The notes below the pieces were generated by a model. That model saw nothing but the letters and a program-made list of their open reading frames with translations, was not told where the DNA came from and ran no database searches. 64,000 nt of DNA from Lysinibacillus sp. FJAT-14745 (lineage in GTDB: Bacteria > Bacillota > Bacilli > Bacillales_A > Planococcaceae): positions 62,001 to 126,000 of the forward strand of contig NZ_LITM01000003.1 of the NCBI RefSeq assembly GCF_001275675.1. Reading direction: 5' to 3'. This document shows positions 1-64,000 of this stretch, piece by piece. The translations under genes were made by a program, and so were the position numbers. The first letter of the stretch is position 1; every line of letters starts with the position of its first letter.

Positions 1-206
1 TCCTCAGCAGCTTCAATCTGCATAATAGGGAGAGCCTTTTGGGTAACAGTAGCAGAATGTTGGAATGCCCCACGTGGCCCCTTTGCAACGACCTCCACCT
101 CTTCAACCATCTTATTCCATTCTCCACATCCCGGACATCTTCCCATCCATTTTGCGGATTCATAGCCACAGCTTGAGCATACAAATTTTGTTTTTTTCTT
201 TGCCAA
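1..206 (-). CDS. radA: DNA repair protein RadA, N-terminal part
   Basis: The reverse strand encodes the first 68 residues of a RadA-type protein; the rest lies outside the window. It begins with a basic stretch followed by a C4 zinc finger: CSSCG, then CPGCGEW after about eight residues. This is the hallmark N-terminus of RadA/Sms, a RecA-like branch-migration ATPase acting in recombination. The start is a TTG at 206-204 preceded by a good GAGGTGG ribosome binding site about eight bases upstream. It follows clpC on the same strand, as in Bacillus, but a terminator hairpin at 253-293 lies between them. Family assignment is firm; the catalytic domain is not visible. Confidence 0.85.
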
Positions 207-252
207 ATTGCATCCACCTCGAATATTTGTTCTTATATTTATTATTGTACAT

Positions 253-293
253 AAAAAAAGACAGCTTGGCACTTAAAGCCTCGCTGTCTTTTT
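253..293 (-). terminator. Rho-independent terminator after clpC
   Basis: An AAAAAGACAGC arm pairs with GCTGTCTTTTT around a 17-nt loop. On the minus strand the stem runs into seven T residues. It lies between the clpC stop and the radA start and would reduce read-through into radA. Confidence 0.8.
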
Positions 294-311
294 GAATTGT
301 ATGTGGGAGAA

Positions 312-2753
312 TTACTTAGAAGTAGAAACTCCCTCTTTTTTCTTCACAACAAACTCATCATTCACGTAATCAATGATAACTTGGTTACCCTTCTCTACAT
401 TGCCTTTTAGCAGTTCTTCCGATAAACGATCTTCTACTTGTTTTTGCAATGCACGACGTAGTGGACGGGCACCGTATTGAGGATCGTAGCCTTCCTCTGC
501 AATTTTCTCTAGAGCAGAATCCGTTAACTCTAACGAAATGTCTTGCTCTTTCAGACGTTTTGTTAAAGCATTCGCCATCATCGCTACGATTTCTTTTAAA
601 TGTTCTTTTTCTAGTGAGTGGAAGACGATCATTTCGTCGATACGGTTTAAGAATTCTGGGCGGAATGCTTTTTTCAATTCCTCCAGCATTGTACCCTTCA
701 TATCTTTATACTTCGTATCAGTACTACCTACGTTGAAACCAAGGTTTTTACGATATTTTAAAGCATCTGCACCAACGTTTGATGTCATAATAACAACCGT
801 GTTGCGGAAATCTACCACTCGACCTTTAGAATCTGTTAAACGGCCATCTTCAAGGACTTGAAGTAAGATATTGAAAACATCTGGATGAGCCTTCTCAATT
901 TCATCTAGTAATACTACTGAATACGGTTTACGACGAACTTTTTCTGTTAGTTGACCGCCATCATCAAAGCCTACATAGCCTGGAGGTGAACCAACTAAAC
1001 GTGAAGTTGAATGTTTTTCCATGTACTCAGACATATCAACGCGAATCATTGCGTCCTCATCGCCAAACATAACCTCAGCTAATGCTCTAGCAAGCTCTGT
1101 TTTACCAACCCCAGTAGGGCCTAAGAAAATAAATGAACCAATTGGTCGTTTCGGATCTTTTAAGCCCGCTCTTGCACGACGAATTGCGCGAGAAATTGCT
1201 TCTACTGCTTCTCCTTGACCTACAACTCGTTTATGCAACTCTTCTTCAAGCTGTAATAACTTAGAAGATTCTTCTGAAGCAATTTTTGATACTGGAATTC
1301 CAGTCCACATAGATACTACCGCTGCTACATCATCCACTGTAACTTTTGACTCGGCTTTACCCTGTTCTTCCTTCCAATTTTTTCTCGTAGCTTCAATTTC
1401 ATCTTTTAGCTTTTGCTCTGTATCTCTTAATGACGCTGCCTTTTCAAATTCCTGACCTGAAACAGCTGCATTCTTTTCAGAGCGCACATTTTCAAGCTTA
1501 TCTTCAAGCGCCTTTAAGTTTGGTGGTACTGCGAATGAGCGTAAGCGTACTTTAGAACCCGCCTCATCGATTAAGTCAATCGCCTTATCTGGTAAAAAAC
1601 GATCAGAAATATATCGGTCACTCATTTTTGCTGCCGCTTCAATTGCTTCATCTGTAATTTTCACACGGTGATGTGCTTCATAACGATCACGTAAGCCTTG
1701 AATAATTAGAATCGCTTCTTCTACTGTTGGCTCATCAACTTGAATTGGTTGGAAACGGCGCTCTAATGCCGCATCCTTCTCAATATATTTGCGATACTCA
1801 TCTAATGTCGTTGCACCAATACATTGAAGTTCGCCACGTGCTAAAGATGGTTTTAAAATATTTGAGGCATCAATGGCACCTTCTGCACCACCTGCACCGA
1901 TCAATGTATGCAATTCATCGATAAATAAAATAACATTTCCTGCTTGGCGAATTTCATCCATCACTTTTTTCAAGCGATCCTCAAACTCACCACGATATTT
2001 TGTTCCAGCAACAACTGTCCCCATATCAAGTGTCATAACACGTTTATCACGAAGAATTTCTGGCACTTCATTATTAATAATTTGCTGTGCTAAACCTTCA
2101 GCAATAGCTGTTTTACCAACACCTGGCTCCCCTATTAATACTGGGTTATTTTTTGTACGGCGAGATAGAACCTCGATAACACGTGTAATTTCCTTGCTTC
2201 GACCAATGACCGGATCTAAAGTGCCTTCACGAGCAATTTGCGTTAAATCACGCGCAAGGCTATCTAATGTTGGTGTATTGGCAGCCTGTGCAGCTTGTTG
2301 ACCAGATTGAGCATTATCGTTATTGCCTAATAACAATAGCACTTGCTGACGAGCCTTATTCAATCCGACACCTGCATTATTTAATACACGGGCCGCTATA
2401 CCTTCACCTTCACGAATAAGCGCTAATAGTAAATGCTCTGTGCCGATATAGGAATGACCTAATTTACGTGATTCATCGACTGATAGTTCTATTACTTTTT
2501 TAGCTCGAGGCGTGTAATGGACTATTGGACCAACATCCTCTTTACCTTTTCCTACAAGCTCTTCAATACCTGCTTCAATCATTTGAGGACTAATATCAAT
2601 GGCTTCTAATGCTTTCGCAGCAATACCGCCACCTTCACGGATAAGCCCTAATAGAATATGCTCTGTTCCAATTGATTCGTGTTTCCAACGAATTGCCTCT
2701 TCTTGTGCAAGCTGTAATACTTTTTGCGCGCGTTGTGTAAAACGATTAAACAT
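312..2753 (-). CDS. clpC: ATP-dependent Clp protease ATPase subunit ClpC
   Basis: HSP100 unfoldase that feeds substrates, including McsB-tagged arginine-phosphorylated proteins, to ClpP in the cytoplasm. The 813-residue product has two N-terminal Clp repeats (about 1-145), a first AAA+ module with Walker [10 protein letters not shown], a UVR-containing middle domain (about 415-470), and a second AAA+ module with GPTGVGKTE followed by a Clp C-terminal domain. Length is normal for ClpC (about 810-820). I place the start at the ATG at 2753, nine bases after AAGGAGAGG; a TTG one codon earlier is less likely. The start overlaps the end of mcsB, indicating translational coupling in the CtsR-controlled operon. 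Confidence 0.96.
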
Positions 2754-3852
2754 CAAATGAATCCTCTCCTTTTCCCCGAATAATAGGCTTACTCATATTT
2801 TCTCGAGATAGTGCCTCACGAAGCATTTCAGCTCGTACGCGATCTCGCTCAGCAGGCGGCAAAACATCCCCTGCATAATTCTGTAAAAATCCAGGCTGCA
2901 TACTGACTACACATTCATTTAATTTGGTCGCTTTAATACCTTCAATTAACTGTAAATCTACCCCTAAACGAACATTGGATAGACAGGTAGCCGCTTCCTC
3001 ACTCGTTAAAATTCGAGCATGTGTTAAAGTACCTAAAGCACGGTATACACGGTCTTCTAAGGCAAGTTCTGCTTTTTCCATTAACTTGCCTCTTGCATGC
3101 CGTTCTTTTTGAATTATTTTTTCAGCGACACTTTCGATGTCCGCTAAAATATCTTCCTCTGTTTTCCCTAGTGTAATCTGATTTGATACTTGGTAAACAT
3201 TCCCTATATTTTCGCTACCCTCTCCATATATTCCTCTTACCGTCATTCCTAATCTCGTCATTGCATTCATGATTTGGTTCATCTGACCCGTAAGTGTAAG
3301 GGCTGGCAGGTGCATCATGACGGATGCTCGCAAACCAGTACCAATATTTGTCGGGCAACTTGTTAAATAACCAAATGTATCTCGAAATGCATAAGGCAAA
3401 GCTTTCTCTAAGGCACGATCGATTTTATTGGCCTGCTCGTAAGCCTTTTGAAGTTGAAAACTCGCTGTCATACATTGAATGCGTAAATGGTCTTCTTCGT
3501 TCACCATAATGCTAGTTGATTCGTCATCTGATAAGAGCATGGAACCATCTCGCTCTTTCTTTGCAAGCTGAGGACTAATTAAATGTTTTTCTACAAGTAT
3601 TTGACGCTGTAAAGACGTTAAATCTTTAATAGCAAAATATGAATAATTTTCTCGAAGTTCTGTACTGTCCTTTATTGCATGTGTAACTGCCTGTTCCACC
3701 TGTAATGCTTCATCCTCTGTAAAGGCTAATGGAAAGCGATAACCATCTAGATTTCGAGCAAGGCGGATGCGTGTACTAATGACAATATCTGAATAATCGT
3801 CCTCCACACTCATCCAAATTGGTGTAGCACGTTCTAAAAACGGTTCAATCAT
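2746..3852 (-). CDS. mcsB: Protein-arginine kinase McsB
   Basis: Phosphorylates arginine residues on proteins, marking them for ClpCP degradation, and inactivates CtsR during heat stress. The protein of about 368 residues has the phosphagen-kinase (ATP:guanido phosphotransferase) fold, seen in [17 protein letters not shown] near the N-terminus and the [14 protein letters not shown] nucleotide-binding segment around residue 206. Length is close to B. subtilis McsB. Either the ATG at 3852 or the GTG at 3855 could start it; both overlap the mcsA stop. It sits between mcsA and clpC in the standard ctsR operon order and needs McsA as activator. Confidence 0.96.
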
Positions 3853-4400
3853 CACGACACATCACCACCTTCAAATTGTAGCTGCTTCTCAAGTTCCCTC
3901 ACTTCATCACGAAGCTTAGCTGCCTCTTCAAATTGTTCTTCATCTACAGCAATCCTCATACGTTTACGAATATCTTCAATTTGCTTTTTGATGACATGAA
4001 TATTATTTCGAGCACCAGGCATTTTCCCTATATGTTGAGGACCAGCCTGTATACGGTTAAAGAGCTTCGGTAAGTGCTCGCTAAAGGTGTCATAGCAGCT
4101 AGGGCATCCAAATTTACCTTCTTTTAAAAACTGTTTATACGTAAATCCACATTGTGGACATGTTTGCGGTTGTGGTTGTGCTTGCTGTTTTTCACCCACT
4201 TTTTGTTGCTGCCATGTAGGTGAGCCAAACCAATTGGATAATAGCTGTTGAATAGATATTGGCTCTTGCTTAAATTCAGCATGAAATGGATGGAACTGCG
4301 AGGCGCAGACGTCACAATAATGGTGCTCCACCTTTTGGCCACTTTGAACTTGTGTTACGGTAACTGTCGCATTACGCTGCTTACAATGTTCGCATATCAT
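3852..4400 (-). CDS. mcsA: McsA, activator of the McsB arginine kinase
   Basis: Zinc-binding adaptor that activates McsB and modulates CtsR. Two pairs of cysteine motifs are visible: CEHCKQ...CDVCAS at the N-terminus and CPQCG...CPSCYD in the middle. A UVR domain (EEQFEEAAKLRDEVRELEKQL) closes the protein. I choose the ATG at 4400, eight bases after AGAGG, giving 182 residues; an in-frame GTG at 4409 overlaps the ribosome binding site and is unlikely. It is the second gene of the operon, 14 bases after ctsR, and its stop overlaps the mcsB start. Confidence 0.95.
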   Translation of the reverse strand: MICEHCKQRNATVTVTQVQSGQKVEHHYCDVCASQFHPFHAEFKQEPISIQQLLSNWFGSPTWQQQKVGEKQQAQPQPQTCPQCGFTYKQFLKEGKFGCPSCYDTFSEHLPKLFNRIQAGPQHIGKMPGARNNIHVIKKQIEDIRKRMRIAVDEEQFEEAAKLRDEVRELEKQLQFEGGDVS

Positions 4401-4414
4401 TTCCATCACCTCTT

Positions 4415-4885
4415 TTATTTTTGCTGTTCATATTTAATCGTTGTTAGCATCGCTCTCAAAATTTTTGCTCGAATGTTATCCCGTAACGGGAGTTGCAAAT
4501 CTATAGTTGAGCGATCAACTGCTGCTAACATTATTTTCGCTTCTCGCTTTGAAATTACCTGCTCATCAATTAGTCGATAAACTAAATCTTCTGCCATTGT
4601 TTGCGATGCCCCACCGTCTATTTGCCTGAGGACATCATCGATTAGATCAATTTGTGAATTCGCGCGGACACGTAAAATTCGAATGTATCCACCACCACCA
4701 CGTTTGCTTTCAACAAGGTACCCTCGTTCGGCAGTAAATCTTGTATTAATTACATAATTTATTTGTGAGGGCACGCATTGAAATTTATCTGCAATTTCAC
4801 TACGTTTTATTTCAATATGCCCTTCTCCACCTAATTCAAGTACTTGCTTTAAGTAGCCTTCTATGATGTCTGATATATTACGCAT
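4415..4885 (-). CDS. ctsR: Transcriptional repressor CtsR
   Basis: Class III heat-shock repressor controlling its own operon and usually clpP and clpE. The 156-residue protein starts MRNISDIIEGYLK and carries the winged helix-turn-helix with the conserved ESKRGGGGYIRI segment, whose glycine-rich loop acts as the heat sensor in this family. Length is typical (about 154). The operator overlaps its promoter at 4917-4975, so autoregulation is expected. Confidence 0.97.
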   Translation of the reverse strand: MRNISDIIEGYLKQVLELGGEGHIEIKRSEIADKFQCVPSQINYVINTRFTAERGYLVESKRGGGGYIRILRVRANSQIDLIDDVLRQIDGGASQTMAEDLVYRLIDEQVISKREAKIMLAAVDRSTIDLQLPLRDNIRAKILRAMLTTIKYEQQK

Positions 4886-4916
4886 TTTAGGAATACACCT
4901 CGCTTACTCCACTGAC

Positions 4917-4975
4917 TTTGACTATCTTTGACTTTCTTTGAGTATATTATACAAAACGCTTGAAAATAATTGCAA
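4917..4975 (-). promoter_or_regulatory. CtsR operator and sigma-A promoter of the ctsR operon
   Basis: On the minus strand the -35 TTGCAA (4970-4975), an 18-nt spacer and a perfect -10 TATAAT (4946-4951) are followed by AGTCAAA-GAT-AGTCAAA (4917-4933). This matches the CtsR consensus RGTCAAA-NAN-RGTCAAA exactly. A degenerate extra heptad (ACTCAAA) lies just upstream. The operator falls near the transcription start, so bound CtsR should block initiation. Confidence 0.93.
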
Positions 4976-5046
4976 TTAATTCGCACACAGAAAAAATCAA
5001 GCGGCTGTCCTTAGCTATAAGATACCCTTTTCAGCAATAGAAAAAA

Positions 5047-5077
5047 CGCAAGCATATGCAACTAGCATATACTTGCG
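5047..5077 (-). terminator. Rho-independent terminator
   Basis: CGCAAG-TATATGC-type arms pair across a short loop, and on the minus strand the stem is followed by six T residues (5046-5041). It lies 11 bases beyond the stop codon of the DUF4870 gene. Confidence 0.75.
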
Positions 5078-5087
5078 TCTATAAAAA

Positions 5088-5393
5088 TTATACCCAGCGA
5101 CCAACAATTGGATAACGCCAAGACTCATCAGATAGAGCCTTCACAATACCGATAATTGGCGCAATAAAATACATAATACCAAAAACAATTACGAACGGTA
5201 TGCCAATGATTAGGAAGCTTAAAATACCCGAAATCGTAAGTAATACCACCATCACAACTTGGAACAATAAGGCTTGCACAGCAATACTCTTTATCTCTTC
5301 ATCCGAGCCAATTAAGAAAAATATAATTGGTACTAACCATGGCGCAAAAAACGCACTTGCGTGTATGATTACCTTAGACCATTTAGTTTCCAT
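5088..5393 (-). CDS. DUF4870-type small membrane protein
   Basis: A 101-residue integral membrane protein with about three hydrophobic helices: one near 10-27, one near 42-60 and one near 65-88. The pattern of a first helix, an acidic loop (GSDEEIKSIAVQALLFQ), two further helices and a final aromatic segment (DESWRYPIVGRWV) is characteristic of DUF4870 proteins. Their biochemical role is not established. It is a single gene, transcribed away from the methyltransferase gene at 5517 and ended by the hairpin at 5047. Confidence 0.8.
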   Translation of the reverse strand: METKWSKVIIHASAFFAPWLVPIIFFLIGSDEEIKSIAVQALLFQVVMVVLLTISGILSFLIIGIPFVIVFGIMYFIAPIIGIVKALSDESWRYPIVGRWV

Positions 5394-5516
5394 TTATATC
5401 AATCCTTCCATTTAATTTTTTTTATTTTATGTACTACTCTTTACGGAAATTTGCTTTAAATAGTTTCAAATGTAAGCTGGATTTATAAATTTTTTTTGAA
5501 AGGCATGTGATACTCG

Positions 5517-6200
5517 ATGGAGTTTAATAACAAACTTGCAAACGAATACGAAAAAGGTATTCGTCGCACACTACCTAGCTATGATGCAATGCTACGTTTA
5601 ACACAAACCTTTTACCAATCTGCGTTACATGAAAAAGCTGAATTTTTAGTAGTTGGCTCCGGAAGCGGCAATGAAATTTTACAGCTCGCTGAGGAAAGAC
5701 CTCATTGGTCATTTGTTGGCATTGATCCGTCAGAAGCGATGCTACAAATAGCTGGTGAACGTTTAAAATCCATACCTAATAATATTTCTTTATATCAAGG
5801 AACTATACTGGATACTCAGCTACCCGCAGTAAAGTTTGATGCAGCAAGCTGTGTATTAGTGCTTCATTTTATACAAGATGATCAAGAGAAGCTTGCAACA
5901 TTAAAAGAAATAGCGAATAATTTAAAGCCTGGTGCCCCATTTGTCCTCGTCTCAAAATACGGGCAACCCGGTTCCTTAGAAACTGAGCTACAATTTGATT
6001 TATGGCGTGCTTATTGGCTGCAACATACAAAGCTATCACCATCAGACGTAGCGGAAATGGAGAAATCCATACGTTCTCTTTCATTTATGCTTGAAGAGGA
6101 CATTTTATCACTATTACAACAGGCAGGCTTTACAAAACCATCTAGATTCTTTGCTACTACTTTGTTTGGCGGTTGGATATGTTTTAAAGAAAATATCTGA
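5517..6200 (+). CDS. Class I SAM-dependent methyltransferase
   Basis: A 227-residue cytoplasmic protein with a Rossmann-like methyltransferase core. Motif I is FLVVGSGSGNEILQLA (about residues 43-58), followed by the acidic residue of motif II in FVGIDPSEAMLQIA and a post-motif segment DAASCVLVLHFIQD. These resemble UbiE/Trm9-like small-molecule methyltransferases, but the substrate cannot be read from the sequence. It is upstream of corA on the same strand, with a 53-base gap and no clear terminator. Confidence 0.85.
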   Translation: MEFNNKLANEYEKGIRRTLPSYDAMLRLTQTFYQSALHEKAEFLVVGSGSGNEILQLAEERPHWSFVGIDPSEAMLQIAGERLKSIPNNISLYQGTILDTQLPAVKFDAASCVLVLHFIQDDQEKLATLKEIANNLKPGAPFVLVSKYGQPGSLETELQFDLWRAYWLQHTKLSPSDVAEMEKSIRSLSFMLEEDILSLLQQAGFTKPSRFFATTLFGGWICFKENI

Positions 6201-6253
6201 TGAAGATATCTACACCTGTTAGGATAGAATGAACGAAAATTGAGGTGAATGCT

Positions 6254-7213
6254 GTGATACGCACAATTGGAATTACAAAAGGCCAAAAGCTTATAAAGGA
6301 ATTTCCGCTTGAAGATATACACAAAAACGAATTTGAATGGTACTGGGTCGATTTTAATTGCCCGACTGATGAGGAAGAACTACTGTTAGATACATTTTTT
6401 CATTTTCATCCACTCGCTATAGAAGATTGTTTAATGCGTTTACAGCGGCCAAAGCTCGATTTTTATGATGATTTCCATTTCTTTGTTATCCAAAGAGTTA
6501 ACGAAGAATTAATAGCTGAGGAAGTAAACATTTTTGTTTCTAATAAATTCATTGTCACATTTCATAAAAACGTAGCTCCGGAAATAGATCGAGTACAATT
6601 GATGTTAGAAAAACAGCCAAAGAATTGGGAACGCGGTACAGTATATTTAACATACCAGGTAATCGATAAAATCGTTGATAGCTATTTCCCACTTGTCTAT
6701 AAGATTGAGGATCATTTAAATGCACTAGAAGATGAGCTTACCTATCAAAGTAACCCCAATGCTATGAAAGTTGTGTTTGAATTCCGTAGTGATTTGCTTG
6801 ATCTGCGACGCACCATTTTACCAATGCGTGATCTATTATATCGTATCCTTAACTCTTACCGATTTTCACTTAAGAAATCAGAACGAGCTTATTTCGGAGA
6901 TATTTACGATCATCTGCTTAAACTCACCGAAATGATCGAATCCAACCGTGAGCTCACAGCTGATATGCGTGATAGCTATATGGCGATGAGCTCTAGTCGC
7001 ATGAATGGCATTATGATGACCTTAACAATTGTTTCAACAATCTTTATTCCTCTAACATTTATTGCTGGTGTTTATGGAATGAATTTTGACTATATGCCAG
7101 AGCTACACGGAAAATATAGCTACTTTATTGTACTCGCAATTATGATTCTTATTGTTTTATTTATGTTGGGAGTCTTTAAACTTAAAGGATGGTTCGGTTT
7201 ATTTAAATCTTAA
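6254..7213 (+). CDS. corA: CorA family magnesium transporter
   Basis: Pentameric inner-membrane channel for Mg2+ and sometimes Co2+/Ni2+. The 319-residue protein has a long soluble N-terminal domain and two transmembrane helices at the C-terminus. The signature YGMN at the end of the first helix (GVYGMNFDYMPEL) is the CorA selectivity motif. The GTG at 6254 is preferred because GAGGTG at 6242-6247 sits six bases upstream; the in-frame GTG at 6245 is itself part of that ribosome binding site. It ends before a strong terminator at 7302. Confidence 0.93.
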   Translation: MIRTIGITKGQKLIKEFPLEDIHKNEFEWYWVDFNCPTDEEELLLDTFFHFHPLAIEDCLMRLQRPKLDFYDDFHFFVIQRVNEELIAEEVNIFVSNKFIVTFHKNVAPEIDRVQLMLEKQPKNWERGTVYLTYQVIDKIVDSYFPLVYKIEDHLNALEDELTYQSNPNAMKVVFEFRSDLLDLRRTILPMRDLLYRILNSYRFSLKKSERAYFGDIYDHLLKLTEMIESNRELTADMRDSYMAMSSSRMNGIMMTLTIVSTIFIPLTFIAGVYGMNFDYMPELHGKYSYFIVLAIMILIVLFMLGVFKLKGWFGLFKS

Positions 7214-7301
7214 AAGTGATGTTGCTATAGCAATTCCTTCGGGACCAACGTCACAGATTGAAGCCAAACAATTAGCCAATTATTCTTTTGTCGACAAACG
7301 G

Positions 7302-7339
7302 AAGGCACCTTAGAAGAAATTTTTCTAAGGTGCCTTTTT
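7302..7339. terminator. Bidirectional terminator between corA and a small convergent gene
   Basis: AAGGCACCTTAGAA pairs perfectly with TTCTAAGGTGCCTT and is followed by a T tract. It separates convergent corA and the membrane protein gene ending at 7344, so it can serve both. Confidence 0.85.
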
Positions 7340-7343
7340 ACTG

Positions 7344-7553
7344 TTAATAAGGACCGCGATCATCAATTTTATCTTCGCCTTGCTGTGGAAATAAAAAGTA
7401 TGCAAGTACCCCAGATACTAATGTTGCACAGATAGTAATTAATAGTTGATCTAAGTCTGGTACTTCAGCATAGTAGTTTCGTAACATGTACACCGATCCA
7501 ATTGCTACAATTACCATAACCGGAATGACAAATTTGAAACGCTTCTTCTCCAT
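7344..7553 (-). CDS. Small two-helix membrane protein, unknown function
   Basis: I do not recognise this 69-residue protein. It has a short basic N-terminus (MEKKRFK) and two hydrophobic segments (VIPVMVIVAIGSVYML and LITICATLVSGVLAYFLF) joined by a tyrosine- and acid-containing loop; the tail is acidic. The start is the ATG at 7553 preceded by GAGGAGG, which excludes an in-frame upstream start at 7586. No neighbour suggests a role. Confidence 0.7.
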   Translation of the reverse strand: MEKKRFKFVIPVMVIVAIGSVYMLRNYYAEVPDLDQLLITICATLVSGVLAYFLFPQQGEDKIDDRGPY

Positions 7554-7849
7554 GTAATACCTCCTCAAAACTATTGTTACGTTCACCCTAAACAGTTCGT
7601 ATTTTACAGGTTTCCTATTTCAAATTCAATTTACCTATTACCTTTTTAATAGTCTATTTCATGACTTTTAATCGACAATCATCTATAATACCTATAAAAA
7701 AATAAAGAAATAAACTAAAATTTTAACCAAATTTACTACAAAAGATAGTAGAATAGACTAAATACCATATATTTCGAAAAATTAACAAACTAAGCAATTC
7801 GATTTTTTATATACTTTCTATGCATTTATTAAGAATGGAGCAAACAACA

Positions 7850-9160
7850 ATGAGTTGGTTTACAAAAAAGAACGATTCTAGTTACTCAATTACATTAGCA
7901 CCTGAAAATTATAAGAATAATGTCCAATTGGATGTATCAAACCATCCAAAACTTCAAAAACAGTTGCAGCTTTTAGATTTAACAATTGAGGATTTAGCCA
8001 TCATTAAACAACTACAGCCCTTAGCTAAGGATTTAGTTCCTGAAATGGTGGAGCAATTTTATGCAGCCATTAGTTTGAGCCAAAATTTGTTAGATATTAT
8101 AAACAGAACGTCACATATCGATCGTTTAAAAGTTACTTTACATAAGCATTTGAGTGATATTTTCGAAAGTCGTATTAATAACTCTTATATTGATGAACGG
8201 AAGGCAATTGCCGAAACCCATGTTCGAATTGGTCTACAATCGAAGTGGTATATCGCCTCATTCCAGTCATTAACGACGACATTTACACGCTTTACAAATG
8301 AGTTAGATCTATCGAAGCATGATGCAATACGTGCTATCAATGCCTTCTGTAAAATCATTAACTTCGAGCAGCAACTTGTAATCGAAGCGTATGAAAAAGA
8401 AGAAGAACGCATTCGTACAGCAGCTGATGACACAAAAAATGCACTTGTTACTACCATTCAAAAAACGGCAGAGGAACTCAATGGAATTAGCGAAGAAACA
8501 GCAGCTTCTTTATTAGTCATTTCTTCTCAAACAGACGATATCGCAGTAGCTACTAAGCAAGGCTTAACCTTCGTTGCTGATACACAGGAAAAATCCAGAC
8601 GTGGACAGCAGCAGCTACAAGATCAAAATGATTTAATACAGGTTATTTTACAAAGTGTAAACAGTCTCGAAGTGACGATGAACCAGCTACGTACATCTTC
8701 TCAAAAAATATCAGAAATTGTAGGGCTGGTTACAGGCATTGCCGATCAAACGAACTTATTAGCATTGAATGCTTCTATCGAGGCTGCTCGTGCAGGTGAG
8801 CACGGTAAAGGTTTTGCTGTTGTAGCAGAGGAAGTCCGTAAGCTTGCAGAAGAAACAAAAAATGCTGTACAAAATGTTTCTCATCTCATTAAAGAAACAG
8901 AAAGTAATATTACAACAATGTCGAATTCAGTTATTAACGTTGATCAAAAGATTCAACATAGCGTAGATACACAAAACAGTTTATCTAAATCATTTAATGA
9001 TATCGCCGATGCTGTTTCTGGCATTCAACAGCAGTATGTAAATACATCAAGAGATATTTCAGCAATCTCTAACTTGATTACTGAACTGTCACAAGGGGCT
9101 ACACTAGTTTCCTCTTCTTCCGATTCACTAATTAATGTGGTAAATGAGTTAAAAATGTAA
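7850..9160 (+). CDS. hemAT: Globin-coupled aerotaxis receptor HemAT
   Basis: Soluble heme-based oxygen sensor that signals to CheA/CheW for aerotaxis. Residues about 1-190 form a sensor globin; the proximal histidine is visible as H124 in [12 protein letters not shown], matching His123 of B. subtilis HemAT. Residues about 230-436 form a methyl-accepting signalling domain with the hairpin tip [22 protein letters not shown]. There is no transmembrane segment. I choose the ATG at 7850, nine bases after AATGGAG; the ATG at 7820 lacks a ribosome binding site. Followed by a terminator at 9166. Confidence 0.93.
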
Positions 9161-9165
9161 GCACG

Positions 9166-9202
9166 AAAAAGGGAAACTGACAGTATACGTCAATTTCCCT
9201 TT
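9166..9202 (+). terminator. Rho-independent terminator of hemAT
   Basis: AAAAGGGAAA-TGAC pairs with GTCA-TTTCCCTTTT, followed by a T-rich tract. It sits immediately after the hemAT stop and could also serve the convergent thioesterase gene. Confidence 0.8.
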
Positions 9203-9208
9203 TCATTT

Positions 9209-9688
9209 TTAATGCGGTAATTCCCGTTTTTGTTTACGATGTTCTCTTCTTGCAGGGCCGGTTTCAAACAGACGTTTTTCAGCATCTGTTTCAGGATAAA
9301 TTGCAGGAACTGGCTTAGGTTTTCCATCATCATCTACTGCAACCATCGTTACAAAGGATTCTGTCGTTAATTTTTCCTCACGAGTTTCAATGTTTCGTGA
9401 AATAACCCGAACATAAACTTCCATTGAAGAACGTCCCGTTGACGAAACAATACTTTCAATTTCTAAAATATCCCCTACATGTGCTGCCGATAAAAAATCA
9501 ACCGAATCAATAGAGGCTGTAACTACATGCCCTTTTGCATGCTTCATTGCTGTAATAGCAGCAATTTCATCAATATAAGCTAACACTCTTCCACCGAAAA
9601 TGGAGTTGTGATTATTTGTATCTGGCGGTAATACGAGACGTGTTTGAACAGTACGTGACTGGCCCATTGGTATTGCGTTGTTTGTCAT
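9209..9688 (-). CDS. Acyl-CoA thioesterase, hotdog fold (YkhA-like)
   Basis: Predicted cytoplasmic enzyme hydrolysing acyl-CoA esters. The 159-residue protein has a single hotdog domain with the family's NHNSIFGGRVLAYIDEIAAITA segment (about 27-48), containing the catalytic Asn/Asp region, and the later VDFLSAAHVGDILEIES strand typical of YkhA/YciA thioesterases. The basic tail (ARREHRKQKRELPH) is normal for the Bacillus group. It follows the aldehyde dehydrogenase gene by 67 bases on the same strand. Confidence 0.88.
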   Translation of the reverse strand: MTNNAIPMGQSRTVQTRLVLPPDTNNHNSIFGGRVLAYIDEIAAITAMKHAKGHVVTASIDSVDFLSAAHVGDILEIESIVSSTGRSSMEVYVRVISRNIETREEKLTTESFVTMVAVDDDGKPKPVPAIYPETDAEKRLFETGPARREHRKQKRELPH

Positions 9689-9755
9689 AGTTCTTGCAGC
9701 TTCCCTTCATGAATGTTCTTTCGTCATCGTATCGCAGAAAAAGAGCTGATGCAAA

Positions 9756-11183
9756 TTAGAACAATTTTTTCATTGTAATAAATTTCATATCTGTCATTTC
9801 CTCGATTGCCCACTTAATACCTTCGCGTCCGTAGCCACTCATTTTTACGCCACCGTATGGCATATTATCAACCCTGAATGTCGGAATATCATTAATAATA
9901 ACAGCACCTGCCTGTATTTCATCCGCTGCACATAATGCATCTTGTAACACATTCGTATATATTCCAGCATTTAAGCCAAGTTCCGACTCATTCACTAGTC
10001 GAATAGCGTCGTCTAATGTTTCATATGAAACAATTGAGACGATTGGCGCGAATGTTTCCTGACAAACAATTTTCATATCCGACGTCACATTTGTCATAAC
10101 AGTTGGCGTTAAAGTACGTTCTGTGAATGTTCCTCCTGTTGCAACTACCGCACCTTGTGACTTTGCTTCCTCAATCCATTGACGAATACGTTCAACTTCT
10201 TTTGGATTAATCATTGCACTAACATCCGTATTTGTATCTAGTGGATCACCTACCACTAATTTCTCTGTTTCAGCTACAAACGCCTTTGTAAATTCATCAA
10301 TAATAGATGCGTGTACATAAATACGTTGTAAGGAGATACAAACTTGTCCAGCAAAATTAAAGGCACCACCGACACAACGCGAAATAATTTTATCAATTGG
10401 TGTCGATGGCTCGACAATTACTGCTGCATTGGAACCAAGTTCTAAAGTGACTTTACGCAAGCCTACTTTTTCTTTAATGCCTAGTCCAACCTTACCACTT
10501 CCAGTGAATGTCACCTTTTTCACAAGAGGGTGAGTCACAAGTGTATCACTTAGCTCCCCACCACTACCTGTAATAATTTGAAGCGCACCATTAGGTAGCC
10601 CCGCTTGTTGGAAAATTTCCGCCATCACGATCGAACTTAATGGTGTTTGCGTCGCCGGCTTTAAGACAACTGTATTTCCAACTGCAAAAGCAGGACCTAA
10701 TTTATGTGCCACTAAATTAAATGGAAAATTAAATGGTGCAATGGCAGAAATTACACCTAGAGGTTCTCGTTTTGTCCAGCCAATACGATCCCCTGCCCCA
10801 GGTGCAGCGTCCATCGGTACCATTTCACCCTTTGCTTGCTTAGCTCCCTCCGCAGCAAATTGGTAGGTTGCTATTGTGCGTTCTATTTCAGTTAAACCTG
10901 CTGATATTGGCTTACTCGCCTCTAAGGCCAAAATTTCAGCTAATTCCGCTTTACGCTGGCGCATAATGTCGACCACTTTATATAATATTTCGGCGCGATC
11001 GTAGGCTGTTGTCTTTTTAAACGTTTGGAATGCCTCCTGTGCACCTTCTATTGCTTGCTCAACGTCAGAAATTGACGCCTTAGCTACTTTTGCAATAACC
11101 TCACCACTATAGGGTGATTTCAACTCATATGTTGCCTTTGTGTTCTGCCACTGGCCATTAATCCAAAGTTTTGTTTCCTTCAT
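9756..11183 (-). CDS. NAD(P)-dependent aldehyde dehydrogenase
   Basis: A 475-residue ALDH-superfamily enzyme oxidising an aldehyde to an acid. The NAD-binding core APFNFPFNLVAHKLGPAFA, the glycine motif FTGSGKVG, the general-base glutamate in LELGSN and the catalytic cysteine in FAGQVCISLQR are all present. The sequence resembles lactaldehyde/phosphonoacetaldehyde/GapN-like branches more than the acetaldehyde branch at 12940, but the substrate is not certain. ELGSN replaces the commoner ELGGN. The start is the ATG at 11183 with AGGTGC-type ribosome binding sequence. Confidence 0.88.
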   Translation of the reverse strand: MKETKLWINGQWQNTKATYELKSPYSGEVIAKVAKASISDVEQAIEGAQEAFQTFKKTTAYDRAEILYKVVDIMRQRKAELAEILALEASKPISAGLTEIERTIATYQFAAEGAKQAKGEMVPMDAAPGAGDRIGWTKREPLGVISAIAPFNFPFNLVAHKLGPAFAVGNTVVLKPATQTPLSSIVMAEIFQQAGLPNGALQIITGSGGELSDTLVTHPLVKKVTFTGSGKVGLGIKEKVGLRKVTLELGSNAAVIVEPSTPIDKIISRCVGGAFNFAGQVCISLQRIYVHASIIDEFTKAFVAETEKLVVGDPLDTNTDVSAMINPKEVERIRQWIEEAKSQGAVVATGGTFTERTLTPTVMTNVTSDMKIVCQETFAPIVSIVSYETLDDAIRLVNESELGLNAGIYTNVLQDALCAADEIQAGAVIINDIPTFRVDNMPYGGVKMSGYGREGIKWAIEEMTDMKFITMKKLF

Positions 11184-11225
11184 CCTGCAAATGCACCTCC
11201 AAAAATCAAGTTCTTCTTTATTGTA

Positions 11226-12188
11226 TCACGAAGAACTTGATGCTACAGCTGCTGCACTAACTGCCGCGAACATCGTTGCTTGCTGTGCTTGAATCAATAA
11301 TTCAATAGATGACATGATCGTCATTGATAAGGATTGTTGCACTTGCGCCATATCATAAATTGCAATTTGTATGGCCATAAATAACACAAATTCACGATGC
11401 CATTTTAAAAGTTTCATACCCTTTAATTCATGATATAAATCAACAATCTGTTGCAGCTGTACTTGATTCACTTCGAGGATTGCTAAAAAGCCAAGTAATG
11501 GATAGTGCATCGTCTTGACCTTTACATCCTGATTCTTTAGTGTGTCACGGATTGTCGCAACATTTGGCACTAGTTTATTATCATATTGAGGTGATAAGAA
11601 AGTCAGCACTTGCGATAGCCATTGAAGCTCATTACCCGCATTAAAATTATATGTACGTAATTCTTTATAATAACGATTCATTGTTTCCGCACGTAGCTCA
11701 ACATCATCAGATGGGCTACTTAACAATACTGCATAAGGAATATCATCGTATGACGTTAAAAACTTATGATGTTTACGGATTGCATCAAATAATGCACGCG
11801 CTGCCTGTGCATGTGCACGTTTCTCACGTTCCTCTTCCGTTAAAAACTGTGCACCAATAAAACTAAAATTCCCACTTCTAAATTTTGCTTCCTTCATTAT
11901 GTTAACGTTGTTCAGTAAATTTTTCACCGCTAGTTCTGCATCCTCTTGCTCCATCAAATTCGCAGCAATACTATAGCCTACCGCTGTTCTTAACGGAGAT
12001 GTCCATGACGTTTGCTTTTTCACTTCTTGTAATACTTCTTTATATTTAACGGAATCAAACAGTTTCCCAGATGCCACATATTTGCTAGCAATGGCTAACA
12101 CAATTTTACGATCTACCGTCCATCCGACAGCCTTTGAGACATCCTCCACCATATTTGTAAACTGATTTTCAATCATAACAAAATCCAT
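11226..12188 (-). CDS. DUF4003 family protein
   Basis: A soluble, mostly alpha-helical protein of 320 residues. The N-terminal FTNMVEDVSKAVGWTVDRKIVLAIASKYV and the later RSGNFSFIGAQFLTEEEREKRAHAQAARALFDAI segments look like the DUF4003 family of Firmicutes, which has no established role. The ATG at 12188 has AAAGGAG about ten bases upstream; the in-frame GTG at 12197 lies too close to it. The C-terminus is alanine- and serine-rich. The gene precedes the aldehyde dehydrogenase on the same strand with only 42 bases between them, so co-transcription is possible. Confidence 0.65.
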   Translation of the reverse strand: MDFVMIENQFTNMVEDVSKAVGWTVDRKIVLAIASKYVASGKLFDSVKYKEVLQEVKKQTSWTSPLRTAVGYSIAANLMEQEDAELAVKNLLNNVNIMKEAKFRSGNFSFIGAQFLTEEEREKRAHAQAARALFDAIRKHHKFLTSYDDIPYAVLLSSPSDDVELRAETMNRYYKELRTYNFNAGNELQWLSQVLTFLSPQYDNKLVPNVATIRDTLKNQDVKVKTMHYPLLGFLAILEVNQVQLQQIVDLYHELKGMKLLKWHREFVLFMAIQIAIYDMAQVQQSLSMTIMSSIELLIQAQQATMFAAVSAAAVASSSS

Positions 12189-12251
12189 GTTTAACACGCT
12201 CCTTTTCCATATTTACGTAATCAAACAAAAAAGGATTCATCCATTTTGGCT

Positions 12252-12345
12252 CCCATAACGAGGGGTTGATTTCCGTTCCGTCTGGTCGCTTTCCTGGGAG
12301 GGGCGTTTAATGAGCCGATGTTTGATTGAAATGACCAGTAGAGAG
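12252..12345. repeat. Dispersed intergenic repeat, copy 1 (GTTGATTTCCGTTCC type)
   Basis: Contains GGGGTTGATTTCCGTTCCG, then CGCTTTCCTGGGAGGGGC and a GATGAGCCGATG-like segment. The same series of words recurs at 51523-51845 and 58141-58190, and in reverse at 30185-30345. The pattern resembles the long dispersed hairpin repeats seen between genes in Bacillus genomes. It lies upstream of the DUF4003 gene. Confidence 0.7.
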
Positions 12346-12429
12346 TCCTTATTCGAAACCTAACAAGATTGATTACGATTATTTTGGTATTACGTAATAC
12401 ATACACTTTTCCAGAAAAATGAACATAGA

Positions 12430-12461
12430 AAAACAGCAGCAATACTTTTTGCCGCTGTCTC
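12430..12461 (-). terminator. Probable terminator of the aldehyde dehydrogenase/DUF779 operon
   Basis: Minus-strand ACAGC and GCTGT arms enclose a long loop and are followed by TTTTT. It is the first terminator-like hairpin beyond the DUF779 stop at 12559. The stem is short, so strength is uncertain. Confidence 0.45.
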
Positions 12462-12471
12462 TAAAAGCAAT

Positions 12472-12493
12472 CAATTATGCCTCGGCATAATTG
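12472..12493. repeat. 22-bp palindromic intergenic repeat, copy A
   Basis: A perfect palindrome of the form CAATTATGCC-TC-GGCATAATTG. It continues into CATCCGGAGGCTTTAAC, which also follows the copy at 33085. Further copies are at 26827, 33085 and 41466, with partial ones at 15808 and 51947. Confidence 0.85.
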
Positions 12494-12558
12494 CATCCGG
12501 AGGCTTTAACATCTGTAACTGTCGTTTCACTTACGTTACAAAAAACATTTGAAAGAAG

Positions 12559-12924
12559 TTAAATTAACCCTAATTCCTTTAACTCCTCTGTTGAAAAGGC
12601 TCTTGACCTTGTTAAGAATCGTTTACCTTCGACGCCTTCAAGTGAAAACATACCACCTCTACCATCGACAACGTCCAAGATTATTTGTGTATGCTTCCAA
12701 TAGTCATATTGATTTTTATGCATATAGAAGGGAGCACCACCAATCTCTCCTAGGCAAACATCTTGATCACCTAATAGTAAGTCGCCCTCTGGATAACACA
12801 TTGGCGAAGAGCCGTCGCAGCATCCACCTGATTGATGAAATATAACAGGTCCATGCTTTTCTTTCAATAATTCGATTAGTGCTAGCGCTTCTTCTGTTGC
12901 TATAACACGTTCGACCACGCTCAT
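12559..12924 (-). CDS. DUF779 protein associated with aldehyde dehydrogenase
   Basis: A 121-residue cytoplasmic protein with the cysteine-rich motif HQSGGCCDGSSPMCYP near residues 30-45 and the segment GGAPFYMHKNQYDYWKHTQIILDVVDGRGGMFSLEG, both diagnostic of DUF779. This family is usually encoded beside acetaldehyde/alcohol-type aldehyde dehydrogenases, as here: it lies 15 bases downstream of the 12940 gene. The conserved Cys and His residues suggest metal binding or an accessory redox role, but no function is proved. Confidence 0.88.
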   Translation of the reverse strand: MSVVERVIATEEALALIELLKEKHGPVIFHQSGGCCDGSSPMCYPEGDLLLGDQDVCLGEIGGAPFYMHKNQYDYWKHTQIILDVVDGRGGMFSLEGVEGKRFLTRSRAFSTEELKELGLI

Positions 12925-12939
12925 GCACCTCCCTATTGA

Positions 12940-14460
12940 TCAGAAGAAACCAAGTTTGTTTTCGCTGTAGCTAACTAATAGGTTTTTCGTTTGCTGATAA
13001 TGCGCTAACATCATCTTATGGTTTTCACGACCAACACCCGACATTTTATAACCACCGAACGCCGCATGTGCAGGATAAGCATGGTAGCAGTTTGTCCAAA
13101 CGCGCCCTGCTTGAATACCTCGACCGAAGCGATAAGCTGTATTCATATCACGTGTCCATACACCTGCACCTAGACCGTATAATGTGTCATTCGCAATTTC
13201 CAACGCTTCTTCTTTTGTTTTAAATGTTGTTACAGCAACAACTGGCCCGAAAATTTCTTCTTGGAAAATACGCATTTTATTGTGCCCTTTGAAGACAGTT
13301 GGCTTAATGTAGTAGCCATTTTCAAAGCCTGATCCTACATTATTTTTCTCTCCTCCAATTAGACATTCGGCACCTTCTTGCTTACCAATATCTAAGTAAG
13401 AAAGGATTTTTTCCATTTGCTCACTTGAAGCTTGCGCACCCATCATCGTATTCGGATCAAGTGGATTCCCAACTTTAATCGCTTCAACACGCTGTAAAAC
13501 ACGCTCCATAAATTTATCGTAAATAGATTCTTGAATTAATGCACGAGAAGGACATGTACATACTTCACCTTGGTTTAATGCGAATAATACAAAGCCCTCA
13601 ACTGCTTTATCTAAAAAGGCATCATCTTCGTCCATAATATCCTCAAAGAAGATGTTTGGCGATTTGCCGCCCAATTCTAATGTAACTGGAATAAGGTTTT
13701 GTGAAGCATATTGCATAATTAAGCGACCTGTCGTTGTCTCACCAGTAAAGGCAATTTTACCGATGCGTGGATTCGATGCTAGTGGCTTCCCTGCCTCTAA
13801 GCCAAAGCCATTGACAACATTTAGTACACCTGCTGGCAATAAATCTTCTATTAATTCAACGAGCACCATAATCGAAGTTGGTGTTTGCTCTGCAGGTTTT
13901 AACACTACACAGTTTCCAGCTGCAAGTGCAGGTGCTAACTTCCAAACAGCCATTAATAACGGGAAGTTCCAAGGGATAATTTGACCTACTACCCCAATTG
14001 GCTCATGGAAATGATAAGCGACAGTATCATTATCGATTTGACTTACTGCGCCTTCTTGTGCACGTAAAGCTCCCGCAAAATAACGGAAATGATCAATGGC
14101 AAGAGGGATATCTGCATTTAATGTCTCACGTACCGCTTTTCCGTTATCCCATGTTTCGGCAACGGCTAACTTTTCTAAGTTTTGTTCTATGCGATCCGCA
14201 ATTTTAAGTAAAATGTTTGCACGCTCTGTTGCGGATGTTTTTCCCCATGCATCTTTTGCGGCATATGCTGCATCAAGTGCAAATTCAATATCCTCAGCAG
14301 TAGAACGAGCTACTTGTGTAAAAACTTGTCCAGTAACAGGTGTAACATTGTCAAAGTATTGTCCTTTCACTGGAGGTGTCCATTCCCCACCAATGTAATT
14401 ATTATATTTCTCTTTGAATTGAACTACCGACCCTTCAGCGTTTGGAAATGCATAAACCAT
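12940..14460 (-). CDS. Acetaldehyde-type aldehyde dehydrogenase (AldA/ExaC-like)
   Basis: A 506-residue NAD-dependent aldehyde dehydrogenase. The substrate-binding and Rossmann segments ([24 protein letters not shown]), the glycine motif FTGETTTG, the general base in [14 protein letters not shown] and the catalytic cysteine in [13 protein letters not shown] are present. The extra CTC after the catalytic cysteine and the partnership with DUF779 place it with acetaldehyde dehydrogenases that detoxify ethanol-derived aldehyde. It starts at the ATG after AAAGGGGAG. A perfect inverted repeat at 14504-14538 just upstream is a candidate control element. Confidence 0.92.
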
Positions 14461-14503
14461 TTTACTTCTCCCCTTTACACAAAATAATGAGAAAATAATC
14501 TAC

Positions 14504-14538
14504 AAATATCGTTATTTTTTATCGAAATAACGATATTT
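14504..14538. promoter_or_regulatory. Perfect 14-bp inverted repeat upstream of the aldehyde dehydrogenase
   Basis: AAATATCGTTATTT and AAATAACGATATTT are exact complements separated by seven bases. The site is 44 bases upstream of the start codon, in the position of a 5' leader or promoter. It has no adjacent T tract strong enough to be a convincing terminator, so I read it as a likely operator. Confidence 0.55.
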
Positions 14539-14663
14539 TCATAGACACCCTCTTACTCAATATATTGTCAGAAACGAAAAATAATTTCAACTTTTTTAAA
14601 TATTTTTAAATTAACACTAAAATCTTTACAAGTAGGTTGCTATGAAAGCACATGGAACGAAGT

Positions 14664-14768
14664 ATGAGTGAAGAAGAGACTCACGAAAAACATTTTCCTG
14701 GAGTGGATTGTGTAAGCTGTGGCGAAGAGCTATTTTTGCTAGAAAAGCTTCTAAGATTCACGGTGTGA
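14664..14768 (+). CDS. Possible 34-residue CxxC microprotein or gene remnant
   Basis: A short open frame, MSEEETHEKHFPG followed by VDCVSCGEELFLLEKLLRFTV. The CVSCGEE motif could bind metal. No convincing ribosome binding site precedes it, and the segment may be the tail of a decayed gene. It is listed only because the pattern looks protein-like; I do not recognise a family. Confidence 0.2.
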   Translation: MSEEETHEKHFPGVDCVSCGEELFLLEKLLRFTV

Positions 14769-14817
14769 CCAACTATAATGTATACTTAAAAATAATATAA
14801 ATGTATAGGAGAACAGT

Positions 14818-15519
14818 ATGCGCATTAATAAATATTTGAGTGAAACAGGTATCGTATCTCGTCGCGGTGCGGATAAATGGGTAGAAGAAGGTAAAGTAAC
14901 AATTAATGGTGAACTTGCTACAGTCGGTAGTCAAGTAGAAGCTGGTGATCTGGTTTGTGTTGATGGAAAAGAGGTAAAGAAAGAAGAACAGCTCGTATAT
15001 ATTGCCTTAAACAAACCAGTAGGAATTACAAGTACAACTGAACGTCATATAAAAGGAAATGTCGTTGATTTTGTCAATCACCCTCTTCGCATTTTCCATA
15101 TTGGACGGCTAGATAAAGAGTCAGAAGGGCTATTATTACTGACAAATGATGGTGACATCGTCAATAAAATTTTACGTGCGGAAAACCATCACGAAAAAGA
15201 ATATATCGTGCAAGTTGATAAACCTATTACGGAGCAATTCATCAAAAAAATGGGGGCCGGTGTAGATATTTTAGATACTACAACCCTACCTTGTTATGTC
15301 GAAAAAATATCTGATAAAGTCTTTAAAATCGTTTTAGAGCAAGGTTTAAATCGTCAAATACGTCGTATGTGTTCAGCACTTGGCTACTCCGTTAAGCGTC
15401 TACAACGCATTCGTATTATGAATATTAAGCTTGGCAATTTAAAAGTTGGACAGTGGCGCGATTTAACAGATAAAGAACGAACAGAACTATTCAGACTACT
15501 TAAATACACACCAAAATAA
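14818..15519 (+). CDS. rluF: 23S rRNA pseudouridine synthase, RluF type
   Basis: Converts a uridine of 23S rRNA (U2604 in the E. coli RluF family) to pseudouridine. The 233-residue protein has an N-terminal S4 RNA-binding domain ([32 protein letters not shown]) and the RsuA/RluB/E/F catalytic core with the active-site aspartate in [19 protein letters not shown]. The C-terminal [25 protein letters not shown] is typical of RluF rather than RsuA. ATAGGAGAACAGT precedes the ATG. The decayed small gene at 15542 follows after 22 bases. Confidence 0.9.
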
Positions 15520-15541
15520 AGCACTTTAAGGGGATTGAACT

Positions 15542-15759
15542 ATGCTGTCAATTCGAAGTACTGAGCCGTTAACAGGAGCACGTATTAGCGGCGATTTTTG
15601 GGATTTAGACATTTAGCAGCGTTTGCTCTCCGATTAATGTTAGAAGACGATGAGTATGTAATACTAAAATCACAACTCATGGAAGCGGCGATTACTACAA
15701 AAAAATCGTTACATGAAATCGAAATTAAAGCTAAATATCCAGAAACTATTTCGTGGTAA
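15542..15759 (+). pseudogene. Frameshifted small gene, DUF6904-like remnant
   Basis: A strong ribosome binding site (AAGGGG) precedes an ATG at 15542 that reads MLSIRSTEPLTGARISGDFWDLDI and then stops at TAG. Coding character resumes in another frame as HLAAFALRLMLEDDEYVILK and ends KYPETISW at 15759. The N-terminal pattern LTG-x-x-ISGDF-x-DL and the C-terminal YPETISW are what I recall of small DUF6904-type proteins. An internal deletion plus frameshift explains it. A terminator follows directly, supporting a former gene. Confidence 0.55.
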
Positions 15760-15768
15760 ATAGGAAGC

Positions 15769-15794
15769 GCCGTCTCAACTAATTTTGAGACGGC
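15769..15794. terminator. Terminator hairpin
   Basis: GCCGTCTCAA pairs perfectly with TTGAGACGGC across a six-base loop, followed by a T-rich stretch. It ends the plus-strand rluF region and faces the convergent cupin gene. Confidence 0.75.
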
Positions 15795-15831
15795 TACTTT
15801 TCTTCTAATCAATTATGCCTGCTAAAATAAG

Positions 15832-16326
15832 TTAAATTTTCGTGTAAGCCATTTTTCGAATAACTTCCTCGTGCTGTGGATAGTCAGCTAAAAGCTCATC
15901 TTGTGTAAATAATTCGAAGTCTTCAAAATCAAAGCCTGGTGCAACCATACAGCCTACTAAACTATATGTATCTGCATCCTCTACGGATGAGCCAAATATA
16001 GTATTTTTCGGTACTGCTAGTTGTGGTACTTCTCCTGCCTCAACATTTAACCCAAGCTTCTTCGCCTCATATATACCATCCGGGAAAATCATATGGACTG
16101 TTAGCGGACTGCCAGCATGATAATACCAAAGCTCGTCCGATTTCAAGCGATGCAAATGAGATATATCTTGTGAACGAAGTAAGAAATAAATACTCGTATA
16201 AATTGGTCTTTGTACATCCCTTACAGCCATATCTTCAGATGCTCTAAATGAGGATATATAATACCCTCCCTCTGGATGCTCTGCTAAATTTAATTTCTCA
16301 ATAAAATACTGTGCTGAATACTTCAT
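15832..16326 (-). CDS. Cupin superfamily protein (DUF985)
   Basis: A 164-residue cytoplasmic protein with a double-stranded beta-helix. The EHPEGGYYISSFRA start, STYFLL-like strand, SHLHRLKSDELWYYHAGSPL and the C-terminal VGCMVAPGFDFEDFELF are the conserved stretches of the Cupin_5/DUF985 family. HLH-x6-ELW resembles the cupin metal or ligand site. Members have been linked to sugar epimerase-like folds, but the activity is unknown. Confidence 0.85.
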   Translation of the reverse strand: MKYSAQYFIEKLNLAEHPEGGYYISSFRASEDMAVRDVQRPIYTSIYFLLRSQDISHLHRLKSDELWYYHAGSPLTVHMIFPDGIYEAKKLGLNVEAGEVPQLAVPKNTIFGSSVEDADTYSLVGCMVAPGFDFEDFELFTQDELLADYPQHEEVIRKMAYTKI

Positions 16327-16433
16327 AAAACATCACTCCTTTCGTCCACATTACCAAATAATAAACGACGAATGCTACTGCTATTTCGTCGATCTGAACA
16401 TTCTACTTCGTTTTGGCCTTTCTTTCTTGTCGC

Positions 16434-16768
16434 TTTGACTTCTTTCCGTCACTTTGATCATTCCTTCCGTCGTTTTGCCCTTTCTTTCCGTCACCTTGGC
16501 TGTTCTTTCCGCCGCTCTAGTCTTTCTTTCCGTCGCTTTGACTTCTTTCCGTCGCTTTGATCATTCCTTCCGTCGTTTTGCCCTTTCTTTCCGTCACCTT
16601 GACTGTTCTTTCCGTCGCTCTAGTCTTTCCATCCATCGCTTTGACTTCTTTCCGTCGCTTTGATCATTCCTTCCGTCGTTTTGCCCCTTCTTTCCGTCAC
16701 CTTGACTGTTCTTCCCGTCGCTCTAGTCTTTCCTTCCGTCGCTTTGACTTCTTTCCGTCGCCTTAGCC
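16434..16768. repeat. Nested minisatellite: 103-bp tandem units built of about 20-bp monomers
   Basis: TTTGACTTCTTTCCGTC starts at 16434, 16537, 16640 and 16743, an exact 103-base period. Each unit holds five 20-21 base monomers of the form TTTCCGTCGCTTTGAY with variable tails. Degenerate flanking monomers extend from about 16372 to 16805. Because 103 is not a multiple of three, all plus-strand frames appear open over the array; there is no ribosome binding site, so it is probably not coding. It lies between the cupin and livF genes. Confidence 0.9.
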
Positions 16769-16860
16769 TTTTTTATCCTTCACTTTAACTGGTCTATCCG
16801 TCTTTTTTACTCCCTTCGCTCATAAAAAAGACGCCTCAGAAATTGAGACGTCTTCTCCCT

Positions 16861-17568
16861 CTATAAACCACCTAAATAAGCTGCCTTTACTTGTTCACTC
16901 TCTTGAAGCTCTTTTGCTGTCCCTGATAATACTATACGTCCCGTTTCAAGTACGTACGCACGATTTGCTACTGATAAGGCCATATTCGCATTTTGCTCAA
17001 CAAGTAATACGGTTGTACCCTCTTTGTTGACTTGCTCAATAATATTAAAAATATTTTTTACCATGAGTGGCGCAAGCCCCATTGAAGGTTCATCCATTAA
17101 TAACAATTTTGGTTTTGCCATTAATGCTCGCCCCATCGCTAGCATCTGTTGCTCACCACCAGATAATGTACCTGATTGCTGTTTACGACGCTCCAAAAGA
17201 CGTGGGAATAATTCATACACATGATCCAGATCTTTTTTGATGCCAGCTTTATCGTTACGAAGATATGCCCCTAGCTCTAAGTTTTCTTCAACGGACATAT
17301 TGGCAAAAACACGGCGCCCCTCTGGAACATGTGAAATGCCTGATTTTACAATTGTCTGTGCAGCCTTCCCTGCGATAGAGAAGCCTTCATATTCAATGAT
17401 GCCACCCTTTGGTTTTAATAAGCCTGACAATGTTTTTAATAATGTACTTTTACCAGCACCGTTTGCACCAATTAACGTTACGATTTCACCCTCATTTACT
17501 TCTAAAGAGAGGCCCTTTAATGCTTGAATGTTACCGTAAAATACATCTATATTTTGTACTTTTAACAT
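16861..17568 (-). CDS. livF: Branched-chain amino-acid ABC transporter ATPase LivF
   Basis: Second ATPase of a high-affinity branched-chain amino-acid importer, peripheral on the membrane. The 235 residues include Walker A GANGAGKST, the signature LSGGEQQMLAMGRAL and Walker B LLLMDEPSMGLAP; the last is characteristic of LivF. It is the final gene of the operon, starting on the TAATG overlap with livG. A hairpin-like GAGACGTC segment follows the stop. Confidence 0.93.
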   Translation of the reverse strand: MLKVQNIDVFYGNIQALKGLSLEVNEGEIVTLIGANGAGKSTLLKTLSGLLKPKGGIIEYEGFSIAGKAAQTIVKSGISHVPEGRRVFANMSVEENLELGAYLRNDKAGIKKDLDHVYELFPRLLERRKQQSGTLSGGEQQMLAMGRALMAKPKLLLMDEPSMGLAPLMVKNIFNIIEQVNKEGTTVLLVEQNANMALSVANRAYVLETGRIVLSGTAKELQESEQVKAAYLGGL

Positions 17569-18347
17569 TAGCTGATAACCTCCTCGCCAAGGTAAGCTTC
17601 AATTACCTTTGGATTGTTGCGAATTTCTTCTGGTGTCCCATCAGCGATTAATTGACCGTGATCGAGCACGTATATACGTTCACAAATCCCCATAACTAAG
17701 CTCATATCATGCTCAATTAGAAGAATTGTTAAGCCAAATTCTTTACGAATAAACGCTATTAATTCCATTAAATCATGCGTCTCCTGCGGGTTCATCCCTG
17801 CTGCTGGCTCATCTAATAAAAGCAACTTAGGATTCGCAGCTAGGGCGCGAGCAATTTCTAAACGGCGTTGCATCCCATAAGGTAAATTTTTCGCAAGCTC
17901 ATCCTTATAAACATCTAAGCCAAAGATCTTTAGAAACGCAATAGATTGATGCTCCATTTCTGCCTCACCTTTAAAATGATTCGGCAAGCGGAAAATAGAA
18001 GACCACATGGAATGCTTTGCAAGCGAATGGTTCGCTACCTTAACATTATCTAAAACAGATAGCTCTTTAAATAAACGAATATTTTGGAATGTACGGCTAA
18101 TACCTTTTTGTGTTACTTGATAGGGTGCAAGCCCGTTCAACTTTGTACCGTCAAATGTAATCGTGCCTTCAGTTGGCTTATACACTCCGGTAAGCATGTT
18201 AAAACTTGTTGTTTTACCAGCACCATTAGGCCCTATAAGACCCACTAGTTCTCCTTGATTTAGGTACATATTAACGCCCTGTACCGCCTTTAAACCACCG
18301 AATTGAATGCCCATGTTTTCAACATTGATAAGAAGGTCTCCAGTCAT
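17568..18347 (-). CDS. livG: Branched-chain amino-acid ABC transporter ATPase LivG
   Basis: 259-residue ATPase with Walker A GPNGAGKTT, the LivG-type signature LPYGMQRRLEIARAL and Walker B LLLLDEPAAGMNP, and the C-terminal VLDHGQLIADGTPEEIRNNPKVIEAYLGEE found in LivG. It partners LivF and the two permeases LivH and LivM. Start and stop overlap neighbouring genes by single bases (TAATG), so the four genes are tightly coupled. Confidence 0.93.
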   Translation of the reverse strand: MTGDLLINVENMGIQFGGLKAVQGVNMYLNQGELVGLIGPNGAGKTTSFNMLTGVYKPTEGTITFDGTKLNGLAPYQVTQKGISRTFQNIRLFKELSVLDNVKVANHSLAKHSMWSSIFRLPNHFKGEAEMEHQSIAFLKIFGLDVYKDELAKNLPYGMQRRLEIARALAANPKLLLLDEPAAGMNPQETHDLMELIAFIRKEFGLTILLIEHDMSLVMGICERIYVLDHGQLIADGTPEEIRNNPKVIEAYLGEEVIS

Positions 18348-19282
18348 TATTTTGTACCTCCTTTTTTACCAAACTTAAATAAATCCGTAACTTCTTTAGT
18401 TCCCATCAAACCTGTTGGACGGTATAGCATTACGACTATTAATACTAAACTGTAAATAATCATACGTGTTTCTGGGAAGTTTGCTAGATATGCTGAGACT
18501 ACTGTTAAGAAAACTGCAGCTATGACAGATCCTGAAAGACTTCCTAAGCCCCCAAGAACTACATAGATTAAAATATCAAATGATTTTAAGAAACCGAAAG
18601 TTGTCGGTTGAATAATGTAAAAGTTATGTGCAAAAATGGCCCCTGCAAGACCAGCAAAGAAGGAACCAATCGCGAAAGCTACAACTTTATAGTAGGTTGT
18701 GTTAATACCCATTGCATCTGCCGCAATTTCGTCCTCACGAATCGAGATACATGCACGTCCATGACGAGAATTCGTAAAGTTTGAGATGACTAGAATTGTT
18801 AGAACAACACCGATGAATGCATAAGTCCAGTTTGATAAATATAGAACCTGCATCCCAGCCGCGCCACCAACATAGTCCGTATTTAAAAAGATAATACGTA
18901 TAATCTCCGCAAAGCCTAGCGTTGCAATCGCTAAGTAGTCACCCTTTAAGCGTAATGTTGGAATTCCTACGATTAAACCTGCTACTGCTGCTGCAAGTGC
19001 CCCTAAGAAAATTGCTAATGGAAACGGAAGCATTAATTTAGTTGTAATAATGGCAGAAACATATGCCCCTACCGCTAAGAAGCCGGCATGCCCAATCGAG
19101 AACTGACCAGTAATCCCAATAACGATGTGCAAGCTGACCGCAAGCATGATGTTAATACACATTGTAATCAACATATTTTGATAGTAAATATCGAGAATGT
19201 TCGTTGAAATAAGCACCTGAACAACTGCATAGATGACTAGCGCTAATACGGCATAGCCCCAGAAAACTTTAGACTTTTTCAT
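18347..19282 (-). CDS. livM: Branched-chain amino-acid ABC permease LivM
   Basis: A 311-residue polytopic permease with about eight to nine hydrophobic segments and the family motif GITGQFSIGHAGFLAVGAYVSAI near residue 60, plus ISIREDEIAADAMGINTTYYKVVAFAIG, the cytoplasmic coupling region of LivM. The ATG at 19282 has AGGTGAG eight bases upstream; an in-frame GTG six bases earlier is less likely. It lies 14 bases after livH. Confidence 0.92.
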   Translation of the reverse strand: MKKSKVFWGYAVLALVIYAVVQVLISTNILDIYYQNMLITMCINIMLAVSLHIVIGITGQFSIGHAGFLAVGAYVSAIITTKLMLPFPLAIFLGALAAAVAGLIVGIPTLRLKGDYLAIATLGFAEIIRIIFLNTDYVGGAAGMQVLYLSNWTYAFIGVVLTILVISNFTNSRHGRACISIREDEIAADAMGINTTYYKVVAFAIGSFFAGLAGAIFAHNFYIIQPTTFGFLKSFDILIYVVLGGLGSLSGSVIAAVFLTVVSAYLANFPETRMIIYSLVLIVVMLYRPTGLMGTKEVTDLFKFGKKGGTK

Positions 19283-19295
19283 AATCACCGCTCAC

Positions 19296-20171
19296 CTACA
19301 CTTTCTCACGGGCATTTTTACCAAAGATACCCGATGGTCTAAAGATTAAAATTAAAATTAAAATAACGAATGCCGCTGCATCACGCCATAGAGAGAAACC
19401 AAGTGCACTTACTAATGATTCCACAACACCAAGCAACATACCGCCAACCATGGCACCAGGAATAATACCAATACCGCCAAGTACTGCCGCAATGAATGCT
19501 TTAACCCCTGGAATAACACCCATTAATGGATCGATTTTTGTATAGTAAACACCAAAGATAACACCTGCTGCACCAGCTAGAGCAGAACCAATTGCGAATG
19601 TCGCTGAAATTGTATTATCTACATTAATGCCCATTAAACGTGCTGCATCGGCATCATGAGAAACCGCACGCATCGCTTTCCCGATTTTTGTTTTATGTAC
19701 GATGAATTGTAAAAGAACCATCAGTACAATTGCGACAGATAAAATTAATATTGATGTACTACTGATTTGAACACCGAAAACATCAAATGATTTATTAGTA
19801 ATGACATCAGGATATGCCGCAGGTTGCGCACCTCTGAAGAAAATAGTCGTATATTCGATTAATAGTGATACACCGATTGCAGTAATTAAAGCCGCAATAC
19901 GCGTGGCATTTCGCAAACGCTTATAAGCAATACGTTCAATTAAAACACCAAAGATTGCACAGACCACCATCGCTAATAACAGTGCTGGAAAGAAGCCAAG
20001 CTCCCATTTAGCAATTGCATAAAAGCCAATAAATGCCCCAATCATGAAGACATCGCCGTGGGCAAAGTTAATTAGCTTAATAATTCCGTATACCATCGTA
20101 TACCCTAGCGCTATTAATGCGTAGATACTACCTAGTGAAATACCATTCACAAGCTGCTGTATCCATTCCAT
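19296..20171 (-). CDS. livH: Branched-chain amino-acid ABC permease LivH
   Basis: A 291-residue permease with LivH hallmarks: GISLGSIYALIALGYTMVYGIIKLINFAHGDVFMIGAF at the N-terminus and AVSHDADAARLMGINVDNTISATFAIG as the coupling loop. About eight transmembrane helices are visible. It is the first permease gene, separated from the binding-protein gene by 164 bases with a hairpin at 20293. Confidence 0.93.
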   Translation of the reverse strand: MEWIQQLVNGISLGSIYALIALGYTMVYGIIKLINFAHGDVFMIGAFIGFYAIAKWELGFFPALLLAMVVCAIFGVLIERIAYKRLRNATRIAALITAIGVSLLIEYTTIFFRGAQPAAYPDVITNKSFDVFGVQISSTSILILSVAIVLMVLLQFIVHKTKIGKAMRAVSHDADAARLMGINVDNTISATFAIGSALAGAAGVIFGVYYTKIDPLMGVIPGVKAFIAAVLGGIGIIPGAMVGGMLLGVVESLVSALGFSLWRDAAAFVILILILIFRPSGIFGKNAREKV

Positions 20172-20292
20172 GAGCGTTCACTCCTTTTTATTTTTTGAAA
20201 AATGCAAAAATAGACTTACTTCTATATGTTATTATTGAAAATAGAGTAAATTGTGTCCTCTTAAAAAATTTTTTACTTAGTCTATAAAACTA

Positions 20293-20323
20293 AAAGGGAA
20301 GGCGTGTTTACCCGCCTCCCCTT
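20293..20323 (-). terminator. Intercistronic hairpin after the liv binding-protein gene
   Basis: AAGGG-AGGCG and CGCCT-CCCTT arms form a GC-rich stem with a short loop. On the minus strand it is followed only by broken T runs, so it may be a leaky terminator or an mRNA-stabilising stem that lets more binding protein be made than permease. Confidence 0.55.
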
Positions 20324-20335
20324 GCCTAGAAAACA

Positions 20336-21559
20336 TTAAGGATTAACTTTAGAGTTGAACACTTGTTTACCGTCTTTAAATTCAAGAACTGTTGCTGTTT
20401 TAATTGGGTTATGATTTTTGTCAACCGAGAAAGTACCTGTTACTAAAGAAAGATCTTTTGTGTCAGCTAAAGCCTTTTTAATAGCTTCCCCATCTGTAGA
20501 GCCTGCGCGCTTAATAGCATCAGCAATGTAGTAAATTGAGTCATAGCCAAGTGCATTGAATGCATCTGGTGCTTTATCATTGTTCGCTGCTTTAAACGCT
20601 TTTACGAAGTCTTGAATTTTTTGATCTGGGTCTTCTGCAGAGTAGTGGTTGGTGATGTATGTGTTATTTAACGCTTTCGCACCGGCTAGCTCTACTAATG
20701 TTGGTGAATCCCAGCCATCAGCCCCCATCAGTGGTACATCGATACCCATTTCACGCGCTTGTTTAACAATTAAACCGACCTCTTCATAGTATCCTGGGAT
20801 AAAAATAAAGTCTGGCTTCTCACCTTTAATATTTGTTAATTGTGTACGGAAATCAGTATCCTTCGCTACATACGCTTCTTCCTTTACAACTTTCCCGCCA
20901 TTTTTTGTAATTGTTTCTTTAAATGATTTTGCTAAACCTTTTGCATAATCAGATGCGTTGTCCGCAAAAATAGCTACATTTTTAGCTTTCAATTCATTAG
21001 AAGCGAAGTTTGCTGCTACAATCCCTTGGAATGGGTCGATGAAACAAGTACGGAATGCATACTCATTAACGCTACCATCATCATTAACTGTAATGTTTGG
21101 AGCTGTACCAGAGCCCGTAACGATTGGAATTTTATTGCTGTTTGCAATTTGAACAGTAGCAACTGTATTACCAGAAGTTGCTGGTGCTAGCATTGCTACT
21201 ACTTTATCTTGTGTTGCTAGTTTAAGAGCTGCTGCAGTAGCCTCTGAGTTTTCAGACTTGTTATCTACTTTAATAAGCTCAATTTTTTTACCGCCGATTC
21301 CGCCCTTATCGTTAATTTCTTTCACTGCAAGGTCTGCACCTACACCAATCGAAGAACCATAGGAAGCTACGTTACCTGATAGCTCTAAGTTTGCACCGAT
21401 TTTAATCGTATCACCGTCAGAAGAACCGCCACCGCCTGATGATGATCCTCCTCCTGAACTTGAACTACCTCCGTTACCACAGCCAGCAAGAACGCCTGCA
21501 AGTAGTGAAGATGCAACTAGAAGTGAGCCAAACTTTTTAAGCTTTTTGTTCTCTCTCAT
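20336..21559 (-). CDS. livJ: Branched-chain amino-acid binding lipoprotein (LivJ/LivK type)
   Basis: Extracellular, lipid-anchored receptor of the liv importer. The 407-residue precursor has a basic start (MRENKKLKKFG), a hydrophobic signal and lipobox LAGC, then a Gly/Ser-rich linker and a periplasmic-binding-protein type I domain (IKIGANLELSGNVASYG, LAPATSGNT, DSIYYIADAIKRAGS). The ATG at 21559 is preceded by GGGGG; an earlier in-frame start at 21586 overlaps that site. A possible CodY box lies at 21594-21608. Confidence 0.93.
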   Translation of the reverse strand: MRENKKLKKFGSLLVASSLLAGVLAGCGNGGSSSSGGGSSSGGGGSSDGDTIKIGANLELSGNVASYGSSIGVGADLAVKEINDKGGIGGKKIELIKVDNKSENSEATAAALKLATQDKVVAMLAPATSGNTVATVQIANSNKIPIVTGSGTAPNITVNDDGSVNEYAFRTCFIDPFQGIVAANFASNELKAKNVAIFADNASDYAKGLAKSFKETITKNGGKVVKEEAYVAKDTDFRTQLTNIKGEKPDFIFIPGYYEEVGLIVKQAREMGIDVPLMGADGWDSPTLVELAGAKALNNTYITNHYSAEDPDQKIQDFVKAFKAANNDKAPDAFNALGYDSIYYIADAIKRAGSTDGEAIKKALADTKDLSLVTGTFSVDKNHNPIKTATVLEFKDGKQVFNSKVNP

Positions 21560-21593
21560 AATTATATTCCCCCTAAGTTTTTTCAAATATTAG

Positions 21594-21608
21594 ATATTTC
21601 TGATAATT
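21594..21608. promoter_or_regulatory. Possible CodY box upstream of livJ
   Basis: ATATTTCTGATAATT matches the 15-base CodY consensus AATTTTCWGAAAATT at 12 positions. It lies about 35 bases upstream of the livJ start codon. Branched-chain amino-acid uptake genes are classical CodY targets, so the site is plausible but unproved. Confidence 0.4.
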
Positions 21609-21619
21609 ATAAACAATCC

Positions 21620-22015
21620 ATGACATTTCCTCAATAACAAAAATATCCAAAATAATAATTTATAACTATCTATAACTAAATCAATATATTATTCAATTAA
21701 ACCTTTTACATTGTAAAACATTCTTTATATTTAGTCTAGAGTGATTTTTCAGTATAATTAGTAATTTAAGAATTATCTATTAATTTAAAATGAATATTAA
21801 TATAAAATTATCATTTCCGATTATTTTTTTACGATAAAATCTCGTTACAAAAAGTCCTTTTTTCGAAAATTGCTAGTTCTAGGATATAAGGCACTAAAAC
21901 GTTCTCGGGAAGTATTAATTTGGAATTATCATTAACTATTTATTCCCAGGGAAATAAAGTAACATTCGATCATAATAAGATTATTTTTTCTAATTTATCT
22001 TAGTCTTTAAATCTT
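21620..22015. other. AT-rich intergenic region without a visible gene
   Basis: About 400 bases of AT-rich sequence between the liv promoter region and the terminator of the methyltransferase gene. All frames are broken by stops, and I see no RNA gene or clear repeat. It presumably holds the liv promoter and upstream control sites. Confidence 0.5.
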
Positions 22016-22025
22016 ATTAAAAAAA

Positions 22026-22056
22026 CTTAGAGCTGGATTATTTCTACAGCTCTAAG
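22026..22056 (-). terminator. Terminator of the methyltransferase gene
   Basis: CTTAGAGCTG pairs with CAGCTCTAAG across an 11-base loop. The minus-strand stem is followed by TTTTTT. The stop codon of the gene lies inside the right arm. Confidence 0.85.
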
Positions 22057-22654
22057 CTTTTTTCAATGCAAATACACAGAGGCGTTCGTTAATATTTGTT
22101 TCATTTTCAAGATGAACCTCATGTATTAATTCAAAAGGCGTCCCATGATGTAGAAACTGTAAATAATCATACGGTGGGTAGTATAAAATAATATGAATTT
22201 CACGCATATGCTGTTCATAAGACTTCCATATATTATGAATAACTGTACGGAAAATATGGATTGAAAACGGATTGAAAAAAAAGAAAACCGTGTCGCCTGG
22301 TTGAATAGCATAGTCCTCCGCTATTGTATGAATAAAGGAAATCGGAGCTTGAGCACTCTTTTTTTGAAGATAGCCCCTTCTATTATTCTCAGCCTCTGCA
22401 TAAAAACCTGCATCCATTTCTACCCCAATTGTCGGAATATGAAATTTATCATGTACATAAATAGGGACTCTCCCTTTTCCACATCCCATATCGATAAACA
22501 CTGGATTATCAGGCATTTCATATTCCGAAAATAATTGTTCTAAGCCAACATACGGTGTTGGTTCATAGCGATGGTAATGAGCTAGTTTAGGGAAGCCGTA
22601 TTGTTCGCCCACTGTGTTAATATGCAAATATTTATCAAATTGATGTTCATTCAT
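22052..22654 (-). CDS. SAM-dependent methyltransferase, unknown substrate
   Basis: A 200-residue protein with methyltransferase motif I in NPVFIDMGCGKGRVPIYV followed by the acidic GVEMDAGFYAEAENN and a later DTVFFFFNPFS segment. This DMGCGKGR pattern is common in class I methyltransferases distantly related to histone/DOT1-like proteins, but no substrate can be named. The ATG at 22654 follows TAGGAG and is preferred over upstream in-frame starts. Confidence 0.8.
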   Translation of the reverse strand: MNEHQFDKYLHINTVGEQYGFPKLAHYHRYEPTPYVGLEQLFSEYEMPDNPVFIDMGCGKGRVPIYVHDKFHIPTIGVEMDAGFYAEAENNRRGYLQKKSAQAPISFIHTIAEDYAIQPGDTVFFFFNPFSIHIFRTVIHNIWKSYEQHMREIHIILYYPPYDYLQFLHHGTPFELIHEVHLENETNINERLCVFALKKA

Positions 22655-22732
22655 ACTATTACTCCTAAAAAAAGAATGATTCATTTTAGCACGATAAACA
22701 GCAAAAACCATACTTAAAAGTTTTGGATATGG

Positions 22733-23023
22733 TTATTTTTTAACGACCTCTTCGGTTAAATTTAAAAACAAAGACAAGTTCCCCAGGCAGCTGCTTAAAA
22801 ATAGATTCCCGCTTCTATAAACTGTTCTGTTGTAGAGAATTTTCGTAGGATCCACTTCCACATACGTTGTTAATAGCAATGCTAATTTTTTGGTAATGTT
22901 TTGTACGTTATCTTCTGTTAAGTAATTAGTTGCTATCACTTCTAAATAGCCTTCATATTTAGCACGATACTCTTCATTGAAAAGTAAGGCGTTTAATAGC
23001 GGCCGCGCCTCTATATCATCGGA
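22733..23023 (-). pseudogene. CotH-like spore coat kinase, C-terminal remnant
   Basis: The minus strand reads RPLLNALLFNEEYRAKYEGYL...NYLTEDNVQNI...DPTK, then continues as FSTTEQFIEAG only after a one-base frame change near 22840. This resembles the C-terminal end of CotH-family spore coat kinases, where a DPTKFYTTE-like motif is conserved. The catalytic part is missing and stops bound both ends, so it is a fragment. No intact cotH is in the window. Confidence 0.55.
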
Positions 23024-23187
23024 TTATGTCAATTAAATGTCAGAACCTACTGAGTCTGTTCATTCATATAGTGGCGTATATTTCTTTATTTAGGTCTTGG
23101 TTCATACATTTAAAATATCGAGCTATTTGCAATTTACATTGCTCTTCTATTGACAAGGTCTTCCTAGGCGAATTATTATTGATTGCG

Positions 23188-23200
23188 AATGATAATCATT
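23188..23200. promoter_or_regulatory. Fur box upstream of the heme monooxygenase gene
   Basis: AATGATAATCATT is a perfect inverted repeat around one base, the core of the Fur consensus (TGATAATCATT). It is about 50 bases before the start codon, overlapping a plausible promoter, and predicts iron-repressed expression. Confidence 0.8.
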
Positions 23201-23248
23201 GACGATTCATTCGTATAGTTAACTAAAAAATGATTAGGGGGAAAAAGT

Positions 23249-23584
23249 ATGATTATTGTTACAAATCGTATTCAAGTAAAACCCGGCTTTGCTGCAAAAA
23301 TGGCACCGAACTTTACAAAGCCAGGACCTCTACAACAGTTTGAAGGCTTCCATAAAGTGGAGGTATTAGTTTCAACTGATGATCCGACTTATGACGAAAT
23401 GAGCGTCAATATGTACTGGGAGTCTAAGGAGCATTTCCAAGCTTGGCGTAACAGCGATGCATTCGCTGCAGCTCATCACCGTCCTGGACAAGGCTCTGAG
23501 GGAGGAAAACCTGAAAACAGTCCAATGATTGGTAGCAAAATAGTTATAGCTGAATTAGCTTCTTCAATTGAGGCATCACGCTAA
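23249..23584 (+). CDS. hmoA: Heme-degrading monooxygenase (HmoA/IsdG-like)
   Basis: Cytoplasmic enzyme of the antibiotic-biosynthesis-monooxygenase fold that opens heme to release iron. The 111-residue protein has IIVTNRIQVKPGFA at the start, the conserved FEGFHKVEVL strand and the catalytic region NMYWESKEHFQAWRNSDAFAAAHH, with Asn, Trp and His as in IsdG-type enzymes. The Fur box just upstream agrees with iron acquisition. GGGGGAAAAAGT precedes the ATG. Confidence 0.88.
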   Translation: MIIVTNRIQVKPGFAAKMAPNFTKPGPLQQFEGFHKVEVLVSTDDPTYDEMSVNMYWESKEHFQAWRNSDAFAAAHHRPGQGSEGGKPENSPMIGSKIVIAELASSIEASR

Positions 23585-23660
23585 TTTTCGATTTGTATAC
23601 CATAACTCCACTATTTATGAGGTAGTAGGATAAAAACTAAAACATCTTCTGATTCTATCT

Positions 23661-23697
23661 AAAAAATCCTGCATTTTCGAAAATGCAGGATTTTTTT
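23661..23697. terminator. Bidirectional terminator
   Basis: AAAAAATCCTGCATTTTC pairs with GAAAATGCAGGATTTTTT almost without a loop. It separates the convergent monooxygenase and YeiH genes and can serve both. Confidence 0.9.
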
Positions 23698-23707
23698 CAA
23701 TTCTTTA

Positions 23708-24724
23708 TTACATGAAAATAACTAAAACATAGCCTAGTATTGATAAGCAAACCGAACCGATAAGTCCTGCAATAAACGCTTTTACGCCTAATTGTTTAAA
23801 GGTTTTTATGTCTACATTTAAACCTAGTCCAGCCATCGCCATCCCAATTAAAATATAAGCGATATTTACAAATGCTTGCGCTACATTAGCTGGTACAATC
23901 CCTAACGAATTAATAGCACTCATCGCTAAAAACCCAAGAATAAACCATGGAATGATCGACAGTGAAAACCCTTCTTTTTCCTGCTCCTTATCATTTCTTC
24001 GATATAAAATACCGATGACTATCGCTACTGGTACAAGCAATGCAACACGTGTTAGCTTCACAATAACTGCCATATCAATGGCTTCATTTCCACCAGCTGA
24101 GGCCGCTGCAATAACATGAGCAATTTCATGCAGGGTGCCTCCCGCAAAAATACCATATTCAGTAGGAGTTAAATTAAATACAGAGTATAACACTGTGTAG
24201 ACTAATGTGAATACAGTCCCTAGTAATGCGACTATCGCTGCGCCCACTGCCGTTTCTTTTTCATTTGCTTTAATTTGAGGAGCAATGGCAACAACAGCAG
24301 CAGCTCCACATATGGCTGTGCCACAAGCTGTTAATATACCTAGCTTCTTATCAACATGAAATACCTTCGTTAAGCCATATACAACCACTAAAGCAAATAC
24401 CAGATTAATCAACGCAATAAGAAAGACACTCGCGCCAGCATTGTAAATATCCGCTAAATTTAAACGCATACCTAGAAAAATAATGCCGAGGCGTAATAAT
24501 TTTTTACTTGAAAATGTTATGCCTGTTTGCCAAGAATCCTGCACCTTAAAGGCCGCTCTCCAAGCCATACCTAATATAATGGCAATGACAAGCTGTCCTA
24601 ATATTGAGAAAAACGGAAATGTCGAAATATACTTTGCTACTAAGGCAATAATGAGTGTCAACACTATCCCCTTCATAAACGCTGAGGTTAGGAAACTTTT
24701 TAACCTATGCTGGCCATTATCCAT
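23708..24724 (-). CDS. YeiH family putative sulfate exporter (UPF0324)
   Basis: A membrane protein of 338 residues with about ten hydrophobic segments. Family marks are LRLGIIFLGMRLNL, the LTACGTAICGAAAVVAIAPQIKANEKE stretch and GTLHEIAHVIAAASAGG. UPF0324/YeiH proteins are annotated as possible sulfate exporters, but transport has not been firmly shown. A divergent LysR gene starts 113 bases away, mirroring the yeiE-yeiH pair of E. coli. The start at 24724 is chosen over 24742 because the latter directly abuts the AAGG. Confidence 0.88.
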   Translation of the reverse strand: MDNGQHRLKSFLTSAFMKGIVLTLIIALVAKYISTFPFFSILGQLVIAIILGMAWRAAFKVQDSWQTGITFSSKKLLRLGIIFLGMRLNLADIYNAGASVFLIALINLVFALVVVYGLTKVFHVDKKLGILTACGTAICGAAAVVAIAPQIKANEKETAVGAAIVALLGTVFTLVYTVLYSVFNLTPTEYGIFAGGTLHEIAHVIAAASAGGNEAIDMAVIVKLTRVALLVPVAIVIGILYRRNDKEQEKEGFSLSIIPWFILGFLAMSAINSLGIVPANVAQAFVNIAYILIGMAMAGLGLNVDIKTFKQLGVKAFIAGLIGSVCLSILGYVLVIFM

Positions 24725-24837
24725 GTTGTTCACTTCTTTCATCCTTGATGATTATTACTTTATTAAAAAGTTAACCATCAGTAAAATACATATATATAAT
24801 TGTAATTATTAATATTTCTAATGATAGGAGTGATACT

Positions 24838-25719
24838 ATGCAATTTGATGCTTTAAAAACATTCATCACATTGGTGGAGGTCAATAATTTTACGAAGGCC
24901 TCCGAAATACTTCATATTTCACAGCCAAGTGTCAGTTTACACATTAAAAACTTAGAGCAAGAATTTCAAACGACCTTATTTATCCGTTCACCAAAATCTG
25001 TTCAAATCACACCAACTGGAGAAATTTTATATAAACGAGCTAAGCAAATGATGGCAATCGCGGAGGCGGCAAAGGAAGATATTTTAACCTATCATCATGA
25101 AATTCAAGGTACACTTGTAATTGGCGCTAGCTTTACAATTGGCGAATATATATTGCCTCCTATCATAGCGAGCTTGCAGCAGCAATTCCCTCAACTAGAG
25201 CTTCAAGTTATTATCGGCAATACGAAGGAAATCATTCAATATACAAAATTGTTACAAGTCGATATCGGTCTTATTGAAGGACAGGCACATGACCATGAAC
25301 TTATTATTAAACCGTTTATGCAAGATGAGTTATTTATTGTCAGTACGAGTAATCACCCTCTTGCCATGGAGGCAACTATTACGGTTACGGACTTACAGCA
25401 GCAGAATTGGGTTGCACGTGAAGAAGGCTCTGGCACACGTTATTATTTAGATCATTTATTTAGAGCAAATGGGCTCCAAGTAGGTTCACTTCTTACTATT
25501 AGCAGCAATCAAGGTGTGAAAGAAAGCGTTATTCAAGGGCTTGGACTTTCATTACTGTCTGCTAGTGTCATTGAGCGTGAATTAAAAAATGACGATATAA
25601 AAATCTTACCTCTCAAGGAACAGCATTTTATACGAACATTTTCTTATTTGTACTCACCTACAATGAAAAACAAACGCAATGTTGACATTCTTATAGAGGC
25701 ACTATTAAAAAAAGCTTAG
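24838..25719 (+). CDS. LysR-type regulator, probably of the divergent yeiH
   Basis: A 293-residue LysR-family activator/repressor. The N-terminal winged helix is complete (MQFDALKTFITLVEVNNFTKASEILHISQPSVSLHIKNLEQEF) and the effector domain begins LVIGASFTIGEYILPP, close to CysL/YeiE-like proteins involved in sulfur or sulfite control. Divergence from yeiH suggests it regulates that gene from the shared region at 24725-24837. TAGGAG precedes the ATG. The stop lies inside a terminator stem. Confidence 0.9.
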   Translation: MQFDALKTFITLVEVNNFTKASEILHISQPSVSLHIKNLEQEFQTTLFIRSPKSVQITPTGEILYKRAKQMMAIAEAAKEDILTYHHEIQGTLVIGASFTIGEYILPPIIASLQQQFPQLELQVIIGNTKEIIQYTKLLQVDIGLIEGQAHDHELIIKPFMQDELFIVSTSNHPLAMEATITVTDLQQQNWVAREEGSGTRYYLDHLFRANGLQVGSLLTISSNQGVKESVIQGLGLSLLSASVIERELKNDDIKILPLKEQHFIRTFSYLYSPTMKNKRNVDILIEALLKKA

Positions 25720-25738
25720 CGGGTTAAGCCGCTAAGCT
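25713..25738. terminator. Compact bidirectional terminator between two lysR genes
   Basis: AGCTTAGCGG and CCGCTAAGCT pair perfectly around a six-base loop. The stop codons of both convergent lysR genes lie within or next to the stem; an A run precedes it on the left. Confidence 0.8.
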
Positions 25739-26658
25739 CACTTTATAATTCTTGGATTTAGACGTTTACGTTCCTGCTTTTGCTCAATAATTTCTACAAA
25801 TTTCAACGCTGCTCGAGATAAAGGTACGCTTTTCAAATAACACATGCCAATGCTTCGTGTTGGTATACTTTCTGTTAATGTTAGCTCATATAAAAACCCT
25901 CGCTGCAAATAATCATTAGAAAATTCTTTCGTTACACAAGCAATCCCTAAATTACTGCGTGCAAATTCCAGCACTAGATCATGTGAACCAAGCTCAAACT
26001 CAGGTTCAATGAAGATCCCTCTTGTAAATAAATAATCTTCTACATACTTTCTTGAATTTGATTTTTTCTCTAAAAAAATAAGTGGAAACTTTAACAGATC
26101 CTCAAAGCTTAAACTTTTTGATGCTAACGTTTTGTACTTCTCGCCGCATACAAAAATATCCTGAACCTCTGTGCAAGCAGTTAACTGTAATGTCTGATCT
26201 TCTATCGGAAAATTACAAAGTCCTATATCAACCTCACCAGATTTAATAAAGTTACAAATTTCCGAAGTCGTTCCATTTAACATTTGTAATTTTATATTTG
26301 GGTACATTGTATGAAACGTCTCTAGATAAGGCATTAAAAAGAAACGCGAAATAGTGTCCCCTACCCCAATTTTCAACTGACCTGTTGTTAAATTTTTGAA
26401 TTCTAGCAACTTCTCCTCACCAGCATCTAAAAGACCTAACGCTGAATTTGTATACTCATATAAAAGTTTACCCTCAGTTGTTAACGTCACTCCTTTAGGT
26501 GTGCGATTAAAGAGACGTGTACCTAGCTCCTTTTCTAATTGCATCATAGCTTGGCTAACAGCTGGTTGAGTCATATATAAATATTTAGCCGCACTTGAAA
26601 AGCTATTATTTTTAGCAACAATACTAAAAACGCGATATAAATCTAATTTTCCTATCAT
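25738..26658 (-). CDS. LysR-type transcriptional regulator
   Basis: 306 residues with the LysR helix-turn-helix (LDLYRVFSIVAKNNSFSSAAKYLYMTQPAVSQAMMQLEKELG) and a substrate-binding domain (LKIGVGDTISRFFLMPYLETF). It diverges from the F420-ligase-like gene at 26888, which is therefore a candidate target; the 229-base gap also contains a dispersed repeat. The inducer cannot be predicted. Confidence 0.88.
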   Translation of the reverse strand: MIGKLDLYRVFSIVAKNNSFSSAAKYLYMTQPAVSQAMMQLEKELGTRLFNRTPKGVTLTTEGKLLYEYTNSALGLLDAGEEKLLEFKNLTTGQLKIGVGDTISRFFLMPYLETFHTMYPNIKLQMLNGTTSEICNFIKSGEVDIGLCNFPIEDQTLQLTACTEVQDIFVCGEKYKTLASKSLSFEDLLKFPLIFLEKKSNSRKYVEDYLFTRGIFIEPEFELGSHDLVLEFARSNLGIACVTKEFSNDYLQRGFLYELTLTESIPTRSIGMCYLKSVPLSRAALKFVEIIEQKQERKRLNPRIIK

Positions 26659-26766
26659 ATAAGCACCTCTTATAGCTATTATACGAACTATTAATTTTAC
26701 TTATATCATTAAAGGGGCGTATAGTAAAATCATATTGGTTTAATTTCACAATATTTAACTTTTTTC

Positions 26767-26848
26767 AGTGGGCGAAAAGGAATCGGTAAGGGGGCTTTGC
26801 GAAGCTCCTACAGCCGATTCCAGACGCAATTATGCCGAGGCATAACTA
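26767..26848. repeat. Intergenic repeat: GGAATCGG hairpin plus 22-bp palindrome, copy B
   Basis: GGAATCGG and CCGATTCC form an outer stem around a TTTGCGAAGC-containing loop. Immediately after comes the palindrome word CAATTATGCC-GA-GGCATAA at 26827-26848. The same order of parts is seen, inverted, at 33085-33196 and in part at 39155-39180. Confidence 0.75.
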
Positions 26849-26887
26849 TTAATCATACATTTATCTATTTAATAAGGAGAGATTATT

Positions 26888-28078
26888 TTGGAACGTGTAG
26901 TTGGTACAGTAGTAAGAGGTCTTCGTGGTCCAATTATTAACGAAGGCGATAATATTGAGCAAATCGTTGTTGATACGGTATTAAATGCAGCAAAGACTGA
27001 AGGCTATTCCATTGAAGATCGTGACATTGTCACAGTAACAGAATCTGTCGTAGCGCGTGCACAAGGTAACTATGCATCCATTGATGACATCGCAACTGAC
27101 GTAGCTGCTAAATTTGGTGACGATACTGTTGGTGTTATTTTCCCAATTCTAAGCCGTAATCGTTTCGCTAACTGCTTACGTGGTATTGCTAAAGGCGTAA
27201 AAAAAGTTGTACTTATGCTTAGCTACCCATCTGATGAGGTTGGGAATCACCTAGTTGATATCGATGAGCTAGATGTAAAAGGGATTAATCCTTGGACTGA
27301 TACTTTAACAGAGATTGATTTCCGTGAGCATTTCGGCTATAAAAAACATACATTTACAGGTGTAGATTATATTGAATATTATAAAGAACTAATCGAAGCT
27401 GAAGGCGCTTCTTGTGAAGTTATTTTTTCAAATAACCCAAAAACAATTTTAGATTTTACGAAGAGTGTTTTAACTTGTGATATTCATACACGCTTACGTA
27501 CAAAACGTATTTTAATGGCAAATGGCGCTGAAAAAGTATACAGTCTTGATAATATTTTATCTGAATCTAATAATGGTTCAGGCTTTAATGCGGAGTATGG
27601 TCTACTTGGTTCAAATAAAGCTACTGAAGATAGCGTAAAATTATTCCCACATACTTGCCAACCGATTGTTGATGGCATCCAAGCAAAAATCAAAGAGGCT
27701 ACTGGTAAAACAGTTGAAGTAATGGTTTATGGTGATGGTGCATTCAAAGATCCTGTAGGTAAGATTTGGGAGTTAGCTGACCCGGTTGTTTCTCCAGCTT
27801 TCACTGCTGGATTAGATGGCACGCCAAACGAAGTAAAACTAAAATATTTAGCAGATAACGATTTTGCGGATCTTCGTGGCGAAGAATTAAAAGCAGCAAT
27901 TTCTGAGTATATCCAAAACAAAGATGAAGATTTAACTGGGAAAATGGCTGCTCAAGGTACAACGCCTCGTCGTTTAACAGACCTAATTGGCTCTCTTTCA
28001 GACTTAACTTCAGGTTCAGGTGACAAAGGAACACCGATGATTTATATTCAAGGTTATTTCGATAACTATACAAAGTAA
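26888..28078 (+). CDS. Coenzyme F420-0:L-glutamate ligase-like protein
   Basis: A 396-residue soluble protein. The N-terminus VVGTVVRGLRGPIINEGDNIEQIVVDTVLNAAK, the DIVTVTESVVARAQGNYA segment and the RNRFANCLRGIAKGVKKVVLML stretch match the F420 gamma-glutamyl ligase-like family. True F420 synthesis is not expected here, and no cofGH, cofC or F420 enzymes are in view, so it more likely adds an amino acid to another substrate. The start is TTG at 26888 after AAGGAGAG. A strong terminator follows. Confidence 0.75.
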   Translation: MERVVGTVVRGLRGPIINEGDNIEQIVVDTVLNAAKTEGYSIEDRDIVTVTESVVARAQGNYASIDDIATDVAAKFGDDTVGVIFPILSRNRFANCLRGIAKGVKKVVLMLSYPSDEVGNHLVDIDELDVKGINPWTDTLTEIDFREHFGYKKHTFTGVDYIEYYKELIEAEGASCEVIFSNNPKTILDFTKSVLTCDIHTRLRTKRILMANGAEKVYSLDNILSESNNGSGFNAEYGLLGSNKATEDSVKLFPHTCQPIVDGIQAKIKEATGKTVEVMVYGDGAFKDPVGKIWELADPVVSPAFTAGLDGTPNEVKLKYLADNDFADLRGEELKAAISEYIQNKDEDLTGKMAAQGTTPRRLTDLIGSLSDLTSGSGDKGTPMIYIQGYFDNYTK

Positions 28079-28088
28079 AAAGCTATAA

Positions 28089-28124
28089 AAAAGAACGCCC
28101 ATTTTACATTATGGGCGTTCTTTT
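28089..28124 (+). terminator. Terminator of the F420-ligase-like gene
   Basis: AAAAGAACGCCCAT pairs exactly with ATGGGCGTTCTTTT across an eight-base loop, with the closing T tract. It ends the plus-strand gene. Confidence 0.88.
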
Positions 28125-28210
28125 ATTAAAAGTGAACCTGCTTCAATGTCGACGCTATGTCCACAAAATTGCAAACAGGTAAACCCCTTTTTTCAATTAT
28201 GTCATTTAGT

Positions 28211-28284
28211 GAGGATGACAGGAATCGAACCTGTAAGACCCTATTCTGTAAAGAGAGGGACACGCTGCCATTGCATACTTCCTC
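28211..28284 (-). ncRNA. tRNA-like RNA downstream of the RNA ligase gene
   Basis: The minus strand folds as a tRNA-like 74-mer. The acceptor arms are GAGGAAG and CATCCTC (six of seven pairs). The T arm is perfect, ACAGG-TTCGATT-CCTGT. The D arm is TGC-AATGGCA-GCG, with the conserved GG in its loop. The anticodon arm is abnormal: a CCCT/AGGG stem encloses 13 bases (or continues as TCT/AGA around TTAC), about four bases longer than normal, so no ordinary seven-base anticodon loop forms. CCA is not encoded. It lies 96 bases beyond the RNA ligase stop on the same strand. It could also be a decayed tRNA. Confidence 0.5.
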
Positions 28285-28380
28285 ATATTCATTATTTATT
28301 ATTTATTATTAATTTCATGTATAGAATTACATTGTTCTCAGTCCTTTTTTTATAGTAGATTCAATCTTTTCAAATAAAGC

Positions 28381-29016
28381 TTATTTCAATTGATTAGGAA
28401 TCACTTCTTCATTTAACCAATGCTCGCTTGTTCGAACATGATTCTGTCTCACAAATTTCCCTAGATTATATCGAAAATCATCATAATGGAAGGCAGTCGC
28501 GTTTCTAATAACATACCCTTCCTGCTCACCCCCAAGAAGTGATTTCCCTGTAAACGTCTTCTTTATTTTTTCTTCATCGAAAATGCCTCGATATAATACA
28601 GGTACCGTTTTAATCCCCCATTCAGCTGCATAATGGACTGTTTCATCCCAGCTCAAGCAAATATTTTTTTCATTCCAAATACTAAATAAATAAAAATAAC
28701 TAGTTAACTCATTGTAGTAAATGGAGTGCTTGGCATAAACATTTTCACCACATAATCTCCAGCCTTCTGGAATCTGGAATGCAAATGTAGCATGAAACGT
28801 TTTCACCCAATGCCTCGACGGATGATCTCCTGAATTTAAGCTTCTAGCATGCATATAGTTTTGATAAAGTGTTGTTCCTTCCCCGTCTAATTTTTCGGTT
28901 ACAACAACCTCTTTTCCAATAAAATGATCAACATTTTTAGCAACCTTGTCATCATGTGTATACCCTCTACTCCACGGCAAATGAAAGCTTCTTGGATATT
29001 TCATCAAATTGGTCAT
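28381..29016 (-). CDS. ATP-dependent RNA ligase, single-domain
   Basis: Predicted to seal 5'-phosphate to 3'-hydroxyl RNA ends through a covalent lysyl-AMP. The 211-residue protein has nucleotidyltransferase motif I at K42 (VTEKLDGEGTT), a motif III-like RLCGENVYAKHSIYY, motif IV EGYVIRNA and a motif V-like GKFVRQNH. There is no large C-terminal domain, so it is a minimal Rnl-type enzyme. AAAGGAAGTGAG precedes the ATG. It lies 23 bases after the kinase gene, in the order kinase-ligase that would heal and then seal a broken RNA. Confidence 0.85.
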   Translation of the reverse strand: MTNLMKYPRSFHLPWSRGYTHDDKVAKNVDHFIGKEVVVTEKLDGEGTTLYQNYMHARSLNSGDHPSRHWVKTFHATFAFQIPEGWRLCGENVYAKHSIYYNELTSYFYLFSIWNEKNICLSWDETVHYAAEWGIKTVPVLYRGIFDEEKIKKTFTGKSLLGGEQEGYVIRNATAFHYDDFRYNLGKFVRQNHVRTSEHWLNEEVIPNQLK

Positions 29017-29039
29017 AAACTCACTTCCTTTGTCTACAT

Positions 29040-29996
29040 CTACTTCGCAAATTGATCTGCTTCACGAAAGAAATAAAGCTTTGTTAATAAGTCACCATCT
29101 AATAAATGATAAATCTTACTTGATCCCCTATCACCCCCATATTGAATTAACATATGAAATTGTACTAGATTAACAACCTTTAAAACAAAGTCTTCTTCAA
29201 AGCCAAGCTCTAATAAAAAATGGCATACCATTTGAGCAGATACATTTTCATGGCCATAATATCCATATCTCTGTTGTAATTCTTTATATTTTTTACAAAA
29301 CGGTTTGCCTACATCATGGAATAAAGCAGCTATTTGTAGCGCTAACTTGTCACTCTCCATATAGTATTCGTTCATATAGTCATAAACAAAATACGTATGC
29401 TGGCAAAGTAAAAATTGATGATAAGGATTTTCTTGATTAAATCGATAAATTTCTTTAAATGGTTGGACTGATCTTAACTTTTGAAAAAGCTCCTCATATG
29501 TGGGTTGGCTCTGGATTAGTGAAATAAATTGCTCTTTTGAGATTTCATATGGACTCGTTTCATGTACAATATGCACCTCTTCAAATCCTTCTCCCAATAT
29601 CGGAAACTCTAAATTCTTTCTCATCTTTTCCATTATCACTAACGGAACCTTCCTCTTTCTTTGCTGATTCCTTGTTACACATAACGCATAAGGTGTATCA
29701 AAATAATAGCATAAAACTTTCACACCATCCGACAATTTACCTACCGTAAACATCCTGCGTTCTCGTTCGATATTTGTCGCATCAACAATAACAGATTGTC
29801 CTTTAGCTACACATTCGTTCAAACGCTCATACAAAACACGGAATACTATTCGTGAATTCTGCCTTGTAGCGTCACCGAATAACTCTTGACGTATGGCATC
29901 ACTTGAAAGAATAAGCGCATTTTCGCTTTTTGCTAGCCCCTTAACAAACGTGCTCTTGCCACTCCCAGGTAACCCAACCGTAAATATCACCTTCAT
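29040..29996 (-). CDS. Polynucleotide kinase fused to an HD phosphohydrolase domain
   Basis: A 318-residue bifunctional protein. Residues 1-150 are a P-loop kinase with Walker A VGLPGSGKSTF (G8-T16), SSDAIRQELFGD and VDATNIERERR, as in T4-type polynucleotide 5'-kinases. Residues about 195-318 hold an HD domain (HTYFVYDYMN, ALFHDVGKPFCKKY, GHENVSAQ), which could remove 2',3'-cyclic or 3'-phosphates. The ATG at 29996 lies directly after GGGGGTGAG; the in-frame TTG at 30014 is rejected. A TTGCTA-17-TATAAA promoter is at 30027-30055. With the ligase it forms a candidate RNA end-healing operon. Confidence 0.8.
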   Translation of the reverse strand: MKVIFTVGLPGSGKSTFVKGLAKSENALILSSDAIRQELFGDATRQNSRIVFRVLYERLNECVAKGQSVIVDATNIERERRMFTVGKLSDGVKVLCYYFDTPYALCVTRNQQRKRKVPLVIMEKMRKNLEFPILGEGFEEVHIVHETSPYEISKEQFISLIQSQPTYEELFQKLRSVQPFKEIYRFNQENPYHQFLLCQHTYFVYDYMNEYYMESDKLALQIAALFHDVGKPFCKKYKELQQRYGYYGHENVSAQMVCHFLLELGFEEDFVLKVVNLVQFHMLIQYGGDRGSSKIYHLLDGDLLTKLYFFREADQFAK

Positions 29997-30026
29997 TTTC
30001 TCACCCCCTTTCAAGTATCTATATCG

Positions 30027-30055
30027 TTTATAGAAACATATTCTTTAGTTAGCAA
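30027..30055 (-). promoter_or_regulatory. Sigma-A promoter of the kinase-ligase operon
   Basis: On the minus strand -35 TTGCTA (30050-30055) and -10 TATAAA (30027-30032) are separated by 17 bases, about 30 bases upstream of the start codon. No operator is evident. Confidence 0.6.
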
Positions 30056-30184
30056 TTAACCTCTATTTCATTTACTTTCGGAGCTGTTTTTTATCAAAAA
30101 TTAATCATCAACTTAACGCTAAAAGTATAGGGATTAATTTTTGAGGGTTAAAATGATATAAGTCGCACACGACATTTGTTGAAG

Positions 30185-30480
30185 CGTACACCATGAATAT
30201 AAGTTGGTCGGTGCAGAACTGGGCGACTCCTCGGGTCACAGTTGAGCCCCCGAAGCGAGTACGGGACCGGAGATTAAGAACACCACACCCTGTGATAACA
30301 CCTTCGTTAACCAACATCACATTGCTGTCGCTTCGCTTTCACATAGAGAAAACATTTGCTGCCGACGCTGCGTTAGCTCTTCACTTTCGCACAGAAAACA
30401 CTTATCAACCCAAGCGACTCATCCGACGCCCCAAAAACACCCAGCCAGAACAAAGATCAGCTTATATACACGATGTCACA
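30185..30480. repeat. Dispersed intergenic repeat, copy 2 (inverted and degenerate)
   Basis: The plus strand reads GTTGGTC...CTGGGCGACTCC, ...CCTGTGATAACACCTTCG and TGTCGCTTCGCTTTCAC, words that appear on the opposite strand at 51523-51845. Frames through it are open by chance but there is no ribosome binding site. It fills most of the 700-base gap between the kinase and helD genes. Confidence 0.65.
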
Positions 30481-30547
30481 CCAAAATTTCGGAGACTATC
30501 CATAAAAAGCAACATTCTTCAAAAGGGGAAATCAGACTATAAAAAAA

Positions 30548-30582
30548 GACTGCTCCAACTTTTCCGGAACAGTTTTTTTATT
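30548..30582 (+). terminator. Orphan terminator-like hairpin
   Basis: GACTGCTCC and GGAACAGTT form a stem with one mismatch, flanked by seven A residues and followed by TTTTTTT. No plus-strand gene ends near it, so it may belong to the repeat or to an unrecognised RNA. Confidence 0.5.
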
Positions 30583-30715
30583 AAAAATTTGATTTTTCCT
30601 TATAAATATATTATATCATAAATTTGACAAAATTACTAGACTATACTTCTTTCTGAACTAGCTGTATGATAAATTTCCCGATTCTAAATCCATATTGAAA
30701 GGAATGTGAGTAACG

Positions 30716-33022
30716 TTGGAAAAACAATATGAATGGACAGAAGAAAAACAGTATCTTGTTCTTTGTTTTAACACAGTTGGCCACAAAAAAGAGGAGTTAC
30801 TACAAAAAGAAAAGGCTGTTAAAGACAATGTTTTAACGTTAAAGAAAACCTTTTGGGACGACGTTAGAGTGAATTTAGATACGCCTGAGGATATAGACGA
30901 AACCTTTTATGCTATCAAACAACAAGCAGAGCTCTTATCTGATTCCCAGCATGCTCAGCAACGTGTCGTCAAGGATGTAAAAATTTATGACCGTTTACTG
31001 CAATCACCCTATTTCGCTCGCATTGATTTTTTACAGGATGGTCATAACGAACCTTTTAAGATTTATATCGGTGTAGCAACCTTACTGGATGAAGAGAATG
31101 AAAACATACTAATTTATGATTGGCGAGCCCCTATAGCAAGTATGTATTATGATTACACCCCTGGCCCAGCTACTTATGAAACGGTGACTGACGAAATTCA
31201 AGGTGAGATGCTTTTAAAGCGGCAATTTATTATAAAGAATGGTCATTTGCAATCGATGTTTAATACAGGTTTAACGATCGGTGATGACTTATTACTTGAT
31301 ATTCTCGCTCAAAATGCAAACGAACATATCCCTAGCATCGTAGCAACGATTCAAGCTGAGCAAAATCAAATTATTCGACATGTCAACACTCCTTATCTCA
31401 TCGTAGAAGGTGTCGCAGGTAGTGGAAAAACAGCTGTTGCTCTCCAACGTGTTGCTTATTTGTTGTATCATTATCGAGACCAAATTACTGCAGATCAAAT
31501 TTTATTGATTACACCTAATCAGCTTTTTAATCAATATGTTCATACCGTTTTACCGGATTTAGGTGAAGATAATATGCAGCAATTAACCTTCTCCGAATAT
31601 GCAACAAAACGTTTAGGTCGACAGTTCCAATTGGAATACCCTTATGAACAATTGGAGTCACTTTTAACAGAGAAAGATGACTCACTCTACCAAATGAAGC
31701 TTACGATTATTTCTTTTAAAGCTAGCCTCCAATATCGAGAATTGATGGACAAATACATTCAGTTCCTTGCACATGAAGGTTTGCTGTTTAAAAATATTGT
31801 TTTTCGCGGAGAAAGAATTATTACAGCTCAAGAAATTGCTGAATACTTTTATTCGTTCAATTCCACAATTCCTATCCCAAATCGACTGCAGTTGGTAAAA
31901 GATTGGTTATTACAACGATTATCGAAAATTGAAAAAGCAGAACGGGCGAAAGAATGGGTAGAAGAAGCTAGTGAACTTTTAGACATTGAAGAGTATACAA
32001 AAACCTATAGCGAGCTTTTACATGAAGGTCGTTTTTCAGAAAACACCTTTGATGATTTTGAGCAAGAGCGTAAGAAAATAGCTATCCAAATTGTCAAAAA
32101 GCAGTTTAAGCCACTTCGTCAATCTGTGAAACAATTAAAGTTCGTTCATATGTTAGGCATTTATCGTCAATTGTTTGACATGAACAACTCTATTCATCAG
32201 CACTTACAGAACTTTTTACCCGACCATTGGGAAGAAATCTGTCAACATACACTCCCTAATTTAGCAAAGCGTATTATTTCATATGAAGATGCTGCTCCAT
32301 TTTTATACTTACAGGACAAAATAGAAGGTCAACGAACAAATACGATGATTCGTCATGTTTTAATCGATGAAGCACAAGACTATTCTCCTTTTCAGCTATT
32401 TGTTTTACAACAATTATTCCCACGTGCACGTATGACTATATTGGGTGATGGACATCAAACTATCCATCCTCATACCTTTAATAACCCCTCACTGCTGACA
32501 CCACAATTGTATGGTGAACAAGCAGAAAAAATGATACTAACGAAAAGTTATCGCTCAACAAAACAAATTATTCACCTTACTTCAAAGATTTTACATGAGG
32601 ACGCCAAAGTAGAAGCCTTTAATAGAACTGGTCCCGAACCAACTATCACGATTGTGTCGAATGAAATACATTTAATGGAACAGCTTGTCGAAAAGATTAA
32701 CAACTTGTCCCAAAATTTTGAAACAATTGCAGTCATCTGTAAAACAGAGCAAGAGTGTACAAAGGTTTTTGATAAAATGAAAGACCAAGTAGATATTCAA
32801 CTCATTACCCATCATACAAAACAATTTAAAAAAGGTATTTTACTGTTACCAGCTTATATGGCAAAAGGAATTGAATTCGACGCTGTCTTGCTATACAATG
32901 CCTCAGCAGCTAATTATTCTAGAGAAACAGAACGTTATTATTTCTACACAGCTTGTACGCGAGCTATGCACGAATTGCACATCTATTCCATTAACAAGTT
33001 AACACATTTTTTAGAGCTTTAA
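30716..33022 (+). CDS. helD: HelD-like superfamily 1 helicase/ATPase
   Basis: Motor protein that releases stalled RNA polymerase from nucleic acid in Gram-positive bacteria. The 768-residue product has an N-terminal coiled coil for insertion into polymerase, LIYDWRAPIASMYYDY around residue 138, Walker A GVAGSGKTA near residue 231, Walker B LIDEAQDYSPFQ near residue 550, and the motif SYRSTKQI. Length matches B. subtilis HelD (774). It starts with TTG at 30716 preceded by AGGAATGTGAG. It ends at a strong terminator and is monocistronic. Confidence 0.92.
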   Translation: MEKQYEWTEEKQYLVLCFNTVGHKKEELLQKEKAVKDNVLTLKKTFWDDVRVNLDTPEDIDETFYAIKQQAELLSDSQHAQQRVVKDVKIYDRLLQSPYFARIDFLQDGHNEPFKIYIGVATLLDEENENILIYDWRAPIASMYYDYTPGPATYETVTDEIQGEMLLKRQFIIKNGHLQSMFNTGLTIGDDLLLDILAQNANEHIPSIVATIQAEQNQIIRHVNTPYLIVEGVAGSGKTAVALQRVAYLLYHYRDQITADQILLITPNQLFNQYVHTVLPDLGEDNMQQLTFSEYATKRLGRQFQLEYPYEQLESLLTEKDDSLYQMKLTIISFKASLQYRELMDKYIQFLAHEGLLFKNIVFRGERIITAQEIAEYFYSFNSTIPIPNRLQLVKDWLLQRLSKIEKAERAKEWVEEASELLDIEEYTKTYSELLHEGRFSENTFDDFEQERKKIAIQIVKKQFKPLRQSVKQLKFVHMLGIYRQLFDMNNSIHQHLQNFLPDHWEEICQHTLPNLAKRIISYEDAAPFLYLQDKIEGQRTNTMIRHVLIDEAQDYSPFQLFVLQQLFPRARMTILGDGHQTIHPHTFNNPSLLTPQLYGEQAEKMILTKSYRSTKQIIHLTSKILHEDAKVEAFNRTGPEPTITIVSNEIHLMEQLVEKINNLSQNFETIAVICKTEQECTKVFDKMKDQVDIQLITHHTKQFKKGILLLPAYMAKGIEFDAVLLYNASAANYSRETERYYFYTACTRAMHELHIYSINKLTHFLEL

Positions 33023-33031
33023 TTTCAAAAA

Positions 33032-33071
33032 AGAGAATCTGCATCCCTCCATTGAGGCTTGCAGATTCTCT
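33032..33071 (+). terminator. Terminator of helD
   Basis: AGAGAATCTGCA and TGCAGATTCTCT are exact complements around a 16-base loop, followed by a T-rich tract. Confidence 0.85.
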
Positions 33072-33084
33072 TCTTTTGTTCTAT

Positions 33085-33196
33085 CAATTATGCCTCGGCA
33101 TAATTGCGTCCGGATTCGGCTTTGTGTTTGCACAAAGAACTCCTTGCTGAATCCGTGACATCCGCCGGAGGCTTTAACTTCTGCAAGAAGTTAAAT
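33085..33196. repeat. Intergenic repeat with 22-bp palindrome, copy C
   Basis: Begins with the perfect CAATTATGCC-TC-GGCATAATTG palindrome (33085-33106). It is followed by a GGATTC...GAATCC hairpin (TCCGGATTCGGC to GCTGAATCCG) and CCGGAGGCTTTAACTTCT, repeated just before the ABC ATPase stop. This is the most complete member of the family in the window. Confidence 0.8.
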
Positions 33197-33952
33197 GTAG
33201 TACGTATAATCCTCCGGAATAACACGTTTTAAGAATTTCTTCGTGCGCTCCTCTTTCGGATTCACAAATATATCATGAGGACTTCCTTCTTCTACAACGA
33301 CACCGCCATCCATAAAAATTACACGGTTTGCTACGTCTTTTGCAAAGCCCATTTCATGTGTGACAACAAGCATGGTTGTTCCTTCTGCTGCAATGTTCTT
33401 CATAACCTGAAGGACTTCTCCTACTAGTTCTGGATCCAGTGCAGAAGTCGGTTCATCAAATAAAATAATATCAGGATTTAACGCTACCGCTCGTGCAATA
33501 CCGACTCGCTGTTGCTGACCTCCAGACAATTGATTTGGATAGGCATCATATTTTTCTGATAAGCCTACTTTATCGAGCGCCTTTTTGCCAATTTCAATCG
33601 CTTCTGCCTTTGGAATTTTACGTCCTATAATAAGCCCTTCTGTCACATTTTCTAGCGCTGTTTTATTCGTGAAAAGATTGTAGTTTTGGAATACAAAGGC
33701 TACACGTTGACGAATCGAATGGACATCCTTCTTCTTCACATTTTGAAAATCTACTTGGATATCACCAAATGTCGCATGTCCTTGGTCAGCTTTCTCTAAA
33801 AAGTTAATGCAACGTAATAATGTTGTTTTTCCTGAGCCGCTAGGGCCTAAAATAACAACAACATCACCTTTATCAATAGCTAAATCGACACCCTTTAAAA
33901 TTTCATTGTCACCAAATGATTTATAGATATTTTTAATTTCTAACATACTCAT
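33191..33952 (-). CDS. Amino-acid/cystine ABC transporter ATPase
   Basis: 253-residue polar amino-acid importer ATPase with Walker [10 protein letters not shown], signature [15 protein letters not shown], Walker [14 protein letters not shown] and the C-terminal [15 protein letters not shown]-like end. It closes an operon of binding protein, two permeases and ATPase, the same composition as B. subtilis TcyJKLMN for cystine and sulfur compounds. Substrate assignment rests on this layout and on the flavoprotein at 36422. Confidence 0.9.
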
Positions 33953-33959
33953 TCACCCC

Positions 33960-34661
33960 TTAGGATTTTGCCACTTTGAATTTACTTAAATGCTTTTCAT
34001 ATCGTTTAAAAATGTATTCAACCGTACTACATAAAATTAAGTACACTATGAAAATATCAATATATGCTTCTACGTAATTGTAGCCAACATTGGCAGCTAC
34101 TTTAGCCTTTAAGGTAATTTCAGGTAAGGACATTGCATAGCCTAAAGACGTCGCTTTAATAAGATTGACTGTAGCCGTACAAATATTTGGCATCGCTACT
34201 ACTAAAGCCTGCGGAATAATAATACGGCGATAAGCTTGAAATGTTGATAAGCCTACTGCATGAGCAGCCTCAAGCTGACCTTTTTCAATCGTACTTAAAG
34301 CAGAACGAAATACCTCAATTAATATGGCCGTTGTACTAAATGCGAAGACGATAAATGCATACCAAATCGGATTGATTTTATAAATATCGTAGGCAATATT
34401 ATATTTTTCAAAAATCATTTTAAGTAGTAATGGGACACTACTATAAATAATAAAGATTTGAATGATTATAGGTGTACCTCGAACAAAGGAGACATAAATT
34501 TTCGCTATATGGTGGATCACTGGGATTTTATTGACCCGTGTTAGCGCTAGTAGAAAACCAAGTGGTAGAGCAACAAACATAGCAACAATTGTCACAAGGA
34601 GTGCGATAGGTACACCTGATAATGCAACAAAAAATGTTTCAACTAAAAATTGATAATTCAT
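33960..34661 (-). CDS. Amino-acid ABC transporter permease, second subunit
   Basis: 233 residues with about five membrane helices and the binding-protein-dependent permease loop EAAHAVGLSTFQAYRRIIIPQALVVAMP. The N-terminus (LVETFFVALSGVPIALLVTIVAMFVALPLG) resembles TcyM-type subunits. It lies 12 bases after the partner permease and seven before the ATPase gene; the two permeases probably form a heterodimer. Confidence 0.9.
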   Translation of the reverse strand: MNYQFLVETFFVALSGVPIALLVTIVAMFVALPLGFLLALTRVNKIPVIHHIAKIYVSFVRGTPIIIQIFIIYSSVPLLLKMIFEKYNIAYDIYKINPIWYAFIVFAFSTTAILIEVFRSALSTIEKGQLEAAHAVGLSTFQAYRRIIIPQALVVAMPNICTATVNLIKATSLGYAMSLPEITLKAKVAANVGYNYVEAYIDIFIVYLILCSTVEYIFKRYEKHLSKFKVAKS

Positions 34662-34673
34662 GGTTACGCCTCC

Positions 34674-35381
34674 TTACGTTGTTTCTAATGTCTTTTTCCC
34701 CTTACCAAAGAACTTTTCTAGCATAGCGAAGAATTTTTCGATAATAATCGACAGCACCCAATAAACAATCGCTAAAGCAATATATATTTCTAATGCATGT
34801 GCATTAATATTACTTGCGATAATTAAATTTGCCTTTCCGACAATATCAATTAAGCCGATTGTATAAGCGAGCGCCCCTTCTTGTAATAACGCAATCATTC
34901 CATTCCCAAAGTTCGGTAATGCGATCACGAGTGCCTGTGGGAAAATAATACGTCGATAGGCCTGAAATGGCGTTAATCCCACACTAACAGCCGCTTCAAA
35001 TTGCCCTTTATTAATCGCTAAATAGGCAGAACGAATAACTTCTGACATAATCGCAGCAAACTGTAAAGTGAACGTTACGACTACGAAAATGGCTGTTTCG
35101 ATTGAGTGGAGATTGATGCCGAAGTTTTCCGCTAACGCTGGCACACCATAATATACGAGGAATAATAAGACGATAGATGGTGTACAACGCATAATTGTTG
35201 TATATAAGTTCGCTAATTTTCGCAGCAATTTTATTGAACTTAACTTGGCTGCCGCTAATAGTAAGCCGAATATTGTACCTAGCACAATGGAAGACCCTGC
35301 GACTAAGAAGGTAACTTTTAAAAACGGCAATAATACAGGAATTGAGTTCCAAATGTATGATGCATCAAAATACTTCTCCAT
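34674..35381 (-). CDS. Amino-acid ABC transporter permease, first subunit
   Basis: 235-residue integral membrane protein with the conserved EAA loop EAAVSVGLTPFQAYRRIIFPQALVIALP and five or so helices. It is homologous to the next gene, consistent with TcyL/TcyM-like pairs. The gene is separated from the binding-protein gene by 133 bases containing a hairpin at 35437-35467 that may lower permease expression. Confidence 0.9.
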   Translation of the reverse strand: MEKYFDASYIWNSIPVLLPFLKVTFLVAGSSIVLGTIFGLLLAAAKLSSIKLLRKLANLYTTIMRCTPSIVLLFLVYYGVPALAENFGINLHSIETAIFVVVTFTLQFAAIMSEVIRSAYLAINKGQFEAAVSVGLTPFQAYRRIIFPQALVIALPNFGNGMIALLQEGALAYTIGLIDIVGKANLIIASNINAHALEIYIALAIVYWVLSIIIEKFFAMLEKFFGKGKKTLETT

Positions 35382-35436
35382 TTCCTCACCAACTTTTATT
35401 AAATGTTTGGATTTTAATGCTCTTTTGTATGAATAA

Positions 35437-35467
35437 AGACTGCTGAGTTTACTGACTCAACAGCCTT
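35437..35467 (-). terminator. Intercistronic hairpin between binding protein and permeases
   Basis: CTGCTGAGT and ACTCAACAG pair with one wobble around a short loop; the minus-strand sequence after the stem is TCTTTATTC. A partial terminator here would favour the binding protein over the permeases. Confidence 0.6.
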
Positions 35468-35514
35468 TTATCCGGTACCAACTGTAACACTTTTCTTTAA
35501 AAGAGAAATTAGTA

Positions 35515-36408
35515 TTAGCGCTTCACAGAATCTAACACTTCAAATAAATCACGACCGTAAAACTTAGTGCTTAATTCATTTGTTTTCTTTTGCTCTTTAA
35601 TTTTTGCTATAGCTTTATCGTAAGCATCTGCAAATTCTTGTTCCTTTTTATTGAATAACGGCCATGTTTTAATAACGGCAAATTCGTTGTACACTACGTC
35701 ATCCTTTAAATTATGATATGGGCCATCTTCTGCTAAAACTTGTTGTTTAAATGGACCTTCAATCATCACACCACCGTCGACACGTTTTTCATTTACCCAT
35801 TGCACGACATCGACAGTAAATGCATCTCCAGCCTGTAATTTCACTTTATTGTCTGGGTTGGCCTTATTATATTCATCAATAATTGTGTACTGAGCATTAT
35901 TCGCAGCGATTGGTGCTAATGAATAACCTTTTTTCGCAAAGTCAGCTAATGTTTTTACACCTTCATCTTCCTTACGTAATACTAAACCAGCACTACTTAA
36001 GCCCAAAAATTCTTTAGGGAAAATAAACTTTTTTGTACGTTCTTGCGTAAAGAAGGCATTTTTTATTCCTACTTGATATTTCCCTTGCTCAACACCAATT
36101 AGTAAATCATCACTAGTCGTGCCTACAAATTCAAACTTATAGTCAGGTAACATCTCATCCACTAGCTTCATAACTTCCACATCGTAGCCTGTTGGATTTC
36201 CGTTATCATCAATATAACTAATAGGCTTAGACGCCTGATCATATGCAACCTTCACTGTACGTACTTTCACGCCAGCCTCTGAGCCTTTATCTGAAGCTTT
36301 ATCTGAAGCTTTATCTGAAGCTTCACCTGAATTACAACCTGCTAAAATAGCAAGTGAAGCCAACCCGATTGCTGCTAGTTGAAAAATCTTTTTCTTTTGT
36401 TTAAACAT
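35515..36408 (-). CDS. Amino-acid/sulfur-compound binding lipoprotein
   Basis: 297-residue precursor of an extracellular solute-binding protein. It has a lipoprotein signal (MFKQKKKIFQLAAIGLASLA, lipobox LAGC), a linker containing three direct repeats of SDKA/SDKG, then a type 3 solute-binding fold (VRTVKVAYDQASKPISYID, GYDVEVMKLVDEMLPDYKFEF). The triplicated linker comes from a 12-base tandem repeat around 36287-36321, which is probably variable in length. First transporter gene, 13 bases after the flavoprotein gene. Confidence 0.9.
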   Translation of the reverse strand: MFKQKKKIFQLAAIGLASLAILAGCNSGEASDKASDKASDKGSEAGVKVRTVKVAYDQASKPISYIDDNGNPTGYDVEVMKLVDEMLPDYKFEFVGTTSDDLLIGVEQGKYQVGIKNAFFTQERTKKFIFPKEFLGLSSAGLVLRKEDEGVKTLADFAKKGYSLAPIAANNAQYTIIDEYNKANPDNKVKLQAGDAFTVDVVQWVNEKRVDGGVMIEGPFKQQVLAEDGPYHNLKDDVVYNEFAVIKTWPLFNKKEQEFADAYDKAIAKIKEQKKTNELSTKFYGRDLFEVLDSVKR

Positions 36409-36421
36409 ATATCATTTCCCC

Positions 36422-37585
36422 TTATTCATGCGATTTTTGCTGTTCAATTGCGGCATTTGCCAATTTAATAATTGTCATATCATCCATCGGTGGATTATGA
36501 AGCCCTGCGCGAACATTTCGATAGTAGCGCTGCAATGGATTTGTTAATTGTAGACTTTTCGCACCTACTACACGCATTGCCTTATCGACGATTTCGATCG
36601 CCAAGTTTGTTACGGTATGCTTAGCAACCGCCATTTCATTTGCTAAAAGCTCACGTCTAGCTGGGTCATCATAAGCCTCGGCAACTCCATACAGTACAAA
36701 GCGTGCTTGATATAGCTTCAATTCAATATCGCCTAGAAGCTGCTGCACATTCGGTAATGTACTAATCGGAGCATTCAAGCTATTAGGTTGATGATGATTT
36801 GCAAAATGCAGTGCATAATCACGAGCCGCTTGAGCAATACCTAAGTATGTTGCTGGAATATGTAGAATCCAACCATTTATCTTGCCACCACTTGGGTGAT
36901 TCGGTAACTCTACTAAATGATTTGAAGGGACAATTACATCCTTTAAAACTAGGTCGTGGCTACTTGTGCCTCGCATTGCTGACATTTCCCAGTTTTCTTC
37001 AATTGAAAGCCCTTGAGCATCTTTATGAATAAGGAAAAAACCAATTTGATTTTTTTCCTCAATCCACGCTGATGTTAAGAAATAATCTAGCACCGGAGAG
37101 GCTGTCGTAAAGATTTTACGTCCATTTAAGAGCCAACCTTGCTCTTTTGAAACAGCATTCGTTCCTGGTCGCCCTCCACGTGTTGGACTCCCAGTTGCCG
37201 CTTCACTTGCAGCCCTGTTTATAATGGCACCGTTCTTTATTTCCTGGGCAAAGGAACTTAGCATATCGTCTGCCCATAGCTTTTCCTCATATAGTTCGCC
37301 TACAACGCTTAATGTCCATCCTAGTGAGAGTGAAGCATTCTCGTCATAGCTTGCTAACGTTTCTTGAACGAGTACCATATCATAGACTGATAATCCTTCA
37401 CCGCCATATTCTTTCGGTAAAGTTAGTTTTGGATAACCAATTTGCAAAAGTAGTTTATGTGCTTCGAATGGAAAACGAGATTGTTCATCTACTTCTTTAG
37501 CCTCAGCCTTGATTGACTCAGAAATAGATGCTAGCTGATCTAGCCAATACTGCTGCTGCTTTGTTTTAATAAATAAATTCTTCAA
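36422..37585 (-). CDS. Acyl-CoA dehydrogenase-like flavoprotein, possibly sulfur assimilation
   Basis: 387 residues with the acyl-CoA dehydrogenase fold: an alpha-helical N-domain (PKLTLPKEYGGEGLSVYDMVLVQETLA), the FAD-contact region RAASEAATGSPTRGG, the beta domain (GWLLNGRKIFTTASPVLDYFL) and a helical C-domain. The catalytic acyl-CoA glutamate is not evident, and the sequence is closer to the SfnB/DszC group of flavin-dependent oxidoreductases. Being first in an ABC importer operon of the TcyJKLMN type suggests use of an organosulfur nutrient. The leader carries an attenuator-like hairpin. Confidence 0.75.
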   Translation of the reverse strand: MKNLFIKTKQQQYWLDQLASISESIKAEAKEVDEQSRFPFEAHKLLLQIGYPKLTLPKEYGGEGLSVYDMVLVQETLASYDENASLSLGWTLSVVGELYEEKLWADDMLSSFAQEIKNGAIINRAASEAATGSPTRGGRPGTNAVSKEQGWLLNGRKIFTTASPVLDYFLTSAWIEEKNQIGFFLIHKDAQGLSIEENWEMSAMRGTSSHDLVLKDVIVPSNHLVELPNHPSGGKINGWILHIPATYLGIAQAARDYALHFANHHQPNSLNAPISTLPNVQQLLGDIELKLYQARFVLYGVAEAYDDPARRELLANEMAVAKHTVTNLAIEIVDKAMRVVGAKSLQLTNPLQRYYRNVRAGLHNPPMDDMTIIKLANAAIEQQKSHE

Positions 37586-37651
37586 GAATATCTCCTTCTC
37601 CCCAAAATGTATAAAACGTATACACTTACTAAGAATTAATGTTGTAAAAAA

Positions 37652-37679
37652 ATCTCTACTTACTTTTTAGTAGAGAGAT
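37652..37679 (-). terminator. Attenuator-like terminator in the leader of the sulfur-type operon
   Basis: Minus-strand TCTCTACT and AGTAGAGA arms form a stem followed immediately by seven T residues (37652-37646). It lies between the promoter at 37717-37745 and the first gene at 37585, so transcripts would often stop in the leader unless the signal is overridden. No T-box or S-box consensus is visible. Confidence 0.6.
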
Positions 37680-37707
37680 GATGATTGGTACTGAATTTTC
37701 TGATTCG

Positions 37708-37745
37708 TTGACATTTATGATACTTTTCGCATTTAAAAATGTCAA
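37708..37745 (-). promoter_or_regulatory. Promoter embedded in a 9-bp inverted repeat
   Basis: Minus-strand -35 TTGACA (37740-37745), 17-base spacer and -10 TATCAT (37717-37722). TTGACATTT and AAATGTCAA are exact inverted repeats at the two ends, covering the -35 and the start site, a good position for a repressor. Confidence 0.7.
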
Positions 37746-37856
37746 TGGTTAATTACAAGTTTTTTTATAAGTTTTATATTCATTACTTGCACATCTTCTT
37801 TTTTTCACCAAGCCACGTTTATAACATATGCTAAAACTAAAGAAAGAGGTGCCTGT

Positions 37857-38603
37857 ATGACTAATAATATGAATCCATCTTTGAATAATATCGCTATTTC
37901 ACCTATGACCCCTCAGGTTATTCAAACGAAATTTGGAGATATTAATGGAGATGGCTTACTTGAAACTGTTCTTTTGATGGGGACTAAAACTCCAGATAGC
38001 CCTTTGTGGAAAAACCTAACGCTTGCTATTTTTTACGGACAATCGCACCAATTCGAAAAAATAATGTTAAAACAAAGCGTCGGCTATAACCCAACTATAT
38101 TTTTAGGTGACTTTACCGGCAATCATCTAGAAGATATTTTAGCCATTTCTGACACAGGAGGTAGTGGAGGTATTATCAACGGTGAAATATTTGCCTCAAT
38201 AAACGGCAAAATTCGCTCAATTTTTGATGCAGAATCGTTTAATAATAAACTAAAGTACAGCGTTAATTATCAAAATCAATATAAAGTGGCCATTCGAAGC
38301 ATGAATCCAAAAAAGCAATATATCATCGATTTACAATACAAGGGTCCGGATTATTTAGCGGAAATTTATCATCAAGATGGTACACTAAAGCAACCTATTG
38401 AAGGGTGGGTAGATCCAATCAGCGGATTGTATCCAGTAGACTATGAACGTGATGGAATATATGAGATTTTAGCTTATCAGGCTATAGCAGGAAGATTTCA
38501 TGCCGATGGATTAGGTTATGTAGAAAATATTTTGAAATGGGATGGCCATGAATTTAAAGTTGACCGTCAAACTGTAGGGATTTTTGGAGAAGATTTAAAG
38601 TAA
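37857..38603 (+). CDS. FG-GAP/VCBS repeat protein, possible spore or surface protein
   Basis: A 248-residue protein without a signal peptide. GDINGDGLLETVLLMG (about 24-39) and GDFTGNHLEDILAISDTGGSGG (about 83-104) are FG-GAP/VCBS blades with DxNxDG-type calcium-binding loops, and YPVDYERDGIYEILAYQ is a further blade near the C-terminus. Similar short blade proteins occur in spore-forming Bacillaceae, but no function is known. AAAGAGGTGCCTGT precedes the ATG and a strong terminator follows. Confidence 0.7.
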   Translation: MTNNMNPSLNNIAISPMTPQVIQTKFGDINGDGLLETVLLMGTKTPDSPLWKNLTLAIFYGQSHQFEKIMLKQSVGYNPTIFLGDFTGNHLEDILAISDTGGSGGIINGEIFASINGKIRSIFDAESFNNKLKYSVNYQNQYKVAIRSMNPKKQYIIDLQYKGPDYLAEIYHQDGTLKQPIEGWVDPISGLYPVDYERDGIYEILAYQAIAGRFHADGLGYVENILKWDGHEFKVDRQTVGIFGEDLK

Positions 38604-38620
38604 TTTGATATATAGAAAAA

Positions 38621-38664
38621 AATCTGCCCGATTTCCGTACAGAACAATCGAAATCGGACAGATT
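38621..38664 (+). terminator. Terminator of the FG-GAP gene
   Basis: AATCTGCCCGATTTC and GAAATCGGACAGATT pair with one mismatch, followed by a T-rich stretch. It lies between convergent genes. Confidence 0.82.
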
Positions 38665-38694
38665 CGAATTTGCTTTTTCTACTGATAGGAAGGT

Positions 38695-39069
38695 TTATTT
38701 CTCTACTAATGCAAAATAATTATTTTCATGATCAGCAAAATTAAAAACCCTACCCATTGGCATCATTACTAAATCTCCTACTTTAACGCCCTTTGCTTGA
38801 AAATCTTGATATAAATTTTCTATATGCTCGGCATAAAACATAATAGAAGGTGTTCCTAAATTTAATTCAGGCTGCATTTTTGCAATGATTTCTTTATGGT
38901 GAAGAACAAAGGTAGTGTGAGCTTCTTTAGTTGGAGCAATTTCAATCCAACGTACTCCGCCCTCTTCCTGGTCAGCAACTACTACAAATCCAATTTTTTC
39001 TGTCCAAAACTTCACGGCAGTATCCAGATCATTTACATATAACATCACTTGTCCAATTTGTCGAATCAT
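38695..39069 (-). CDS. VOC (glyoxalase/bleomycin-resistance fold) protein
   Basis: A 124-residue vicinal-oxygen-chelate protein. MIRQIGQVMLYVNDLDTAVKFWTEKIGF at the start and the FADHENNYFALVE end are typical glyoxalase-fold halves. The first metal ligand position is Q rather than H in GQVMLYV; E123 at the end is in the expected place. The substrate is unknown. The ATG at 39069 has GAGGAGGG upstream; the earlier in-frame start at 39096 overlaps that site. Confidence 0.82.
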   Translation of the reverse strand: MIRQIGQVMLYVNDLDTAVKFWTEKIGFVVVADQEEGGVRWIEIAPTKEAHTTFVLHHKEIIAKMQPELNLGTPSIMFYAEHIENLYQDFQAKGVKVGDLVMMPMGRVFNFADHENNYFALVEK

Positions 39070-39261
39070 GAAACAATTCCCTCCTCTTTTGAGCATTAGT
39101 ATATATCAAAAAGTAGCTTTATATGTCCTATCTAACGGTTATTGTTTTAACTTCTTTCAGCCGATTCCGGACACAATTATTACAAAATACTTAACTTTTA
39201 TTTTATTTTTGATAAAATGAGCCTAGTTGTCTATTATTTCCCTAGAACGGTAAAGTATAGA

Positions 39262-39385
39262 CCAATCACCATAACATGGGCGTATATTATCCGATGAGGC
39301 TCTTAGAGCAGTAGATGTTCTCTGTGCGAAAGCGTAGTGTTAACGTAGCGTCAGCAACAGAAGATTGGTCCTAAGCCATTATCAC
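39262..39385. repeat. Dispersed intergenic repeat, copy 3 (rearranged)
   Basis: Contains CACCATAACATGGGCG, CCGATGAGGCTCTTAGA and TGTGCGAAAGCGTAGTG, which match parts of the 51523 copy in altered order and orientation. A fragment of the GCCGATTCCGGACACAATTA element is just upstream (39158-39180). It lies in the promoter-side gap of the chemoreceptor gene. Confidence 0.55.
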
Positions 39386-39449
39386 ATACTCAATTTTCGG
39401 TGATAACAAAGTTTAAAATACAAATAATATTATAGTGAGGATCATTCAA

Positions 39450-41399
39450 GTGAAACAACTAAGTTTAAGGAAAAAGCTCATTTTTTCATTTTTAGCAATG
39501 CTTATCATCCCAACACTGTTAATTGGAATTGTGTCTTACCGAAGTGCTGGAAAGCAAATTTCAGAAGAACAACAAGCAAGCGCAACCGAAAGCGTGCGCA
39601 TGCTTAATACGAATATTACCAACACGATCGAGCCAAAAGTGAAGGACGTTCAATACTTTACTAAAAAACTCAATCAATCTTATTTACAAGAAGGTAAAAT
39701 TCCAGAACTTAAATCTCTTTTCCACGAATACATGAACATGCATCCAGAGGTGGAACTGATTTATATCGGAACTTCTGATGGCAGACTACTGGATGAGCCT
39801 GCTCAAAAATACCCTAGTGGGTTTGATCCGCGGACGAGACCGTGGTATAAGCAAGCTTTAGATAGCAAAGACCAAGTATCTATTACAGCTCCATACATTA
39901 CACAGACTACAGGTGATATCGTTCTGACGATTACTCAGGCTTTACCAGATGGCTCAGGAGTAATAGGGTTAGATTTAAATATATCTAAACTTAGTACCAT
40001 CACGAATGATATACATATTGGAGAAACCGGCTTTGCTTCACTTTTAGATAGCAATAAGAATTATATTGCCCACCCAGATAAAGAAAGTGGTGCTGAAGCA
40101 ACGGAAAGCTATATTACTAAAATCTATGAACAAGATAGTGGTGCCATTATAGAAAAAGATCGTCAGCTACAATTTGTTACAAATAAACTAACGGGTTGGA
40201 AAGTTGTTGGTACTATGTTTACAGCCGAGGCTGCAAAAGCCGCAGCTTCGACCTTTAATATCAACTTAATAATCATCGCTATTTCTATTATTGTCGGCAT
40301 TATTTTTATGCTATTCATGATAAAATCGATCGTTAATCCGATCAATCGACTTAAACAAAGCGCTATAAAAATTAGTGAGGGCGATTTGACAGCGTTTATT
40401 GACATTCATACTAAAGACGAGATTGGACAACTTGGGGAAGCTTTTATCACTATGAAGACTAACTTAAAAGAACTTATTCATAACGTGGATCAAAGCTCCC
40501 AACACGTACAGACTTCGGCGCATGGATTATCTGCGAATGCCGAACAAAATATAGCTGCTTCAGAGCAAGTTAAGGAAGCTATGCAACAGGTTGCTATCAG
40601 TACAGAAAAACAAACAACCGGTATTGATCAAAATGCTGTTTCTATTGAGGAAATCGCAAAAGGAGTCGTCGAGGTCGCTGATAGCTCTATGCAGGTTTCA
40701 GATTTATCTAGCCATGCTATAAAATTGGCCGAAGAAGGCGGCCAAGCAGTCGAACAAACTGTTAATCAAATGATTTCTATTCATGAATCTGTGACACAAT
40801 CAGATACGATGATTAAATCACTTTATGATCGAACAAAAGAAATTGGTTCTATTTTAGAAATTATTAGTGCTATTTCAGACCAAACAAATCTGCTTGCCCT
40901 TAATGCTGCTATTGAGGCAGCGCGAGCTGGAGAGCATGGGAAAGGCTTTGCAGTAGTCGCTGATGAAGTGCGTAAGTTAGCAGAGCAATCCCATCAATCA
41001 GCAGAGCAAATTTCTGCACTCATTACTGGCATTCAGCAAGAAACGGCTAAATCTGTTCAAACAATGATTAAAGCTTCAGCGGATGTCCAGGATGGTTTAC
41101 AGCTAACAGAAGATACAAGTAAAAAATTTGCAAACATTATTAAGAGTCTACACGATATTGCTCCGAAAATGGAGGATATATCTGCATCCGCTCAGGAAAT
41201 GTCAGCGGTAGTCGAAGAAGTTTCTGCAACTGCTATCGAGCTCACTGATCATGCAAAATTAAATGCAGCCGCGTCAGAGGAAGTTGCCGCTTCAACTGAA
41301 CAAACATTAAACTCGATGCAGGGAATGGCTACAGCCGCAAGAACACTTCTAGATATGGCTGATGAATTACAAAGCTATGTAAATCGTTTTAAATACTAA
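39450..41399 (+). CDS. Methyl-accepting chemotaxis protein with dCache sensor
   Basis: 649-residue transmembrane chemoreceptor. TM1 is about 7-27; a double Cache domain follows ([31 protein letters not shown], typical of amino-acid sensors), then TM2 (about 272-295), HAMP, and a cytoplasmic signalling domain with [37 protein letters not shown]. It resembles the McpA/McpB/TlpA group of B. subtilis. The GTG at 39450, eight bases after AGGAT, is chosen; the in-frame GTG at 39435 overlaps it. Confidence 0.93.
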
Positions 41400-41403
41400 A
41401 AAG

Positions 41404-41446
41404 AAAAGCACGATGTTAATGGAGATTTTCCAAACATCGTGCTTTT
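41404..41446 (+). terminator. Terminator of the chemoreceptor gene
   Basis: AAAAGCACGATGTT and AACATCGTGCTTTT are exact complements around a 15-base loop. Confidence 0.87.
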
Positions 41447-41465
41447 CAATATTAACAATGTCACG

Positions 41466-41487
41466 CAATTATGCCGAGGCATAATTG
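41466..41487. repeat. 22-bp palindromic intergenic repeat, copy E
   Basis: Perfect palindrome CAATTATGCC-GA-GGCATAATTG lying between the convergent chemoreceptor and PhnB-like genes, next to but distinct from the terminator at 41404. Confidence 0.85.
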
Positions 41488-41495
41488 ATCTTTAT

Positions 41496-41915
41496 TTATT
41501 TATTTTCCTCATGACTGAATTGCCATAGAATACCAAATTTATCAGTAAGGGAGCCATAACATTTACTCCAAAACGTTTCTTGTAGCTCCATTTTAACCTT
41601 ACCACCATCTTTAAGACCGTCAAAAGCTTTTCGCATCTGATCCTCATCGTCTGAGACTACAGCTAACGTTATATTGTTTCCAACCGTGAATGGGTTACTA
41701 GGAAATGTATCAGAAAACATTACCGTGCTGCCAAAAATCGAAAGTCGCGTATGCATCACAAGATCTTTTGCTTCCTCTGGTAATTGATAATTTGGATTCT
41801 GTGGTGAATCTCCAAATGTCATAATTTCAGGTTTATTCGTATTAAAAACTTTCTCATAAAAAGATACAGCCTCTCGACAATTCCCATTAAAAATTAAGTA
41901 GGCCTCTACTGCCAT
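41496..41915 (-). CDS. PhnB-like VOC domain protein
   Basis: A 139-residue protein with one glyoxalase-like fold of the PhnB/3-demethylubiquinone-like group: YLIFNGNCREAVSFYEKVF at the N-terminus, MHTRLSIFGSTVMFSDTFP in the middle and ETFWSKCYGSLTDKFGILWQFS at the C-terminus. Function unknown despite the family name. The ATG at 41915 has AAAGGGAGTG in front; upstream in-frame codons are part of the leader. Confidence 0.88.
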   Translation of the reverse strand: MAVEAYLIFNGNCREAVSFYEKVFNTNKPEIMTFGDSPQNPNYQLPEEAKDLVMHTRLSIFGSTVMFSDTFPSNPFTVGNNITLAVVSDDEDQMRKAFDGLKDGGKVKMELQETFWSKCYGSLTDKFGILWQFSHEENK

Positions 41916-42187
41916 TTCCAACACTCCCTTTGTCATTTTTCGAAACAATTCTATTTTACATGGATAACAAATAATAATACAAATTTTAGATAAAACGATC
42001 AAAAACTACTTTTCCTCTTTTGAAGAATCATAATAATAGCTTACTTCCCCATAAAGTTTACGGGATGTTCACTGTTATCTTTTTAACAATCGCTAAATCC
42101 TACATTTCATTACTGTTTCGGAAAAATGGTATATCTTTATGTTTCCCCAGGTGTGTTGATTAACCATTTTTATACATCCAAAGAGGC

Positions 42188-42248
42188 TGATTTCCGCTAC
42201 GGGCTACTCGCTTTCCCGCGGGAGTCGAGTAGCCCTACGCTACAATCA
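42188..42248. repeat. Dispersed intergenic repeat, copy 4 (compact hairpin)
   Basis: TGATT...GGGCTACTCG and CGAGTAGCCC...AATCA form nested perfect arms at 42188-42248, around CTTTCCCGCGGGAGT. The words TGATTTCCGCTACGG and CTTTCCCGCGGGAGTC are the ones I recall from dispersed Bacillus repeats. It sits upstream of guaC, beyond its promoter. Confidence 0.75.
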
Positions 42249-42392
42249 GTCAAAATGGAAATATATTGGCAAAGTGGTAACGAAAAAATCCTTTTATCGC
42301 TCAATAATAAACTTATTTTTTCCTAATCAACACGCCTGATGTTTCCCTTAATTCCTGTTCTTTCCTGATATTTTTTTATTTAGATAAAAGCT

Positions 42393-42421
42393 TTGACATT
42401 TACTCGAAAATGATGTAAATT
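42393..42421 (+). promoter_or_regulatory. Promoter of guaC
   Basis: TTGACA (42393-42398), 17 bases, then TAAATT (42416-42421). ACGAACGATT at 42430-42439 has a CGAAC core like a PurR half-box, but no clear second box is present, so purine control is only suggested. Confidence 0.6.
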
Positions 42422-42483
42422 ACCAAATGACGAACGATTTAAATTAAAACTTAAAAAATATTCGTATTTTAGGAGTGTTTATA

Positions 42484-43467
42484 ATGGATAACGTATTTGA
42501 CTATGAGGATATTCAACTAATTCCCGCAAAATGTATTGTAGAAAGTCGCTCAGAATGTGATACTTCTGTAACTTTAGGCGGTCATACATTCAAACTTCCT
42601 GTTGTACCAGCAAACATGCAAACAATTATCGACGAAAGTCTTGCTGTGAAGCTTGCTGAAAACGGTTACTTTTATATCATGCACCGTTTTAACCCAGAGA
42701 CACGTATCGATTTCATCAAAGATATGCAAGGTCGTGGATTAATCGCATCAATTAGTGTTGGTGTAAAAGATGAAGAATACACATTTATTGAAGAATTAGA
42801 AGCTGCGAATTTAGCGCCTGATTTTATTACAATCGATATTGCACATGGCCATTCAAATGCTGTCATTCGTATGATTCAACATATCAAAAAACATCTACCG
42901 AATAGCTTTGTTATTGCTGGTAATGTGGGTACACCTGAAGCAGTACGTGAACTTGAAAACGCTGGTGCAGATGCAACAAAAGTTGGTATTGGACCAGGTA
43001 AAGTATGTATTACTAAAATCAAAACTGGCTTTGGTACAGGTGGTTGGCAGCTAGCTGCACTACGCTGGTGTGCGAAAGCTGCGACGAAGCCAATTATCGC
43101 TGATGGTGGTATTCGTACACATGGAGATATTGCAAAATCTGTTCGCTTTGGTGCTTCAATGGTGATGATTGGATCATTATTTGCAGGCCATGAAGAGTCA
43201 CCTGGCAATACAATCGAAGTCGACGGTAAAACTGTGAAGGAATACTTCGGATCTGCTTCTGAATTCCAAAAAGGCGAACGTAAAAATGTTGAAGGTAAAA
43301 AGATGTATGTTGAACATAAAGGCAGCATCAAAGATACTTTAGTTGAAATGCAGCAAGACCTTCAATCATCTATTTCCTATGCAGGTGGCAATAAACTAGA
43401 TGCCATCCGAAATGTAGATTATGTAATTGTAAAAAACTCTATTTTTAATGGAGATAAAGTATATTAA
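42484..43467 (+). CDS. guaC: GMP reductase
   Basis: Reduces GMP to IMP with NADPH in purine salvage, in the cytoplasm. The 327-residue TIM barrel starts [19 protein letters not shown] and has the catalytic cysteine at about C175 in [13 protein letters not shown], the phosphate-binding [31 protein letters not shown] and the [13 protein letters not shown] active-site flap. It is the GuaC2 form usual in Firmicutes and lacks CBS domains, distinguishing it from IMP dehydrogenase. The ATG at 42484 follows AGGAGTG. Confidence 0.95.
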
Positions 43468-43480
43468 CAACTAGGGGAAC

Positions 43481-43513
43481 CCCCAACAAGAATGAAGCAA
43501 ATTCTTGTTGGGG
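43481..43513 (+). terminator. Terminator of guaC
   Basis: CCCCAACAAGAAT pairs with ATTCTTGTTGGGG across seven bases, followed by ATTTTCTTT. Confidence 0.87.
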
Positions 43514-43597
43514 ATTTTCTTTGGATTTCGTTATTCTATTCTCTCTGAAGGAGTTTTATATTGGGCAGAGCAATTGTGGTTCTTGGTGGTTCTTGGT

Positions 43598-43723
43598 TGA
43601 TCAGTTCTTCGGGTTACACGAGCGGTTTTGGCCATTACCTGATCAGGTCTTCCGGTTACCCGAGTGGTTTTGGCTCTTTCCTGATCAGGTCTTCTGGTTA
43701 GCCAAGCGGTTTTGGCTCTTGGC
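43598..43723. repeat. 42-bp tandem repeat, three copies
   Basis: TGATCAG begins units at 43598, 43640 and 43682, a strict 42-base period. The consensus is TGATCAGGTCTTCCGG, then TTACCCGAGYGGTTTTGGC and a variable end. A partial degenerate unit (GGTTCTTGGTGGTTCTTGG) precedes it. The period is a multiple of three, so one plus frame stays open and would give a 14-residue Trp/Phe-rich repeat, but no ribosome binding site supports translation. Confidence 0.88.
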
Positions 43724-43767
43724 TTACCGTTCTTTTATTTTAAAATGCATATTTTTAACAAAAGAAA

Positions 43768-43795
43768 AAATGCTACCAATTAAAGCGTAGCATTT
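43768..43795 (-). terminator. Terminator of the 74-residue protein gene
   Basis: AAATGCTAC and GTAGCATTT arms around a ten-base loop; on the minus strand followed by TTTTTTCTTTTG. Confidence 0.75.
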
Positions 43796-43804
43796 CCCTT
43801 AAAA

Positions 43805-44029
43805 TTATAGCTTGTTAATAACAGCGTGGAGCGTTTCTTTTAATTCTGCATCATGATCAGAAAGGTCTACAAGGTTTGCTACACGCTCACGTAGTACTGG
43901 ACGTTCAATTACAAGCTTTTCATCAAGTACTTGTACAAGTAACTCGATAATTAGACGATCACGTACGTTTAATGCTTCTTCTAAACGCTCTGGTGTAATT
44001 TTTGCATCTGCTTTTGCTGCTTTAGCCAT
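43805..44029 (-). CDS. Small acidic/basic helical protein, unknown
   Basis: I do not recognise a family with certainty. The 74-residue protein is predicted all-helical: a basic alanine/lysine start (MAKAAKADAKITPERLEEALNVRDRLI), a central amphipathic ELLVQVLDEKLVIERPVLRERVANLVDL and a final helix. It has a clean AAAAGGGG ribosome binding site and its own terminator, so it is probably expressed. There are no cysteines or membrane segments. It could be a small regulator or adaptor. Confidence 0.7.
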   Translation of the reverse strand: MAKAAKADAKITPERLEEALNVRDRLIIELLVQVLDEKLVIERPVLRERVANLVDLSDHDAELKETLHAVINKL

Positions 44030-44261
44030 TTTAAAAACCCCTTTTAAATTTTATATTTCATGCACATCTATTTTAGCATACAGCTAATTTTTTTTGAAAA
44101 CTTTCTTTCATGAATATATACCAAAACTTTACAAATAAACACTACTACATTTACGATAAAATGTTATATTCAAATCATAAAAGAGTGACGATCAACCATA
44201 TGATTATATGTTCTCAGTTTTCATATTCACTTAGGGCGATTTATAAGATTGGAGGAATTCG

Positions 44262-44717
44262 ATGAACCAAAAGAACTCGACTTATTTACAATTAATAAAG
44301 GCTGTACCGCAATCTTTACAATTGTTTCTAAATATTTGCCTTGTACTTTTAGCACTCATTTTATCCTTCCTACTTTGCAAAGAACTCCTCCAATTTCTTA
44401 AAATTTTAATATTCAACAATGATGGCGGAGACTATAAACTTTTCCTTGCTAATATTCTTATTTTCTTTTTGTATTTTGAATTTATCACTATGATTATTAA
44501 ATATTTTAAAGAGAATTATCATTTTCCACTAAGGTACTTTATATATATAGGGATTACGGCCATGGTTCGATTAATTATCGTAGAACATGACCATCCCACT
44601 AACACCCTAATTTATTCACTTATTATTTTAATATTAATTATAAGCTATTTTATTATTAACATTACGCCGCTGGAACGACCTGTACGCTCATCACTTTTTA
44701 TGAAAAAAGAACAATAG
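44262..44717 (+). CDS. PsiE-like phosphate-starvation-inducible membrane protein
   Basis: 151 residues with four hydrophobic helices (about 22-44, 60-82, 90-108 and 115-137). The YFIYIGITAMVRLIIVEHDHPTNTLIYSLIILIL segment, with conserved Arg and the HDHP-like motif, is typical of PsiE (YrkR in B. subtilis). The role of PsiE is unclear beyond phosphate-starvation induction in enterics. GGAGG lies seven bases before the ATG. Confidence 0.8.
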   Translation: MNQKNSTYLQLIKAVPQSLQLFLNICLVLLALILSFLLCKELLQFLKILIFNNDGGDYKLFLANILIFFLYFEFITMIIKYFKENYHFPLRYFIYIGITAMVRLIIVEHDHPTNTLIYSLIILILIISYFIINITPLERPVRSSLFMKKEQ

Positions 44718-44760
44718 CTTTATACGGTGGAATTACTTTATTACAATAAGCTATTTATTC

Positions 44761-44997
44761 TCAGGCTATCTTTTCTTGTTTATGAAGGAAATTAAGGTTC
44801 ATTTCAAAATCCTGGAGTTGCATACCACCAACTAGTTTGTTATCTTCCCATAGCCCATAATAACGAATGGATGCACCATTGTTTTGATTGTGCATAAAGA
44901 ATGCCTTTAGCTGCTCTTTTATTGGCCGTAAACTACCTATCCTTCCTCGATAAGCACCCACCACAATATCAAGAAAATTTATAAAGTCCACTTTCAT
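44761..44997 (-). pseudogene. Truncated Eis-like GNAT acetyltransferase
   Basis: The first 60 or so residues read as the N-terminal half of an Eis-type GNAT: FLDIVVGAYRGRIGSL, RYYGLWEDNKLVGGMQLQDFEMNL. Full-length Eis-like enzymes are about 400 residues; here the frame ends after NFLHKQEKIA, with no acetyl-CoA-binding motif. The missing part is not found nearby, so this looks like a 3'-deleted remnant, although it retains a start with GGTGGGGATG in front. A 24-bp palindrome is directly upstream. Confidence 0.6.
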
Positions 44998-45008
44998 AGA
45001 CATCCCCA

Positions 45009-45032
45009 CCCTACACTAAATTTAGTGTAGGG
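45009..45032. promoter_or_regulatory. Perfect 24-bp palindrome upstream of the GNAT fragment
   Basis: CCCTACACTAAA is followed immediately by its exact complement TTTAGTGTAGGG, with no spacer. It is 12 bases upstream of the start codon. The shape is that of a dimeric repressor operator; it lacks a T tract on the minus side. Confidence 0.6.
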
Positions 45033-45391
45033 CACGCTCTTTTCATAATTTTTTTCACATTAATTTCAGCCCTCGATAATAACATATATTACCACATACA
45101 AATGTACTGTATGTTGACAGTATTAAACCCTAAGGTGATTAAGGTGAGCTCCTTATTAGCTGTATAAACAAAGGAATTACGAGGTGGAACATACGTGCAT
45201 ATTGTTTTGCATACACCGTTTAATAGCTGTACCGTTATTAAACGTCTTGAGCAAATCGACAGTAACAATGAACTGAGTACACTATTCTCGTTGGCTCGTT
45301 GATTAGAAGTGGGGTACAACTAAATGTAAAGCCCAGAAATATGATGTGTTGAGCAGAGAACTGCATGAATGATTGAAGGGAGACGGAAAGA
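45033..45391. other. Intergenic region with possible decayed coding sequence
   Basis: No intact gene is visible. One plus-strand stretch (about 45181-45302) reads ELRGGTYVHIVLHTPF...LEQIDSNNELSTLFSLAR before a stop and looks protein-like, but has no start or relatives that I recognise. It precedes the HAAS gene, where a PadR regulator is normally found. Confidence 0.35.
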
Positions 45392-46399
45392 GTGAATCTG
45401 ATTGATGTATATATTCATGAAGTAACTAAAAGGATAAGCAAAGATAAGCGTGATAAAACCAGCCTAGAACTAAAATCTACCATTGAAGATATGTTACCTG
45501 AAGATTATTCAGAATCAGATATAAAGGAAGTTCTTAAAAAGCTCGGAAATCCTGTAGAAGTCGCAGCAAGCTACCAAGACACACCACAATTTTTAATCGG
45601 TCCAAAAGTGTTTGACACTTATACTAGAACAATAAAATTAGTTGTTCCTTGGGCGATTATTATTACAGTTATTGTACAGATGATAGAAAGTATTGTGCTT
45701 TATAACGGAGAAGGTGCACTCCTAACTACGATTATTAAAACAGTTTCCATAACGATTTCTCATATTATTTCAGTAATTATCTACGTAGTGTTCTGGATTA
45801 CAGTTGCTTTCATTGTCATTGAACGATCTGGAGGAAAAAACATTCGAATCCCCCTTATAAAAGACCATCCAGAATGGACACCTGATGATTTAGCAAAAGT
45901 TAAAATAATTCCTAAAGAAAAAACTATTTCACTGAATGATAATATTTTCAGTTTCTTAGGCATTGCTATTTTTGCCTTTGTCTATTTCAATGCTAATCAC
46001 CTTTTAGGCATCTATACATCTCACAATAAAGGTGGCTTTAAATTTGTTATGCCTATATTCAATCAGGATGTCTTACTGTCCTTCGCTCCAATCGTTTTAT
46101 TTTGTATCGTTTTAAGTGTTGCTTTAACATGTTGGAAATTGAAGGCTGGTCAATGGACAATGTTAATCGCCGTAGCTAATGCACTCCTTCAATGTACAGG
46201 AGTCATTGTTTTTATCCTCATGGCTATTCACCCCGATCTCATACACAGTCCCGCGGTACCTTATATCGCGGCAATTACGGAAACGACTTCTGCTAAGATC
46301 TTGTTTGCTATAGACCGAATATTATTCGTAAGCATCGCTATTGCCATCATCGCAAATGCATTTGATATTTATAGTGGCTTTAAAAAGGCTAAAATTTGA
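45392..46399 (+). CDS. HAAS-domain membrane protein
   Basis: 335 residues. Residues about 1-65 form an HAAS-type helical domain (LELKSTIEDMLPEDYSESDIKEVLKKLGNPVEVAASYQ) followed by about seven membrane helices. HAAS proteins usually act with a PadR-family repressor encoded just upstream; here that partner is missing. The start is GTG at 45392 after GGGAGACGG. Function beyond membrane signalling is unknown. Confidence 0.75.
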   Translation: MNLIDVYIHEVTKRISKDKRDKTSLELKSTIEDMLPEDYSESDIKEVLKKLGNPVEVAASYQDTPQFLIGPKVFDTYTRTIKLVVPWAIIITVIVQMIESIVLYNGEGALLTTIIKTVSITISHIISVIIYVVFWITVAFIVIERSGGKNIRIPLIKDHPEWTPDDLAKVKIIPKEKTISLNDNIFSFLGIAIFAFVYFNANHLLGIYTSHNKGGFKFVMPIFNQDVLLSFAPIVLFCIVLSVALTCWKLKAGQWTMLIAVANALLQCTGVIVFILMAIHPDLIHSPAVPYIAAITETTSAKILFAIDRILFVSIAIAIIANAFDIYSGFKKAKI

Positions 46400-46579
46400 C
46401 AAGAAATATAAGTTTTGAGAGCTGACTCTTTCTTGTTGGCTCTTTACTCATTCATATATTTATTGACCTACTAAAATACTCCTTAAAATACCGTTATTCT
46501 CTAATGTTTTGTATAATAATAGAGTTAATACATTCATAATAATCTGCACTAATTCAAACAGAATAAGGGGAAATAATTT

Positions 46580-47719
46580 ATGACTATTCTTCTTGTAGAT
46601 GACAATCAGGTCAATCTATTTGTCATTGAAAAAGTATTAAAAAATGCAGGTTATGATAACTGTGTTTCTCTAACATCTGCCTATGAGCTCTTTGATTATT
46701 TACAATTAGATGCACCAAATTCAACAGGAAATTCAGTGGATTTAATTTTATTAGATATAATGATGCCTGAAATTGACGGTATTGAGGCTTGTAAACGTGT
46801 TAAGCAAAATGAACGATTGAAAGATATTCAAATTATCTTTGTCACAGCTCTAGAAGATAAAAATAAACTCGCAGAAGCACTTGATGTCGGGGGAGTAGAT
46901 TATATTACAAAGCCGATCAATAAAACCGAGCTTCTTGCTAGAATTCGAGTTGCATTACGATTGAAAGCTGAATTAGATTGGCATACTCAACAAGAAAAGA
47001 AAATACAATACGAATTAGATCTAGCAACACACGTACAAAGAAGCCTTTTGAATGCTCCTTTAAACGACACTAATATTCAAATAGAGGTATCTTATCTTCC
47101 TTCCTCTAATTTAGCAGGGGATATGTATTATTGGCATAAAATAGACGATCACCGATACGCCATCATTTTGCTTGATATGATGGGACATGGTATCCCTGCT
47201 TCACTTGTTTGTATGTTTATCTCCTCTGTCCTAAGAGAAGCCGTTAAACAATTAGTAGATCCTGAATTAGTTATTAAAGAGTTAAACCGTTATATGACAC
47301 TTTTGCAAAACGGAAAAGACGACAATCTGTTTTATTTCACAGCTATTTATTTAGTGATAGATACAGCACAAAAAACAATTGAATATGTGAACGCTGGTCA
47401 CCCTTCTGGCTATGCTCTAGTTGATGAAAAAACGCTCGTACCATTAAATAGAGGAAGCTGTGCAGTCGGCTTTTTCGATGAGATCGACGTACAAAAGCAA
47501 TTCATTCACTACAATGAGGATGTGCAAATTGTTTTATATACGGATGGCGTATTAGAGGCAATGGGACCAAATGAAATAGAGTCAGAGAAGCATTTGCAAA
47601 CGCTACTATCTACGAAATGGGATTATTCTCAACGTCTAATCGACATTTTACTACCTAAGGAGCAACAAGAAAACCAACCAGATGATATGTGTGTATTAAT
47701 GATTCAGGCACAGGCGTAA
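46580..47719 (+). CDS. rsbY: Response regulator with PP2C phosphatase output (RsbY/RsbU-like)
   Basis: 379 residues: a receiver domain (ILLVDDNQVNLFVIEKVL, phosphoacceptor in LILLDIMMPEIDGIE, KPINKTELLARI) and a PPM/SpoIIE phosphatase domain from about 150 (ATHVQRSLL, SNLAGDMYYW, LLDMMGHGIPASLVCMF, VNAGHPSG, LYTDGVLEA, QPDDMCVL). This architecture dephosphorylates an anti-anti-sigma factor such as RsbV. Together with the convergent methyltransferase and hybrid kinase it matches the RsbK-RsbM-RsbY branch of sigma-B control in the B. cereus group. A clear AAGGGG ribosome binding site is present. Confidence 0.85.
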   Translation: MTILLVDDNQVNLFVIEKVLKNAGYDNCVSLTSAYELFDYLQLDAPNSTGNSVDLILLDIMMPEIDGIEACKRVKQNERLKDIQIIFVTALEDKNKLAEALDVGGVDYITKPINKTELLARIRVALRLKAELDWHTQQEKKIQYELDLATHVQRSLLNAPLNDTNIQIEVSYLPSSNLAGDMYYWHKIDDHRYAIILLDMMGHGIPASLVCMFISSVLREAVKQLVDPELVIKELNRYMTLLQNGKDDNLFYFTAIYLVIDTAQKTIEYVNAGHPSGYALVDEKTLVPLNRGSCAVGFFDEIDVQKQFIHYNEDVQIVLYTDGVLEAMGPNEIESEKHLQTLLSTKWDYSQRLIDILLPKEQQENQPDDMCVLMIQAQA

Positions 47720-47732
47720 ACTACTTAAGATA

Positions 47733-47779
47733 GGGCTGATGCCTAAGTCTCTACTGTGGAGAAACTTAGGCATCAGCCC
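47733..47779. terminator. Strong bidirectional terminator
   Basis: GGGCTGATGCCTAAG and CTTAGGCATCAGCCC are exact 15-base complements, followed by TTTTTT. It separates the phosphatase gene from the convergent CheR gene. Confidence 0.9.
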
Positions 47780-47789
47780 ATTTTTTATC

Positions 47790-48629
47790 TTACTTTATCT
47801 TCTGAAATATTTTTTCATTGTCTACGATTTCTTTATATGTTGAAATAATATCTTCAAATCGTAGTGTCTCCTTATCACCTAAGCATAAAAATCCATTATC
47901 ACTTAGGCTTCCGGAAAACAAACGATGAACCTTGTTTTGTAACTCAGGTGAAAAATAAATTAAAACATTTCGGCACATAATGACATGAAATTCATTAAAC
48001 GATTGATCTGTTACTAAATTATGCTGTGCAAATATAATGTTTTTCAACAGTGACAGATGGAAATAAGCATATTGATCATCTGTTTTATAGTATTCGGAAA
48101 AAGTATGATGGCCACCTGCAAACATATAGTTTTTCGTATATGCCTGCATTTTGCTAATCGGAAATACTCCCTTTTTTGCCTTTTCCAATACTTGTTCGTT
48201 CATATCTGTAGCGTAAATAACTGCTTTATCCATTAACCCTTCCTCCTCTAGCAAAATAGCCATGGAGTATACTTCCTCACCTGTGGCACATCCTGCGTGC
48301 CATATCCGAATTTCAGGGTAATCTCTTAAATACGGTACAACCTCTTGGCGAAAAGCCTTAAAAAAGCTAGGGTCACGGAACATTTCAGTAACATTTATAG
48401 AAAAATCATTCAATAGTAGCTCTAAAAACTCATTTTCGTGTATTACTTTTTCAAGTACACGAGAAATCGTTGGAATATTACTCATCCTCATCCTACTATA
48501 AATCCTTCGTAATATAGAAGAACGATTATATTGTCGAAAATCAAATCCCGATAAACGATAAATAGCCTCAAGTAACAAATCAATTTCTAAATCTGTATGC
48601 TTTTTTTGCTGCAAAGGAAATCGGTCCAT
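47790..48629 (-). CDS. rsbM: CheR-type protein methyltransferase (RsbM-like)
   Basis: 279 residues with a CheR N-terminal helical domain and a SAM-binding domain (IRIWHAGCATGEEVYSMAILLEE, then VIYATDMNEQVLEKAKKG, and VIMCRNVLIYFSPELQNKVHRLF). CheR normally methylates chemoreceptors, but this gene directly follows a hybrid kinase, as RsbM does in B. cereus, where it methylates RsbK to damp sigma-B signalling. It starts one base after the kinase stop, with AAGGGAG inside the kinase coding end, so the two are translationally coupled. Confidence 0.87.
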   Translation of the reverse strand: MDRFPLQQKKHTDLEIDLLLEAIYRLSGFDFRQYNRSSILRRIYSRMRMSNIPTISRVLEKVIHENEFLELLLNDFSINVTEMFRDPSFFKAFRQEVVPYLRDYPEIRIWHAGCATGEEVYSMAILLEEEGLMDKAVIYATDMNEQVLEKAKKGVFPISKMQAYTKNYMFAGGHHTFSEYYKTDDQYAYFHLSLLKNIIFAQHNLVTDQSFNEFHVIMCRNVLIYFSPELQNKVHRLFSGSLSDNGFLCLGDKETLRFEDIISTYKEIVDNEKIFQKIK

Positions 48630-48630
48630 T

Positions 48631-51378
48631 TTATAAACTCCCTTTGGAAACTAGCCATACTCTTAAAACGGATATTAATTGATCTAAATTTAATGGCTTA
48701 CTAATATAATCTGAAGCACCAGCCTCTAATGATTTATCTCGATCATTTTTCATGGCCTTCGCTGTTAAAGCAATGATCGGTAAATCTGTAATCTTCAGTT
48801 GTTTGCGTATAATCGACATCGTTTCATAGCCATCCAAGTTTGGCATCATAATATCCATCAGAATAAGGTCAATCTCATCATTAGATTGCAAAATATCTAA
48901 ACACTCTATTCCATCTTTTGCAACTAAGATATTCATGCCTCGTTTTTCGAGCGCATTTTTTAATGCATAGATATTACGATAATCATCATCTACAATTAAA
49001 ATATTTTTCCCTTGAAAGACTTCTACCTCATGTTGAGAAAATTCCTGAACTTCTGATAGCTGCTCTTCCTCTTCTAACTCATGTACTTCATTAGTAGCCC
49101 CTACCTCATGAATAGCAAGCTCAAGGTATTTTTGCTCCTCGATTCCATTGGGCAAGCTTGGGATTGTCAGTGTAAATGTACTCCCTTGCCCCTCGTCACT
49201 TTGTAAAGAAACCCAGCCACCAAGTAATCTTGCAAGCTCTTTACAAATGGACAAACCAAGACCTGTTCCACCGTATTTACGCACTGTTGCCCCATCGGCC
49301 TGTTGGAATGATTCAAAAATTAGCTGATGCTTGTCCTTTGGAATACCTATACCCGTATCTGAAACAGTGATTTCTAACCAGTCGGCACTAACATCCTGCA
49401 TATTATTTGTTAACTGTTCTTGGCCAAACTGTTTAATGTCAAGATTAACTGAACCTTGCTCTGTAAATTTAAAGGCATTTGATAATAAATTTTTTAATAT
49501 TTGTTGGAATCTTTTTTCGTCCGTATAGAAAACATCTACTACATTTCTGTCTTTCGAAATATTGAATTGTAGATTTTGTTTCGTTGCTACAGGCGCAAAG
49601 ATTCGCTCGATTTGTACAGGAACCTCGCTCATATTCATTTCATCAAAGCTAATATCCAGCTTGCCTGCCTCTACTTTTGATAAATCTAAAATATCGTTAA
49701 TTAATACTAGCAGATCTTCACCTGAAGAGTGGATAACCTTTGCAAATTCAGCTTCCTCTTCTGATAAATTGCTTTGGCTATTTTCAGCTAACATTTCAGA
49801 TAAAATTAATATGCTATTCAGTGGCGTTCGCAATTCATGTGACATATTGGCTAAAAACTCAGATTTATACTTTGAATTTAGTAACAGCTGCTCCGCACTT
49901 TTCTCTAATTCTTTTTTAGCTTGTTCTATTTCTCTCGACTTTAACTCTGCCTCTTTTGTTCTTTCTTCCAATTGTTCATTAATCATTGTCAGTTCCTCTG
50001 TTTGCATCTGCAATTCTTCCGATTGTGCCTGAAGCTCTTCAGATTGTACTTGTAATTCCTCTGTCAAAGCTCTTGATTCATTCAACAAACGGACAATTTC
50101 CATACGCCCTAGGACACTATTGATCGTTAATCCAAAGGTTTCGATAACTTGTTTCACTAGTTCCTGCTGCAGCTCATTAAAGCCGGTCGTTGTAGCTAAT
50201 TCAACAACAGCTATTACGTCATTTTCAAATACAATAGGGACGATAAAAATACCTTTTGGTGATACTTTCCCTAAACCAGTGCCTATTAAACGGAAATCTT
50301 CTGGAATATCATTATCAATTAAAATCTTTTTTTCTAAAGCACATTGTCCAATTAAGCCTTGCCCCAGTTTAAAGCTCCCAATTCCAACGTCATCCCTTGC
50401 ATCTGCAAAAGCAGCTTTTTTTACAAACTGTATATGATTATCAGTAGTTTCACGAACATAAAATGCACCAAGGGAAGATTGCGTTTTTGGCGCTATTTCT
50501 GAAAGGAAGGTTTCAGCTAATTTAGTAATGGCAGAAATGCCTTGATATTTTGTGACAATTTCTGCGATATTCGACTGTAGCCATTCTCTTCTCTCAAGCG
50601 CATCTAACAACTCATTTGTAGCAGTTGCAAGGGCATTGATTTCATCATTTGTTCTAACATGGATTCTTCCTTTTTTACTGCTCTTGGAAGCAGCGATTTC
50701 TTGGATTGTTCGTGTAACCTCTGTTAACGTTTTTACGATTGAACGAGAAATACCACTTGCAATAGTAATCGCAACAACTGAAATAAATACAAGTATGCCA
50801 AGCAGTGTAAGTGTTACAATACTAGTCCTCTTGTCCAAATCATTTACTTTAGCCTGCATAGTTGCAATTACCGCTGAACGGAGTGATTCAAACTGATCTC
50901 GTACTGTTGCCATATCTTTGCGACCCATATCTACTTTATAGAGTTCATATAACGCTTCTGTATTGTTTTCTTTTTTAAATTTAATAGAAGGCACTTCTGA
51001 CGTTGTAATCCAATGCTCTATTGTCGCCTTTATCTCATTTAGCTCCTGTTGTTGTGTTGGTTTATTTTCTAAAAGCTGATAAAGTTCATCAAAATCAGAT
51101 TTCCAACTTTCACTAGCTTTGTTATAAGGCTCTAAATAGCTTGATTCACCTGTAATAATAAAGCCCCTAAGGCTTGACTCCATATCTAAAATGTTTTTTT
51201 CAATGCGATTGGTTAGAGCATGTACATTTGAGTCACTCTTGATAATATAATTTCTTTCTTTTTGTAAAGAAGTAATTTGATTATTTAAGATGATCACTGA
51301 TGCAAGTAAACAAAGTATGATAACAATATAGCCTAACGTAATTTTAGTTCGTATACCTATCTTTAATTTATTTAACAT
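48631..51378 (-). CDS. rsbK: Hybrid sensor histidine kinase (RsbK-like)
   Basis: 915-residue membrane kinase. Domains in order: TM (about 10-30), CHASE3 sensor (about 40-180), TM (about 185-207), HAMP, GAF (about 285-420), a long coiled coil with EELQ-x-QSEELQ repeats, HisKA with FLANMSHELRTPLNSIL, HATPase (ILKNLLSNAFKFTEQG, GTGLGLSI) and a C-terminal receiver (ILIVDDDYRNIYALKNAL, LILMDIMMPNLDGYE, SKPLNLDQLI). The same order is found in RsbK, which phosphorylates RsbY under stress. Glutamates in the coiled coil and HAMP regions are candidate methylation sites for the adjacent CheR-type enzyme. Confidence 0.87.
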   Translation of the reverse strand: MLNKLKIGIRTKITLGYIVIILCLLASVIILNNQITSLQKERNYIIKSDSNVHALTNRIEKNILDMESSLRGFIITGESSYLEPYNKASESWKSDFDELYQLLENKPTQQQELNEIKATIEHWITTSEVPSIKFKKENNTEALYELYKVDMGRKDMATVRDQFESLRSAVIATMQAKVNDLDKRTSIVTLTLLGILVFISVVAITIASGISRSIVKTLTEVTRTIQEIAASKSSKKGRIHVRTNDEINALATATNELLDALERREWLQSNIAEIVTKYQGISAITKLAETFLSEIAPKTQSSLGAFYVRETTDNHIQFVKKAAFADARDDVGIGSFKLGQGLIGQCALEKKILIDNDIPEDFRLIGTGLGKVSPKGIFIVPIVFENDVIAVVELATTTGFNELQQELVKQVIETFGLTINSVLGRMEIVRLLNESRALTEELQVQSEELQAQSEELQMQTEELTMINEQLEERTKEAELKSREIEQAKKELEKSAEQLLLNSKYKSEFLANMSHELRTPLNSILILSEMLAENSQSNLSEEEAEFAKVIHSSGEDLLVLINDILDLSKVEAGKLDISFDEMNMSEVPVQIERIFAPVATKQNLQFNISKDRNVVDVFYTDEKRFQQILKNLLSNAFKFTEQGSVNLDIKQFGQEQLTNNMQDVSADWLEITVSDTGIGIPKDKHQLIFESFQQADGATVRKYGGTGLGLSICKELARLLGGWVSLQSDEGQGSTFTLTIPSLPNGIEEQKYLELAIHEVGATNEVHELEEEEQLSEVQEFSQHEVEVFQGKNILIVDDDYRNIYALKNALEKRGMNILVAKDGIECLDILQSNDEIDLILMDIMMPNLDGYETMSIIRKQLKITDLPIIALTAKAMKNDRDKSLEAGASDYISKPLNLDQLISVLRVWLVSKGSL

Positions 51379-51522
51379 TTGTTTTCCTACCTTTATCTGT
51401 CATAAACTCTATAACTAGTATCATTGTACATCAAAAAGTAACTAAGTTTCTTCCGCTTAGATTAAGAGAGTAATCTCTTTCCGACAAATACTTAACAAAA
51501 TTTACATTGAAAGAGTTCATCA

Positions 51523-51845
51523 CCATAACGTGGGGTTGATTTCCGTTCCGACTGGGCGCTTTGTTGCTGACGCTTCGCTTTCGCACAGATAAAACATTTG
51601 CCGCTGACGCTTCGCTTTCGCGCAGAGCAGAGCTTCCTGGGGGCGTCCGATGAGCCGCTTTTGTTGCTGCCGCTACGTTAGCACTACGCTTTCGCACAGA
51701 AAACATTCGCTTCGCTGCAGGGTCTCGGGGCAACAGGATGTTGGTCACGAAGGCGTTATCACAGGACGTGATGCTTTTAGCCTTCGTTCCTCTATTGCTA
51801 ATCCCCAAGGAGTCGCCCAGCCTCCACTACAATCAACTTTTATTC
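51523..51845. repeat. Dispersed intergenic repeat, copy 5 (long form)
   Basis: Starts CACCATAACGTGGGGTTGAT and TTCCGTTCCGACTGGGCG and ends AAGGAGTCGCCCAGCCTCC, ACTACAATCAACTTTTATTC. GTTGAT/ATCAAC and CTGGGCG/CGCCCAG are outer inverted arms. Inside are two to three copies of GACGCTTCGCTTTCGC. It fills most of the 607-base gap between the kinase and endopeptidase genes and contains no credible gene. Confidence 0.75.
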
Positions 51846-51946
51846 ATTGAATACGTTTTAACAAATGTCATACCTAACTTCCTGTGATGATCCATTAAAA
51901 GTTAATAAGTCTCATATTCTTTTCATATACATATTATATTGGCCAA

Positions 51947-51965
51947 TTTTGCAGAGGCATAATTG
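51947..51965. repeat. Partial 22-bp palindrome repeat, copy F
   Basis: TTTTGCAGAGGCATAATTG keeps the right half of the CAATTATGCC-type palindrome; the left arm is degraded. It lies 20 bases before the endopeptidase start. Confidence 0.6.
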
Positions 51966-51985
51966 ATAATAAGGAGAGAACAAGT

Positions 51986-53176
51986 GTGGACATTTACGTA
52001 AGACCAGGAGATTCTCTTTGGCATTTTAGTGAAGTGTTTAAGATACCTCTTCAACTAATTATAGATTCAAACCGAAATATTAAACCTTCATTTTTAAGGG
52101 TTGGACAACGCATCCGAATTCCGGGGTTTGTTACAGTCAATTATCAAATAAGACTTGGAGATACCTTTTGGCAAATAGCACAAAGCAGAAATCTACCATT
52201 AGTAGCCATCTTGCTTGTCAACCCTGGTCTTAATCCAAATCAATTACGAATTGGACAGACCATTCGCATTCCCCAACGAATCACATGGAGGCTCGTCAAT
52301 GGTAAACAAAATTATACTTATACTATCATGATGAATGATATCAAAAAACTACTCGATGCTTATCCATTTCTACAGAGCTCCACAATTGGACATTCTGTTT
52401 TACAGCATGAAATTCCAGAGCTTCTCATCGGAAACGGAACTAAGCGCGTCCATTATAACGGCTCCTTTCATGCGAATGAATGGATTACAACTCCGATTAT
52501 ATTAACTTTTATAAACGACTACTTACTCTCTCTCACCAATCAAAGTACAATTCGCGGTTTATCTGCACTCCCACTTTACCAGCAAACAATCCTTTCTATA
52601 GTTCCTATGGTCAATCCCGATGGTGTCGATTTAGTCATACAAGGGCCACCTAATGACGAAGTATTAAGAAATCAGCTTATTACTTGGAATGACGGTAGCA
52701 CCGATTTCTCAGGTTGGAAGGCTAATATAAATGGTGTCGATTTGAATGATCAGTTTCCTGCAAAGTGGGAGTTCGAAAATGCCCGAAATCCTAAAACGCC
52801 TGGACCAAGAGATTTTGGAGGACAACGACCTTTGTCCGAGCCAGAGGCCATTGCTATGGCTGACTTAACAAAGAAACGCGATTTCGCCAGAGTTCTTGCG
52901 TTTCATACACAAGGTAGAGTGATTTATTGGGGTTTCGAAAATCTCGAACCACCAGAGTCAGAAATCTTTGTTAATGAGTTTAGCCGGGTTAGTGGCTACG
53001 AGCCTATCAATTCAGCAGGCAGTTATGCTGGTTATAAAGATTGGTTTATCCAGGATTGGCGTAGACCTGGCTTTACCGTTGAGTTAGGTAGCGGTACAAA
53101 TCCACTCCCACTTAGCCAATTCGAGGACATCTATGAAGAAACATTAGGTATATTCCTTGCAGCATTGTATATGTAA
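51986..53176 (+). CDS. Gamma-D-glutamyl-L-diamino acid endopeptidase I (LysM-M14)
   Basis: Spore-associated metallopeptidase that cuts the gamma-D-Glu-(L)meso-diaminopimelate bond of peptidoglycan stems. It is 396 residues, the size recalled for endopeptidase I of L. sphaericus. There are two LysM repeats (about 2-47 and 50-96: YVRPGDSLWHFSEVFKIP; YQIRLGDTFWQIAQSRNLP) and an M14 carboxypeptidase fold. Zinc ligands are visible as H162 and E165 (FHANEW) and H307 (AFHTQG); the catalytic glutamate is probably in FTVELGSG. There is no signal peptide, as for the sphaericus enzyme. Start GTG after GGAGAG. Confidence 0.92.
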   Translation: MDIYVRPGDSLWHFSEVFKIPLQLIIDSNRNIKPSFLRVGQRIRIPGFVTVNYQIRLGDTFWQIAQSRNLPLVAILLVNPGLNPNQLRIGQTIRIPQRITWRLVNGKQNYTYTIMMNDIKKLLDAYPFLQSSTIGHSVLQHEIPELLIGNGTKRVHYNGSFHANEWITTPIILTFINDYLLSLTNQSTIRGLSALPLYQQTILSIVPMVNPDGVDLVIQGPPNDEVLRNQLITWNDGSTDFSGWKANINGVDLNDQFPAKWEFENARNPKTPGPRDFGGQRPLSEPEAIAMADLTKKRDFARVLAFHTQGRVIYWGFENLEPPESEIFVNEFSRVSGYEPINSAGSYAGYKDWFIQDWRRPGFTVELGSGTNPLPLSQFEDIYEETLGIFLAALYM

Positions 53177-53270
53177 TAGAATAGTCCCCATGAAGATTTT
53201 TTGTTTGATTTTATTGTTTCGTAAAAAAACGATCTTGTTTATAAAATCGAATTAAGATAATGTGCCCACT

Positions 53271-53304
53271 CCCCTTTCGCTTTTAAAGTGAATGGGGATT
53301 TTTT
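53271..53304 (+). terminator. Terminator after the endopeptidase gene
   Basis: CCCCTTTCGCTTTT and AAAGTGAATGGGG form a nearly complete stem followed by TTTTTT. Confidence 0.75.
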
Positions 53305-53350
53305 AACCCTAATTATTACTCTCGGTAATTTTCTGGACGTATTTGGAAAA

Positions 53351-53406
53351 ATTACTTTGACAGGTAGAGTAATATTTGCTAACATTACTCTGACAGATAG
53401 AGCAAT
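53351..53406 (+). promoter_or_regulatory. PadR operon promoter with two direct-repeat operators
   Basis: ATTACTTTGACAG-GTAGAGTAAT (53351-53373) and ATTACTCTGACAG-ATAGAGCAAT (53384-53406) are near-identical, each with inverted ATTACTCT/AGAGTAAT ends, 33 bases apart. A -35 TTGACA (53357-53362) lies in the first, and the -10 TAACAT (53380-53385) abuts the second at 17-base spacing. Binding would block polymerase, fitting PadR autoregulation. Confidence 0.75.
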
Positions 53407-53425
53407 AAAAAGAAGTAGGTGACTT

Positions 53426-53755
53426 ATGGTTCGAAGTGACATCATCCGCGGACACTTAGATTCCATTATTTTAAGGTTAATTTTAGAGAAAGATCGTTAT
53501 GGCTATGAAATTTCTCAGGAAATAAGTATCCGCACAAATAATCGTTTTCAAATTAAAGAAGCAACTTTATACGCAGTTTTTCAACGTCTTGAGAAAAAGG
53601 AAATTATTGAAGCCTATTATGGTGATGTTTCACACGGAGGCAAAAGAAAGTATTACCGTATTACCCCGTTAGGTAAAGCGTATTTAAATGAGCTAGTAAA
53701 AGAGTGGTCGGAAGTAAAAGAAATTATCGACTTATTTATGGAGGGCTTAGAATGA
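53426..53755 (+). CDS. PadR family transcriptional regulator
   Basis: 109-residue winged-helix repressor: IIRGHLDSIILRLILEKDRYGYEISQEIS and the wing GGKRKYYRITPLGKAYL are diagnostic. It overlaps the next gene in an ATGA junction. Its operators are presumably the paired repeats at 53351-53406. PadR-HAAS gene pairs are common in Firmicutes and often control membrane or drug-response functions. Confidence 0.9.
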   Translation: MVRSDIIRGHLDSIILRLILEKDRYGYEISQEISIRTNNRFQIKEATLYAVFQRLEKKEIIEAYYGDVSHGGKRKYYRITPLGKAYLNELVKEWSEVKEIIDLFMEGLE

Positions 53756-54159
53756 AAAAAATTAAAAATCATATTGATGAGCTTTTTAAAGACATTCCTC
53801 GTAATAAAGAAACAGAGATGGTGAAACAAGAAATCATTCAAAATCTTGAAGAAAAAGTATTTTATTTAATGGATCAAGGAAAAGAACAAGAGGATGCCAT
53901 CAACAAAGCCATCGTGGAGTTTGGAGATATTGAGGATTTAAAAAAGGAATTAGGCGTGAAGGAGCCCGAAAAGAAAAGCATGTCTAAATTAAATTTAGAA
54001 TTCTCTATATGGGGTAGTGGCTTAATTATTGCATTTTTTATTTTTATTAATCTTTACTATACACCACATACAATTTGGGCAATCTATCCGATCTTCGCAA
54101 TATTATGGTGGCCATTATCTATGTACTTCGTTTGGTCACGTAAGAAATGGAGTGAATAA
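53752..54159 (+). CDS. HAAS-domain protein with a WWPL-type two-helix module
   Basis: 135 residues. The first 75 form a HAAS-type helical domain (KNHIDELFKDIPRNKETEMVKQEIIQNLEEKVFYLMDQGK...AIVEFGDIEDLKKELG). The C-terminus has two membrane helices ending TPHTIWAIYPIFAILWWPLSMYF. That last motif recurs four times in the next gene. The start is ATG at 53752 with GGAGGG upstream, overlapping the padR stop. Confidence 0.82.
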   Translation: MKKIKNHIDELFKDIPRNKETEMVKQEIIQNLEEKVFYLMDQGKEQEDAINKAIVEFGDIEDLKKELGVKEPEKKSMSKLNLEFSIWGSGLIIAFFIFINLYYTPHTIWAIYPIFAILWWPLSMYFVWSRKKWSE

Positions 54160-54162
54160 AAC

Positions 54163-54822
54163 ATGAAAAACTTTATTAGCTTTTCGATTGTAGGTAGTTT
54201 GATGACAATGATTTTTTTAGGAATCGTCAATTATACGACGTCACCTCAGGAGCTTTGGTTTATCTATCCGTGCTTACTTGTTTTGCTATGGCCAATAACG
54301 TTATTCTTTATGTCTAAAAGAATGTATAAACAATATTCTCTTGTTTGCAGCGCCATGATTATTGCTTTTCTTATCATTGAAAATTATTTATACTCGCCAG
54401 ATTATATATGGTTCATTTATGCGGTTTATCCAATCATTTGGTGGCCAATTCTTATGTATTTAGAGGAAAAAGCAAAAACATTAAAAATTGCACTGATAGG
54501 CTGTGCAAGTACCATTATTTATTACTCTTTATTAAATATAATTTTATCCCATCCATACCCTTGGGCGATCTATCCATCATTTTTAGTAATTTGGTGGCCC
54601 TTAGCTATATACCACGCACAAAGAAAAACGTTTGTAGCATTCTCTGTTACCGCTACAATTCTTATCAGTATCTTTTTTATTACAGTAAATATTGTCTCTT
54701 CACCAGGCGTAATATGGGCGTTTTATCCAATCTTTGTAGCCCTATGGTGGCCCCTTAGCATGTACTTTTATGTTTATAAAAGAAAAATGTACAATTCAAC
54801 AACTCTCCCTGAAAAAGTCTAA
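54163..54822 (+). CDS. Membrane protein made of repeated two-helix WWP modules
   Basis: 219 residues containing four copies of a module of about 55 residues: a hydrophobic helix, a short SPxxxW-like loop and a second helix ending IYP...WWP.xMY (LWFIYPCLLVLLWPIT, IWFIYAVYPIIWWPILMY, PWAIYPSFLVIWWPLAIY, VIWAFYPIFVALWWPLSMY). The same module ends the preceding gene, so it probably arose by duplication. About eight helices are predicted. No function is known; it follows by three bases in the padR operon. Confidence 0.75.
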   Translation: MKNFISFSIVGSLMTMIFLGIVNYTTSPQELWFIYPCLLVLLWPITLFFMSKRMYKQYSLVCSAMIIAFLIIENYLYSPDYIWFIYAVYPIIWWPILMYLEEKAKTLKIALIGCASTIIYYSLLNIILSHPYPWAIYPSFLVIWWPLAIYHAQRKTFVAFSVTATILISIFFITVNIVSSPGVIWAFYPIFVALWWPLSMYFYVYKRKMYNSTTLPEKV

Positions 54823-54860
54823 AAATTTCGATTATAATTCACTTTCACAGAGGTAATTAG

Positions 54861-55892
54861 ATGAAAAAAATCATGAAATTTATAAAATATACTGGAATAA
54901 TTACAATTATATTAATCGTAACAGCACTATTATTCCCTACATGGACTTCCCATATAAAAGGTAATAACAGTGTAAGTGCATTAGAGCAAGTAAAGTTAAA
55001 TGGAAGTAATCATGAAGTTATGATACGTGGCAAAGATAAAGATAATCCCGTTATTATTTTTGTCCATGGAGGACCTGCATGTTCGGAAATACCGTATGCC
55101 AGTAAGTATCAAAACTTATTGGAAAACAATTTTACGGTTGTGAATTACGACCAAAGAGCAAGCGGAAAATCATATCATTTTTTTGAAGATTACTCTAATC
55201 TTTCATCAGACTTACTCGTAGATGACTTATTGGCCTTGACGGATTATATATCAGATCGTCTAGGCAAAGAAAAGGTAATATTAATTGGCCATTCTTATGG
55301 TACGTATATTGCAACGCAAGCTGCCTCTAAAGCTCCTGAAAAATTTACAGCATATGTTGGAATTGGACAGATGAGTGATACAGTTGGAAGCGAGATTGAC
55401 GGTTTGAACTACGTTATTCAGCAAGCTGAAAATGCTGGCAATACGGATGATGTTTTATATTTACAGGGGTTAACTGAACAAATTGAGAATGGTGAGATGT
55501 TTACTCCACGGGACTATATTGCGAAATATGGTGGAGCTTCAAGACTTATTGATAGCCCTGATGGGAATATCATAAGTATGTTATTCAGTCGTGAGTATAA
55601 CTTATTAGATGTCATTCGTTACAACTATGGGATCTCCAATTCGCAAAAAACTCTATTAGAGGAAGTAATGATAAACCCATTACCTACTAAAGTAAAAAAA
55701 CTTGAACTACCATGCTATTTTGTTATGGGTAAATATGATTATCAAACTTCATCTAATGCAGCAAAAAAATACTTTGATATGATTGAAGCCGATAAAAAAG
55801 ACTTTATTGCATATGAACAATCAGCTCATTATCCACAATTTGAAGAGAAGGAAAAATTTTATGAATGGATGTGCGATACGTTTGTGAAATAA
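54861..55892 (+). CDS. Alpha/beta hydrolase (proline iminopeptidase-like)
   Basis: 343 residues with an N-terminal membrane anchor (about 7-27), then an alpha/beta-hydrolase fold. The oxyanion region is IIFVHGGPACSEIPY, the nucleophile elbow is GHSYGT (Ser about 145) and the catalytic histidine is in QSAHYPQFEE near the end. HGGPxxS is typical of proline iminopeptidases and related serine hydrolases; the substrate is unknown. It probably belongs to the padR operon (38-base gap) and ends at a long terminator. Confidence 0.85.
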   Translation: MKKIMKFIKYTGIITIILIVTALLFPTWTSHIKGNNSVSALEQVKLNGSNHEVMIRGKDKDNPVIIFVHGGPACSEIPYASKYQNLLENNFTVVNYDQRASGKSYHFFEDYSNLSSDLLVDDLLALTDYISDRLGKEKVILIGHSYGTYIATQAASKAPEKFTAYVGIGQMSDTVGSEIDGLNYVIQQAENAGNTDDVLYLQGLTEQIENGEMFTPRDYIAKYGGASRLIDSPDGNIISMLFSREYNLLDVIRYNYGISNSQKTLLEEVMINPLPTKVKKLELPCYFVMGKYDYQTSSNAAKKYFDMIEADKKDFIAYEQSAHYPQFEEKEKFYEWMCDTFVK

Positions 55893-55910
55893 TTGGCTCT
55901 TCATCAAAAC

Positions 55911-55958
55911 ATGGGCTACTATCGATATCCGTTCCAATGGATATCGATAGTAGCCCAT
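55911..55958 (+). terminator. Very long perfect terminator hairpin
   Basis: A 20-base arm beginning ATGGGCTACTATCG is exactly complementary to the arm at 55939-55958 across eight bases. It ends the padR operon. Its perfection is unusual for this window. Confidence 0.85.
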
Positions 55959-56013
55959 ATTATTTATTTGCTATATAATTTAATTATTAAATATTTTAAC
56001 AGGCTGTGATATT

Positions 56014-56427
56014 ATGTCAAAAAATGAGCATTTGCACAATGTAGAAACGATTATGAAAGAGATGCTTGAAATACAGTATAAATCAAAAATGTTTGTAAAT
56101 CTCTTATCTGAGGGAGAATCATTATCTCAAAACCAACTGATTCTCCTACTTCAGCTAAAGATTAATGGTGGTATGAAAGCAACAGAAATTGCTGAGTTCT
56201 TTAGTGTAACACCAGGAGCCGTTACATCGATGTGCGATAAACTTGAAAAATTAGAATTAGTAGAGCGGGTTAGAGAGAAAGAAGATCGTCGTGTTGTAAA
56301 AATGGTTTTAACTAATAGCGGTGAATTGAAAGTTCAAGATTTATTTTTAAAGTTTCCACAGGAAAAACTGATAGACCTGGCAACAATATTGCATGAGGTT
56401 AATCAGTTAATGAAAAAAATTATTTAG
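56014..56427 (+). CDS. MarR family transcriptional regulator
   Basis: 137 residues with the MarR winged helix: LSQNQLILLLQLKINGGMKATEIAEFFSVTPGAVTSMCDKLEKLELVERVREKEDRRVVKMVLTNSG. The DRR in the wing is the DNA-contact signature. The bactofilin-like gene starts 160 bases downstream on the same strand, in a MarR/bactofilin neighbourhood similar to the yhb region of B. subtilis. Confidence 0.9.
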   Translation: MSKNEHLHNVETIMKEMLEIQYKSKMFVNLLSEGESLSQNQLILLLQLKINGGMKATEIAEFFSVTPGAVTSMCDKLEKLELVERVREKEDRRVVKMVLTNSGELKVQDLFLKFPQEKLIDLATILHEVNQLMKKII

Positions 56428-56587
56428 GATTTCAAAATTGAAGTCCTTTTTTTATTGCCCAGAAAATACATAAAAAGCTTATGGCAAACTTTTTGTTCTT
56501 GACAAAGCAAAGCGACATATACTTTAATTGATATATGTTTTAATAATTAAAATATATATTAATTAAATTAACATGAGGTGATTATCC

Positions 56588-57244
56588 GTGATTCAAAAAG
56601 TACGTACAGTAACCCTTACTAATGGCACTATTAAAGACATAGCAGCAGACTGTGAGCAATTAAATATCCGTGGATTTGTTACTTTACATCAAGAAATACG
56701 CGTAAAAAATATCTCTACTCATGGTCATAGTTCTTTTCATTCCCGTGTTGAAGCGCAGATTTTAAATAGTACAGGATCATGCTCTATAAAAGATTTTTGT
56801 GAAATTTATGAGGTTAAAAATGCCGGGAACTTAAATATGCGTAATGGGCGAGTAACTAAATTGAATAGTTCTGGGAAGTTGACCATTGAACAAAACTTAC
56901 AAGCAGAACAGTTTCATGCAGTCGGTTGTGTTAAAGCGAGTGAAATAGAGGCTAAACATTTTCAATTAAAAATGTCTGGTGGAAATGAGATTGGAAAGCT
57001 TATTGCAGATGTGATACATGTAGAAAAAGATACGTTATCTATATCTTTTCTAAAGAAAAAGCTGAATTGTAAATGTATTAAAGGTGAACAAATACATCTT
57101 TCCTATACAGATGCAGAAATCGTTGATGGAGATATTGTAGCAGTAGGCGATAATTGTCATATACAAACCCTTTATTATACAAAAAGCTATTCGATTGCTA
57201 AAAACGCCAAGGTACAGCAAATTATACGGAGGGAAAAGGAATGA
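56588..57244 (+). CDS. Bactofilin-like beta-helical protein
   Basis: 218 residues with regular short beta-strand repeats separated by glycines and asparagines (CEQLNIRGFVTLHQEIRVKNISTHGHSSFHSRVEAQILNSTGS...), resembling polymer-forming cytoskeletal (bactofilin) proteins such as BacE/BacF (YhbE/YhbF). I see no membrane segment. It begins with GTG after GAGGTG and overlaps the small membrane protein gene by an ATGA junction. Confidence 0.6.
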   Translation: MIQKVRTVTLTNGTIKDIAADCEQLNIRGFVTLHQEIRVKNISTHGHSSFHSRVEAQILNSTGSCSIKDFCEIYEVKNAGNLNMRNGRVTKLNSSGKLTIEQNLQAEQFHAVGCVKASEIEAKHFQLKMSGGNEIGKLIADVIHVEKDTLSISFLKKKLNCKCIKGEQIHLSYTDAEIVDGDIVAVGDNCHIQTLYYTKSYSIAKNAKVQQIIRREKE

Positions 57245-57522
57245 CATTCATAAAAATCATTCAAGGCTTTTTTTACTCATTAGCCCTTTTCGTATTATCT
57301 GTCCTCTATGCAGGGCTAATCCTTAGTGCATTACTGTCAATACTAGCAGGTATTTTACGAACATTAGGTCTTGAGCAAATACAGATGAGCATTTGGCCTG
57401 GCGTTGAGCTTCCAGTTATCTTCAGTATTCCCCTAGCCCTCCTTGTATCCTTACTCCTGTTCTTTTGCTCAATATATATCAAACGCTCTATCCAATTTTG
57501 TTTTTCCAAGGTTAAATTTTAA
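57241..57522 (+). CDS. Small membrane protein coupled to the bactofilin-like gene
   Basis: 93 residues with two long hydrophobic stretches (about 8-38 and 52-79) and a basic tail (YIKRSIQFCFSKVKF). The start overlaps the preceding stop, and GGAGGG is seven bases upstream. It could anchor the bactofilin-like protein to the membrane, but no family is recognised. Confidence 0.65.
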   Translation: MTFIKIIQGFFYSLALFVLSVLYAGLILSALLSILAGILRTLGLEQIQMSIWPGVELPVIFSIPLALLVSLLLFFCSIYIKRSIQFCFSKVKF

Positions 57523-57542
57523 AATTAGAAGCACACCTTTTT

Positions 57543-58028
57543 TGCAGGGATTACTGGTCTAATTACGCAACCACTTGAAGATTTAGATGAATCTACTTGG
57601 GATAACATTCTCGACATAAACGCAAAAGGCCCACTTTTAGGTATAAAAGCTGTCCTTCCCGAAATGAAAAAAGCCGGTGGTGGAAGTATCGTCAATATAT
57701 CCTCACTCTCTGGCATAAACGGTGTGGGAAATGCTGCTTACAATAGCTCAAAGGTGGGCTTAGACTATTAACTAAAAATGTTGCGCTTGATTACGGCAAA
57801 TATAATATTCGTGTGAATTCAGTACACCCTGGTACAATTGAAACACCGATGATTGAAATGTTTACCAGTAACAAAGAAGTAAGAGAAGCAACATTAGCAG
57901 GAATTCCTTTAAATGTTCTAGGAAAACCATCTGATATTGCCTATAGTGTTCTCTACTTAGCATCAGATGAAGCAAAATTTGGAACTGGCATTGAATTAAT
58001 TATTGATGGCGGATCGATATTACATTAA
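57543..58028 (+). pseudogene. Short-chain dehydrogenase, 5'-truncated and frameshifted
   Basis: Reads AGITGLITQPLEDLDESTWDNILDINAKG...GSIVNISSLSGINGVGNAAYNSSKVGLDY and then a stop. Deleting one base error near 57753 restores LLTKNVALDYGKYNIRVNSVHPGTIETPM and the normal C-terminus IIDGGSILH. The serine, tyrosine and lysine of the SDR active site (SSLSG, YNSSK) are present, but the N-terminal NAD-binding GxxxGxG half is missing, as the preceding gene ends only 20 bases earlier. Confidence 0.85.
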
Positions 58029-58063
58029 TAAAAACAGACTTTAATTATTACAATAAACCTAAA

Positions 58064-58093
58064 AGCTCCTCTTAAAAGTAAAAGAGGAGCTTC
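58064..58093 (+). terminator. Terminator of the SDR pseudogene
   Basis: AAGCTCCTCTT and AAGAGGAGCTT are exact complements around eight bases. Confidence 0.75.
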
Positions 58094-58140
58094 ATGTTGT
58101 TGAAAAACTAGTAAATAAAGTATGGCTCTTCGGTAAAATA

Positions 58141-58190
58141 AGGGGTTGATCTCCGTTCCGGCTGGGACTTTCCCGGATAGCCTGATGAAA
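58141..58190. repeat. Dispersed intergenic repeat, copy 6 (short)
   Basis: AGGGGTTGATCTCCGTTCCG, then GCTGGGACTTTCCCGGA and CCTGATGA: a short, partly decayed member of the family at 12252 and 51523. Confidence 0.65.
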
Positions 58191-58269
58191 AAATAGATGC
58201 TTCATTCACTTCAAGAAACTCATGTTGAAATGGTTTAGGTCGCGTGACAAGAAATATGGTTATTCTCCT

Positions 58270-59349
58270 TTACAGCTCCCCTTCAAGAAAATTGATGAGA
58301 TATGTTTCAGGCTTTACAAGAAATTCTTTAAAGCTACACAAATCAGCATACTCCTGATGCTCCACATCATAGCAGCCAATTTGCCCTTCTTTCTTTGGAT
58401 TCCATACTATTTGTAAATCTGAATAATTGTCGACATGCGCTGACAAACGTAGTAGCTTTTGACGACCAATCTTCATTTCAATAGTATCTGTTAGTGTGAA
58501 AAAGTCGATATATCTGATTTCAAAATCATTTGTATCCAGCTCAAGATGCAGCTTATCTCCTGTTAGAAAGCTAATCAGCTCATCGCTCAATTTATATTTT
58601 TTTAGCTCATATTTTTTGTTTTCTAAATCATGCAGCTCAGATGGCTCCTGTGATTTCAAATAGTCGGCCAGAGCTATATTTTTATTGCCAACTGCAATTG
58701 TATATGGACGGTCGCCATCCTTTTCTGCTAGAGAAACGTTGGCGCCACGCTCAACCAAGTATTTCACTATTGCTAGATTTCCCATTCGTGTTGCCTCTGT
58801 TAATGGCGTCGCTCCAAAAGGGTAAACCATATTCGGCTGATTATAATTAATATCCACCCCTTGATCGAGTAAATATGTAAGGATCTTCATATCATGATTC
58901 GACACAGCTTGACGCAATACGGGCCCACCATGTTGCTTTATATTCAAACCTAGTTCATGAATGAGTGGAATATTTTTTTTATTACCCTAGTAGGCCTGTG
59001 AATAGGCACCAGACCCTACTTGATTGAGCATGTCCAGCTTCGCTCCATGCGCCACAATATAGCGAACTACATCCTCCTTGCAATAACGAACAGCCTGCAA
59101 AAAAGCTGGATTGTTGTTAACGTTCAAGTTGACACCAAGCTCTACTAATAACTTTACAACATTCAATCTTTGCGAAATAAGCGCCAAATCTAACGGACTT
59201 AACGAGATATGTTTACTCAATATAATGTCCTCTTCAATATCCCACCCCTCTTCAATAGCAACCAGTAAAGCAGGAATATTTCCGTTGTATATATACATTG
59301 CAATTTCCGGCAGTTCATTAAATTTCCCAATATCTTTTAGCTTTATCAT
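58270..59349 (-). pseudogene. Ankyrin-repeat protein with an in-frame amber stop
   Basis: Two open stretches, 59349-58990 and 58986-58270, are in the same frame and separated only by TAG at 58987-58989 (GAYSQAY-stop-GNKKNIPLIHELGLNI). Together they give about 359 residues: five or so ankyrin repeats (SPLDLALISQRLNVVKLLVELGVNLN; AFLQAVRYCKEDVVRYIVAHGAKLD; PLTEATRMGNLAIVKYLVERGANVS) and a C-terminal domain of unknown type. CAG to TAG would explain the stop. The downstream part has in-frame methionines but no obvious ribosome binding site. Confidence 0.75.
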
Positions 59350-59560
59350 CCATTCTGCTCCTTCCAAGAGTTTATGAAAAGTATAGAAAACAACTTTATA
59401 GAACACAACGGTCCATAAGCCTTACAGGAAAATGGGAAAATGTCGTGGAGATTGCAAGATTCGTAACATTATTTAATATTTTTTATCCCTTGATTTAAGT
59501 CAATGCTCCATCATAATCATCCAGTTAAAATAAAAACAACATTTAAAAGGAGGGTTTGGT

Positions 59561-60277
59561 ATGAGTACAACAATACACGGACATTCCAATCGACGAAAAT
59601 CGGCTTTAATTGGGGGAACAGCTCTCATCATCATGGCACTTGCCGCATTTTTTTCCTATGGTTTTGTCCATGAAAACCTTGTGCTGCAAGGAGATGCTAG
59701 TGCCATTTTTAATAACTTAACGTCATCAACTATGCTTTTCAAAGCTGAAATTTTTGGCTGGATGATCATCCTAATTGCTGACATTGTGGTTACTTGGGCG
59801 TTTTACACCTTTTTAGAGCCCATTAATAGAAACCTTGCATTGCTCGCAGCATGGCTCCGTCTCACCTATACGACTATATTAGGTGTGGCCATTCTAAATT
59901 TAGTCTTTGTATTACTTCTTTCTAATGGCATAGGTAATTTTTCATTTAATATTGATCAACTTCAGTCACATGTCATGTTATTTCTTGAAGCATTTGAAAC
60001 GATTTGGGCTATTGATTTAATTATTTTTGGAGGACATCTTATGGTTATAGGCTATATTGCTTGCAAATCATCCGAAATCCCTAAAGTCATTAGCATTTTA
60101 TTATTGCTTGCCGCAATAGGCTATATCATTATTAATGTATTTATCGTGTTTTTTTCACAATATGATGAAGTTATTTCAATTCTTAAACTTATTTTTAATG
60201 TACCTATGATTTTAGGAGAGTTAGGCTTTGGTATATGGTTGCTAATTAGAGGAGGAAAAGTCTCTAAAGCTATATAA
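59561..60277 (+). CDS. DUF4386 membrane protein
   Basis: 238 residues with six hydrophobic helices. The segments SALIGGTALIIMALAAFFSYGFV, LTSSTMLFKAEIFGWMIILIADIVVTWAFYTFLEPINRNLALLAAWLRLTYTTILG and the C-terminal GELGFGIWLLIRGGK are typical of DUF4386. Its role is unknown. AAAGGAGGG lies seven bases before the ATG. Convergent with a Crp/Fnr-type gene, with 14 bases between the stops. Confidence 0.85.
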   Translation: MSTTIHGHSNRRKSALIGGTALIIMALAAFFSYGFVHENLVLQGDASAIFNNLTSSTMLFKAEIFGWMIILIADIVVTWAFYTFLEPINRNLALLAAWLRLTYTTILGVAILNLVFVLLLSNGIGNFSFNIDQLQSHVMLFLEAFETIWAIDLIIFGGHLMVIGYIACKSSEIPKVISILLLLAAIGYIIINVFIVFFSQYDEVISILKLIFNVPMILGELGFGIWLLIRGGKVSKAI

Positions 60278-60291
60278 CATCCTCCTAACAT

Positions 60292-60867
60292 TTATTTATT
60301 AATTCGTTTCTTAATTCTACTTAAGGATTCTGGCGTAATACCAAGGTAACTCGCTAATTGATGCTGGGGTACACGGTCAACTAAATAAGGTCGTTTCTGT
60401 AATAATAATTTATAGCGTTCCTCTGGTGTAGATGCAATATAAGAAGCTAATTCATCTTGCATCTCACCAAAGCTATGCTCTATCATCATGCGAGTCATTG
60501 CTTCCAATTGTGTATATTTGTGATACATATCTTTTTCAGTAACAAGATCACCTACTACCAATATGCAGTCCTCTAAACAGGAGAAAGTGTACGAGGATGA
60601 CTTATCCTGTTTATGATGATTCATATTCGAAATGGCTTGTTCTTCTGTATAGAAATTGGACGTGACTTCCTTTCCGGTTTCATCTACAGCATACTGCCTA
60701 ATACATCCCTTTAATACAAAATAACATTTAGTTGGCAGGTCTCCTTGCCTTAGTAGGACTGTTCCTTTTTTAAATTCCTCAATTTCTATCTCTTCAACAA
60801 TCGCTTGTTGTTGTTCTTCATTAAGAGTCGAATACTTCGTCATATACTTCATCAATATTTTTCTCAT
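60292..60867 (-). CDS. Crp/Fnr family transcriptional regulator
   Basis: 191 residues: a cyclic-nucleotide-binding-like jelly roll (FKKGTVLLRQGDLPTKCYFVLKGCIRQYAVDETGKEVTSNFYTEEQAI) and a shortened C-terminal helix-turn-helix (PQHQLASYLGITPESLSRIKKRI). No iron-sulfur cysteine cluster is evident, so it is closer to the Crp-like YeiL/cNMP-domain group than to Fnr. Ligand unknown. AAGGGAGAG precedes the ATG. Confidence 0.88.
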   Translation of the reverse strand: MRKILMKYMTKYSTLNEEQQQAIVEEIEIEEFKKGTVLLRQGDLPTKCYFVLKGCIRQYAVDETGKEVTSNFYTEEQAISNMNHHKQDKSSSYTFSCLEDCILVVGDLVTEKDMYHKYTQLEAMTRMMIEHSFGEMQDELASYIASTPEERYKLLLQKRPYLVDRVPQHQLASYLGITPESLSRIKKRINK

Positions 60868-61007
60868 CTTACTCTCCCTTCAACTTTTTTCATCGCATCT
60901 ATCATTAATTAATGCTTATTTTAATATATTAGTTAATATGAGTGAAAGTTCTCATTACAGCTTATTTTTTTGCAACACATTCTTCCTCAATGATTTGTGA
61001 AAAAAAA

Positions 61008-61045
61008 ATAGAACCTTCATTCCAAAATTAGAATGAAGGTTCTAT
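61008..61045. terminator. Terminator downstream of mqo
   Basis: ATAGAACCTTCATTC and GAATGAAGGTTCTAT pair exactly; eight A residues on the left become a T tract for the minus strand. A second hairpin (TAGAAACAAA/TTTGTTTCTA, 61057-61087) lies between it and the mqo stop. Confidence 0.85.
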
Positions 61046-61095
61046 ATTATATTTTGTAGAAACAAATGCTTACATCCTTTGTTTCTACATAGATT

Positions 61096-62577
61096 TTATT
61101 TTAAACGAAGCGCTTCGTCAGTTGATTCATTAATTTTCTTAAGAAGCTCTGGGTTTTCTGCTAATGACTTGCCATAAGATGGAATCATTTCTTTAATTTT
61201 AGATTCCCACTCTTGAACATGTTGAGGGAAACATTTATTGATTACCTCAAGCATAACGTGTACAGCAGTAGAAGCACCAGGAGAAGCTCCAAGTAATGCA
61301 GCGATTGAGCCATCAGAAGCATTTACAACTTCAGTACCAAATTGAAGTGTTCCTTTACCGCCAGCTTCAGTATCTTTAATAACTTGTACACGTTGACCAG
61401 CTACGATAATATCCCAATCATCGCTCTTAGCATTCGGGATGAATTCACGTAGTTCTTCCATACGTTGTTCTTTAGATAGCATAAGTTGTTGGATTAAATA
61501 TTTTGTTAATCCCATTTCTTTAACCCCTGCCGCTAATAACGTTGTAATATTATGCGGTTTTACAGAAGCAAATAAGTCCATATTTGAACCTGTTTTTAAG
61601 AACTTAGGTGAGAAACCTGCGAACGGTCCAAATAGTAATGATTTTTTGTTATCAATATAGCGTGTATCAAGATGCGGAACAGACATTGGTGGAGCACCAA
61701 CTTTAGCTTTTCCGTATACTTTCGCATGATGTTGTTCAGCAACTTCTTGGTTTTTACATACTAAGAATAAACCACTGATTGGGAATCCACCAATATGTTT
61801 CCCTTCAGGAATGCCTGATTTTTGAAGTAATTCTAGGCTTCCTCCACCAGCTCCAAGGAAGACAAATTTTGCTGTATGGTATTCCATTTTACAGCCATCC
61901 TTATCGTGCACTCGTACTTCCCATGAACCATCGCTTGTACGTTTCATGCTTTGAACACTATGGTTGTAGTTGATGTCAACGTCTTTATTTTTTAAGTGGT
62001 CGAATAACATACGTGTTAATGCACCAAAGTTAACGTCTGTACCAGTGTCAATTTTTGTCGCAGCGATAGCTTCATCTGCTGGACGATCCTGCATAATAAG
62101 AGGAATCCATTCCTTTAGTTTTTCTGGGTTATCAGAAAATTCCATGCCTTGGAATAAAGGATTTTTTGTCATTGTTTCATGACGTTTTTTTAGAAACTCT
62201 ACATTGTCTGCACCTTGTACTAAGCTCATATGAGGTAAAGGCATAATAAAGTCTTGTGGATTATTGATCAGTTGGTTGTTCACAAGGTAAGACCAGAACT
62301 GTTTTGAAACATGGAATTGTTCATTAACGTTAATCGCTTTGCTAATATCGATTGATCCATCTTTTTTCTCTGAAGTGTAGTTAAGCTCACAAAGTGCCGC
62401 ATGCCCAGTTCCCGCATTATTTAATTCGTGAGAACTTTCTTCACCAGCTTTATCGAGCTGCTCAAACACTGTAATTTTCCAATCTGGCGCTAATTCTTTG
62501 AGCATTGTCCCCAAAGTAGCACTCATGATTCCGGCACCAATTAAGATAACATCTGATTTAATTTGTCTGTTACTCAT
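61096..62577 (-). CDS. mqo: Malate:quinone oxidoreductase
   Basis: FAD-dependent, membrane-associated enzyme oxidising L-malate to oxaloacetate and passing electrons to quinone. The 493-residue protein has the FAD-binding [20 protein letters not shown] at residues 10-29, [21 protein letters not shown], and the C-terminal [19 protein letters not shown], all diagnostic of Mqo. Length is normal. It begins at an ATG after AAGGAAGG. The leader contains a conserved-looking stem (62606-62679). Confidence 0.95.
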
Positions 62578-62605
62578 TTTTACCTTCCTTATATATTAAG
62601 ATTTG

Positions 62606-62735
62606 CAGAAAGGATGTAAAGCTCTCCTGCTTAGATGTCACAGTAAGCCACGGAGTAACCTAGGAGTACACCTTTTCTGTATCAATTATTACCTTATTGC
62701 AGTGTATCATAATTACATAAAGATTAAAATATCAA
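62606..62735 (-). promoter_or_regulatory. mqo promoter and structured 5' leader
   Basis: Minus-strand TTGATA (62730-62735), 18 bases and TATGAT (62706-62711) form a promoter. About 20 bases into the transcript, CAGAAAAGGTG pairs with CATCCTTTCTG (62679-62606 ends; ten of eleven pairs), enclosing CTCCT/AGGAG and GTTAC/GTGAC inner stems. It resembles a regulatory RNA in size but matches no riboswitch consensus that I recognise. Confidence 0.45.
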
Positions 62736-62759
62736 CTATCTATATGAGAATTATGTGCA

Positions 62760-63054
62760 TTTTTCAAGCCTTTTCCTTAATAAATCAAGAGAAAAACCTC
62801 ATTTACCCTCACTAATATACCCAACCTTTATTTAAGTCTTATGGAATAATTGTCCTAAAATTGGCTAGCATTTTCATATAATAATGATGATTTTTTAATT
62901 ATTATATCTATATAATAACATACAAATATGGAACCAGTCTTGTTTTTGCACCAGCCCCACTACATATAAAAATATACCGAATTTTCCCAATACTTTCTAC
63001 TGTTATTTTAAAATTATTTCTTTTTTTATTCTGACCAAAAAATCAAATCTCATC
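62760..63054. other. AT-rich intergenic region without a visible gene
   Basis: About 300 bases between the mqo promoter and the nucleotidyltransferase stop. All frames contain frequent stops. No strong hairpin, repeat or RNA gene is seen. Confidence 0.5.
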
Positions 63055-63822
63055 CTATTTTTCGACAGAACTTTTTATTTTCCAACCATCTATCTTAAAA
63101 CCACCCATCTGATTTAATACATGGTTTACTAACTCTTCATATGCCTCCATCATCCTTTGTTTGTCCACTTCTAGTAATGCTTTTAAAAACATTTCTTTAA
63201 ATATCGAATCAGGAAAAACACTTTTTAGATATTTTTTTAAATATACTGGATCTACAAGATAAGAGTGTACTTGATCGTACGGAATGCTTTCTAACCTTAA
63301 GAACTGACAGTACTCAGAAAATAATTTAGCTAATGAGTTAAAATATACAAAAGAGAAATCCACTCTATTTTGTTCAAAACAATCCTTTAAATTGTCTAAT
63401 GAATCCCATAATGAATATTTTTTTATTTCTAATACTGTTTTATTTAATTCTTCATATTCATTGTTTAGCCAATGTTCAGCTTCGATTTTTAATTCATTAA
63501 GTATTCCCGTGTCATCAAATAAAATCTTTCCTGTAATAATTTGAACCATGGACATTGTTCTTTGGGTTTGATAATCCCCTTGAAAGTATTTACGAATTTG
63601 TTGTGGTGGATTAGCAAAATATTCTATAAGAAAACCATTTATATTTCTGTTCCCTCTCTCTCTCCAATCAACATCATCAGATAAAATAATATGTACATCT
63701 ATATCAGAGCGTCTAGAAGGATTTCCTGTTATGTAACTCCCACATACAAGTGCCCCTACAACATCATTTCGGTTCTTCCAATCTTTTAAAAACTCATCAA
63801 GCGCCATTTTCCATTCTTCCAT
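63055..63822 (-). CDS. Nucleotidyltransferase-domain protein
   Basis: 255 residues with a pol-beta-type nucleotidyltransferase signature GALVCGSYITGNPSRRSDIDVHII (GS-x9-DxD) near residue 23 and a further acidic residue in FLIEYFANP. The C-terminal part is helical. The layout is like small aminoglycoside- or lincosamide-type nucleotidyltransferases, but the substrate is not determinable and no resistance function should be assumed. AAAGGTGATG precedes the ATG. Confidence 0.8.
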   Translation of the reverse strand: MEEWKMALDEFLKDWKNRNDVVGALVCGSYITGNPSRRSDIDVHIILSDDVDWRERGNRNINGFLIEYFANPPQQIRKYFQGDYQTQRTMSMVQIITGKILFDDTGILNELKIEAEHWLNNEYEELNKTVLEIKKYSLWDSLDNLKDCFEQNRVDFSFVYFNSLAKLFSEYCQFLRLESIPYDQVHSYLVDPVYLKKYLKSVFPDSIFKEMFLKALLEVDKQRMMEAYEELVNHVLNQMGGFKIDGWKIKSSVEK

Positions 63823-63895
63823 AAAATTATCATCACCTTTCTTTAATATATTCCAGGTATTTTTAAAAAAAACCTTTAACTCTATAAATGAAAAA

Positions 63896-63916
63896 ACACA
63901 GCCTTATTAGCTGCGT
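63896..63916 (-). terminator. Terminator of a gene entering from the right edge
   Basis: Minus-strand ACGCAGC and GCTGTGT arms around seven bases, followed by six T residues (63895-63891 and flanking). It lies just past the stop at 63921. Confidence 0.75.
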
Positions 63917-63920
63917 TAAA

Positions 63921-64000
63921 TTATAAAATATTATCTTTTTTATTGATGTTCCACTTTTCTCTATTGTTAGTTAGCGCATTTTCCACATTCTCTTTAGAAC
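63921..64000 (-). CDS. C-terminal end of an unidentified gene
   Basis: The minus-strand frame reads SKENVENALTNNREKWNIN and KKDNIL to a TAA at 63923-63921. It runs off the window edge. The terminator immediately downstream supports a genuine gene end. Too short to name a family. Confidence 0.55.
   Translation of the reverse strand, partial: SKENVENALTNNREKWNINKKDNIL

Follow-up and report, generated by a model that had tools for sequence, protein, structure and literature searches.

A two-gene RNA-repair operon of Bacilli with a candidate start-stop regulatory element and, in Lysinibacillus, an added tRNA-like RNA

The repair operon and its surroundings

The window analysed here, a stretch of 64,000 nucleotides from Lysinibacillus sp. 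FJAT-14745, carries on its minus strand two adjacent genes implicated in RNA repair. The upstream gene (29040-29996 (-)) encodes a protein of 318 aa, counted from the ATG at 29996, with an N-terminal P-loop domain similar to 5'-OH polynucleotide kinases and a C-terminal HD domain; the open reading frame spans 29040-30014 (-), and the TTG at 30014 is an alternative to the probable ATG start. The downstream gene (28381-29016 (-)) encodes an RNA ligase of 211 aa that consists of the nucleotidyltransferase domain only. Past the ligase gene, on the same strand, lies a start-stop mini-cistron (28327-28347 (-)), in which a Shine-Dalgarno (SD) sequence, AAAGGA (28342-28347), precedes AUGUAA (28327-28332). 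The start-stop is contained in a 22-nt block, GGACTGAGAAcAATGTAATtCT (28323-28344 (-)). Further downstream is a tRNA-like RNA (28209-28284 (-)), detected by ARAGORN, by its Rfam score and by conservation across the genus; the gap of 96 bases between the ligase stop and position 28284, on the same strand, is as originally predicted. An inverted repeat with T runs, read in the sequence by eye at 28093-28120 with no strand assigned, is probably a two-way terminator that separates the repair operon from a convergent ORF ending at 28078.

The operon was also predicted to have its own promoter, and a sigma-D-like site, TAAA-N15-AACGATAT, is present at 30021-30047 (-), kept as TAAA-N15-nnCGATA in 13 of the 17 Lysinibacillus loci; the label follows the general sigma-D consensus. 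Such a promoter might tie RNA repair to the motility regulon. Elsewhere in the window, the Bacillaceae-1 RNA of Rfam has a match at 51730-51796 (-), and the segment at ~30190-30420, just upstream of the repair operon, resembles this RNA by eye and is possibly a degenerate copy.

In the kinase-HD protein, Pfam detects AAA_33 at residues 9-138 (1.7e-25) and HD at residues 205-288 (2.5e-7), and the domain order is thus kinase followed by HD. Profile searches match the kinase part to chain 4gp7 (1.8e-17), which is labelled Metallophosphoesterase and which we take to be the kinase of C. thermocellum Pnkp, to T4 PNK (1ltq, 1.7e-10) and to L-seryl-tRNA(Sec) kinase. The HD part matches 3wfp (1.7e-8), its profile matches being chains labelled poly A polymerase. 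The GxxxSGK, SxD..R and HD.GK motifs are invariant in 17 aligned sequences. The ligase matches PF09414 (RNA_ligase, 2.8e-33 in Pfam) and contains KLDGEG and EGYVIR; KxDGE, EG and K187 are invariant among 17 aligned sequences, including two viral ones and one from Pleionea, and the best hit among solved structures is a weak match to RNA ligase chains, including that of Naegleria (0.041). All three domains, with their catalytic motifs, are encoded by adjacent genes, and the best reading of the locus is a heal-and-seal RNA-repair operon, with catalysis predicted from these matches. At the domain level, the original prediction of a P-loop kinase fused to an HD domain, of a minimal RNA ligase with its motifs, and of the three activities as a heal-and-seal set is borne out.

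Distribution of the kinase-HD/ligase pair

Among 32 Lysinibacillus genomes, 17 encode a full-length ligase, 5 retain remnants, in all of which the kinase is broken as well, and 10 are without. Beyond Lysinibacillus, the pair recurs in other families as well as in the sister genera g37 and g35. The set analysed here comprises 58 full-length ligase loci (17 in Lysinibacillus, 3 in g37, 2 in g35, 13 in g27, 21 in family f3 and 2 in g16), and in each of them the kinase-HD gene is just upstream of the ligase gene. The class-wide and f3 searches are samples of 398 and 245 genomes, respectively. Some counts below refer to a set of 59 loci, which includes L098 (the last half of a ligase only, with no kinase match) in addition to the 58. 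Both sets leave out G245 (one stop), G094, the Lysinibacillus remnants (G018, G023, G025, G028 and G030), the fragments L099 and L106, the longer ligases of low identity (L100-L105, L107, L175 and L176) and matches without a locus. Two Lysinibacillus loci, L008 and L009, have identical downstream regions; both belong to the 58, and L009 is excluded from the 16 Lysinibacillus loci used for identity comparisons.

Of 50,697 phage records, 34 encode a related ligase at 29-54% identity (two of the 34 are Bacillus phage Troll, with a ligase identity of 27%), and many of these records come from large phages; related ligases are also encoded in 66 plasmid records. A different arrangement occurs in Pleionea (L029, 4001-6292), where this ligase is followed by HD and kinase matches and then by a second, distant ligase match.

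The start-stop mini-cistron

The most general feature of the loci that carry the pair, absent from the original account, is the start-stop mini-cistron. An SD followed by an AUG directly abutting UAA, at most ~90 nt past the ligase stop, is found in 54 of the 58 full-length loci, in 10 of 11 genera and in three families. In the 100 nt that follow the ligase gene, no hexamer is commoner than ATGTAA, which occurs in 55 of the 59 loci and in 11 of the 12 genera (L098 included). With its AUG abutting a stop codon and its ribosome-loading signals, the element has, as far as sequence can tell, the makeup of an AUG-stop minimum ORF. In g37, the block is present without the tRNA-like RNA and consists of an SD and then ATGTAA; the same arrangement was seen in g35, g27, g66 and f3 as the set of loci was widened, including all 20 new loci of f3, where it comes with several different spacers. 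The start-stop is kept where the identity of the ligase to that of the window is down to ~60%. Over the 16 Lysinibacillus loci, the 22-nt block has a mean pairwise identity of 0.95, and its single match in its own genome, at up to 2 mismatches, speaks against a repeated genomic motif.

The remaining loci differ in several ways. Two g27 loci (L094 and L095) have no downstream copy and carry SD-ATGTAA in the 5' leader of the kinase gene, and two g16 loci (L082 and L083) contain the pair with no SD start-stop within 120 nt downstream. No SD start-stop with an energy of -7 or better occurs anywhere in L083 or in the 14-kb L140; in L083, an ATGTAA without an SD precedes the kinase gene. In L012, the lowest-energy site is a nearby ATGTGA, and the ATGTAA that is also present is the one counted in the hexamer tally.

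In a control set of 297 mechanically defined non-ligase ORFs of at least 120 aa, from the window and 14 loci, 4 have a comparable site, of which 3 are the same element and 1 is an ATGTGA, leaving 1 in 294. A point against the proposed role of the start-stop is that an ATG-stop within 120 nt is missing at 14 of 15 distant ligase loci (phage, Deinococcus, Pseudomonas and others); the remaining one has an ATGTAA with a weak SD (-3.3).

Similar motifs elsewhere also count against it: those in g16 and in two viral contigs belong to a leader element of prophages, and the others checked lie inside ORFs or are unexplained. A near-identical motif, AAGAAAGGRATGAGRACNATGTAAC, with conserved flanks, lies in or near prophages in L148 (1590-1609), L149 (1525-1544), L150 (1368-1387), L153 and L154; in L154, it precedes a small ORF, and the prophage motif may put a start-stop or short ORF to a use of its own.

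The geometry of the element is that of a ribosome-binding site. Directly before the ATG, the SD pairing energy averages -10.4 kcal/mol (range -6.7 to -15.6), compared with -2.4 to -4.4 in six other windows and -6.9 for shuffled 20-mers; because the shuffled sequences reach this value, purine content explains part of the energy, not all of it. In 53 of 55 loci, the SD stands at a normalised distance of 7 or 8 nt (the exceptions are L064 and L065), and a U follows the UAA in 52 of 55. Among families, the spacer sequence varies, and the SD, the spacing and AUGUAA are constant. The SD of the window itself, at -6.8, is one of the weakest found and would be unremarkable alone, given a mean of -3.6 over all 98 ATG-stop sites of the window, 32% of which reach -5. 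Folding predictions give the SD-AUG stretch no greater openness than its flanks (0.52 vs 0.49, higher in 32 of 55). Read-through of the UAA was considered and rejected, the frame that follows being short (median 10 codons).

The tRNA-like RNA of Lysinibacillus

ARAGORN calls the tRNA-like RNA of the window tRNA-Cys(aca). Its Rfam tRNA score of 28.7 bits falls below the cut-off of 29, and it is therefore unlisted at the gathering score; no Rfam Y RNA family was found for 28080-28480 at E<=1. A model, R1, that comprises the block, the linker and the tRNA-like RNA and was built from 12 of the Lysinibacillus loci finds the RNA in 21 of the 32 Lysinibacillus genomes, namely all 17 with a full-length ligase and 4 of the 5 with remnants. 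Every match in the genus adjoins a ligase or ligase remnant, and R1 finds no tRNA-like RNA in the 10 genomes that have neither. The mean pairwise identity of the tRNA-like part over 16 loci is 0.758, against 0.38 before the block, 0.565 in the linker, 0.46 downstream and 0.525 at the 4-fold sites of the ligase gene. These comparisons support selection on the tRNA-like RNA beside the repair genes within Lysinibacillus.

The kept parts are the acceptor, the GG of the D loop and the T arm (UUCGAUU in the window), that is, the parts that form the elbow of a canonical tRNA. Among the aligned cloverleaf cells, 93.8% are paired (85 of 85 in the T stem, 90.2% in the acceptor and 92.6% in the D stem). 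The anticodon arm is degenerate, with 4 to 15 nt between CCC and GGG across the 17 loci; in about half of them a 7-nt loop could be formed, by eye, with a fourth U-A pair, and the would-be anticodons differ, so that there is no conserved 7-nt anticodon loop or anticodon of the canonical kind. The RNA also lacks an encoded CCA, compared with a CCA ending in 28 of the 36 distinct own tRNA sequences. Because the anticodon arm is not conserved and CCA is not encoded, decoding is an unlikely role. When five query copies of the tRNA-like RNA were compared with these 36 ARAGORN sequences, drawn from 30 of the 65 own tRNA matches, four came closest to Val(UAC) (with two Val sequences tied for L013) and one to Gly(GCC).

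Outside the genus, R1 matches in G169, G170 and G171 were dropped as ordinary tRNA-Gly by eye. No tRNA-like RNA was found at the 41 full-length pairs outside Lysinibacillus, with flanks of ~1.5 kb or more, when the g37 and g35 loci and the other 36 were all searched with R1, with Rfam at E<=1 and with ARAGORN; the sole R1 match among the 36 (L090, 18.4 bits) is at the block. The absence of ARAGORN calls is weak evidence because ARAGORN detects only 4 of the 17 Lysinibacillus copies. By its distribution, the tRNA-like RNA is a lineage-specific addition in Lysinibacillus. The original prediction, in which this RNA was a substrate, guide or decoy for the enzymes, fits selection beside them in this genus and cannot be general, given that none was found at the 41 pairs elsewhere; similarly, the expected adjacency of pair and RNA holds at 17 of 17 full-length Lysinibacillus loci and at 0 of 41 others.

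We lean towards the view that the Lysinibacillus RNA is a functional small RNA. The alternative, that the tRNA-like sequence is a mere processing signal for RNase P or RNase Z, or a decaying tRNA copy with no role in repair, is less probable. In its favour, the sequence is confined to one genus, the parts conserved in it, the acceptor and the T arm, are the ones that RNase P and RNase Z read, and CCA is missing. Covariation gives little to judge by: a double change is seen at one of the 19 pairs, and three of the six acceptor pairs and four of the five T-stem pairs are invariant. Among the remnant genomes, G018, G023 and G028 have changes at conserved T-arm or acceptor positions; G023, with its enzymes badly decayed, still has a well-kept RNA (81.6 bits with R1 vs 88.1 for that of the window), which favours this alternative. 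Against this alternative stand the identity of 0.758, well above the 0.38-0.57 of flanks and 4-fold sites, and the fact that, in 32 genomes, the RNA was never found without the ligase or its remnant.

A possible mechanism and its alternatives

The observations on domains, conservation, ribosome-binding geometry, co-occurrence and enzyme decay in remnant loci provide the basis on which we infer catalysis, ribosome loading, regulatory output and RNA release. At a broken RNA, the HD domain would clear 2',3'-cyclic or 3'/2'-phosphate ends, the kinase would phosphorylate 5'-OH ends, and the ligase would seal the ends with ATP. Initiating ribosomes would bind SD-AUG-UAA, usually just past the ligase gene. 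A ribosome at the start-stop would hold fMet-tRNA in the P site and the stop codon in the A site and would thus need no elongator tRNA; the element would test only the 30S subunit with its anti-SD, the initiator tRNA, the decoding centre and the release factors. Under attack by a nuclease that cuts elongator tRNAs, the start-stop would still be translatable, whereas with damaged 16S rRNA it would not. The dwell time of the ribosome at the start-stop would then decide whether the operon mRNA decays or survives, and repair would thereby be tuned to ribosome damage. A 3' location cannot directly control the translation of the two genes, which leaves mRNA stability or an effect in trans as the output, a choice that is guesswork on our part; the presence of the start-stop in the 5' leader of two loci is in keeping with an output that acts on the mRNA as a whole. 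Behind the start-stop, Lysinibacillus would have gained an RNA derived from a tRNA, with the elbow and acceptor kept and no conserved anticodon; this small RNA is probably excised and would bind either the repair enzymes or a nuclease.

The components of this scheme differ in standing. In general terms, the start-stop is likely to be a translated regulatory element. With slightly more belief than doubt, we hold that the locus combines a repair operon, a ribosome-loading start-stop that sets mRNA fate and, in Lysinibacillus, an added tRNA-derived RNA. That the output of the start-stop is that of a ribosome sensor is a tentative proposal, and we are comparably hesitant about the full scheme, in which, in at least three families of Bacilli, the start-stop serves as a one-codon test of initiation and termination that controls repair, and Lysinibacillus adds a non-decoding tRNA derivative acting with the enzymes.

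RNase J roadblocks occur at SDs, and the start-stop could be a ribosome roadblock of the stabilising-SD kind, which halts this 5'-3' exonuclease and shields the RNA behind it with no sensing involved. An SD precedes the ATG throughout, and structured RNA lies behind it in Lysinibacillus, as does a conserved hairpin, seen by eye, in g27 and g66. We nevertheless consider a roadblock unlikely: it requires an SD and not the exact AUG-UAA, the searches behind the start-stop in the f3, g37 and g35 loci revealed neither a known RNA nor a tRNA-like one, and two loci carry the start-stop in the 5' leader. The hairpin itself (for example, ATAGAGTATCCAAAATTCATTTTGGCTATTGTTAAG; L084-L089, L091-L093 and L098) lies ~30-75 nt past the start-stop ATG, in the position that the tRNA-like RNA occupies in Lysinibacillus.

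Somewhat less probable still is a role as bait for ribosome-dependent nucleases of the RelE/YoeB type, which cut stop codons in the A site, whereby cutting or resealing of the operon's own 3' UTR would be the feedback signal. RelE-type enzymes prefer a vacant A site that contains a stop codon, and their cut would leave cyclic-phosphate and 5'-OH ends that fit the kinase/HD/ligase set, but here the cut would fall outside both coding regions. Finally, it is very improbable that ATGTAAT is a DNA element, such as the -10 box of a downstream small RNA, with an incidental purine run: TGTAAT, present in 52 of 59 loci, has 5 of the 6 bases of the TATAAT consensus, but 55 of 59 have ATGTAA itself, pairing of the purine run with the anti-SD falls at ribosomal spacing in 53 of 55, and no conserved -35 element is seen, and a promoter was for these reasons rejected as the main reading of the block.

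Returning to the translated start-stop, its recurrence after the repair operon in genus upon genus suggests that the cell may control RNA repair via the ribosome itself. For Rtc, there is only a partial understanding of how bacteria detect a damaged translation apparatus and turn on RNA repair; if the proposal is true, hardly more than a ribosome-binding site, an AUG and a UAA would make up a minimal sensor with the ribosome as its direct input. The tRNA-like RNA, in turn, is a candidate partner for a ligase branch that is also found in Deinococcus and large phages.

Comparison with known systems

T4 Pnkp and Rnl1 repair tRNA by healing and sealing. The window operon shares this logic, and its kinase domain matches T4 PNK, but its phosphatase part is an HD domain and its ligase is a minimal PF09414 protein. 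HD-Pnk of Runella slithyformis combines an HD phosphoesterase and a 5' kinase in one chain, as does the window protein; its order is reportedly HD-kinase, as opposed to kinase-HD in the window.

The window ligase is 48% identical to a Deinococcus radiodurans protein that adjoins a TIGR02452 gene and an AAA ATPase gene; we take these three to be DRB0100, DRB0099 and DRB0098, respectively. The Deinococcus locus has no ATG-stop within 120 nt and no tRNA-like match, both of which are present in the window, and its operon includes a macro-like gene, whereas that of the window consists of two genes only. According to the published description, the DRB0098-DRB0100 operon encodes a kinase/HD protein (Blasius 2007, PMC1997131), in which the HD domain is N-terminal to the kinase, the reverse of the order in the window protein, which is thus not of the DRB0098 type. 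The original statement that the combination could not be named as described accordingly needs qualification: an operon that we take to encode the 48%-identical ligase, along with a kinase/HD protein, is on record, and the combination is not wholly unnamed. In the open-access literature, among the matches listed, neither HD-Pnk with an RNA ligase nor a tRNA-like RNA with an RNA ligase is described in this arrangement, and there is no report of a bacterial AUG-stop element.

The rsr-yrl-rtcBA operon joins repair genes to a tRNA-like noncoding Y RNA (PMC7790460). Both systems are repair operons with a tRNA-like noncoding RNA, but the former employs RtcB/RtcA chemistry, Rsr and a Y RNA, and the window two genes and a plain cloverleaf remnant. 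PrfH releases fMet from ribosomes cleaved by colicin E3, and its operon includes an RNA ligase (PMC9223846). By analogy, RtcB2-PrfH may resemble the present system in linking an RNA ligase to ribosome damage and fMet release; the difference is that a release-factor protein acts there and, in the window, at most a cis element.

A parallel to the start-stop comes from plants. In Arabidopsis NIP5;1, an AUGUAA causes ribosome stalling and mRNA decay (PMC11915504). Both are AUGUAA minimum ORFs in an untranslated region of an mRNA; the plant element lies in the 5' UTR and responds to boron, whereas the window element is bacterial, has an SD and mostly lies 3' of the genes. By this analogy, the start-stop is probably like the plant AUG-stop element, with the fate of the mRNA set by the state of the ribosome, and, if so, would be its bacterial counterpart.
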